From: Bdellovibrionales bacterium | Lineage (GTDB): Bacteria; Bdellovibrionota_C; UBA2361; RFPC01 | Reading direction: 5' to 3' | Assembly: GCA_020434495.1 (NCBI GenBank) | Contig: JAGRAT010000004.1 | Span: forward strand, 1 to 36,723 | DNA length: 36,723 nucleotides | Shown: positions 1-36,723 of the stretch, one piece after another | Layout: every line of letters begins with the position of its first letter | Position numbering within the stretch: position 1 is the first letter of the stretch | Notes under the pieces: model-generated | What the model was told of the DNA's origin: nothing | Database searches by the model: none | Seen by the model: the letters and a program-made list of their open reading frames with translations, nothing else | Program-made: the position numbers and the translations under genes

Positions 1-183
1 GATTGCTTTGGCCGGATGAAAGCTCAGATGCAGGAGGTTATAACCCTCTGTGGATTTCAAGAAGAGAGCTACGAGGACGCAGCGCGAGTACTTGCTATTC
101 CTGTTGGAACAGTACGGTCTCGTCTTAATCGAGCGCGTCTCACACTAAAAGAGTGCATGCAGCGACGGGAGGGCGCGGTATGA
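1..183 (+). CDS. ECF-type RNA polymerase sigma factor, C-terminal part (5' end outside window)
   Basis: The first 60 codons are open in frame 1 and end at TGA 181-183. The peptide carries a sigma-70 region 4 helix-turn-helix: SYEDAARVLAIPVGTVRSRL followed by NRARLTLKECM, which is the family's usual '-35 recognition' segment (SYEEIAxxLgIPvGTVkSRLxRAR). It would direct RNA polymerase to a dedicated promoter. The TGA overlaps the ATG of the next gene (ATGA at 180-183), so this sigma factor and the downstream anti-sigma/vWA protein are translationally coupled, the normal arrangement for an ECF sigma and its regulator. Region 2 lies outside the window, so the ECF subgroup cannot be assigned. Confidence 0.88.
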   Translation, partial: DCFGRMKAQMQEVITLCGFQEESYEDAARVLAIPVGTVRSRLNRARLTLKECMQRREGAV

Positions 184-2627
184 GTGATGTGAAAAGGTAC
201 AAGAAAGATTTTCTGAACTATCTGGAAGGAACCTTGTCTGATGAGGCAAGAGTAAAGTTTGAAGCAGCGCTTAGTAACGATGCTGCACTTCAAGCGGAGC
301 TCGACGCATATCGTCGGATCGTTCTGATGGAACAGAAAGTTGCAAAAGAAGAATTTGAGCTTGATGAACGGTTCGTTTCTAAGGTCATGGCCGAAGTAGG
401 TCGGCCAAGTTTTATAAGGAGAACCATCATGACATTCGTCAAAGCTCTAAAGGATTCAACCTTCGGGATGCTCATAGGAATTGGTGCACTCGCCCTGATA
501 TCTACGTTGATTGTTCTTTCCAGTGAGTACCCCTCTGCGGTTTGGATCGATCAGCTACTGGGGAGTCTGTTTGATTTTCTTGAGAGTGGATTTGGTGCTG
601 CCTTCGTGCTTGGCCTCTTGGCCGCTGCAATACTCTTTTCGGTAAAGGGAAGATTTCGAACCGCGGGGACTTTTGTTTCCTGTGGTTTGGCATGTTTTCT
701 CCTTCGTAACACTACCGGGACATATTTTAATGATTCAAGTATCGCTGTTCAGACAGGTCCTCATGAGCTTGTTGGAGAATATGGAGCGGGGAGGTCTACC
801 AGTAGTCAGCGGCAAGATTTGGAGTCTGATTCACTGACGGCGCCGTATAGCGACCTCCGAAATGACAAAAAGCAGAATTCTGTAAAAGTCCGAGCGCTTG
901 AACCAGTAGCTGTTGTTCCAGCTTCAAAAGAGGAGCTGAGTAATCAAGCAACCATCGGCGGATCACTACAAAAGCTAGAGGGCCAAAAGCCAAAAGCATT
1001 GGGCGAGCGGTTTGCAAGCGAGGTTGCTCCTCAGGCTCCTCCTATGAGAAATCGAGCCGAAGACGCCGCGAGGGTGAGAAAAAGTATGGGCCTAGCGGAT
1101 GGATATGCTGCTCCCGGTACCCAGAACGAAACTTCTTATGGTTACGTCATTCCTCGACCGATCCCCGTACCTCCGCCAGCCGTAAGTGGAGAACGCTACT
1201 ACGAGGTAAGTGAAAATGCTCCAGTGCTTACTGCAACCGAGCCGATGTCGACCTTTAGTATCGATGTTGATACCGGAAGTTACACCAATGCACGGCGTTA
1301 CCTGCAAAGTGGACAGTTTCCTCCAACCGAATCAGTTCGTATCGAAGAGTTTATCAACTACTTCCAGTACGACTATCCAACGCAGAGCAAACAACCTTTT
1401 GCTGCAAACTTTGAGGTAGCCCCGTCTCTTGATGGAGATGGAACATACCTGTTGAAGATTGGGATTAAGGCAAAGGAGAGCGGTTTTGATGGCTCTGAAA
1501 AGCCTTGGAACCTCGTGTTTCTCATCGATGTCTCTGGCTCAATGGCGAGCTCTGACAAGCTTCCCCTTGTGCAACGTTCGCTTGAGCTCTTGGTCCAGAA
1601 GATGCGTGCAGGTGACAAGGTGAGCATCGTCACTTACGCAGGGAATGCAGGATTGCTTCTTCCACCAACGGGCATTGAGGAGCGGAGCCTCATTCTCTCT
1701 GCTATCCGAAGTATCGGTGCGGGTGGGAGCACCCACGGTTCTGATGGCATCATGCAAGCCTATGAGCAGGCAAGAGCTGCGTTCGTTGAGGGCGGAGTGA
1801 ACCGAGTCATCCTTGCCACTGATGGTGACTTTAATGTTGGAGTAACGAACCGAGATGCTTTGGTAAAGCTTATCGAAGAGCAGCGTCGGAGTGGCATTAC
1901 CCTAACGACTCTTGGCTTTGGAACAGGGAATTACAACGAAGCCACGATGGAGCAGTTAGCCAACAAGGGAAATGGAAACTATTTCTATATTGATGGTTAC
2001 CGAGAGGCGAGAAAGGTGTTTGAGACCGATCTCTACGGCACCATCGAGGTTGTAGCAAAGGATGTAAAGCTTCAGATCGAGTTTAATCCGGAGCATGTTG
2101 CGCAGTATCGTCTTGTCGGATACGAAAACAGAAAGCTGAAGAATGAAGACTTCGCAAACGACCGAATCGATGCTGGCGAGATCGGAGCCGGGCATACGGT
2201 GACAGCCATGTACGAATTGGTGCTCACGGGTAGCGAGGCCGCCAAACGCATCAACCCAACGTATCGGTACAAGAAAGTGGAAGAAACGAAGCCGGCTGTA
2301 ACCGAATCTAACTTTTCAGGTGAGCTCGCCTTCCTGAAGATTCGCTACAAGCAGCCTGAAGGAGAGCGCTCAAGCCTGCTGACCTTCCCCTTGAAGCGTG
2401 GTGAGGTAAAGTCTGACCTCAAGGAGGCAAGCGCTGACTTCCGATTTGCAGCAGCGGTTTCGGCATTTGCTCATAAGCTCAGAGCAAGTCAATATGCTCC
2501 CACCCTGTCGTTCTCTCAGATCGTCGATATCGCAAGTAGCGCTCGAGGAGAGGACACGAAGGGTTACCGACAAGAGTTTATTGAGCTAGTTCGAAATGCC
2601 GCAGCAGCAAGAGGGGGAAACGAGTAA
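180..2627 (+). CDS. Anti-sigma-like N-terminus fused to YfbK-type von Willebrand factor A protein
   Basis: 815 residues. I chose ATG 180 rather than the in-frame ATG at 153 because it overlaps the sigma-factor stop (ATGA) and has GGAGG about 8 bases upstream. Residues 1-60 resemble the anti-sigma helical domain (FLNYLEGTLSDEARVKFEAAL), but the Zn ligands HxxxCxxC are absent. Hydrophobic segments lie near residues 97-113, 140-155 and 161-177. After a low-complexity linker comes the YfbK-type N-terminal module (STFSIDVDTGSYTNARRYL), then a vWA domain with an intact MIDAS motif DVSGS at about 450-454 and ATDGDFNVG later, and a C-terminal YfbK/DUF3520-like region. The vWA part should lie on the far side of the membrane from the sigma factor, suggesting metal-dependent ligand sensing passed to the sigma factor. 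The role is inferred; the domains are visible. Confidence 0.87.
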   Translation: MSDVKRYKKDFLNYLEGTLSDEARVKFEAALSNDAALQAELDAYRRIVLMEQKVAKEEFELDERFVSKVMAEVGRPSFIRRTIMTFVKALKDSTFGMLIGIGALALISTLIVLSSEYPSAVWIDQLLGSLFDFLESGFGAAFVLGLLAAAILFSVKGRFRTAGTFVSCGLACFLLRNTTGTYFNDSSIAVQTGPHELVGEYGAGRSTSSQRQDLESDSLTAPYSDLRNDKKQNSVKVRALEPVAVVPASKEELSNQATIGGSLQKLEGQKPKALGERFASEVAPQAPPMRNRAEDAARVRKSMGLADGYAAPGTQNETSYGYVIPRPIPVPPPAVSGERYYEVSENAPVLTATEPMSTFSIDVDTGSYTNARRYLQSGQFPPTESVRIEEFINYFQYDYPTQSKQPFAANFEVAPSLDGDGTYLLKIGIKAKESGFDGSEKPWNLVFLIDVSGSMASSDKLPLVQRSLELLVQKMRAGDKVSIVTYAGNAGLLLPPTGIEERSLILSAIRSIGAGGSTHGSDGIMQAYEQARAAFVEGGVNRVILATDGDFNVGVTNRDALVKLIEEQRRSGITLTTLGFGTGNYNEATMEQLANKGNGNYFYIDGYREARKVFETDLYGTIEVVAKDVKLQIEFNPEHVAQYRLVGYENRKLKNEDFANDRIDAGEIGAGHTVTAMYELVLTGSEAAKRINPTYRYKKVEETKPAVTESNFSGELAFLKIRYKQPEGERSSLLTFPLKRGEVKSDLKEASADFRFAAAVSAFAHKLRASQYAPTLSFSQIVDIASSARGEDTKGYRQEFIELVRNAAAARGGNE

Positions 2628-3360
2628 GGTAAATACGATCGTACGGGTAGTAGCAAGCCCGTACCCCTTTTTGCCGGAAGGGTATTGGTATAAGGGAGGA
2701 GCTCCTCGGGAGCTCTTCCGTCGTTTGCTCCATCCACTTTCTCCAAAGCTTGAAGTGCGAGATTTTGACCTCTTCCGAACTGAAGATGTGGGAGACGAGT
2801 ACGATCACGCTCTCGCGCTTAGATATCTCGCCGATGATTATGAGTTCGGACACGGGGTTGAGGTCGTTGAAGATTTGCCAACGTACTTTGAAACTCGCGA
2901 TCTTACGGTAAACGAAGTAGCCCTCCATAATACGAAGTTAAAATTCACCGAAAGAGCCGAAGAGGATCTCGATTCGCACTGTTTACGTCCAACTCGATAT
3001 GTTTGTAACGCCGCAGGAGAGCCGTTAAGCCAAACGTTTTGTAAAGCGGCACGTTTTTATTCTGAGGGCCTGGTTGCTGGGGTCGAATGGGATCTCCTCT
3101 TTCTCACCTTGCCAAAATCGCTACGGTTATTTGATGCGGTTTTGAATCTTGATAGGTGCTACCTCTCTGGAATTGAAGTTGCAAAAAGGTTTGTCACTAC
3201 ATTGAAGGAGCATGATTTTTTTCTTGAGGCTCCTGAGGGGATAGATGGGCTTGTCTGGTTTGTAGAGGAGGCAGATAAACAGCTGCCAATGAGGGCACGA
3301 ATTTTTAGGAATCTTCCGCGGGAAGTGCTAACGGCTATTGATCTTAAACAACGAGGCTAA
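2596..3360 (+). CDS. Divergent nucleotidyltransferase-fold protein (poly(A) polymerase/CCA-adding head-like)
   Basis: 254 residues, overlapping the upstream vWA gene by 32 bases; no alternative ATG or GTG start is available near the N-terminus, and the ribosome site is weak, so coupling to the upstream gene is likely. The pattern of the nucleotidyltransferase superfamily is recognisable: a GG turn at residues 34-35 (WYKGGAPRELF), an acidic pair D56/D58 in VRDFDLF, and at 99-110 ETRDLTVNEVAL, which matches the RDFTINAL block of class II poly(A) polymerases and CCA-adding enzymes. The arginine-binding and RNA-binding C-terminal domains of true CCA enzymes are not evident and the protein is short, so the substrate is unknown. 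It is convergent with the next gene and overlaps it by 17 bases. The fold call is an inference from motif order. Confidence 0.72.
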   Translation: MPQQQEGETSKVNTIVRVVASPYPFLPEGYWYKGGAPRELFRRLLHPLSPKLEVRDFDLFRTEDVGDEYDHALALRYLADDYEFGHGVEVVEDLPTYFETRDLTVNEVALHNTKLKFTERAEEDLDSHCLRPTRYVCNAAGEPLSQTFCKAARFYSEGLVAGVEWDLLFLTLPKSLRLFDAVLNLDRCYLSGIEVAKRFVTTLKEHDFFLEAPEGIDGLVWFVEEADKQLPMRARIFRNLPREVLTAIDLKQRG

Positions 3361-4222
3361 TTACGACTTCGCTTTCTGGAATTTCCCCCTCTATCTGCCC
3401 CTTTAGCGCTGCAAGCTTTGGGCGGAGCTCTTTTAAGGGGATGTCATCGCCTAGAGCGAGGTTGATCTGAATGAGACGCTTGGTGCCCACTCGTCTTGAT
3501 TTTACGCCGTGAAACCCAGAATACGCACCTTCATATTGCACGAGGTATTTTAGAACCACCAACTGAAATGCTTCTTCGACGGATCGGTCGACCAGGTCGC
3601 CAACTGAGTCATTTGCGATAGTAAACGAGGCGTCAAGCAGAAAAAGGGCGATGCACGTTGAGCCGATGGAATCGAGATAGATGAAGAGCGAAAAATATGG
3701 AGCGAGATAACTGAGAGCCACTGACAGACTGACAACCAAGCTCGCTAGCATTTTGGAGTAAAAAAGTGCGCATTGAGATTCCGTTACTGGAGAAGGCGAG
3801 GTTTCAACAAGTTTATGAAATCTTCTCCACATGTAGCCGTTGCCGAGAACTGAAAGAAACGAAAGAGTCAGTCCAAAGGTCCCATTCCGGATGAGTTCCG
3901 GCTCAAGGGCGCGATCGATTGCTGAGTACGCACAGATAACAGCCGAGCAGAACATGGTAAGAGCAACGACGATACTCGAAAGCTGTTCAAGTTTGCCAAA
4001 GCCATAGTTGTATCGAGAGAGGTCTGAGCGTCGAGTTTTTTCTACAACGGCAAACGCGATGGCAATTGCTAAGAATTCAACAAAGCATTTTAAAAAGTCT
4101 GCTCTTAACGTAACCGAGTTCGATACCAGAGCAGCGTATCCGGTGAGGGCGAGAGTAACTCCCGTTACAGCAGTGGAGAAAAAGATGAGATAGTACTTCT
4201 CTGTACTCGCGGAATTTGCCAC
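3344..4222 (-). CDS. Cation diffusion facilitator (CDF) family membrane protein with degenerate metal site
   Basis: 292 residues from a GTG start (4222), with AAAGG upstream. About six hydrophobic segments and the family signature are visible: SNSVTLRADFLKCFVEF in TM2, RYNYGFGKLEQLSSIV between TM2 and TM3, and LVDRSVEE after TM6 followed by a cytoplasmic ferredoxin-like C-terminal domain. CDF proteins use four transmembrane ligands (D45, D49, H153, D157 in E. coli YiiP). Here D42 is present, but the second aspartate is C46, and the TM5 HxxxD is replaced by FYSKM at 154-158. The protein therefore may not carry Zn/Fe, or may move another ion or act as a sensor. It follows rsmG on the same strand with 46 bases between them. 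Confidence 0.85.
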   Translation of the reverse strand: MANSASTEKYYLIFFSTAVTGVTLALTGYAALVSNSVTLRADFLKCFVEFLAIAIAFAVVEKTRRSDLSRYNYGFGKLEQLSSIVVALTMFCSAVICAYSAIDRALEPELIRNGTFGLTLSFLSVLGNGYMWRRFHKLVETSPSPVTESQCALFYSKMLASLVVSLSVALSYLAPYFSLFIYLDSIGSTCIALFLLDASFTIANDSVGDLVDRSVEEAFQLVVLKYLVQYEGAYSGFHGVKSRRVGTKRLIQINLALGDDIPLKELRPKLAALKGQIEGEIPESEVVISLVV

Positions 4223-4268
4223 TGGCTGACTAACCTTTCAATTCGGTTTATCGAACTATAGTCGAGGA

Positions 4269-4898
4269 TTATCGGCTGCTTGTATAGCGTAAGATTGCAC
4301 TCATGCTTCGCCCGGGGATGTCTGTATACACCGAGGGTTTGGAGGATGACAGCCCAAGTTCGTTAGCGACATCGGTGCTGGATAGGACTTCACTTTCGTA
4401 GTTCTCTCCCTTTAGGAAGAGGAGTCTCGAGGACGGGGCGGTTTTCAGGAAAGGAAAAGCGAGTGGGATGAGCTCTGGTAGCGGAGCGAGGGCTCGCGCT
4501 GTAACGCAGGTAAATGTTTGGTGAAGCGAAGATTGTTCCTCAATGCGGCCATGAATGGCTGTAAGGTTTCGGAGACGGAGCTTGGAGGAAATGTAGCTCA
4601 AGAAATCGACTTTCCTTTCAGATGAGTCTATCGCTGTAAATGAAACGGAAGGGGAAGCAATTGCTAGTGGTACGACAGGAAACCCGCCACCTGAGCCGAG
4701 ATCTAAGACGGAGTCCTCTGTTTCCAAGTAAGGTGCAAGAAGCAGGGAGTCTAGAACATGGGCTTTGAGATTCCCCAATTCAGAGCTACTGACGAGATTT
4801 ACCTTTTTATTCGACCGAACTAGGAGCTCTGAAAATTGATCGAGCTGGACTGCATACTGGGTGTACAGCGTTACCGGATTTGTAGAAGTCGAGTCCAT
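4269..4898 (-). CDS. rsmG: 16S rRNA (guanine-N7)-methyltransferase RsmG
   Basis: 209 residues. The open frame extends upstream to 5075, but that extension would run through the REP-like palindrome and into the preceding gene; ATG 4898 (MDSTSTNPVTLYTQYAVQLD) gives the usual family length of about 205-215. The SAM-binding motif VLDLGSGGGFPVVPLAIASP and the downstream SSERKVDFL and VTARALAPLPELIPLAFPFL blocks are typical of RsmG, which methylates G527 of 16S rRNA in the 530 loop; loss of this enzyme gives low-level streptomycin resistance in other bacteria. It is more often found beside mnmG or parAB; here it sits between a small membrane protein and a CDF homologue. No clear Shine-Dalgarno precedes the start. 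Confidence 0.93.
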   Translation of the reverse strand: MDSTSTNPVTLYTQYAVQLDQFSELLVRSNKKVNLVSSSELGNLKAHVLDSLLLAPYLETEDSVLDLGSGGGFPVVPLAIASPSVSFTAIDSSERKVDFLSYISSKLRLRNLTAIHGRIEEQSSLHQTFTCVTARALAPLPELIPLAFPFLKTAPSSRLLFLKGENYESEVLSSTDVANELGLSSSKPSVYTDIPGRSMSAILRYTSSR

Positions 4899-4951
4899 AA
4901 ACCGTAAGCATAGGGAGATGCCGAACAGATCGCTAGTGCGAGTACACCGAC

Positions 4952-5000
4952 CGCTAAAAGTTATCACCGCTTCGCGGCTATAACTTTCGAGAAGCGCTCT
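4952..5000 (-). repeat. REP-like palindrome, copy 1
   Basis: A 49-bp sequence that recurs at 36652-36700 with 47/49 identity when one copy is reverse-complemented. It folds as AAAGTTAT (4957-4964) with ATAACTTT (4980-4987), enclosing an inner CCGC-TTC-GCGG hairpin (4967-4977). It begins at the stop codon of the 80-residue membrane-protein gene and precedes rsmG by 53 bp. Read in the direction of the upstream gene, it has the same orientation as copy 2 has to its upstream gene. There is no T-run, so it is not a standard intrinsic terminator. Confidence 0.85.
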
Positions 5001-5241
5001 AAGAATTAAAGTAGTAGAGATTCTCGCCAATTTTGATGAGTTCTCGAACGAAGTCATCAACAACGGTAAGATCAATAATAGAAACGTTATTGTAGAGCAT
5101 CGCTACTCGTATTCCGATGGAAAGAATCAAAAGCGGAATATAGACAAAGGTCACCATGAACCAGAATCCTCTAACAGGCAGCTGCCGTAAGGCCCGGTCT
5201 GGATTCGAATCGATGAGAACTGGCTCTTTATAGACACCCAT
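4999..5241 (-). CDS. Small single-span membrane protein, unknown function
   Basis: 80 residues starting MGVYKEPVLIDSNPDRAL, with a strong hydrophobic stretch FWFMVTFVYIPLLILSIGIR at about residues 26-45 and a polar C-terminal tail. The start is well supported: GGAGGT at 5249-5254 on the minus strand, seven bases from the ATG. A near-consensus sigma-54 promoter lies just upstream (5280-5296), giving a short leader of about 28 bases. The stop codon TAG is the first base pair set of the REP-like palindrome. I do not recognise the family. Its control by sigma-54, in a genome with flagellar genes, could mean a motility, envelope or nitrogen link, but this is inference. Confidence 0.75.
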   Translation of the reverse strand: MGVYKEPVLIDSNPDRALRQLPVRGFWFMVTFVYIPLLILSIGIRVAMLYNNVSIIDLTVVDDFVRELIKIGENLYYFNS

Positions 5242-5279
5242 GGTTTATACCTCCAACATCCAATCTGCCTCATTTTATG

Positions 5280-5296
5280 AGCGAATTTTGTGCCAA
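5280..5296 (-). promoter_or_regulatory. Predicted sigma-54 (-24/-12) promoter
   Basis: On the minus strand the sequence reads TTGGCACAAAATTCGCT. The -24 element TTGGCAC is perfect, and the -12 element TCGCT differs from TTGCT by one base; the GG-to-GC spacing is exactly the canonical one. The site lies 39 bases upstream of the ATG of the 80-residue membrane protein, which would place transcription start near 5269. No enhancer-binding-protein site was identified. Confidence 0.7.
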
Positions 5297-5395
5297 AGTG
5301 ATTCTGATCAATTTGCCACCCGGGCACCATACGCTCAGATTTTCTTTGGGCGAGGATGCCTGCTATCTTAAGCTTTCGAAATTAGGAAGATTTTA

Positions 5396-6385
5396 GTGTT
5401 TTCGTGGCAAAAACTCAAAAAGCCTTTTTCGGTGCTGGCACCGATGGAGGACGTTACGGACACCGTTTTTAGACGGTTAGTTGCCTCGTGCGGAGCCCCG
5501 GATGTCTTTGTCAGTGAATTTACTAGCACAGACGGTATGTTCTCCCCGGGGTGGTCTAATGTCGTCCACCGCCTAAAATTTACCGAGGGGGAGAGCCCGC
5601 TCGTTGCCCAGATCTGGGGGAATAAGCCGGAGCTCTATCAAAAGGCTGCCAGTCGCATCCGCGAGCTCGGGTTTCACGGTATTGATATCAATATGGGGTG
5701 TCCTGTTGAAAAGATCATTAAGAGTGGTTGTTGTTCGGCGTTGATCGATAATCCATCGCTTGCTGCAGAGTTAGTACTAGCAGCCAAGGAGGGAGCCGGG
5801 GGACTTCCAGTTAGCGTGAAAACCCGTATCGGATTTACTACCCGTCATACCGAGCCGTGGATTGAGCATCTGCTCTCTCTTCAACCAGATGCCATTACCG
5901 TTCATGGTCGTACAGCAAAACAGTTGTCAAAGGGGACCGCGGACTGGGGAGAGATCGCAAAGTGCGTCCAGCTGCGAGACGAGGCTCGACTGGAGACGGT
6001 TATTATCGGAAACGGCGATGTAAAAAGCTTGGAAGAGGCCGACCTCCGAGTTGCTGAAAGTGGAGCTGACGGAGTGATGATTGGGCGGGGAATATTCGAC
6101 AATCTGTTTCTCTTTCAACGAGGAGCTGCCCCACTATCGGAGCGATCCGTGAGTGAAAAGCTTGGTCTCTTATTGCGACATATCGACTTGTTTGAAGAAA
6201 CTTGGAAAGGTGAGAAGCCTTACCGGGTGTTAAAGAAATACTTTAAAATTTACGCTTCCTCGTTTGATGGAGCCTCGCAACTTCGGATGCAATTGGTCGA
6301 AACAGAAAATGCTGAGGAAGCGCGAGCTTTAGTTGATAGATTCCTGCTGAATTCAAAGGCCCATGCCGAGCTGAACTTATTGTAG
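5396..6385 (+). CDS. dus: tRNA-dihydrouridine synthase (Dus family)
   Basis: 329 residues from GTG 5396, with AGGAAGA nine bases upstream; no nearer ATG preserves the N-terminus. Family features in order: APMEDVTDTVFRRLVASCGA at the flavin-binding start, INMGCPVEKI with the catalytic cysteine (usual NxGCPxxK), SVKTRIGF, TVHGRTAKQLSKGTADW, and GADGVMIGRGIFDN for FMN phosphate binding. The enzyme reduces uridine to 5,6-dihydrouridine in the D-loop or other tRNA positions with FMN and NADPH. Which Dus subfamily (A, B or C) it belongs to is not clear to me. The 3' end overlaps the convergent ASST-like gene by nine bases. Confidence 0.94.
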   Translation: MFSWQKLKKPFSVLAPMEDVTDTVFRRLVASCGAPDVFVSEFTSTDGMFSPGWSNVVHRLKFTEGESPLVAQIWGNKPELYQKAASRIRELGFHGIDINMGCPVEKIIKSGCCSALIDNPSLAAELVLAAKEGAGGLPVSVKTRIGFTTRHTEPWIEHLLSLQPDAITVHGRTAKQLSKGTADWGEIAKCVQLRDEARLETVIIGNGDVKSLEEADLRVAESGADGVMIGRGIFDNLFLFQRGAAPLSERSVSEKLGLLLRHIDLFEETWKGEKPYRVLKKYFKIYASSFDGASQLRMQLVETENAEEARALVDRFLLNSKAHAELNLL

Positions 6386-7621
6386 AGTCGAAAACTTCTC
6401 GGTGTAGTTTAAGGGATATTTCTGGGATCTCGCTGTTCTGAAATTCCCTCGGAGCTCCCAAACAATTTCTCCTTCCGGTGTTACCTCGAATGCTCGGCCG
6501 CTAAGATCGTCGGAGATAAAGGTGTTGCCGTTCGGTAGGCGCTGCACAGAGCCAGCCGAGTTTGAAAAGAAATTTGTGCCATCTTCATACTTCCAGACGA
6601 GCTTGCCGGTTGGTGGCTCTATCTCAAGAATTATAGATTCCCCTTTGTGGAGCTTTCGACCGTTATCAAAGACAAGGATGTTTCCGGCTCCCGGGAGGCC
6701 TGGTTCGATCATATAAGCATCGTGCCCACCACTTAACCCCCCACGGTAATCACCGCTAAAGCTCCAGACGACATCTTTTGATTTCTTGTCGATGATCTTC
6801 ATCTCCCACCAGTTGCGGAGCACGGTAAGGATATTACCCGGCCGAAAACGGGTATCACCGGCATCAAACCAACGGTTATTCGGCAGGGGAGAAACCGTAT
6901 TGATATGGGTCCAGTCGGCTGCGTTTTCACGTTCGCAGCCGGCGTTGCCGCAGCTATTTACATCAAGAACTTCTTCTGCGTTCCAACGCCAGGTAACAGC
7001 GCCTTCGCGATTAATTTCAACGAGAGAGTCGGTGCGAATGGTATCAAAACGGAGTCGTTTGGGATGGGTGATGAGCTGCATATACTGCGGAGCAAGGTTG
7101 CGTCGGACGGCAAAAATAGTATCGCCATTGCTGAGCCGTTGAACATCGTGATGGATACGCTCAGAAGATGGATACTCCCAAGCTACGTCACCATCCCAAG
7201 TGTATTCCCGTACTGTAAACTTGAGTTCCTTCCAGGGAGAGACTCTAGTCCCCCACTTTGAGCCGTGCAGAACGAGTAAGTTGCCATTTGGCAGCAGGCG
7301 CGCACGCTGCGCATCGACCGGCCACCGGTGGAGCACTTTTCCTTCCATCGAAAACAGGAGCACTTCGGCTTTGCCGACAACGGAATAAAGGGTAAGCCCC
7401 TTAAAAGCTTTCTCCCTATTGTAAACGGTCAAGTCGCTCAAGAACGGTTGATCAACATCAGTTACTTCTGTTTCTTCATCTTCAGAAGGAGGTGGCGTTT
7501 TTACTTTCTCTGTTGAAGCACTGTGATTTCCTTGAAACCAGAATGCAGCAACAAGGAGTGCTCCAAGGAAGGAGAATGGAATGATGTACTCGAGTGGATT
7601 CTTGGAACGAATGGTAGCCAT
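6377..7621 (-). CDS. Arylsulfotransferase (ASST)-like membrane-anchored beta-propeller protein
   Basis: 414 residues. An N-terminal uncleaved signal/anchor (LEYIIPFSFLGALLVAAFWF) precedes a Pro/Glu linker and a propeller domain exported to the periplasm. Repeating strands with 'G-x-x-x-W/H-R-W ... L-P-N-G-N' ends are visible (RARLLPNGNLLVLHG, QRLSNGDTIFAVRR, VQRLPNGNTFISDD). Histidine-containing motifs typical of ASST propellers occur: IHHDVQRL, DWTHINTVSPLPNN and GGHDAYMIEPGLPGAGNILV. True PAPS-independent sulfotransferases use an active-site histidine; whether this protein is catalytic or only a structural relative is undecided. It is convergent with dus. A short hairpin (7630-7647) lies just upstream of its ATG. 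Confidence 0.78.
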   Translation of the reverse strand: MATIRSKNPLEYIIPFSFLGALLVAAFWFQGNHSASTEKVKTPPPSEDEETEVTDVDQPFLSDLTVYNREKAFKGLTLYSVVGKAEVLLFSMEGKVLHRWPVDAQRARLLPNGNLLVLHGSKWGTRVSPWKELKFTVREYTWDGDVAWEYPSSERIHHDVQRLSNGDTIFAVRRNLAPQYMQLITHPKRLRFDTIRTDSLVEINREGAVTWRWNAEEVLDVNSCGNAGCERENAADWTHINTVSPLPNNRWFDAGDTRFRPGNILTVLRNWWEMKIIDKKSKDVVWSFSGDYRGGLSGGHDAYMIEPGLPGAGNILVFDNGRKLHKGESIILEIEPPTGKLVWKYEDGTNFFSNSAGSVQRLPNGNTFISDDLSGRAFEVTPEGEIVWELRGNFRTARSQKYPLNYTEKFSTLQ

Positions 7622-7629
7622 AGCGTCGG

Positions 7630-7647
7630 TAGGTTCTCATGAACCTA
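7630..7647. promoter_or_regulatory. Perfect 7-bp inverted repeat upstream of the ASST-like gene
   Basis: TAGGTTC-TCAT-GAACCTA sits eight bases upstream of the minus-strand ATG at 7621. It could be an operator or a translation-blocking hairpin in the leader. No Shine-Dalgarno is evident between it and the ATG. Confidence 0.4.
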
Positions 7648-7807
7648 TCTGGAGGTAAATGCCGCTGCAGAGGGATGCACTACAAGGGGATCAAGATTTT
7701 GCGTAGGTACAATAGTCGCACTCAATTGAGGCGCGAATTATCAAGAAAACGGCTCGTCGGACCGTCTTTTACCCTCAGCACAGAGAAGTTTCAGGAGAAG
7801 CTGTACT

Positions 7808-7987
7808 ATGAGTAATGACAATGAAAACAAGGAGTCCGGGCGGAAGCGGAGTTTAACATCACTTACTTTGGCGTGGCTCAGTGAGAAGCTCAGAAGGGCT
7901 GAAGAGATCAAAGAGAAGGTCCATAGCGGGGCTTATCAGGTGGATAGTGAAAAGCTGGCTGCCTCGATGGTAAATAAGGATCGCTAG
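7808..7987 (+). CDS. flgM: FlgM-like anti-sigma-28 factor
   Basis: 59 residues, starting ATG 7808 with AGGAG at 7793-7797. The N-terminal half is polar and probably disordered (MSNDNENKESGRKRSLTS), as in FlgM. The C-terminal half, RAEEIKEKVHSGAYQVDSEK followed by LAASMV, matches the sigma-binding helices of the FlgM family (…IKxxIaxGxYxVDxxkIAxxml). FlgM holds FliA (sigma-28) inactive until the hook-basal body is complete and is then exported. Flagellins at 12300-13871 give it a target pathway. It is shorter than enterobacterial FlgM (97) but within the range of compact versions. It is followed after 155 bases by a kinase-receiver gene in the same direction. Confidence 0.82.
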   Translation: MSNDNENKESGRKRSLTSLTLAWLSEKLRRAEEIKEKVHSGAYQVDSEKLAASMVNKDR

Positions 7988-8142
7988 TCTCTAACTGATT
8001 GATTTTTTGTAATTTTTCGGTCGCAGTCCAGGGAGTCGAAAAGGGCTCTCGACAGGGCTGCTTGACCTCATGATTTTCATTAGAGCTGCCGATAGATCCT
8101 ATGGGAGTAGGCTTCACAGTTTCAGGTGAGCTTTTAGGCAGC

Positions 8143-9420
8143 ATGAGTCTTATTGCAGACAAGTACGAAGTCGTTCGTAAACTCGGCGAAGGGGGTACCG
8201 GTCAGGTGTACCTCGTCAAGCACCGCGACTTGAATGTTCACTACGCCCTGAAGTTGTTGAACCATTCCTTTCTTCACGATGAACGGTTCATCGAACGGTT
8301 CAAGAAAGAAGCGTCGCTTCTCCTCCGATTCAGTCATCCCGGTATTACCCAGTTGCGAGACTTCGGTCGAACTGAGGAAGGGATGTACTATATGGCGATG
8401 GACTACTGTGATGGGGTTCCGCTGAAGTATCAGCTCGATTCTGAAAGTTTCTTTTCTTACGAAGACGCTCTTCAAATTGCGATTCAAATCTTAGATGTTC
8501 TTGAAGCTGCTCATACGCAAGGAATAGTGCACGGGGATATAAAGCCCGAGAATATCATGCTTGAGAAAATGGCAGAGGATGACATTCGAATTAAGGTCCT
8601 CGACTTTGGAACTGCGGTATTAAAGCAGCAGTTTGCAGAGGAAGAGGGGGCTGTTTTTGGAACTCCTTGCTACATGTCTCCTGAACAAGCTGCAGGAGAA
8701 GTAACCCTCGATCAGCGGTCTGATATTTATTCTCTCGGAGTTGTCCTCTATGAGCTACTTACCGGACATGTACCATTCGAGGGGGATACTGTTGTTCAAA
8801 CATTACTCCTTCATCTTACCCAACCATTGCAGTCACTATCGAACTACTACGGGGTCCCAAGAGAGATAGAAGAAGTTGTTTTTAAGGCCCTTGAAAAGAC
8901 CCCGCAGGCTCGTTACCGAACTGCTCGGAAGTTTCGAGAAGCATGTGAAAAAGTACTTCATGAATTGGCACCGGGAACGGCTCCCAAAGCGGCCTCTGTT
9001 GCAAAGGTGCAGAGTGCGACAGTTGAAGAAGAAGATACTGATGCTCCAGAGGAGAAGCGCACGAAGATCCTTTTTCTTGATGATGACGAGATGATTCTCA
9101 ATATCATGCAACACGTCTTTGAGAAGGAGGGATACGAAGTGTTTACTGCCCTCGATTGCTCGTCAATTCACGATTACCTTTTTGAAGAGGGTATTGAACT
9201 TTTGGTAAGTGATGTGCAGATGCCAGGTCTTCCAGGCACCAAAGTCTGCCGTTTATTAAAGAAGTCGATGAAAGACTTAAAGATTATCCTATTCTCTAAT
9301 ATTCCTGAGCGTGATCTTGAGAAGCACTCAGAAGAGAACATGGCAGATGGTTGGATGAGTAAGCAACGAAAGCCGGAAGATTGGCTTTTAGAAATCCGCC
9401 GCGTCCTCGGGACATCCTAA
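8143..9420 (+). CDS. Ser/Thr protein kinase with C-terminal response-regulator receiver domain
   Basis: 425 residues from ATG 8143 (MSLIADKYEVVRKLGEGGTG); an in-frame ATG at 8101 would add 14 non-family residues. Hanks-type kinase motifs: P-loop GEGGTGQV at 15-22, lysine in YALKLL, catalytic loop HGDIKPEN at 130-137, DFG at 154-156, and APE-equivalent SPEQ. The usual HRD arginine is glycine, making it a non-RD kinase that may not need activation-loop phosphorylation. After a Glu-rich linker, a receiver domain starts near residue 308 (KILFLDDDEMIL), with acidic pocket D313-D315 and phospho-acceptor D357 in VSDVQMPG. No membrane segment is present. It probably integrates phosphorelay input with kinase output. 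It lies downstream of flgM; a functional link is unproven. Confidence 0.93.
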   Translation: MSLIADKYEVVRKLGEGGTGQVYLVKHRDLNVHYALKLLNHSFLHDERFIERFKKEASLLLRFSHPGITQLRDFGRTEEGMYYMAMDYCDGVPLKYQLDSESFFSYEDALQIAIQILDVLEAAHTQGIVHGDIKPENIMLEKMAEDDIRIKVLDFGTAVLKQQFAEEEGAVFGTPCYMSPEQAAGEVTLDQRSDIYSLGVVLYELLTGHVPFEGDTVVQTLLLHLTQPLQSLSNYYGVPREIEEVVFKALEKTPQARYRTARKFREACEKVLHELAPGTAPKAASVAKVQSATVEEEDTDAPEEKRTKILFLDDDEMILNIMQHVFEKEGYEVFTALDCSSIHDYLFEEGIELLVSDVQMPGLPGTKVCRLLKKSMKDLKIILFSNIPERDLEKHSEENMADGWMSKQRKPEDWLLEIRRVLGTS

Positions 9421-9460
9421 GTAAGACTATACTTCCAAACCACATGTAGAGTTTGACTTT

Positions 9461-9500
9461 AAACACTGAGGACACAGGGCCGCTTCGCTACCACAGAGGA
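9461..9500. repeat. Left terminal inverted repeat of the 412-bp element
   Basis: Forty bases containing GACACAGGGCCGCTTCGCTA and ending CCACAGAGGA. It pairs with 9833-9872 at 39 of 40 positions; the single mismatch is at 9467. The CACAGAGGACACAG style of sequence recalls, from memory only, dispersed intergenic repeats in other bacteria. Confidence 0.85.
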
Positions 9501-9524
9501 TTGGTTCTTCGATAGTGGACGTTC

Positions 9525-9640
9525 ATATTTGTGAGGAGGTCTTTCCCTCTACGTCCTCGGCAAGAATTTCTTTCTTAGTAGCAGAGATAGCTTGGTGGCT
9601 TGCCTGCGGATTGTTTCGGAAAAAACCTCCCCACAAATAT
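9525..9640. repeat. Internal inverted repeat A
   Basis: 9525-9546 (ATATTTGTGAGGAGGTCTTT then CC) pairs with 9618-9640, imperfectly (about 20 of 22, plus one inserted base). Its loop contains a second nested pair, GGCAAG near 9560 with CTTGCC near 9600. Confidence 0.7.
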
Positions 9641-9685
9641 TCGAAGTATCCCTGTGTTGTGATTCGCATCTGTGCGTAATTCGAA
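9640..9685. repeat. Internal stem C
   Basis: TTCGAA at 9640-9645 pairs with TTCGAA at 9680-9685, enclosing ATTCGCA-TCTG-TGCGTAAT, a hairpin with one bulged A. It lies exactly between internal repeats A and B. Confidence 0.5.
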
Positions 9686-9803
9686 GCCGTTTTCAGGGAG
9701 TGTTTTTGGGAGACAGTCCGCAGCCAAGCCACTGAAAGTTGAGTCACAACCAGGAATCTGAGTTCTTGGCGAGGAGTCGGGAAAAACACTCCCTGAAAAC
9801 GGC
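9686..9803. repeat. Internal inverted repeat B (22-bp perfect)
   Basis: GCCGTTTTCAGGGAGTGTTT plus TT at 9686-9707 is perfectly complementary to 9782-9803. The 74-base loop holds nested stems GCCAAG (9723-9728) with CTTGGC (9765-9770), and GTTG-AGTCA-CAAC at 9738-9750. Confidence 0.85.
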
Positions 9804-9808
9804 TGAAC

Positions 9809-9829
9809 GCTATTCATCGGACGAATAGC
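9809..9829. repeat. Internal hairpin D
   Basis: GCTATTC-ATCGGAC-GAATAGC, a perfect 7-bp stem three bases before the right terminal repeat. There is no matching hairpin beside the left terminal repeat, so the element is asymmetric. Confidence 0.65.
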
Positions 9830-9942
9830 AGTTCCTCTGTGGTAGCGAAGCGGCCCTGTGTCCTCTGTGTTTAGACTTAAAACATCTCTCAACCACCGCT
9901 TCTTTCAATTCATCCACAGTTACCGCTAAACTCAAAAATTAT

Positions 9943-10728
9943 TCATAGATTTCCGAGATAAATTCCCTCAATCCACCCAGTACTTTTCTTCATCATGTTT
10001 GGTTTGGAAGCTCTGGTTGTGCTAGGCGGTAGCGAGGTTAGTGGTCCCGCATCAACGTATACAGTTACCGTTGGTGATATTGTTGAAATGGCTACTGAAC
10101 CAGTAAGTGAGATGATATCTACTTGGACCTCCGTTTCGCTTCGCAATTCCTCAATCCAAATATCACCTCCAGAGATGATTGCACTATCGCTAGCAACAGT
10201 AAGTGTCTGAGTTACAGCAAAATACCCATTTGTGGCAAAGAGCGCATTTGCTCCAGTCAGCGAGAGAGTTTTTACCCCGACGTTGAAGCGACTTCTCCAA
10301 AGTTCTGCTACCTGAAGGTTGTTTATCTGGCACGTGGTAACCGCCTGGAGGGCATTGGAAGATGGATAAGTGGATTGAGGATGATTATCTGATTCTGACT
10401 GAAACTGTATAGAGCAGTGCTCCTGCAGAGAGAAGATGGTTTCGACTTGATAAATATCGTTACCACTTCTTGGAATCCTGTAGGCTACTCCTCCAGTCAG
10501 AGTTCTTCCAAGTCTTGTCACCGTTTCACGATGTATCGTCTCGCCATCGAATGGGATTAACAGCTTCTCTAACAAGCTTGATCGGAGTTGTTCGCCAAAT
10601 TTTTGATGTTGAGCAAGTTGAAAGGTGGAACGGACCGTGGATGCAGTGCTATTCCCAAGGACCATGAGTAGAGTGAGAATAACGATAAGGCAGATTGAGA
10701 GATTTCCTCTTTCCCGTCGTGTCACCAT
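9943..10728 (-). CDS. PilX-like minor pilin-operon protein
   Basis: 261 residues from ATG 10728. The N-terminus is a short basic leader (MVTRRERGN) followed by a hydrophobic helix (LSICLIVILTLLMVLGNSTA), the pattern of PilX/GspK-type minor pilins (RGaaLlisLiiLlvltllg). The middle and C-terminal part is rich in short beta-strand-like repeats (LSLTGANALFATNGYF, LTVASDSAIISGGDIWIEEL), as in PilX-family bodies or beta-helices. It is the last gene of four overlapping minus-strand genes and overlaps the previous one by seven bases. The identity rests mainly on position and N-terminus; the body is not recognisable to me. Its 3' end abuts the multi-hairpin element. Confidence 0.6.
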   Translation of the reverse strand: MVTRRERGNLSICLIVILTLLMVLGNSTASTVRSTFQLAQHQKFGEQLRSSLLEKLLIPFDGETIHRETVTRLGRTLTGGVAYRIPRSGNDIYQVETIFSLQEHCSIQFQSESDNHPQSTYPSSNALQAVTTCQINNLQVAELWRSRFNVGVKTLSLTGANALFATNGYFAVTQTLTVASDSAIISGGDIWIEELRSETEVQVDIISLTGSVAISTISPTVTVYVDAGPLTSLPPSTTRASKPNMMKKSTGWIEGIYLGNL

Positions 10729-11567
10729 TTCGCTGCCTTTCCTCTGTAAGCTTGCAAGAGCATTGCGTCAGGTGAACGTCGGCTCAGTACGTTTTGAACT
10801 TCGAAGTGGAACGGCGCGGCATCTTCTTCAAACAAGAGATCGAGGTTGAGAGTGTAGAGGCCAGCCGGAGAGGTTTCTCCAGCTATTGAGAGCAGGGGAG
10901 CTGCAGAGCGCATAGGTTGGTTCTCGACATCTCTATCCCCAATATGTTGTACGTAGCGGAGAGATCCTTCTTGGCTCACGTAGATTGTTGAGAGGGATAC
11001 TATAGGCAGGATAAATGCAGGAGTGGTCACTTCCGTAATGTTTGGTTGATCAAACAGAACACTTTTTTTCGGAATTGATATGGTGGAATCGCGGCATGAA
11101 CCGTGGGTACCGGAAGCTGTGGCGAGCTCCGCTTCAAAGAGAAGGTCAGCTGAGTAGACAAGCACATGTTCATCAGCAGCGACTGTGCCACAGATGACAC
11201 CAAGCTTCGAGCGAAGGAGAGGATTGCTCCTTTTTAGTTGTATTGCCGTGATGGCGTCAGATGCAGGTATCGGGGCGAGGTCGTCGGTCCTTACACTCAG
11301 TGAGTGGAGAGTGCCATCACGAAATGTTATCAATCCATTTTTGTGGATTTGGGGGAGAAGTGGAAGTCTGTGCTCATCTAGCGAGTCAAGAATTTTCGAT
11401 GAGAGATTCTTGACGATCATTGCCCCCTGCATCTGTTCGGAATAGCGAGTGTATGTCTTGGATTGATAAATCTCACCAGAAAGAAGTGTTACCATTGATG
11501 CAGTAACAATCAGGGCAATCGCCATTGCTATCAGTTTTTCAAGGAGCATCGGCACTCTTGACGGCAA
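10722..11567 (-). CDS. PilW-like minor pilin with non-canonical prepilin motif
   Basis: 281 residues if the TTG at 11567 is used; GTG 11555 and ATG 11549 are alternatives giving 277 and 275. The N-terminal helix LLEKLIAMAIALIVTASMVT has the composition and conserved 'LIAMAI' run of PilW/type IV pilins (GFTLIELLIAMAI). However, the residue before the helix is proline rather than glycine, and the glutamate is at +4 rather than +5, so the prepilin peptidase site looks absent or altered. Position, length and overlap with a clear prepilin upstream and a PilX-like gene downstream suggest PilW. One internal cysteine pair (VICGT, GSCRD) might form a disulfide. Family assignment is moderately sure, the start uncertain. 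Confidence 0.62.
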   Translation of the reverse strand: MPSRVPMLLEKLIAMAIALIVTASMVTLLSGEIYQSKTYTRYSEQMQGAMIVKNLSSKILDSLDEHRLPLLPQIHKNGLITFRDGTLHSLSVRTDDLAPIPASDAITAIQLKRSNPLLRSKLGVICGTVAADEHVLVYSADLLFEAELATASGTHGSCRDSTISIPKKSVLFDQPNITEVTTPAFILPIVSLSTIYVSQEGSLRYVQHIGDRDVENQPMRSAAPLLSIAGETSPAGLYTLNLDLLFEEDAAPFHFEVQNVLSRRSPDAMLLQAYRGKAAKW

Positions 11568-11784
11568 ATGACAAAAGATGACCCTGCCTTCTGCAGATTG
11601 TTAGGAGCTCATCGTATAGTTGCACTGTTGAGTTCTCGCAGGCAGGAAGAGCTTTCAGCGTTAGTTCCTGCTTTACCTCTTTGACCTGAATTGCGGTACT
11701 GTGAAGAACTTGGAGAGTTCCAACTAGTGCTATGAGAATAATGGTGCTCACGACTAAGCACTCAATGAGGAAGAATCCTTTCAT
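11539..11784 (-). CDS. PilV-like type IV prepilin
   Basis: 81 residues from ATG 11784 (MKGFFLIECLVVSTIILIAL); GTG 11790 would add two residues. The class III signal is textbook: two-residue leader, G3, F+1 and E+5, followed by a 20-residue hydrophobic helix. After processing the protein would enter the pilus or pseudopilus assembly. It is short for PilV (usually about 120-180). Its start overlaps the preceding fimT-like stop as ATGA (11781-11784), so translation is coupled. The C-terminus holds two cysteines (PACENS, LTICRR) that could pair. Confidence 0.75.
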   Translation of the reverse strand: MKGFFLIECLVVSTIILIALVGTLQVLHSTAIQVKEVKQELTLKALPACENSTVQLYDELLTICRRQGHLLSFAVKSADAP

Positions 11785-12260
11785 GAGCACTCCGTTCGAA
11801 TTCGACCTCTAAGGGAGATGATAACTTCACAGAATGCCTCGCCCTGTTGAAGGAGAACTCGAGCGGGAGAGTTGACCTGGGAGCTATAGAAAGAGAGTGG
11901 CTGAGCAGGCGCTACAAGAGATAGGTCCGACGGCAATGTGATGGTTCTTCTTACGTTCATATCTAATTCTTTTCGTAGGGTAAACTGCTTGTTCGAATAG
12001 AGGACCTGAACGGTCTCTCGTTCGCTTGATGCTAGCGCCTTCGCTTCCTCCAAAAAGGACGCGACTTCGTTGGCCTGTAGCTGAAGCTGAAACTGCGCGA
12101 GGGTCTCCTTTAGTTCGGGAATACTGAGCCAGACGAAAGTTACGGAAAGGCCGATACTCACGATGAATTCAAGAAGTGTTAGTCCACCGACATTCGTAGC
12201 CCATTGGAAAGACTTTTGATGGAGAGAAAAATCCGGGTATTGAGACGAATTTCCATTCAT
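11781..12260 (-). CDS. FimT/GspH-like minor prepilin
   Basis: 159 residues from ATG 12260. A long leader of 26 residues ends in a glycine pair; cleavage after G26 gives LTLLEFIVSIGLSVTFVWLS, with the glutamate at +5 as in type IV pilins. The body fits GspH/FimT: QLQANEVASFLEEAKALASS on the amphipathic helix, then a strand-rich end finishing CEVIISLRGRIRTECS. It is the first gene of the fimT-pilV-pilW-pilX-like run and begins 39 bases after the second flagellin stop. No Shine-Dalgarno is seen; a 5-bp hairpin (12263-12275) lies two bases upstream of the ATG. Confidence 0.75.
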   Translation of the reverse strand: MNGNSSQYPDFSLHQKSFQWATNVGGLTLLEFIVSIGLSVTFVWLSIPELKETLAQFQLQLQANEVASFLEEAKALASSERETVQVLYSNKQFTLRKELDMNVRRTITLPSDLSLVAPAQPLSFYSSQVNSPARVLLQQGEAFCEVIISLRGRIRTECS

Positions 12261-12262
12261 GA

Positions 12263-12275
12263 CGAATGGTATTCG
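12263..12275 (-). promoter_or_regulatory. Hairpin directly upstream of the fimT-like start
   Basis: CGAAT-GGT-ATTCG is a perfect 5-bp stem two bases from the minus-strand ATG at 12260, in the 39-bp gap after the flagellin pair. It could modulate translation of the pilin run or weakly stop transcription from the flagellins. Confidence 0.35.
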
Positions 12276-12299
12276 ATTTTCTAGAAGAAATGTTTCCGC

Positions 12300-13055
12300 C
12301 TAGAGGAGTGAGCGAATAATAGTGGCGTCAAAAGTTTGCAGGAACTCTGTTCCGGTTGTAAGCCCTCGAATTTCCTTAGCTACTAAACTCGCGACTTCTT
12401 CAGCAGTTTCCGCTGAGGTGATTTTCGTCTCGGAAGTACTGCGTTGGAGCTTCTCGGTGGAAGTAATCTCAGCAAGTATCCCTTCTGCCTTATTTGCGGC
12501 CGCAGAGGATGATTCTCGAGCGCTAATGGCCGATGAAACTATTGTTCCTAAGGTAGTGACTGCGGCTTCAGCACCTGTATCGGTGGAAACATCGACACCT
12601 GAAGAGGCAGAAAGTGAAGAAAAATCAGCCAATGTCACAAGCTTGTTATCTTCTAAGACAAAGGTATCTCCAGCGAGGGTGTTGTTTCCTCTACTATCAG
12701 TCGCTTCGCTAGCAACCCGCTCTATCTCGGTTTGAAGAGCCGCTATCTCGGTATTGAGCTCTGATCGACGGGTCGGATTGCTAGAGGCAGTTGCTTCTTC
12801 AGCAAGCGAAAGCTGTTGTTGTCGAAGGCTGGTAATCGATTGTACCGCGGCATCGGCAATTTGAGCTGCGCTGTTTGCTCCACTCGCAGCTAGTGAGGCT
12901 CCGGCGGTGGTTCGTTCGCTTGAAGAGGACGTTTCGTCATTGGCTGCATCAGCTTCCGCTGGGTTATTCACCCGTTGCCCCGTAATAAGGAGCTGAGATG
13001 AAGATCCGACTAGTCGAGTCTGGGTACTAAGTATTGATCGAGCAAGTATTTCCAT
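12300..13055 (-). CDS. Divergent flagellin-like protein
   Basis: 251 residues from ATG 13055. The N-terminal part (RSILSTQTRLVGSSSQLLIT) and the C-terminal part (AEEVASLVAKEIRGLTTGTE, ending in a hydrophobic LL) follow the D0 coiled-coil layout of flagellins, and the middle has the flagellin RRSELNTEIAALQTEIERVA block. Conservation is far weaker than in the neighbour upstream, and the typical 'TGLRINSAxDDAAG' stretch is remodelled (LLITGQRVNNPAEADAANDE). It starts only six bases after the stop of the canonical flagellin, so they are co-transcribed. It may be a second filament subunit, a filament-tip/base variant, or a regulator-like paralogue. Ala/Ser/Thr-rich composition suggests an exported protein. 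Confidence 0.72.
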   Translation of the reverse strand: MEILARSILSTQTRLVGSSSQLLITGQRVNNPAEADAANDETSSSSERTTAGASLAASGANSAAQIADAAVQSITSLRQQQLSLAEEATASSNPTRRSELNTEIAALQTEIERVASEATDSRGNNTLAGDTFVLEDNKLVTLADFSSLSASSGVDVSTDTGAEAAVTTLGTIVSSAISARESSSAAANKAEGILAEITSTEKLQRSTSETKITSAETAEEVASLVAKEIRGLTTGTEFLQTFDATIIRSLL

Positions 13056-13061
13056 ATGGCA

Positions 13062-13871
13062 CTACGAAAGAAGTCTTTGAACAATTGATGCGCTAAGATT
13101 TTGATTCGCTTGCGCTTGGAGGGCCGTTCCGGACTGGTTGAGAACTTGCAGCCGAGCAAGGCTCGCTGTTCCTTCTGCAACATCGTAACTGATAATTCTA
13201 CTCCGTGCGGATTGAATCACTTCTTCTGATGCAAGGCCGTTATCAATTGCCGTGTTCACGCGAGACTGGAAGGCTCCGATATCTCCCCGCGCAGAATTTA
13301 CCGTGTCCCGTAAATTTCTTATTTCTGCAAGAGATGATTGTGCTTGAGATTGCGTTCCGATCGATCCGCTAACGAAGGCATCTTTAATGTTACCGATATT
13401 ATAGCTCAGCTGAGAACTCTGACTGCTGTCTTTGCCAACCTGGAGAGTTATCTCGGTATCGTCCTCAAGAATCTTCTGACCATTGAAGTCTGTGGCATTT
13501 GCCACTCTGTCGATTTCTGCCTTCAATGCACTAAACTCTGTATTTAACGCTTCACGTTGCGTATCCGAGTACGTGCCGTTGCTTGCTTGAAGAGCAAGCT
13601 CTTCAAGCCGAATCGTTGCATTTGAAATAGATTCAAGCGCACTGTCTGCAACTCGGGAAAGGTCAAAGCCGTTTTGGCCATTTCGAACCCCTTGTCGCGT
13701 AATCGCCGCATCAGCTGCGAGGCCTGCTTCGATGGCTCCGATGGCACTGTTTAGCTCTTCCGTTTTTAGCCCTGTGGCTAAGTTGTTAAAAACGGTTTCA
13801 AGTTCTTTATTGTTTTTTCTGAAATTGTTCTGAATAGATTTGGAGATCTTATCAAAATTAATCCCTACCAT
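13062..13871 (-). CDS. fliC: Flagellin
   Basis: 269 residues from ATG 13871, preceded by GAGGT. Canonical D0/D1 features: LATGLKTEELNSAIGAIEAG, QGVRNGQNGFDLSRVADSAL, ASNGTYSDTQREALNTEFSA and EIDRVANATDFNGQKIL at the N-terminal side, and SARGDIGAFQSRVNTAI with QSGTALQAQANQNLSASIVQ at the C-terminus. It has almost no variable D2/D3 domain, so it is a minimal flagellin. It is the filament subunit secreted by the flagellar export apparatus. The divergent flagellin-like gene follows in the same operon. No clear sigma-28 promoter was found in the 182 bp upstream. Confidence 0.93.
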   Translation of the reverse strand: MVGINFDKISKSIQNNFRKNNKELETVFNNLATGLKTEELNSAIGAIEAGLAADAAITRQGVRNGQNGFDLSRVADSALESISNATIRLEELALQASNGTYSDTQREALNTEFSALKAEIDRVANATDFNGQKILEDDTEITLQVGKDSSQSSQLSYNIGNIKDAFVSGSIGTQSQAQSSLAEIRNLRDTVNSARGDIGAFQSRVNTAIDNGLASEEVIQSARSRIISYDVAEGTASLARLQVLNQSGTALQAQANQNLSASIVQRLLS

Positions 13872-13905
13872 GGTACAACCTCACTGTCTTCCTTCGTCGG
13901 CTGGT

Positions 13906-13918
13906 CCATAAATTATGG
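13906..13918. promoter_or_regulatory. Palindrome in the flagellin leader region
   Basis: CCATAA-A-TTATGG, perfect over 13 bases, 35 bases upstream of the flagellin ATG and overlapping a GGTCC/GGACC pair. It is a candidate operator or leader hairpin. Confidence 0.35.
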
Positions 13919-14053
13919 GGCGGACCGCTGACTAATCGTCCTCAACTGAGATCACCATTCTTTCCTGCGTTACAGGGGAAGTCGGCTAAAAATGTGGGAA
14001 CTGTAGTTTTGAGAGCGGAAAAAGAGCGGGATGATACTTTTTCCGAAGCTTCC

Positions 14054-14503
14054 CTAGTCTAAACCGAGGAGTCCTTTAAGTTTTTGGCGTAGGAATATCT
14101 CGTAATCATCCTCAACGCCATCTGCGGCAATTACTTCTTCGATAACATCCATCACCGTTTCTCGCTCATCAAGGCTGAGGTTGTCCTTAAGAGTTGCTCC
14201 AAATCTTCCTATCCCGCGCATGTTGCGGAGAACGTTCTGGGCTTGGTTTACAAGAGCAGAAACTTCATGTTTCGGAGTTCCGAACATTCTCATTAAGCCC
14301 CGGACAATCACCTGATACTCTGCTGGATCGAAATCTTGGTCAGACGAAGCCAGATCAACAAGAAGAACAGTTACTGCTAGTTCGATATCTCTCTTCGCTA
14401 CATTTCCTGTATACCGCTTACGCTCCTTGTGTGCCTTATCAATAGCGACTTCTTGTTGCGCGAGAAGTTGTTGAACTGTTGCCTTAAGTGCTGCTGAATC
14501 CAT
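14054..14503 (-). CDS. TerB-like (DjlA-type) helical protein
   Basis: 149 residues from ATG 14503 with AAAGGT upstream. The central block ELAVTVLLVDLASSDQDFDP, EYQVIVRGLMRMFGTPKHEV and the second half ERETVMDVIEEVIAADGVED with a C-terminal FLRQKLKGLLGL match the TerB/COG4103 seven-helix fold, including the acidic 'aDG.id..E' positions thought to bind metal. TerB-like domains occur in tellurite-resistance, envelope stress and co-chaperone proteins; a stand-alone form such as this has no settled function. No ter genes lie nearby. The protein looks cytoplasmic, without a signal peptide or membrane segment. Confidence 0.75.
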   Translation of the reverse strand: MDSAALKATVQQLLAQQEVAIDKAHKERKRYTGNVAKRDIELAVTVLLVDLASSDQDFDPAEYQVIVRGLMRMFGTPKHEVSALVNQAQNVLRNMRGIGRFGATLKDNLSLDERETVMDVIEEVIAADGVEDDYEIFLRQKLKGLLGLD

Positions 14504-14590
14504 GAACGTACCTTTAAAATTGAAGCTGTTTTAGTAACTCATAGAAGTTATGACGGGACCGGCAATTGATGTGTGCCCTTAATTTCGACG

Positions 14591-14601
14591 CTCGAATCGA
14601 G
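14591..14601. promoter_or_regulatory. Palindrome CTCGA-A-TCGAG near the -35 position
   Basis: An 11-bp perfect palindrome that ends 22 bases before a TATAAT box. Its position would let a bound repressor or activator contact the -35 region of the promoter at 14621-14629. Confidence 0.35.
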
Positions 14602-14620
14602 GGGAAACGCTGTGCTAACA

Positions 14621-14629
14621 TGGTATAAT
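14621..14629 (+). promoter_or_regulatory. Extended -10 promoter (TGGTATAAT)
   Basis: A perfect TATAAT at 14624-14629 preceded by TGN. No good -35 hexamer lies 16-18 bases upstream, which is usual for extended -10 promoters. It points towards the multipass membrane protein gene, 79 bases ahead of ATG 14709. Confidence 0.5.
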
Positions 14630-14708
14630 TGTTGAGAATTCCGTATTAGCCTGTTACGCCTTCCGTAGATACCCGCTACATTTGAAAAAGGCAGTAACTG
14701 GGGGGTTT

Positions 14709-15932
14709 ATGCGGTGGGCACGGGATATCACCCATTTTTCTGGGTATGCGGGTGAGGTGGTAAAGGGGGTGATTTACCCGACTATCTGGCTAGCTCTCAT
14801 TCCAGTGTTTTTTGTCTGGTTGGCGGTAATCCTCATGCTTACCGTCATGGTCAATGTTGCTCCTGAGCTTGTTGATTCAGTGATGCCAATCATCTCTTTT
14901 CTTGTGAGTTCTTATCTCGTTGGGAGGTTTGCGATTGGAGCCGCTTCGGGGGATGTCAACAGTGGGTTCTTGAATCCGAATGTTGATTTCTTTGAGCCAA
15001 TATATTTCGCCATTCGCTCAGCTGTACTTCTTCTCATCTGGCTGCTTCCTATTTATGGCGCAGTGGAATTGCTTTCCGCCTTGATTCAGCAAACGACATT
15101 TTCTGCCGGTGCTCTCAGCTTCTATTCTGTGATGATGATGTTTCTTGGATTTCTCGCCATCGTCGGATTCCCGCTCTCCTGGTTGCTTGCGACGGCAACC
15201 TCCTCTTTCGCAGAAATATTCTCGGCAACTCCGTGGGGGTACGTTTATACAGTGCGAAGAAGAGATCTCCCTATTTTCCTCTCCGCTATCATCGGAGGGG
15301 GGTTAATTTTTCTCGGTCTGTATTGTATTCCCTGTCTCTATCTTGGGCAGGGCATCTTTACCTTCGTTGTCAGTCTTTCTGTCCAGGACCAGGCGATGGT
15401 TCCGATGATGAGTGCCTTCTTCGGGTGGGTTGCGATTCCGCTTGTTCCGGCGATGGTTTCCCCAATTCTCATCGGCCGATTGTGTGGAGCTTTCATGCAA
15501 GGCATTGGAACGTTCGATGAAGAAACGACTGCTGCTGACTACGCTGTTCAGGCTGGCTCGTTGGAGGTTTCTGCGGCGTTTGTAAGCGATGGTTCTGAGG
15601 GTGTAGCCGTTGAAGAAACTGCAAATGGTTCTCCTGAAGAATTCTTACCAGAAGATGATCCATCTGATGCTGTTATTACCTGGGCGAAAGCTGTGTCTGC
15701 TGAGTTGGAGGAGGTGGCCTCGGTTCGGGTGTTGAAATATTCAGCAGAGGGGGTAACAAGTGCAGAGTTGGCGTTGGCAATAGAGATTGGCGCTGATACA
15801 AAGCTCGCTCGCCAACAAGAGGTGAAACGACTTATTCTCGAAAAGAATCCTCCAGGGCAGGTGATATTTGTGAATATCCAAAATGAGGAGGAAATTCAGA
15901 GGGTCGGTACTCTCATTTATCGCCGCAAATAG
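14709..15932 (+). CDS. Multipass membrane protein of unknown function with cytoplasmic tail
   Basis: 407 residues from ATG 14709, which has a G-run (GGGGGG) five bases upstream; a TTG start at 14682 would add nine residues. About six to eight hydrophobic segments occupy residues 10-270 (IWLALIPVFFVWLAVILMLT, VLLLIWLLPIYGAVELL, FLGFLAIVGFPLSWLL, FLSAIIGGGLIFLGLYC and others). The C-terminal 130 residues are acidic and soluble (DEETTAADYAVQ…, then AELALAIEIGADTKLARQQE). I do not recognise a family. An extended -10 promoter precedes it, and it is convergent with kdsD, 32 bases apart. Confidence 0.72.
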   Translation: MRWARDITHFSGYAGEVVKGVIYPTIWLALIPVFFVWLAVILMLTVMVNVAPELVDSVMPIISFLVSSYLVGRFAIGAASGDVNSGFLNPNVDFFEPIYFAIRSAVLLLIWLLPIYGAVELLSALIQQTTFSAGALSFYSVMMMFLGFLAIVGFPLSWLLATATSSFAEIFSATPWGYVYTVRRRDLPIFLSAIIGGGLIFLGLYCIPCLYLGQGIFTFVVSLSVQDQAMVPMMSAFFGWVAIPLVPAMVSPILIGRLCGAFMQGIGTFDEETTAADYAVQAGSLEVSAAFVSDGSEGVAVEETANGSPEEFLPEDDPSDAVITWAKAVSAELEEVASVRVLKYSAEGVTSAELALAIEIGADTKLARQQEVKRLILEKNPPGQVIFVNIQNEEEIQRVGTLIYRRK

Positions 15933-15964
15933 GGTATGTTTTAAGCTTTGCCCGTGTGGTGGAG

Positions 15965-16951
15965 CTATCGCATCCTCACCGAGACTGCATCCTGAATGTC
16001 TACTAGTCCAACCGGTTTTCGTTCGTCGTCGATTACGATTAACTGGTCTACCCGTTTGCTATTCATCAGATCTGTGGCTTCACGGACAAGGGTATTCAAC
16101 GAAACAGCTTTCGGGTTCTTTCCCATATGTTCACGCACTGGTTGCATTAAGAAGCCTTCGCCACTGTTAAGGCACCGACGTAGGTCTCCATCGGTGAAGA
16201 TGCCAGCAAGCGTTCCCTGTTCATCAATAACAACCGCAGCTCCTGGTCTTCCCCTGGTGTTTGTGATCCGTTCAAGGACGTCCTTACAAAAGGTTTCTAG
16301 GGGCACAATGCATAGCTCCTCGCCTTTTCTCATTATCTCCGCAACGCTGAGTAGTGATCTTCCAAGGGAGCCAGCTGGGTGAAATCCGGCAAAATCTTCC
16401 TTAGAAAATCCTTTGTATTCCATCAGAGCCATCGCAAGAGCGTCGCCCAGTGCGAGCATTGCGGTAGTTGAAGTGGTTGGCGCGAGTCCAAGCGGGCCAG
16501 CTTCGCGATGCTTACCGAGCCGTAACACGATATTCGAGTTTCGGCCAAGAGTTGAGTCTGCGTCGGCGGTGAGAGCAATGAGGGGACAACCCACTCTCTT
16601 CAGAAATGGGATGAGCTCGACGATCTCTTGAGTTTCACCTGAGTTCGAGAGCAGTAGGGCGATATCGTTTTTGGTGAAGCGACCAAGATCTCCATGTACT
16701 GCCTCTGCTGGGTGCATGGAGAAAGAGGGAATGCCAATGCTGGCAAGTGTCGCTGAGATTTTCATCCCTATGAAGCCACTCTTGCCCATACCGCCGATGA
16801 TGACCCGACCGACCTCTTTCATGTTGCCGATGAGCTCAGTGGCCTTCTCAAAGGAATCATCTAAGGATGATGCTATTTCTTGGAGAGCCTTTGCCTCGTC
16901 GAGTATTACTTCTTTTGCAACAGCGGTCGGAGACTTTTTCAATGCATTCAT
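15965..16951 (-). CDS. kdsD: Arabinose-5-phosphate isomerase KdsD/GutQ family
   Basis: 328 residues, the family's usual length. An N-terminal SIS domain carries VIIGGMGKSGFIGMKISATL, SMHPAEAVHGDLGRF and LSNSGETQEI (sugar-phosphate binding and catalytic residues), then HPAGSLGR. Two CBS domains follow (ITNTRGRPGAAVVIDEQGTL, GIFTDGDLRR and RVDQLIVIDDERKPVGLVDI). The enzyme converts ribulose-5-phosphate to arabinose-5-phosphate, the first step towards Kdo for lipopolysaccharide, so the organism has an LPS outer membrane. The ATG at 16951 is 22 bases after the stop of a small membrane-protein gene, forming a two-gene operon. No kdsC, kdsA or lpt genes are in the window. Confidence 0.95.
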   Translation of the reverse strand: MNALKKSPTAVAKEVILDEAKALQEIASSLDDSFEKATELIGNMKEVGRVIIGGMGKSGFIGMKISATLASIGIPSFSMHPAEAVHGDLGRFTKNDIALLLSNSGETQEIVELIPFLKRVGCPLIALTADADSTLGRNSNIVLRLGKHREAGPLGLAPTTSTTAMLALGDALAMALMEYKGFSKEDFAGFHPAGSLGRSLLSVAEIMRKGEELCIVPLETFCKDVLERITNTRGRPGAAVVIDEQGTLAGIFTDGDLRRCLNSGEGFLMQPVREHMGKNPKAVSLNTLVREATDLMNSKRVDQLIVIDDERKPVGLVDIQDAVSVRMR

Positions 16952-16973
16952 AGAATCTCGCTTCCGGTAAGCA

Positions 16974-17252
16974 CTACTGAGGCTGTATTGCGTTTGTAAA
17001 AGTTCCCGCTAAAAGGAGAATCGTAGCAAAACAGAGATAGAGGAAGGCTCTACTGTCTTTGCGTCTATACCCGATAAGAGCGCCTGCCATCCCCGAGGCA
17101 AGGAGCACTATTGGACCCGAAAAAACACTCTCTCCTTGAGAGATCGGGAGTGCGATAAGCAATCCAGTGATCGTTCCAAGCACGACTGAAGCAATCCACT
17201 GAAAGCGAAATCCTGAAGGAGTATGGTCAAATCCCGATTCAATATTGCTCAT
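16974..17252 (-). CDS. Small membrane protein with three hydrophobic segments, unknown
   Basis: 92 residues from ATG 17252. Hydrophobic stretches: QWIASVVLGTITGLLIALPI, FSGPIVLLASGMAGALIGY, and FLYLCFATILLLAGTFTNAI; the loop between the second and third is basic (RRKDSR), so that loop is probably cytoplasmic. I recognise no family motif. It ends 22 bases before the kdsD start and is likely co-transcribed with it, which suggests an envelope role, but that is only positional. Confidence 0.6.
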   Translation of the reverse strand: MSNIESGFDHTPSGFRFQWIASVVLGTITGLLIALPISQGESVFSGPIVLLASGMAGALIGYRRKDSRAFLYLCFATILLLAGTFTNAIQPQ

Positions 17253-17307
17253 GAGTCAATCCAAGGAGCTCGCCTGCCCAAGGAATCAGTCTGTCCAGGG
17301 AACTCGA

Positions 17308-18483
17308 CTATCCAAGCAGAGAGCTAACCCGCTCAATTCCTATGAAGGTCCCAATTGTGCCACATAGGTTTGTCAAAGCAACAACGAGGAGGATTCGAGA
17401 GACCCTGTTGCTCCAAAGGCCTGAAAACGTAGCGATGTCATCAGCGACCTGCTCTAGGTCGGAAACTCGCGGCTTTCGGATCATCGCCTCTACTAGTCCG
17501 GCTACCCATCCTCCAGCAATGAGAGGATTGAGGGACGTGAATGGTGATGCAAGAAATGCGGCTAAAATGGTGAGGGGATGTCCAAGGGCGAGGAGGGCTC
17601 CAAGTCCGCCAAAGGCCCCATTAATCCAAAACCAGGTTGCTGCCATTTCGAAGGCTTTTGAAATACCGGACTGGTAAAATCCATAAACAAAAAGTGAGAG
17701 CACTAACACCGGGATGAGCCAGCCAATAATTCTCCATACTGGATTTGCGGCAGGAATGACCTCGAGAGTATCCAGATCAATTTCCTCTGTGATCCATTTG
17801 TGGATGCCGGGTACGTGACCGGCGCCAACGATAGCAACGATAGTCTGTCCTTCTGCTTCTCTAATCTTTGATGCCAGGTACTGATCTCGTTCATCAATAA
17901 GGGCAGTGCGAACTTCTGGGAGGGCTTCTGAGAATTCAGCCATCATCTCTTCAAGAGCATCGCTCTTTTTTAGTCGTTCAATCTCTTCTTCATCAATCTT
18001 CTGTTCGGAAAACAAACTGGCAATCATGCTGAAGATGAGTCGCATTGTTCCGATAAAACCTAATGCTGACCAGCTTCTCTTTAGGGTTGTTCGTACGTCT
18101 CTATCTGCAAGAACGAGGTTCAGTCCGAGCTCTTGAGCGACTTCTGCACTCCTGAGCATCTCGCTACCAGGTTTAATTTTCAGTTGGTCTCCCAACTTCT
18201 TCTGAAAACTTGCGAGAACGAGCTGAGCCATCAAGACATAGGCTCTGCCGCTGCGTATCACCGAGACGATGTCAGTGTTCTTCCAACGCTCAGGGTCAAG
18301 GAGGGAGGCGTGTCGACTTTCGCACAGCTCTATTGCAACTGAGTCGGGCTTTTGTTCTCGAATAACCTTCTCAGCGAGCTCAACGCTCTTCTGGGAGATG
18401 TGCGCCGTTCCAACAAGGTATACAGTCTTGTTGGAAAGGCGTATCTGGTCGACATTCTCTTCAATTTGAGTAATCTCTGCCAT
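17308..18483 (-). CDS. TraB/PrgY-family membrane protein
   Basis: 391 residues from ATG 18483, with AGGT upstream. The TraB/TIKI signature is intact: VYLVGTAHISQKSVELAEKV (GTAH), DSVAIELCESRHASL (E-x-C-E-x-R) and IVAIVGAGHVPGI (GAGH). These conserved His and Glu residues are those proposed to form a metal-dependent peptidase site in the EreA/ChaN/TIKI superfamily. The C-terminal half has about four membrane segments (IIGWLIPVLVLSLFVYGFYQ, WINGAFGGLGALLALGHPLT and others). The enterococcal relative limits pheromone signalling; the role of chromosomal copies in Gram-negatives is unknown. It is divergent from the glycosyltransferase gene, 29 bases apart. Confidence 0.87.
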   Translation of the reverse strand: MAEITQIEENVDQIRLSNKTVYLVGTAHISQKSVELAEKVIREQKPDSVAIELCESRHASLLDPERWKNTDIVSVIRSGRAYVLMAQLVLASFQKKLGDQLKIKPGSEMLRSAEVAQELGLNLVLADRDVRTTLKRSWSALGFIGTMRLIFSMIASLFSEQKIDEEEIERLKKSDALEEMMAEFSEALPEVRTALIDERDQYLASKIREAEGQTIVAIVGAGHVPGIHKWITEEIDLDTLEVIPAANPVWRIIGWLIPVLVLSLFVYGFYQSGISKAFEMAATWFWINGAFGGLGALLALGHPLTILAAFLASPFTSLNPLIAGGWVAGLVEAMIRKPRVSDLEQVADDIATFSGLWSNRVSRILLVVALTNLCGTIGTFIGIERVSSLLG

Positions 18484-18512
18484 GTAGTTGTTGTACCTCG
18501 ATAGGACCGCAA

Positions 18513-20069
18513 ATGGGAATTCGTTCCGATATATCCGGCTCTCGTCAATCTGGCTCTGAAGCCAAGGAGCTGAGCATTGTGGATGGAGCGGTTTTTATCC
18601 TCTGTTTTGTTTACAGTTTTTGGTGCGTTGGAGAAAGACTTGTAGCGAGAGATGAGGGATTTTATACCTATGCGGCTCAACTCCTGTTAGAGGGCCAGCA
18701 CCCCTATATTGACTTCTTCTACCCTCAGATGCCCCTCCTTCCCTATGTCTATGCGTTGGGCGGGCTTTTGGGAGGGACTACCTGGGGGAGTTACCGGGCA
18801 GTATCTGCTCTTCTATTCGGCGGTATTCTTCTCTTCTCCTACGGAGGAGTGGCTGTTCATAGAGGGAGAGTCTGGGCAATTGTTGCTCTTTTTCTCGTCT
18901 CTTTTTGTCACCTGAGTTTTGAGTGGTTTCCGGTGGTGCAGACCTATGCACTTTCTGTTTTTCTTTTGCTTGTGAGTATTACCCTGCTCTCTTTGGACTC
19001 TCAAAAGAGGTGGACAGCGTTTTCCGTGGGATTGTTTTTTGCTCTCACCGTACAGACACGACTCTTCTTCGCTCCTCTGATTGTTGTGCCGCTACTCACC
19101 TACTACTTCTCCTCAGAGAGAAGGAAGCTCTTACCGCGATTTTTTTATGGACTTGTTGTCGGTTCGGTACCTTCGGTCATTTTTATTGGGCTCAATCCAG
19201 ATTCCTACTTTTTTAGTAACCTCGGATATCACCTGATCCGATCTTCGCAAACTCTCTCTGAAGAAGTTGAACACAAGTGGCGAATATTCGAAGTATTGTT
19301 CTCCCTCGGTAGACCGAGCCAGAAGTTCGATAGCTTTCAAACTCCTTTTATTTTCGGGGGAATGTTTGTAGCACTCTTCTTGAGTTTTCGACTTCAGCGT
19401 GCGGCGCGAATATTTGTCTCGGTGGCAGTGCTGTTATTTCTTGTGAGCTTTTTGCCAAATCCAACGTACGTCCAGTATTTTGTGAGTGTTGTTCCTTTTG
19501 CTATCGCGGGGGTTATTATTCCGCTTGCTTCTTTCTACCGCTCCCAAACGCGGCTTGGAGCTAAGCTGATTATCGCCATAGGTATTTTGTTTGGAGCGAT
19601 CTATCTGAAGGATGTTCCAGGAGATATGGAAAGGTACTTTAAGACTGGGCAGGGAGTCATCGGTATTGGTGGACCGTCTCGTGCTGTCGATTGGAACATT
19701 CCCCGAGTAGTAGAAGTTGGGAAATCCGTCGAACGACTTTGCCGGGTAAATGAAGAAGTACTCGCTCTTTGGCCAGGATATCTCATTGGTGCTCATCGAA
19801 GAGCCGTACCAAAAACTGAAAATCACTTCGGCTTTCGTGCCGCTGAACAGTTAAGCGATGAGGAACAAGACCTCTTTCATGTTATCAGTGTCGATCGAGT
19901 GAGTATGATGATTAAAAATCGAAAGATAGCTTGCGTAGTCGGTCATAAGAGCGCCTTTCGCCCACAACTTCGGGAGGCCCTCGCTAAGGCTGGATATGCT
20001 AAGGCCAAGAACGTTGGGGGGGTATATCTCTACCGAGTTTCTCCGAAAGCTCCTAGTGAAAATTCCTAA
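18513..20069 (+). CDS. GT-C family membrane glycosyltransferase (PMT/ArnT-like)
   Basis: 518 residues from ATG 18513 with AGGA upstream. The first periplasmic loop carries the PMT_2-type motif ARDEGFYTYAAQLLLEGQHP followed by YIDFFYPQMPLLPY; the acidic DE pair after the first helix is the proposed catalytic site of these lipid-linked-sugar glycosyltransferases. About ten more hydrophobic segments reach residue 385, and a soluble C-terminal domain of about 125 residues follows. Such enzymes transfer sugars from polyprenyl phosphate to lipid A, glycans or protein. The acceptor is unknown. Flagellin or pilin glycosylation, or LPS decoration given the nearby kdsD, are possibilities but unproven. 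Confidence 0.82.
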   Translation: MGIRSDISGSRQSGSEAKELSIVDGAVFILCFVYSFWCVGERLVARDEGFYTYAAQLLLEGQHPYIDFFYPQMPLLPYVYALGGLLGGTTWGSYRAVSALLFGGILLFSYGGVAVHRGRVWAIVALFLVSFCHLSFEWFPVVQTYALSVFLLLVSITLLSLDSQKRWTAFSVGLFFALTVQTRLFFAPLIVVPLLTYYFSSERRKLLPRFFYGLVVGSVPSVIFIGLNPDSYFFSNLGYHLIRSSQTLSEEVEHKWRIFEVLFSLGRPSQKFDSFQTPFIFGGMFVALFLSFRLQRAARIFVSVAVLLFLVSFLPNPTYVQYFVSVVPFAIAGVIIPLASFYRSQTRLGAKLIIAIGILFGAIYLKDVPGDMERYFKTGQGVIGIGGPSRAVDWNIPRVVEVGKSVERLCRVNEEVLALWPGYLIGAHRRAVPKTENHFGFRAAEQLSDEEQDLFHVISVDRVSMMIKNRKIACVVGHKSAFRPQLREALAKAGYAKAKNVGGVYLYRVSPKAPSENS

Positions 20070-20140
20070 TTTTCAGTAACAAAAATCTATTGTGCTCCCA
20101 AGGCTAGAGAATTCGTGCCGCTTGGCCGTTCTCACCCTCG

Positions 20141-20155
20141 CGCACGTGAGGTGCG
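20141..20155. promoter_or_regulatory. Hairpin in the leader of the small disordered protein gene
   Basis: CGCAC-GTGAG-GTGCG, a perfect GC-rich 5-bp stem 26 bases before ATG 20182 and ahead of its Shine-Dalgarno. It could be the tail of a terminator for the glycosyltransferase gene or a leader element. Confidence 0.35.
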
Positions 20156-20181
20156 ACCAACGATAAATATGGAGGTTTACC

Positions 20182-20382
20182 ATGGCAGTAGATGCAGTTG
20201 CAGGAGCAGGACAACGTCCTATTGAAGCGCCACCAAAGCGAGAAGTAGCTAAGAGACAAGATTCAGGTAACGAACGAAAGGCCGACGATGCGGCGACTTT
20301 TACCCGTAGCGAAGAGGGTGATGCTAAAGCAGCAGCCGCCTTAGCAGCTAATACAGAAGGTCGTTCAGCAGAAGGCGCTTAA
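20182..20382 (+). CDS. Small Ala/Lys/Glu-rich, probably disordered protein
   Basis: 66 residues, MAVDAVAGAGQRPIEAPPKR and onwards, with GGAGGT at 20171-20176 five bases from the ATG, so translation is well supported. There is no hydrophobic segment, cysteine or aromatic residue except one phenylalanine; composition is Ala, Glu, Arg, Lys and Gly. It is therefore likely intrinsically disordered and could be an exported substrate, a chaperone-bound protein or a nucleic-acid-binding peptide. I recognise no family. It stands alone between the glycosyltransferase and a convergent DNA methylase. Its ribosome site resembles those of the 80- and 61-residue genes at 5241 and 30464. Confidence 0.6.
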   Translation: MAVDAVAGAGQRPIEAPPKREVAKRQDSGNERKADDAATFTRSEEGDAKAAAALAANTEGRSAEGA

Positions 20383-20424
20383 AACGTAGCAAGTAAAAGT
20401 TTAAGTTTTAGATAAGGCGGGGAG

Positions 20425-22095
20425 CTATTTTAGCTCTTCGCCTATCGCTGTTGGAGTCACTCCGTAGAGCTCTGCCACCTGTGCTTGAAGTTCGTCTTCT
20501 TTTCCAGCTTTTAGCTGCCCTGACTCCTTATCAATTAAGAGAGAGAGCTTTTTCAGTGCTTTTCCTCCTTCCTTCGGTATCGGAAAAAATTTTAGGTCAT
20601 CGAGAACAATCTTTGGAAAAAGCCTTCTCGAAGCTTTTCTTCCCTGCACCGTTAGGAAGAAGCTAGCGAGATGAGAGTTGAAGAGCGCTGTTAGTCCATG
20701 AAAGAGATCACGACTGTTTTCGTCGTATCTCGACGGAATACAGTGTAGAATCGAGCGATTATAAAGAAACTGCTCTTCTGTATAGGCCGCTATAAAGAGG
20801 TTTGGTGATTTCCCAAGCACTTCTCGTATGAGGATTCGTGGCCCTGTATAGCGGGCGATTGGCTGAAATTCAGCGACCCACTCACCATACCGAAGATAGC
20901 TTCCTGACCAGGAAATGGAGAAGCGCTTTACATCGCTTCCCTCGAGATACGGGAGAGAGCCCTCTGAACTTTTCACCAGTTCATGGAAGGAGTGGGCGCG
21001 AACGATCTCTTTTGTTTGTGGAGGGCAACCTTTACCGGTTGCATATACTTGCAACGCGATTCGAGGGGTGATCGGTAATCCTGATAGATGCAGAGGGATA
21101 GAGTTCTCACTGACAGTCCTCCAGAGCTCAGCGCTCTTTGTCGAGGGATAGAGGGGGATGATCGCTTGAGTACTAGAATCCAAAACTTCTCGATTTTGTA
21201 GGGAGATTCGGGAAATTGCTCTTGGCGCATTTGCAGAATGAAATCTTTGGAGTGAGAAATTTGGCAGAGAAGATTTTTGTGCGGTTACGAAAACAGTCTC
21301 AACCCCCCGATCGACAAAGGATCGGTCTTCTACAATATCAATGGTACGAAGAAAGCCTTGTTGAAGAAGAATTTTCCGAATCTTCGTAGCCGAAACGATT
21401 CCCAGCCAAGAATTCGGAATGAGAAAACTCAACTTTCCATTGGTGGCCAAGAGTTCGAGTGAGCGAGCGAAAAAGAGCAGATACTTGTTCGGTTTGCCAG
21501 CAAGCACCGATTGATAGTGCTTTTTATAGTGTTTAAGGAGTGCTGGCGCAATTTGATCGTCTCGGGACAGTCCATACGGAGGATTGGCGATGATATGCGT
21601 AAAGTGGGGCAGCTCGGAATGAGAGAGGGAATCGAATGAGCTTGTGAGGTCGTCATCTCGAATCGCTAGAAAGTCACCGCAATAAAAATTTCGCTTCCAT
21701 CGGGAGAAGTATTTCACATGTTCTTCTGTGTTATGAGGGAGCGCTTCGATGAGGGTCAGGAGCATTGAGAGTCGTGAGATTTGAAGGGCTCGAGGGTCTC
21801 TATCGATCCCGTACAGGGATCGTTCGAGGAAGATTGCAGCGTCAGAGGCGGTATTGATTTTTTTTTGAGCGATAAGGCTCTTGAGGACCGCGCAAAGGAG
21901 GATTCCACTGCCACAGGCAGGATCGAGTATTCTTAGCTCCTCGAGGGGGGATTCTGAGAGCTCTAAGCCTGATACGAGATGTTGGGCTGCATTCTGGGGG
22001 GTAAACACGACTCCGTGGGCGTTGCTCGATTTGCCCGCATAATCGCTTTCGAGGAGTGTCGCCAGTTTTTGCGCAGCTGAAGCCTGCTTATACAT
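20425..22095 (-). CDS. Orphan N6-adenine DNA methyltransferase (TaqI/Eco57I type)
   Basis: 556 residues from ATG 22095. SAM-binding motif I LDPACGSGILLCAVLKSL, an acidic motif II area (LYGIDRDPRALQISRLSML), and catalytic motif IV IIANPPYGLSRD identify a gamma-type N6-adenine methylase. The C-terminal half (residues about 330-520: LPYLEGSDVKRFSI, RYGEWVAEFQPIARYTGPRI, FLYNRSILHCI) looks like the TaqI-like target-recognition domain. No nuclease domain is in the protein and no restriction gene lies beside it, so it may be a solitary methylase for regulation or an R-M remnant. Base composition does not differ obviously from its neighbours. The start is unambiguous, with AAAAAGG upstream. Confidence 0.88.
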   Translation of the reverse strand: MYKQASAAQKLATLLESDYAGKSSNAHGVVFTPQNAAQHLVSGLELSESPLEELRILDPACGSGILLCAVLKSLIAQKKINTASDAAIFLERSLYGIDRDPRALQISRLSMLLTLIEALPHNTEEHVKYFSRWKRNFYCGDFLAIRDDDLTSSFDSLSHSELPHFTHIIANPPYGLSRDDQIAPALLKHYKKHYQSVLAGKPNKYLLFFARSLELLATNGKLSFLIPNSWLGIVSATKIRKILLQQGFLRTIDIVEDRSFVDRGVETVFVTAQKSSLPNFSLQRFHSANAPRAISRISLQNREVLDSSTQAIIPLYPSTKSAELWRTVSENSIPLHLSGLPITPRIALQVYATGKGCPPQTKEIVRAHSFHELVKSSEGSLPYLEGSDVKRFSISWSGSYLRYGEWVAEFQPIARYTGPRILIREVLGKSPNLFIAAYTEEQFLYNRSILHCIPSRYDENSRDLFHGLTALFNSHLASFFLTVQGRKASRRLFPKIVLDDLKFFPIPKEGGKALKKLSLLIDKESGQLKAGKEDELQAQVAELYGVTPTAIGEELK

Positions 22096-22205
22096 GTGGC
22101 CTTTTTCAATATCCCTTGAGAAGCTACTGTAAGCTTAACCGTGAGTGGTAGTATATACCGAAGGCAACCCAAGTTGCCGAGAGGTCCCCCAGAGGAACCA
22201 TACAT

Positions 22206-22275
22206 ACTGCCCGTAAGATCAGTCGCAAGCGGTCAGCTTTCGACAGTCAGACCGGGAATTTCATTTGCGGGCAGT
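22206..22275. promoter_or_regulatory. Structured segment upstream of the TPR lipoprotein gene
   Basis: ACTGCCCG at 22206-22213 pairs perfectly with CGGGCAGT at 22268-22275, just before the ATG at 22290. Inside, GTCG/CGAC (22222-22225 with 22241-22244) and GGTC/GACC (22231-22234 with 22250-22253) are alternative, mutually exclusive pairings. It might be a leader regulatory RNA; no known riboswitch consensus was recognised. Confidence 0.4.
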
Positions 22276-22289
22276 GGAAAACAAAACGA

Positions 22290-24110
22290 ATGAATTATCG
22301 TGCTATGTTTTGGTCTCGTCTCTTTTTAACTTCCAAAGTTGTTTGTTTGGTAACTCTCGCCGCTTCTATTCTTAGTGGATGTGCGAGTCAAGCCGGCGCT
22401 CCTTCTCAGTTCGAAATCGAGGTCCAAGGATCTCCGCAAGGACTCATTGATGAGCGAACTGATCGACGTTCGACCATTCTCCATAGTTATCTGGCGGGGC
22501 AGTTCTCGTATATCCATGACGATTACGGAACGGCGCTGAAGTACTTCGAGAAGGCGAGCGAGCTGATTGACACGCCGAGCCCAAAAGTTCATGCGACTCT
22601 TGCTGAGTTGTATTTGAAGGAGCGGAAGATTGAGGAAGCAAAGCGTGAGGCGAGTAGAGCAATTGAGGGTGATCCAGAAGAGCCCGCGTATCGGTTGCTG
22701 TTTGCTGGAATATCTGAATCTCTAAATGAGTTCAAGGAGGCGGAGCATCAGTACCAGGTGCTCTTATCAAAGGAGAAACCTCTCGTTCATGAGGCTTTTC
22801 TACTTTATGCCTCATTGCTTGGGCGGACTGATCGTCCAAAAGAAGCTGTTGAGATTCTAGAGCGCTATGCAAAGCTTTCTGATGGCAATCCGGTCGCCTT
22901 CGAACTCCTTGGAAGATTCTATGAGCACCTGGAACAATATCCAAACGCAGAGAGTGCGTATAAGAAGGCCATCGAAAAAACATCTCTTTCAGACATTCTC
23001 TTCAACTCTCTGATGCGAGTATACCTGAAGCAAAACAAGGCGAAGGAGGCAAAAAAACTGTGTCAGGAGAAGCTCGGGGTTGAACCCAGACATGCGTTGG
23101 CAACGAGAATTCTTGGAGAACTCGCCATTTCTGAAGGGAGTGTTGAAGAGGGGATAGAGCTTCTTCGGGGAGCTCAAGGCTTTACGCTAGATCTCGCAAA
23201 GGCGGAAGATGGAGGATCGGCTTCTGACGAACTCCGGTTTCGCATTGCTCTTCTTGAACTGGAAAGGCAGAACTACAAGGCTGCTGAACGAGAGTTGCTG
23301 CTCCTTATCGCGAATAATGAAGGGCACGCTGAAGCTCGTTACTACTTAGCTTCTATTTATGCCGGGTCGGATCGAACTGCCGAGGCGCTCAGCTTACTGG
23401 ATGAAATTCATCCTGATGCCGAACTGTTTACAAAGGCAAAAACTTTTGCGGCATTCTTGTGGCGGCAAGAGGGAGACTTGGTAAAAGCAGCTGACAATCT
23501 TGAAATGGTTCTTAATCAAGAACCAAAGAATTTGAAAGCCCGAGCATATCTCGCGCTTACTTTAAGGGACGCAAAACTTCTTGGTCGAGCCCGGAGAGTT
23601 CTCGAGGATGGATTGGAGCAGTTTCCTGAAGATGAGCGCCTCTTGTTCCAGTATTCGGTTGTTCTCCAAGAGATGAATGATGAAGATGCCGCGCTTAAGA
23701 CGATGGAGCGGGTTATCACGGTTAACCCACGAAACTCTGATGCATTGAACTTTGTGGCTTACAGTCTTGTTGAAAAAAAATCGGATCTCGCCCGTGCTGA
23801 ACAGCTTATCCGAGACGCCTTATCGCTTCGGCCGCAAGATGGGTATTACCTGGATACTCTTGGATGGGTTCTCTTCCATCGGGGAAGATTGGAAGAGGCC
23901 GAAGAGGTAATGGAACGGGCCTGCTCTTTGGTCGACGATGATATGGTAGTGAAGGAGCATTATGGAGAGGTCTTGCTCCGGCTCGGAAAGGTCGCTCAGG
24001 CAAGAAAGGTGTTTCAGAATGCGCTCGATCAACTTTCTGATAAGCCGAGTGACGAGGATTTAGAAACTCGAGATCGAGTACAAAAACGGCTTAACGAGCT
24101 CGGGGAATGA
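22290..24110 (+). CDS. TPR-repeat outer-membrane lipoprotein
   Basis: 606 residues. The signal peptide (VVCLVTLAASILSGC) ends in a lipobox, with C31 lipidated. The rest is built from about 13-15 tetratricopeptide repeats: typical 34-residue units include LHSYLAGQFSYIHDDYGTAL, HATLAELYLKERKIEEAKRE, LGRFYEHLEQYPNAESAYKK and LDTLGWVLFHRGRLEEAEEV. TPR lipoproteins scaffold envelope complexes. The last base pairs overlap the next gene's ATG (ATGA at 24107-24110), so it is co-translated with a LolB-like lipoprotein, an arrangement I associate with deltaproteobacteria. No Shine-Dalgarno is obvious; ATG 22305 is an alternative start that keeps the signal peptide. A possible structured leader precedes it. 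Confidence 0.86.
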   Translation: MNYRAMFWSRLFLTSKVVCLVTLAASILSGCASQAGAPSQFEIEVQGSPQGLIDERTDRRSTILHSYLAGQFSYIHDDYGTALKYFEKASELIDTPSPKVHATLAELYLKERKIEEAKREASRAIEGDPEEPAYRLLFAGISESLNEFKEAEHQYQVLLSKEKPLVHEAFLLYASLLGRTDRPKEAVEILERYAKLSDGNPVAFELLGRFYEHLEQYPNAESAYKKAIEKTSLSDILFNSLMRVYLKQNKAKEAKKLCQEKLGVEPRHALATRILGELAISEGSVEEGIELLRGAQGFTLDLAKAEDGGSASDELRFRIALLELERQNYKAAERELLLLIANNEGHAEARYYLASIYAGSDRTAEALSLLDEIHPDAELFTKAKTFAAFLWRQEGDLVKAADNLEMVLNQEPKNLKARAYLALTLRDAKLLGRARRVLEDGLEQFPEDERLLFQYSVVLQEMNDEDAALKTMERVITVNPRNSDALNFVAYSLVEKKSDLARAEQLIRDALSLRPQDGYYLDTLGWVLFHRGRLEEAEEVMERACSLVDDDMVVKEHYGEVLLRLGKVAQARKVFQNALDQLSDKPSDEDLETRDRVQKRLNELGE

Positions 24111-24832
24111 AAATATTCCGGGTCGTCCTTACCTTGCTTTTGGTGAGTTCTTTTGCTGGATGTGTTTCTACATCTCAATCCGTATTCCCGAAGCTTGAAA
24201 GTTCCCTTTCGGTAGAGGCGGGCGAACAAGTTCGACACGCACTTTCCATCTCGGATGGCTTACAGGAGGCCCGAATCTTGGCTCTTGTCACTTATCATGC
24301 TGGAGGCAAGGAGCATCGTTTTCGAGTAGCCATTACCCCTGAAGGCTTGAATCGCTTCAGACTGCAGCTCCTACCCACTACATCACTAATGGTACTTGAG
24401 AGCTTTTATCTCGAAGAAGGAAAAATTGAGCGAGTTGAAGGAGGAGTTTCAGAGTTTGTTTCAGAGAAAATTGTCTTTGACCTGATTGGAGAGATGATCT
24501 CACCAGAGGAATTTTTCGCCCTTCTGCTTGGGAGGGTCCCTCGAAGTGAGAGATTCCGAACATTTCGAGAAGAACCGCTTCGAGTAAGCGAGGATGGATC
24601 GATCGGAGGGCAAAGATCCATCGAATATTCCTTGGTGTTTGAGCATCGGAAAAGTGTGTCTCTGAAATTTGTAGAGCTTAATGACCGCTTTCGAGAAGAG
24701 CCGGTTCTTCGTTTGAGCTACCGAAACGAAGAGAGCGCCAAAGTCGAAGGATTTCCAGCACTGGTGACCCTTTCCATTTTACGGAGGGATGTCGATGTTC
24801 GTGTAGAACTCCTGCAGGTCAAGATTCCATAG
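24107..24832 (+). CDS. LolB-like outer-membrane lipoprotein
   Basis: 241 residues starting MKIFRVVLTLLLVSSFAGC, a short signal peptide with the lipobox cysteine at position 19. The body is a set of beta-strands and short helices: ARILALVTYHAGGKEHRFRV, LNRFRLQLLPTTSLMVLESF, ISPEEFFALLLGRVP, and a C-terminal run of strands, consistent with the open-barrel fold of LolB/LolA and the DUF4292-type relatives. LolB receives lipoproteins from LolA and inserts them in the outer membrane. Sequence identity to E. coli LolB is low and I infer the family from fold pattern, length, lipobox and coupling to the TPR gene. Confidence 0.65.
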   Translation: MKIFRVVLTLLLVSSFAGCVSTSQSVFPKLESSLSVEAGEQVRHALSISDGLQEARILALVTYHAGGKEHRFRVAITPEGLNRFRLQLLPTTSLMVLESFYLEEGKIERVEGGVSEFVSEKIVFDLIGEMISPEEFFALLLGRVPRSERFRTFREEPLRVSEDGSIGGQRSIEYSLVFEHRKSVSLKFVELNDRFREEPVLRLSYRNEESAKVEGFPALVTLSILRRDVDVRVELLQVKIP

Positions 24833-25006
24833 CGTGCTGAATTTATTCGCTTCCGTTTGTTCGACGGTCGGCCAAATTTTGAAAATCCTCTTAAGTAGAA
24901 GCAGAAGAACGTCGAAGTTCTCCTAAAGCTTAATGATACCAGCTATTTAACTTGAATTTCTTGCTCAAGATTAGTAGTTGGTGCTTTCTCACAGGAAACT
25001 TCAGCA

Positions 25007-25540
25007 ATGGGACGCACTCAGGTTCAACCCACCGGGAAAGAGCGATTCTTCGGCGAAGATGAATTGATTGTCAGTAAGACGGATCTTCGGGGTCGTATCA
25101 CCTATGCCAACAACATCTTTTGTCGCTTAGCTGGATACGAAGAACGCGAACTCCTGGGGCAGCCACACAGTATTATTCGTCATCCTGACATGCCGCGATC
25201 TGTCTTTAAATTGCTCTGGGATACCATTGAATCAAAGCAGGAGATCTTCGCGTTTGTCGTGAATCTGTGTAAGAACGGCGACCATTACTGGGTATTTGCT
25301 CACGTTACTCCTTCCTTTGACGACGCAGGGAACATTATTGGATATCACTCCAATCGGAGAGTTCCGGATCGAAGTGTAATTCAAACGATTGAGCCTCTGT
25401 ACGCCATGTTGAGGAAGATTGAAGCGGGTGAGTCAGATAAACGTCGTGGAATGGAAAAGGCTTACCAGAAGCTCGTGAGCATTCTCGCCGAAAAGAATGT
25501 CTCATACGATGAATTCATTTTTTCAACCTTACAAATGTAA
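25007..25540 (+). CDS. PAS-domain protein, Aer-type sensor half
   Basis: 177 residues. The PAS fold closely follows the Aer family: [52 protein letters not shown], and [20 protein letters not shown] with [20 protein letters not shown]. In E. coli Aer the PAS domain binds FAD and senses redox state, and it is fused to a membrane anchor and signalling domain. Here the protein ends in a short helical tail ([20 protein letters not shown]) without a membrane span. It is followed 16 bases later by a soluble chemoreceptor, so the two probably act together as a split Aer. FAD binding is not demonstrated. The start is the first ATG after the intergenic gap. Confidence 0.85.
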
Positions 25541-25556
25541 GCCAGAGGTACTTCAC

Positions 25557-26759
25557 ATGTTGCAGAGATCAACTGAAAACGATTCGCAATCTGACGGTTA
25601 TAGAGAGTGGATAGGTGAACTCGAGCGGGTATGTCGACTCGGGCGACAGGGGAATTTTGAAGCTCGGGTGCTCAATATTGATGACGCACCGGTAGAGGTT
25701 CGTGCGCTTGCCCATATGATCAATGATCTCCTCGATGTCACTGATGCCTTTGTTCGAGAGTCTGGAGCCGCGCTTGATTGTGCAAGTCATGGAAGGTTTT
25801 TTCGTCGGGTACTATCTGGAGGTCTGCAAGGGAGCTTCTTGTTGGCTTCACAGCTAATTAATCAGGCGACCCACAAGATGGGAGAACAAGCTGCGGCCTT
25901 GGAAGCCGCAAAGCAGGAACAACAGGCTCTGGCTGAGGACTTTGAACACTTCGTGAAAAGTATGGTGACCAATGTCTCTGCTTCTGCGACTGAAATGCGG
26001 GCGACAGCGCAGTCGTTAACGACCATTGCTGAGAATACAAGTGATCTCTCTACTTCGGTTGCTGCTGCCTCTGAAGAGACTACGGTAACTATTCAAGGGA
26101 TGGTTTCTGCTACGAACCTCTTAGAGCACTCTATTTCCAGTATCAGTGACGTGGTCGATGGTTCACGAGTCGCAGCACGTGAAGCAGCCGATGAAGCTGC
26201 AAACACGTCTCGACTCGTAAGTTCGCTGCAGTCTGCTTCAGAGCGCATTGGTGGGGTGGTGAAGATGATTTCTGACATCGCCAAGCAAACGAATTTGTTA
26301 GCACTAAATGCTCGTATAGAGGCTGCTCGAGCCGGAGAAGCTGGTAAGGGATTTACCGTAGTTGCTTCGGAGGTAAAGAATCTTGCTCAACAGACCAGCA
26401 AGGCAACTGAAAACATCAGCCAGGAAATCTTTAGCATTCAAGAAGAGACCGCGAAAGTTGTTGAGGCAATTGAGCATGTCTCAGTTACCATTGATAGCTT
26501 AAATGATAGAGCGGAAACGATTTCGCGAGAGGTCGAGTGTCAACGAGAGAATACAAGAGATATTAATAGCAACGTTTCACAAGTGGCCGAAGCTGCGACT
26601 GATGTCTCTCGCAATATTACTGGTGTTCGGAGCTCTGCTCATGAGACGAGCACTTCAGCGCAACAAATGCTTGAAGCCTCCGATGAGCTTTCTCGACTGG
26701 GTGAGAAATTGAATGTTGCGGTAGATAATTTTCTCAATAAAATGAGGGCACCTTCATAA
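25557..26759 (+). CDS. Cytoplasmic methyl-accepting chemotaxis protein
   Basis: 400 residues from ATG 25557, which has AGAGGT seven bases upstream; an upstream in-frame ATG at 25497 lies inside the PAS gene. No transmembrane segment. The N-terminal 125 residues ([55 protein letters not shown]) look like HAMP-type units. The C-terminal hairpin includes the conserved tip [20 protein letters not shown] followed by [17 protein letters not shown], which binds CheW/CheA. It would relay signals from the PAS protein just upstream to the chemotaxis kinase and flagellar motor. A receiver-like remnant follows 13 bases later. Confidence 0.94.
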
Positions 26760-26772
26760 GGAGGGTACTGCG

Positions 26773-26877
26773 ATGGCATCTTCCAAAATATTGCTGGTCT
26801 CGCGCGATTCAGAAGTCCGCCAGTCTGTAGTTGGCGCTATGCGGATCGTGGGTAAATATATCCCTCTAACGAAATAA
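26773..26877 (+). pseudogene. Truncated receiver-domain (CheY-like) remnant
   Basis: A 34-codon frame begins ATG 26773 with AGGAGGG ten bases upstream, 13 bases after the chemoreceptor. It reads MASSKILLVSRDSEVRQSVV then GAMRIVGKYIPLTK, which resembles the first beta-strand and helix of a response regulator (KILiVDDdpevRxslvxaL), but the acidic pocket DD is SR and the frame stops at TAA 26875. A different frame (from 26856) stays open for about 60 codons further (NEITRDILAANEDAWFSRSK), so a frameshift may have broken a longer gene. It could also be a genuine tiny protein. Confidence 0.45.
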
Positions 26878-26922
26878 CTCGCGATATACTAGCCGCCAAT
26901 GAAGATGCCTGGTTCTCGCGGT

Positions 26923-26942
26923 CAAAAGCTGCTGGGCTTTTG
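26923..26942. terminator. Hairpin between the chemotaxis genes and the convergent ABC permease gene
   Basis: CAAAAGC-TGCTGG-GCTTTTG, a perfect 7-bp stem with a 6-base loop and T/A-rich arms in both directions. It lies between two convergent transcription units and may serve both as a bidirectional terminator; no T-run follows the stem. Confidence 0.45.
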
Positions 26943-26998
26943 CCTGCTCGTGCGCCCTCACCTAGACTTCATACGAATATTGCTTTGTGTCACGAATT

Positions 26999-28753
26999 CT
27001 ACTTTAGCTCGAGTTCCTTTGCTGCTCGCCTTATGAGACGTTGCGAATAGGTGAAGTTCCAATACAGGTAGAGTGCAGAGAAGAGTACAAATGCAGATCC
27101 AAATCCTGACTGGTAATCTAATGCATTTCCTTCAGCAAGGAGGTAGAGGACTGTCGCGATTGATACTGGCACTAGAGATGCGAGCAGCAAGACAGAGCCG
27201 GCTGCCATAAACAGGAAGCTCCCGAGATTGGAAGTGAGCTGGGCTGGGTGCTCCCAATTAAAGTCAACATGTCTGGTGCCGAAGGCGATTCCAAGGGAGA
27301 AGAATAGATGTGAAAAAGATAAACCCAGAACAACTTGAAATGCCACGAGAATTATCGGGAGTTGAAGTGCTAGTGCCCCAGCCAAAAAGATCACACTGGT
27401 TGGCAGTGAGAAGATAAAACACCAGAAGAATACTTTCTCTTTCAAGATCGAGGCATAGGATACCGGTGAAGCTTGAAGTATCCACCATGCTTTTCCTTCC
27501 AGAGAGAGCGAAGGATAGACGAACCTTGCGCTCATCGCTACTAGTACAAAGCCTCCCATCATGATGTTTGCCATGGAAAAAAATGTGCGCCAGAGAATTC
27601 CACTCGATTCAGGTAGGAGGTGGATGAATTTGAAATTTTGAAAATTATAGAGATATACAAGGCAGAGAGTGAGAAGGAGCATAAGTTGAATGCTCTGTGT
27701 TACATCACGGAGGAAGAGCTTTAGCTCCTTTCGGACAATACCATATCGCTGTTGGGGCAGAATTTTATGCATCACAGCGCTGAACTTTAGAATAAGAGGA
27801 GACTGACGGTAGTGGGCTCGTCGTTTCGCACGAGTTTTTGAATAGAGATGTTCGAATCCTATACGCACTCCGAGGTAGAGAGCGCTTAGGGTTACTCCGG
27901 TTGCACCAACGATCAACATGAGGTGCAAGCCATTAGAGAGTTCGTCTGGTATGAGCGTTCCCGCCAGATAGTGAGCAAACCAGTACGGAGGAAACCAGGT
28001 CATGAAGACGCTTGAGCTCAGGAGGGAGAGTTGCACGATGTCTTGCACCACTTGGGCCTCGGGAGCGTCGATGGCGTTCGTTCGAAACCAAATATAGCTG
28101 CCAGAGATGATGGTGAGAGCGAGGAGAAGTATAAAGTCACGGGCTCGATATGCTGGGATGGCGGCTGACACCACAAGAACAGCAAGTGCGCCGGTGCCAG
28201 TTGCTAAGAGGAGAAAAAGCGGGAGTAAGAAGAGAGCAGTGATATAGAACGGAAATGGATGATGAAAAAACTCTCCATATGCGAGAAGTACAGGAACTCC
28301 GAAAAATAGGAGTATCCAACTTGAAAAGCTGACGAGCTCCGTAAACTTTCCGAGAAAGAACTGAGCGGGAGAGATCGGTGCCGCTCTGATGAGATCAAGA
28401 TCATTTGAAAGAAGGAAAATGCCAAGGAAGCTCACCGCACTCGTGAGCACGGTAATGCCAAAGAGAAAGAAGAGTAAAACCTCTAAGAGCCGGACGGGAG
28501 GAATATAGTACACATGTTGATATTGCTCTAAGGAATACAGCGTGGAGATTGTGCCTGAGTAGCTTGCAAGAGCGAGCAGGAACCCAAGACCACAGAGTCC
28601 GAGCAGACGAAGTAGCTCTTTTGGAGGGCTCTCCGCGTACTTCACCCTATTTCTTAGGGCAAAGAGGTTTGGTTTTGAAAGCGTGGGTATCCAAGTCGCA
28701 AAGAGTCTAGGGGAACGTCGAATGGAGGCAACTACGGGAGAAGCTTCAGCCAT
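26999..28753 (-). CDS. ABC exporter permease (large ABC-2-type)
   Basis: 584 residues from ATG 28753. About 12 hydrophobic segments in two similar halves, with an internal cytoplasmic segment (IRKELKLFLRD type: GIVRKELKLFLRDVTQSIQL) typical of the 'putative ABC exporter' ABC_tran_2-type permeases. The N-terminal half includes LLRLLGLCGLGFLLALASYS and FLGIFLLSNDLDLIRAAPIS; the latter contains the conserved 'dL.ll.a.Pis....f..K' motif. The gene overlaps the ATPase gene by eight bases and is last in the operon. The substrate is unknown. Confidence 0.84.
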   Translation of the reverse strand: MAEASPVVASIRRSPRLFATWIPTLSKPNLFALRNRVKYAESPPKELLRLLGLCGLGFLLALASYSGTISTLYSLEQYQHVYYIPPVRLLEVLLFFLFGITVLTSAVSFLGIFLLSNDLDLIRAAPISPAQFFLGKFTELVSFSSWILLFFGVPVLLAYGEFFHHPFPFYITALFLLPLFLLLATGTGALAVLVVSAAIPAYRARDFILLLALTIISGSYIWFRTNAIDAPEAQVVQDIVQLSLLSSSVFMTWFPPYWFAHYLAGTLIPDELSNGLHLMLIVGATGVTLSALYLGVRIGFEHLYSKTRAKRRAHYRQSPLILKFSAVMHKILPQQRYGIVRKELKLFLRDVTQSIQLMLLLTLCLVYLYNFQNFKFIHLLPESSGILWRTFFSMANIMMGGFVLVAMSARFVYPSLSLEGKAWWILQASPVSYASILKEKVFFWCFIFSLPTSVIFLAGALALQLPIILVAFQVVLGLSFSHLFFSLGIAFGTRHVDFNWEHPAQLTSNLGSFLFMAAGSVLLLASLVPVSIATVLYLLAEGNALDYQSGFGSAFVLFSALYLYWNFTYSQRLIRRAAKELELK

Positions 28754-29525
28754 CCAATCCGACCTCCGTCGGACTATCCTTCCTCTCTCTTTCAGTATTT
28801 ACAGTGGTCGCCGTGAGTTGGAGGAAGATCTGTTCTAGGCTTCCTTGATAGCCACCAACCCGTTCTCGTAGTTGCTCCATCGTTCCGATGGTGAGGATCT
28901 TTCCGTGATCAATAATAGCAATACGATCCGAGATCTCCTCGGCAACATTGAGTGAATGAGTGGAAAGCAAAATCGTCATACCGAGCTTTGCATAGTCGCG
29001 GATGGACTGCTTGAGCAGTTGGGCTCCATGAGGATCTAGCCCGACCATAGGCTCATCGATAACGAGAATTTTAGGTTTATGTATGAGAGCTGCAGCAGTA
29101 GCAAGCCGTTGCTTCATTCCGTGAGAGAAGCTCTCTATGAGCTCATGTTGCCACTCGATTAGCCCGTATGCAGATAGCAGCTCTTCGATGCGTTCAGGAA
29201 CTTCCTTTACTGGAACCCTATAAAGATCCGCCACAAAATCAAGAAACTCTCTAGCGGTAAGTTTTGGGTAGAGATAGGGGCGGTCAGGGATGTAGCCAGT
29301 GATGGACTTCGCCTTTTCAGGTTCTGTCGCCATATTGTATCCGCCGAGTGTTATCGTTCCGCTTGACGGCTGAAGAACACCGGTAATCATGCGGAGAGTG
29401 GTCGTCTTGCCAGCACCGTTAACTCCGAGAAATCCAAATATTTCTCCCTCGACGGCTTCAAAATTGAGATCTTTAACCGCGTAAAAATCTCCATAACACC
29501 GTGAAACGTGCTCAAGCTTGATCAT
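28746..29525 (-). CDS. ABC transporter ATP-binding protein
   Basis: 259 residues from ATG 29525, overlapping the preceding gene as ATGA. Walker A GVNGAGKTTTLRMITG at 34-49, Q-loop area GYIPDRPYLYPKLTAREFLD, signature FSHGMKQRLATAAALIHKPK (the SGG of LSGGQ is SHG), Walker B ILVIDEPMVGLD and H-loop LLSTHSLNVAEEI are all present. It energises the large permease encoded directly downstream. The subfamily is that of CcmA/NatA-type exporters (ABC-2). The C-terminal tail beyond about 230 is variable. Substrate unknown; the presence of an anchored periplasmic protein upstream may point to envelope export. Confidence 0.95.
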   Translation of the reverse strand: MIKLEHVSRCYGDFYAVKDLNFEAVEGEIFGFLGVNGAGKTTTLRMITGVLQPSSGTITLGGYNMATEPEKAKSITGYIPDRPYLYPKLTAREFLDFVADLYRVPVKEVPERIEELLSAYGLIEWQHELIESFSHGMKQRLATAAALIHKPKILVIDEPMVGLDPHGAQLLKQSIRDYAKLGMTILLSTHSLNVAEEISDRIAIIDHGKILTIGTMEQLRERVGGYQGSLEQIFLQLTATTVNTERERKDSPTEVGLDG

Positions 29526-30229
29526 TCTGCATCTCCAGTGAGGTGAACTGAAAGGAGTTCCCTCTGTAACTTCCTAAAGGTAACGGAAGAAGGATGAAGA
29601 AGAACAGCATCTTTCTGAGAAGTGGGTGAAATTGAAATGTCGTATCTGTTCAGGAGCTCTTGAAGCTTTCGAATGGACTTATTCTTCATACATTGAAGTT
29701 GTTCTACTGGTCTGTGTACATCTATCATCGGAGAGTCCGAGGAGTAGTTACATTCAATATGCTCAGGGTAGGTGCTCTCTGCTATCTGGTTCCCGCTCGG
29801 TCTTAAAATAGCTGTTTCGAGTTCCACTGGATGAATCCCATGAATCACCAATGAAAGAACGGTGTCTCCCTTTGCAAAGTCTATAGAGCCACTCTGAAGT
29901 TGTCCTAAAAGGTTGAACTTTGCGTTGATGGTCATACGGATAAGAGCTTCACGTAGTAGGAGATCTCCAGAGCCAGAGAGCTCTACGTGTTCTTTTTGAC
30001 TTACTTGAATTGTAAGAGCGCCGATCGCTTCTAGCCCGTTTTCATAAAGAGTAAAATGATTCTCTCCGATATGAAGAGGGATAGAGGAGTTGCTCTCTTT
30101 GGGAGCGCTGACAAAAACCGTACTCCCCACAAGCAGGAGAATCGTAGAACCTACGAGCAGTCCGAATGAGATGACGATATCGAGTTTCCCGTGATCGCTC
30201 TCGGACCTTCTGGTCATTCGGTTTTTCAT
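29522..30229 (-). CDS. Membrane-anchored periplasmic protein of the ABC operon, unknown
   Basis: 235 residues from ATG 30229. A TTG four codons upstream is less likely because the Shine-Dalgarno GGAGG lies between the two and is well placed for the ATG. A basic N-terminus is followed by a single hydrophobic span (DIVISFGLLVGSTILLLVGS, about residues 16-37) and a polar strand-rich body with two cysteines (HIECNYSS, LQCMKN). Topology would place the body in the periplasm. I do not recognise a family. It overlaps the ABC ATPase as ATGA and is probably part of the exporter's function. It lies 49 bases after the 61-residue gene. Confidence 0.68.
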   Translation of the reverse strand: MKNRMTRRSESDHGKLDIVISFGLLVGSTILLLVGSTVFVSAPKESNSSIPLHIGENHFTLYENGLEAIGALTIQVSQKEHVELSGSGDLLLREALIRMTINAKFNLLGQLQSGSIDFAKGDTVLSLVIHGIHPVELETAILRPSGNQIAESTYPEHIECNYSSDSPMIDVHRPVEQLQCMKNKSIRKLQELLNRYDISISPTSQKDAVLLHPSSVTFRKLQRELLSVHLTGDAE

Positions 30230-30278
30230 CTTTCCTCCCAATACTTTGATGAGTATCGGGAGGCGTTCGTCTCAAACT

Positions 30279-30464
30279 CTAGTCGAGGATCTGAGGATCG
30301 AATCCTTCCTGTCGCGAAAGAATAGAGCCTAAGGTTCGAGCTGCAAGCTCGTAGCTTTCTGACTCTGAGCTACCATCTTCAGCAGCAACCTGAGTAAGAG
30401 CTTCTACGAGATCTCCAATTGTTGTTTGAATTTGATAGAGAGAACGCTCAATGTGCTTTTCCAT
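30279..30464 (-). CDS. Small acidic helical protein, unknown
   Basis: 61 residues (MEKHIERSLYQIQTTIGDLV onward), predicted to be mainly helical, with no cysteine and no membrane segment. The start is well supported by GGAGGT at 30471-30476, six bases from the ATG. It is the first gene of a minus-strand run leading into the ABC exporter genes, 49 bases upstream of the anchored periplasmic protein. Regularly spaced hydrophobic residues (I, L, I, L, V, L) suggest an amphipathic helix that may bind a partner. Function unknown. Confidence 0.62.
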   Translation of the reverse strand: MEKHIERSLYQIQTTIGDLVEALTQVAAEDGSSESESYELAARTLGSILSRQEGFDPQILD

Positions 30465-30551
30465 GTGACAACCTCCAACGAGAACAAAACACGATAACCT
30501 ATTGAAACCATGAGAAGAAAAAGGAATCCCCTCAACTTCTCACCCCAATAC

Positions 30552-30631
30552 GATGTAGGACTGCCTGCATCGAATGTAATAAAAGTGTAATTCGTTCAAG
30601 CACTTTTACTCATTATAAGCGATTTTTCGCT
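30552..30631. terminator. Three tandem hairpins downstream of trmB
   Basis: Within the 218-bp gap between trmB and the 61-residue gene there are GATGTAGG-ACTG-CCTGCATC (30552-30571, one T-G pair), TAAAAGTG with CACTTTTA (30580-30587 and 30601-30608), and AGCGA-TTTT-TCGCT (30618-30631). Read on the minus strand, the second stem ends in CTTTTATTAC, a weak terminator tail for trmB. The first hairpin pairs better as plus-strand RNA. Confidence 0.5.
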
Positions 30632-30682
30632 CTCCTCCAAAAACAATGAAGCTTTGCCCTTAGGAGTATCAAAGGAGGGAAG

Positions 30683-31387
30683 TCAGACCTCTGGAGAGGT
30701 CGGGAAGTTTGCTCCAGGAGCCTCTGTAGCCCCGGTAGTGCGACGAAAGATGCTCGAGCAGATACGTAGTCCTTGAGAGACAAAGAGAGCCTCAAACTCT
30801 GATGAGGGGTGATAGCTTTCGCCTTCGGTTTCCACCAAGTTCTCCGTGTAGCTCTCTCGAACGAAGTGACCGCTTCGCTCTATGACTTTGACTGCGGCAG
30901 AGAAGTATTCCTGGTGGTCTGTTCGAAAGGAGAGTCGGCCACCTTCTTGTAACAATTCAGTAAGCTCAGAAAGGAATCCATCCTGTATCAAGCGATTCTT
31001 ACGCCATCGGTGCTTCTCCCACGGATCTGGAAAGTGGATGTACAGTGCAGAGAGCTCCCTTGGAGAAAAGAGCTCGGTAATGCGGCGAGCATCGCCCCGA
31101 ATCATAAAGATATTCGTCAAGTCCTTCTTCTCACCTTTTTCAATGGTTCGAAACGCACGTTTGTAACGAAGCTCAAAACCAACGAAGAGAGCTTCCGGAG
31201 ATTTTGTTGCAAGCTGAAGAAGATGCATTCCAGAACCCGAACCCAACTCTACAGCGACTTGAGGATACTGTTTCTTGAATGCTTTGAATTCCAGTACAGC
31301 AGATAAATCAAACCCCTCATCCCCCTCTTCCATTATGCGAGGGTGGGTTTTCACCTTTGCGATATACTGATTCTGCCAACGTTCCAT
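30683..31387 (-). CDS. trmB: tRNA (guanine-N7)-methyltransferase TrmB
   Basis: 234 residues from ATG 31387; the frame runs upstream to a TTG at 31480, adding 31 Pro/Ile-rich residues that the family lacks. Family motifs: VAVELGSGSGMHLLQLATKS for SAM, FVGFELRYKRAFRTIEK, NIFMIRGDARRI, and the hallmark IHFPDPWEKHRWRKNRLIQD (usual hfpDPWpKkRHhKRRL). A final GLRICSSIF-like strand completes the fold. The enzyme makes m7G46 in tRNA variable loops. The C-terminus carries about 20 extra polar residues. It stands alone, with a 226-bp gap before the giant gene and hairpins after it. Confidence 0.94.
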   Translation of the reverse strand: MERWQNQYIAKVKTHPRIMEEGDEGFDLSAVLEFKAFKKQYPQVAVELGSGSGMHLLQLATKSPEALFVGFELRYKRAFRTIEKGEKKDLTNIFMIRGDARRITELFSPRELSALYIHFPDPWEKHRWRKNRLIQDGFLSELTELLQEGGRLSFRTDHQEYFSAAVKVIERSGHFVRESYTENLVETEGESYHPSSEFEALFVSQGLRICSSIFRRTTGATEAPGANFPTSPEV

Positions 31388-31613
31388 TCCAGGAATGATA
31401 GCGAAGGAGGAGATGAAAAACGAGATCTTGGGGCATAAGGGGATTATTGGGGGGAGAGGTGGGGTGATCCTTATTGGCAAAGGTCACGTTCACGTGCACG
31501 CAAAAAGAGCGGTTACTTGAATCAAGCAGGGGATTTGGTAGGAGCGTGGGTTGCTTTCCTATAGCGATCCTCAAAAACAATGTCACTTCGTGCCATTATT
31601 TTTGGTGAACGCT

Positions 31614-34600
31614 CTAGTAAATCTCTTGGAGGAGGTCGTCTGAGACTCCCATACTGGATAGCTTTGCTATCTTATCGTTAAAATCGAGATGACTGTAGTA
31701 GATGTCCATCAAATCCAGAAGCCGCTGAGGGTCTTCGTAGGCTGGGCTCTCCGGGGGGGTAATCTGTGAGTTATAGTTGATGATCTCTACCATATCGAAA
31801 ACGGCTCGCTCTACAGCGGTATCGAGATCGGGAGTATTGTAAACTCTTTTAATAAGTTCCTCGGTGTAACTGCTGCGACTACTCTCATCGATAATATTGA
31901 GAAGTGCGTCACCAAAATACCTAGAGCTTTCAATTCGGAAAGTTGGATTTGCATCTCGTAAGTTCGTAAGAGCTGTATCTCGTTCGTGGGAATACTTCGC
32001 TCCAAAGTAAGATACGAGTCCTTCTGGTGTTCCACCGAGGTATTGAAAGTTCGCATCTTCAATTGCTTCCAGTCGGTCATGATTTCTCGCTACGAAGTCT
32101 TTTAAAGTAGCTGAATCTGCTCCATCCGCAATTATCTCGCTTAACTCCATCGCATCTCTGATATTCTGGAAGGGCTTTAGGAGATTGGGATCGCTACTGA
32201 CGTACAGTCTACAAGCGAGTTCAATTTTACTGAGATCCTCTTTGTGAAGATTGATAAAAGCGACGATCTGATCCTGTTTTGTAGCGTCTTCAGCAAGCTT
32301 CATAAGCTCTACTGCTTGATCGTAGAAATGAATCGGCTCCTTCGTTGTCGCGATGTACTGTTCTAGAAGGTTACCGTAAGTTTCATTGTCCGGATCTGGA
32401 TAACGCTCTCCATACATCTCTCGAAACTGATCTATCCAAACTCGCTTATCTTCTGGTCGAAGCGCGCCACCGGTAAGTTGCATGACGACATCACCCTGTC
32501 CAGTTACCAGGGATTCATGGATATCAATCACTTGAAAGGCAAACTGTCTCCCTCCTTGGGCCGTTCTATCATCAAGAGCCATCCACGGAGCAGCTTTGAG
32601 ATCTTGTACACCGGTATCGATGTTTCTGGTGAGGAGAGCAATTCGTTCGAGCGCATGACCAATGGCTCTCCGTTGTTGCCGCTCCTCAGGGGTATTCGCG
32701 TTTGCAAGATCTTCAGTAGTTGGTATTCGATAGGTTGCACTTGGACTTGCGGCATTCACCAGTACGGCGAGATCTCCCTGATAGATTTCAAGATTTCGCC
32801 TTGAATCGTGGAAGAAGCTATCTGTTGTTCCAGTTGGCTTTTGATATTGGCTCATGATGTCAACTGGAACGATCCATGGCTTATTCGGATTACTGTCATC
32901 CGAAGCGTCTACTTTGGCGAACATCTCACGGTGGAGGTTTCGCCGATCGTTACCGATGTGTTCGAGCTCCTTCATGACAGCTTCCATCTGAGTCTGAGAA
33001 GCAACTATTCCAGAGAGTGGATTTTTTGGATCGGCCTGCGCATCAGGGTCTCCAAAGAGAAGAGTTGCAAACTCTCTTATCTCAGTTCCCTGTTCGATTG
33101 CCTTGTCAGGAGAAACACTGGAACCTTTTAGAGTAAATTCTCGCTCGGTACAGAAGATCTCAAAAGATCTCGCGAGTTCGACAGTGCTGAAGTGTCCTTC
33201 GAGTAGGGTTCTCGTCTGTTCTGGTGAGAGAGTCGAGTGGCTCGCTGCATAGTCGACAAAGCGGGGAGTTGTTGGATCGGAGAGGGTTGTTTCGATCTCA
33301 TCGCGTGTCGGAGGAGTGAGTTTCCCGTTCTGACTTTCCCATGTTTGTTGACCCTCTGGGGTCATCTGGTCGAAATTCGCTTCAGACTTCTTCTTCTCCC
33401 AAGCTTCGTAAGCTTCCTTCCTTCTTGTTAACTCTGCCTCAACTGCGGCATCTCTATCGGTCTCTAGCTGAAGCTTTCGCTCCGCGTACTCTTCGGTCTT
33501 TTTGTAGTCTTGTTCTAGCCGTTCTTGAAGCTTTTGAAGAACGTACTGCCGAGCGCTTACAGCACCTTCACCAGATCCTATCGTCACTTCCGGATTCATC
33601 CGATAGGCGAGTTGGAGGAGGAGTTTGCTATTCTCTTCATTTATTCGTTCCTGCTCCTGCTGCACGCGCGCTTCTTCAGCAGCCTTTTGTTCTGGTGTGA
33701 GCTTCTGAAACTCTTCGTCAGAGAGGGGGGTTGGACGTTCGAGTAACTGCTGTGAAACATGGGTAACTATCTGGTCTGCAGTTTCAGTGGTGATAGTTGT
33801 CGTTTCGGGGCGTTTATCGTGATCTGGCTTAAGAAGCTCTTTTAGTCCATCGAGGGTGAAGTTCGAGTGGAGTGCCGCAACTTGCCGCGCTTTGTCGGCA
33901 ACAATTATCATCGCTGCTAGAGGAGCGAGCTGTTCATTATTGATAAACGTATCTTCTAACTTTTTAATATCTGGAGGTGTTAGCCTCCCATTGACAGCGA
34001 TAGTAGAGAGGTCGGGCATGTTCGCTGTCATTTCCGGCATAAGCGCTATGGATCTAAAGATATGCTGAGCTTCGTTCTCGTCTATACCGTTCTCAGCAAG
34101 CTTTGCGAATGTTTCGCAATCTGGATACTTCTTATGAATCTCTTCGTTCAGCCGAGTCTGCTGTGTTTCGTCGAGCTGATCGTACACCTGTTGCAGATAA
34201 CCACCGGCGAGTTCAGCGGAGCGTTCCCCTGATTGGCCAGCGTCAAAGTGCTTTCGTACTTCCCGCCACTGATCTGCGGAAAGATTTTCGGTCAGACGCT
34301 GAATTTCTGAAAACCAATCGCTCTTGTTGCCCCACTGAGCTGCCATTTCACGACCAAATCCGGACCCAAGCGCTGCTCCAAGGAGATATCGAATAGGGCG
34401 GCTGCCACCAATCTTGTCGTCATCTCCTCGTCCCAAGAACAGTCCAAGAAGGCCACCTCCGATTAACGCCGCATTCGTCCCTTCTCCACCATCAAACGCT
34501 CCCTGTGTTGTCGCTATTGCGCTGAGAGCGTGTCCCAGCTCGACGGCTGTGCGGCTGGCATCGAATCCTTCAAGTGAACCGACCATGCTATTAATCTGCT

Positions 34601-35987
34601 CTTGGCTAAGGGTAATCTGGGTTTTGTCACGCGCAATTTTCTCGGCATCATGAAGGAGATAAAGCACGCTTCCTCCAGCGGCAACCCCAGCAAGACTCGT
34701 AAGGATGTTTCCTCCAAATCCAAGTACCCTGCCGGCTCGTGGATTGTTTGTGGCATACTTCCCGAACCAATCCTGCAATCCATTTAATGCGCTATTCCCC
34801 CCCCAGAGTGCCAATCCACCCAATGCGGCTGCCCCGGCTGACTTTATAGGGTTTTCTTTAACCCAATCTGTTAACCCTTCAATAACGCTTTCATCCCGTA
34901 ACGTTAATGCATGAAGTTGGAGGTGTTGCTTTATGAATCCTTGAAGATTCCCTTCTTCTGGGAAGGCGTGCTCAAAGAGGGCTCGTATGATTCGTCCTTC
35001 CTCCGGATCATTGATAGCGTTGAGCGCTCCGTAAAGAACCGTAATTGATTCCTTTGTGAGCCCTGATTTCTTACGCATCTCATCGAGCTCTTTGTAGAGC
35101 GGCTTCAAGAGCTCGCCTACGACCTCTGTTGCCGCGAGGTTTTCAATGACTCGAATGGTATCGCCATACCCTTCGGTGTCGTGCCGCGCGTAAGCCGCCC
35201 GAAGTGGCTGTAGCGCTTCGTCCTGACTGCGGAGTTTTTCAAGAGTGATATCGTTATCTGCGAGTTCCGCAGCTCTTTTTTGTTGATCTTCGGAGCGATC
35301 TGATTCCTTGGTTTCCAGAATCTTTATATCCTCAGAAACTTGTTCGAGCATTTTTTGGAGATTCTCGCCGAAGCTTTCAAAACTTAATCCTGATGCAAGT
35401 GTGCGGTGGATATCGAAGATCTGCTTTGTTGACTCGCCAAGTAGACGCTTTACCTCGCATTGGAAGCGAATGACATTCTCTAACGCTTTTTGAGGATCCT
35501 CATCAATGAGTTCTTCTTTGACCTTGCCGCTGAATTTTCCATCAAGGATTGCTTTTAGGACCTCTTCCGTTTTTCCATTTGCTTCTTTTAGCTGTTCGGC
35601 GATGAATACCGCTGCAAGCTCACGGTAGGTAACTTCTCCGTCAGGGTGTATTAACTCTGTTCCTGTAAATCCTTTGAGAATTTCCGCTATCTGTTCGGGT
35701 GAGGGCTCTTGCATGGCTGCGTTGGTGAGAGGATTGAGACCTAATCCGGCCATGACATTGCTGGTATTAAGATTTGTAGCGCCGTAGTCGAAGGCGAAAT
35801 TCCCATTCACATCCATGTTTGGGAGTACGCCTTTGAATGATTCGTCAATGAGCCGTGCGAATCCGAAGGGATCATCGACCTCTGGGCTTACCACGGCCCG
35901 AGGTTGGTTCAGGAAGTACTCATCCTGCCCTTCTTGTGTGGTGGTAAATGTGTCACCACGGTTATCGTGATCTGGGTTACCTGGCAT
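31614..35987 (-). CDS. Giant (1457-residue) acidic protein of unknown function
   Basis: I chose ATG 35987 (MPGNPDHDNRGDTFTTTQEG); a TTG at 36014 would add nine residues. No signal peptide. Residues roughly 60-135 contain two EF-hand-like loops (MDVNGNFAFDYG and HPDGEVTYRELAAVF). Then a long charged, partly coiled-coil region (LQKMLEQVSEDIKILETKES, RAAELADNDITLEKL) leads to two Gly/Ala-rich hydrophobic segments (SAGAAALGGLALWGGNSALN, LTSLAGVAAGGSVLYLLHDA, and NAALIGGGLLGLFLGRGDDD). A second Glu/Gln-rich coil (KAAEEARVQQEQERINEENS) precedes a long helical C-terminal half. No known enzyme motif is visible. It could be a secreted effector-like or surface-associated protein, but the membrane-like middle is glycine-rich and might instead insert as a zipper. 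Confidence 0.7.
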   Translation of the reverse strand: MPGNPDHDNRGDTFTTTQEGQDEYFLNQPRAVVSPEVDDPFGFARLIDESFKGVLPNMDVNGNFAFDYGATNLNTSNVMAGLGLNPLTNAAMQEPSPEQIAEILKGFTGTELIHPDGEVTYRELAAVFIAEQLKEANGKTEEVLKAILDGKFSGKVKEELIDEDPQKALENVIRFQCEVKRLLGESTKQIFDIHRTLASGLSFESFGENLQKMLEQVSEDIKILETKESDRSEDQQKRAAELADNDITLEKLRSQDEALQPLRAAYARHDTEGYGDTIRVIENLAATEVVGELLKPLYKELDEMRKKSGLTKESITVLYGALNAINDPEEGRIIRALFEHAFPEEGNLQGFIKQHLQLHALTLRDESVIEGLTDWVKENPIKSAGAAALGGLALWGGNSALNGLQDWFGKYATNNPRAGRVLGFGGNILTSLAGVAAGGSVLYLLHDAEKIARDKTQITLSQEQINSMVGSLEGFDASRTAVELGHALSAIATTQGAFDGGEGTNAALIGGGLLGLFLGRGDDDKIGGSRPIRYLLGAALGSGFGREMAAQWGNKSDWFSEIQRLTENLSADQWREVRKHFDAGQSGERSAELAGGYLQQVYDQLDETQQTRLNEEIHKKYPDCETFAKLAENGIDENEAQHIFRSIALMPEMTANMPDLSTIAVNGRLTPPDIKKLEDTFINNEQLAPLAAMIIVADKARQVAALHSNFTLDGLKELLKPDHDKRPETTTITTETADQIVTHVSQQLLERPTPLSDEEFQKLTPEQKAAEEARVQQEQERINEENSKLLLQLAYRMNPEVTIGSGEGAVSARQYVLQKLQERLEQDYKKTEEYAERKLQLETDRDAAVEAELTRRKEAYEAWEKKKSEANFDQMTPEGQQTWESQNGKLTPPTRDEIETTLSDPTTPRFVDYAASHSTLSPEQTRTLLEGHFSTVELARSFEIFCTEREFTLKGSSVSPDKAIEQGTEIREFATLLFGDPDAQADPKNPLSGIVASQTQMEAVMKELEHIGNDRRNLHREMFAKVDASDDSNPNKPWIVPVDIMSQYQKPTGTTDSFFHDSRRNLEIYQGDLAVLVNAASPSATYRIPTTEDLANANTPEERQQRRAIGHALERIALLTRNIDTGVQDLKAAPWMALDDRTAQGGRQFAFQVIDIHESLVTGQGDVVMQLTGGALRPEDKRVWIDQFREMYGERYPDPDNETYGNLLEQYIATTKEPIHFYDQAVELMKLAEDATKQDQIVAFINLHKEDLSKIELACRLYVSSDPNLLKPFQNIRDAMELSEIIADGADSATLKDFVARNHDRLEAIEDANFQYLGGTPEGLVSYFGAKYSHERDTALTNLRDANPTFRIESSRYFGDALLNIIDESSRSSYTEELIKRVYNTPDLDTAVERAVFDMVEIINYNSQITPPESPAYEDPQRLLDLMDIYYSHLDFNDKIAKLSSMGVSDDLLQEIY

Positions 35988-36174
35988 GCCCTTGCAAAAC
36001 CTTAAACAACTCAATTCAACGCAGTCATGCGTTCGAAATTGTTATGAAAACTGTGAAGCCTTGTGTGCTTCTCTTTTTGCGAAAAATTCTTACCAGCCCC
36101 AAAAAGATTGGGACATGTCGAGTTAAGATCTCCATAACCCCTAGAGAACACCCAAGGATTGGAGTCGTATCGTC

Positions 36175-36609
36175 ATGAAAAGTGCCCGCACTGTTCTCCT
36201 CATAAGCGCTGTTTTTTTCTTTTCAAGCTGTGGATTTAACTCAACTAATCCTTCTCATACTGCGACTGCCGGAGGGCTCGGTGGTGCGGTCGTCGGCGCT
36301 GGTACGGGAGCGATAATCGGAAGTGTTATTGCTAATGGCGATGTCGGTATGAGTGCCCTGCTTGGGGCTGGGATTGGTTTGCCAGCCGGTGCGCTGGTTG
36401 GATATTACTATACAGCGACCGCCAATGAGCGAGAGCTCGGCCGCCTGGATGGTATTCTTGAGGCCAATCAGGAGGTCATTGATGCAGAAGAGGCGAGCCT
36501 CCGAGAGCTACGGCGGCAGGTGTCAGATGAGAGCTTTCTCGTGCAACCTGATTCGAGCTATCGGGAGGAGCTGTACACCGGACCAACCCTTGGAGATCCA
36601 ACTCGGTAG
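36175..36609 (+). CDS. Glycine-zipper lipoprotein
   Basis: 144 residues. MKSARTVLLISAVFFFSSC is a signal peptide with lipobox cysteine C19. Residues 33-80 form two glycine-zipper hydrophobic helices (GGLGGAVVGAGTGAIIGSVI and MSALLGAGIGLPAGALVGYY), the Gly-zipper_2TM pattern of SlyB/PcP-type outer-membrane lipoproteins. A charged coiled C-terminal part follows (NERELGRLDGILEANQEVID). GGAG lies 14 bases upstream of the ATG. It is divergent from the giant gene across a 187-bp gap. The REP-like palindrome (copy 2) starts 43 bases after its stop. Confidence 0.83.
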   Translation: MKSARTVLLISAVFFFSSCGFNSTNPSHTATAGGLGGAVVGAGTGAIIGSVIANGDVGMSALLGAGIGLPAGALVGYYYTATANERELGRLDGILEANQEVIDAEEASLRELRRQVSDESFLVQPDSSYREELYTGPTLGDPTR

Positions 36610-36651
36610 CTCTGAGTCTTATTCTTGGGTAGCTTCCCGAGAATGAAATCT

Positions 36652-36700
36652 AGAGCGCTTCTCGAAAGTTATTGCCGCGAAGCGGAGATAACTTTTAGCG
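36652..36700 (+). repeat. REP-like palindrome, copy 2
   Basis: Reverse complement of copy 1 (4952-5000), matching at 47 of 49 positions. The two differing bases lie opposite each other in the stem (T-A here for A-T in copy 1). It is 43 bp downstream of the glycine-zipper lipoprotein stop and has the same orientation to that gene as copy 1 has to the 80-residue gene. Confidence 0.85.
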
Positions 36701-36723
36701 CTCGTCTGCCGTGTCGAAAGCTG

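Follow-up and report, generated by a model that had tools for sequence, protein, structure and literature searches.

Insertion sequences of the IS66 family have GTAA ends, 8-bp target duplications and the genes tnpA-tnpB-tnpC. Miniature inverted-repeat elements (MITEs) and REP/REPIN/BIME repeats are small, gene-less, intergenic, palindromic and dispersed, and use proteins provided in trans (PMC3116915, PMC2817692, PMC3733652). Two further kinds of folded element have been described in the context of mobile DNA: the attC site of integrons, a long, imperfectly paired hairpin in which extrahelical features are fixed and the arms compensate each other (PMC3053210), and HEARO, the omega RNA of IscB, a structured element carried by mobile elements (PMC9755519). 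Here we describe a palindromic element from a window of 36,723 nt (the whole stretch of DNA analysed, one contig of a Bdellovibrionales bacterium), the interior of which is formed by an inverted pair of hairpin units belonging to a separate family in the phylum.

Architecture of the palindromic element

The element is situated between two genes with convergent stops at 9420 and 9943. The left neighbour, ending at 9420, is a kinase/response-regulator gene (8101-9420, a serine/threonine kinase domain fused to a response-regulator receiver domain), and the gene with its stop at 9943 is part of a pilin-like block. A preliminary description had placed a 412-bp element at 9461-9872; the element is real, but as pairing of its arms continues for one more base at either end, its proper extent is 9460-9873 (414 bp). 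The 40-bp terminal inverted repeats were reproduced (39/40), and longer arms of 60 nt (9452-9511/9822-9881) match at 85%. The imperfect inner repeat is present (9525-9547/9618-9640, 23 nt, 87%), as is the perfect one (100%), which at 23 bp is 1 bp longer than the 22 bp first given (9685-9707/9782-9804); the pair of TTCGAA motifs (9640-9645 and 9680-9685) and the 7-bp hairpin (9809-9829) were recovered by direct reading. The element was rightly said to hold no gene: the open reading frame of 105 aa on its minus strand has no Pfam match. The features are as follows, with the strand where one applies.

9455-9459: GACTT, left copy of a putative 5-bp target-site duplication (direct reading)
9460-9500, plus strand: left arm TAAACACTGAGGACACAGGGCCGCTTCGCTACCACAGAGGA, a CACAGAG-type repeat with relatives elsewhere in the window genome (G000) and in genome G005
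9519-9648, plus strand: left hairpin unit (outer stem, core and flanking TTC/GAA)
9535-9631, plus strand: left unit core (match to model R2, 82.7 bits)
9525-9547, plus strand: 5' arm of the variable outer stem of the left unit, pairing with 9618-9640 (arm-swap test)
9618-9640, plus strand: 3' arm of the same stem (arm-swap test)
9640-9685: palindrome centre, limited by the two TTCGAA (direct reading)
9677-9812, minus strand: right hairpin unit, inverted relative to the left unit
9696-9793, minus strand: right unit core (match to model R2, 70.0 bits)
9685-9707: arm of the perfect 23-bp outer stem of the right unit, pairing with 9782-9804 (arm-swap test)
9782-9804: other arm of the same stem (arm-swap test)
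9809-9829: accessory 7-bp hairpin GCTATTC/GAATAGC
9833-9873, minus strand: right arm, a CACAGAG-type repeat, inverted copy of 9460-9500
9874-9878: GACTT, right copy of the putative target-site duplication (direct reading)

Folding of both strands bore out the proposal that the self-complementarity exceeds chance, with z about -16 on each: the plus strand folds at -222.1 kcal/mol, where shuffled sequences average -132.0 (z -16.1), the minus strand at -212.4 kcal/mol (z -16.7), and DNA parameters give z -15.8. None of the shuffled sequences folds as well as the element. The whole element is one long imperfect palindrome with halves that are inverted homologues (152/223 columns identical), and its plus strand can form one long hairpin because the right half is the inverted homologue of the left; aligned without the 40-bp arms, the halves score 30.5 versus a shuffled maximum of 7.5. 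In the interior, one hairpin unit of approximately 130 nt occurs twice, head to head, in copies that have diverged strongly (49% identical). The repeats listed in the preliminary description were all found, but it missed that the inner inverted repeats are two copies, in opposite orientation, of one homologous unit.

In each unit, an outer stem of about 23 bp, which varies in sequence but keeps its complementarity, leads into a conserved irregular core, TCC.C.GNCRAG/CTYGNC.G.GGA, in which one mismatch and one bulge are fixed. In each half, a stem of 22-23 bp closes around the conserved segment common to both, TCCTCGnCAAGAA...GTGGCTTGnCTGCGGA. Where n pairs with n in this segment, one half has G-C and the other C-G, so that the element itself contains a compensatory change. 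The accessory hairpin (9809-9829) has no counterpart in the left half, where the matching stretch is diverged. Since the arms are alike at 39/40 positions whereas the two units are only 49% identical, arms and units differ either in their histories or in their constraints.

Relatives of the hairpin unit

A first covariance model, derived from the two window copies alone, detected 21 copies in the metagenome-assembled genome (MAG) CC_bin8 (JALEGQ; G001) of the same genus, and one weak match in G032, a genome from another family of the phylum. The refined model R2 matched 22 copies in CC_bin8 and three in G032, two of the latter new to the model, and found no units in the other 380 of the 383 genomes searched; the phylum is represented in this analysis by 46 genomes only. 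The copies in CC_bin8 are dispersed across 17 contigs. An odd single-copy palindrome can thus be resolved by means of a model built from its own two halves. In a tree of the units, the two window copies group together (92/91), on long branches flagged as unsure by the tree tool.

No Rfam match at E<=1 was obtained for the window region, and the unit loci of CC_bin8 gave one chance-level match, elsewhere in the loci; plasmid and phage records contained no match to the unit. Pattern matches in 85,000 species genomes beyond CC_bin8 were rejected: all were without the complementary outer stem, and in most the core letters were unpaired. Two full-length matches in viral contigs (30.1 and 18.6 bits) were likewise discarded, as they folded no better than shuffles; the former sits within a coding frame.

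Contig C50 of CC_bin8 (L040) carries units at 8203-8300 and 11288-11384, in the same orientation, flanking an open reading frame of 925 aa without any Pfam match, a region that adjoins a Schlafen AlbA_2/HATPase_c_4 protein. The units of G032 (L148, L149, L150) lie within a longer repeat, with a downstream flank that is also common to the copies and is unlike the IS66 context in CC_bin8 described below.

Covariation and the nature of the folded strand

On alignment A4, 98.3% of the cells in the ten-pair core are paired, with 21 two-sided changes compared with 3.9 in shuffles and at most one when the pairing is slid out of register; A4 is model-fitted and takes in two weak opposite-strand matches and one truncated copy, and the two-sided count therefore leans towards structure. 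The arm-swap test is independent of A4: with 12 representatives, the pairing of the true arms was equalled in 0/20,000 permutations. The arms of the unit thus covary among relatives, a check that the preliminary description had proposed, and every one of the 26 copies read has the same core mismatch and bulge. The unit is a structured hairpin in which compensatory changes keep the base pairs.

Homogenisation by template switching at quasipalindromes, in which one arm is corrected from the other during replication, predicts free divergence of arms with complementarity kept (PMC7202029, PMC8604942), and could produce complementary arms as a by-product with no need of function. The arms do vary freely among copies while remaining nearly perfectly complementary within each. 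This process would, however, erase the mismatch and the bulge, both of which the core keeps across two families, and the primary sequence is conserved in the core but not in the arms; we consider this origin unlikely.

The suggestion of a large structured RNA was therefore borne out at the level of structure, by covariation of arm and core, but RNA is not separated here from single-stranded DNA. Scored for wobble compatibility, the arm mismatches fit one strand 20:5, a count which includes related copies repeatedly; read on that strand, the mismatch of the core would be G-A and its bulged base an A. The fold energies do not separate the two strands. RNA is slightly favoured over single-stranded DNA as the working form of the unit.

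If the working form were DNA, the unit could be a single-stranded hairpin site for a recombinase or a single-strand transposase, resembling attC or the ends of REP/IS200, with the inverted pair representing two sites. An extrahelical base and a mismatch recall the recognition logic of attC (PMC3053210), DNA folding is as extreme as RNA folding, and the unit-carrying genomes CC_bin8 and G032 possess both Y1 transposases and strong integron integrase matches (419-446 bits). However, inspection of the units by eye did not reveal RYYYAAC/GTTRRRY boxes at the stem base, and the unit conserves its inner core while its base varies, the reverse of attC. The distribution does not fit either: the integrase occurs without units in genomes G003 and G004, whereas the window genome has units and only a weak recombinase match. 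Furthermore, the units are dispersed, forming no cassette array, and none occurs in the integrase loci examined. On balance, we regard a recombination site as rather doubtful, although less so than template switching.

Integron integrase matches of about 420-446 bits, against a curated cut-off of 265, were observed in four genomes of the phylum (L204 in G001 C210, L205 in G003 C22, L206 in G004 C421 and L207 in G032 C60).

Association with IS66 remnants

About 18/21 copies of the unit in CC_bin8 have IS66-end sequence on one or both sides, according to an unscripted reading of the alignment by eye; the three copies without it are two on contig C50 and one on C90. Upstream of the units, the IS66-end sequence reads GTAATGCCCCC...CTTGACAGAG. 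Some are followed downstream by the tail of an IS66 transposase ending in ...LTPLDWKKA-stop, a match to PF13817 that in several copies is 13 nt from the unit. A scripted comparison of four copies for a second IS66 end yielded nothing convincing.

The window genome has a complete IS66-family insertion sequence on contig C87 (L141, 1069-3383), inserted within an open reading frame and comprising tnpB and tnpC, a 96-aa open reading frame at the tnpA position, GTAATGCCCCC ends and the perfect 8-bp duplication GGAGAGAG. It contains no hairpin unit. Since IS66-end sequence adjoins most units in CC_bin8 and this complete copy is free of units, we take the unit to be carried along by a single IS66 lineage. 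Assignment of the window element itself to the IS66 family was rejected: it ends in TAAACAC...GTGTTTA with a 5-bp flanking repeat, not in GTAA-type ends with an 8-bp duplication. A literature search retrieved no papers on IS66 with structured RNA.

Outer arms and a putative insertion signature

The outer 40-bp arms belong to a family of CACAGAG-type palindromic repeats dispersed in the window genome, with 15 matches there and 27 in G005 (none for the reversed-pattern control in either). Contig C288 of the window genome bears two unit-free palindromes, in which AAACACAG ends likewise face outward and the centre is short; the window element is therefore a palindrome of this type that encloses two units in inverted orientation. 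In G005, the CACAGAG repeats on contigs C24 and C29 (L009, L010, L011) occur in inverted pairs about 77 bp apart, with TTTA ends facing inward, opposite to the window element; at L010 and L011, the pair adjoins another palindrome with the ends GTCATTGCGA...TCGCAATGAC. No papers linking CTCTGTG repeats with MITEs were found.

A perfect direct repeat, GACTT, lies immediately outside both arms. It is a single case, and the fraction of window positions at which five bases match at this spacing is 0.0009 (chance about 0.001). The putative target-site duplication, a feature for which the preliminary description had proposed a check, is exact on both sides of the element, but none is clear at the C288 palindromes. 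If the element is an insertion, the empty site of a close strain would read GTTTGACTTAAAAC, with a single GACTT. In relatives from the genus, the neighbouring protein is only 28-29% identical and a different gene adjoins, so that they offer no comparable empty site.

In CC_bin8, 16 bp separate the end of the orthologous pilin-like block from its convergent neighbour, and no element of this kind lies there, which speaks against an ordinary strong bidirectional terminator, or a palindrome stabilising messengers, between convergent genes. The position between the stops at 9420 and 9943 would suit such a role, and units in CC_bin8 often follow the stop of the IS66 transposase. Nevertheless, no T-run follows the unit stems in the sequences read, and a terminator can do without a conserved irregular core or an inverted pair; we hold this to be the least probable of the alternatives weighed here.

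The whole composite is a single case, in one MAG, a draft assembly that is 82% complete. The preliminary description had reckoned a single-copy element with neither covariation nor a mobility signature to be probably chance-built or decayed; the composite is indeed single-copy in its own genome, but its internal unit is multi-copy in a relative and the unit arms covary. The proposed non-autonomous transposable element draws strength from arms of a dispersed family, the 5-bp flanks, the lack of a gene and the units hitchhiking on IS66 remnants in CC_bin8; the single-copy state of the composite counts against it.

Proposed reading

Taking together the homology of the units, their covariation and dispersal, the association with IS66 remnants and the palindromic arms, we favour, at a probability of roughly 0.5, a composite, gene-less, non-autonomous palindromic insertion that carries a structured, probably functional hairpin and would be mobilised in trans. 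The unit would work as a folded strand, its conserved irregular core, with the fixed mismatch and bulge, may be a motif for protein recognition or tertiary contact, and the long, sequence-free outer stem would only hold the core together. The unit may spread by hitchhiking, on an IS66-family insertion sequence in CC_bin8 and inside a CACAGAG palindrome in the window genome, where a putative transposase would move the composite in trans.

More tentatively, and with odds clearly below even, the unit may represent a new class of structured RNA borne by transposable elements, an irregular-core hairpin directly after the transposase gene which would act in the mobility of the element itself or in the control of its expression, and which a second kind of element would have taken up in the form of an inverted pair. 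Covariation and an irregular core in two families of a sparsely sampled phylum point to a functional folded strand that has no Rfam entry, and the association with mobile elements raises the testable question of whether small repeats and insertion sequences carry hairpins that serve them.

Comparison with known systems

The unit shares with integron attC sites the form of a long imperfect hairpin, the fixed extrahelical features and the compensation between arms; unlike them, it has no R boxes (by eye), its core is conserved while its base is variable, and it forms no cassette array. With HEARO-type RNAs it shares being structured and borne by mobile elements, but it has no Rfam match and the associated transposase is an IS66 DDE enzyme, not IscB. 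In CC_bin8, the units are carried in IS66-end fragments, between the transposase tail and the terminal repeat, whereas the window element has neither IS66 ends nor an 8-bp duplication, and the complete IS66 of its genome has no unit. The window element resembles MITEs and REP/REPIN/BIME repeats in being gene-less, intergenic and palindromic, with 40-bp terminal inverted repeats and no transposase gene. It differs from them in being far longer (414 bp), in enclosing two inverted copies of a separate covarying hairpin, and in that conservation within the unit falls on the core rather than the ends.
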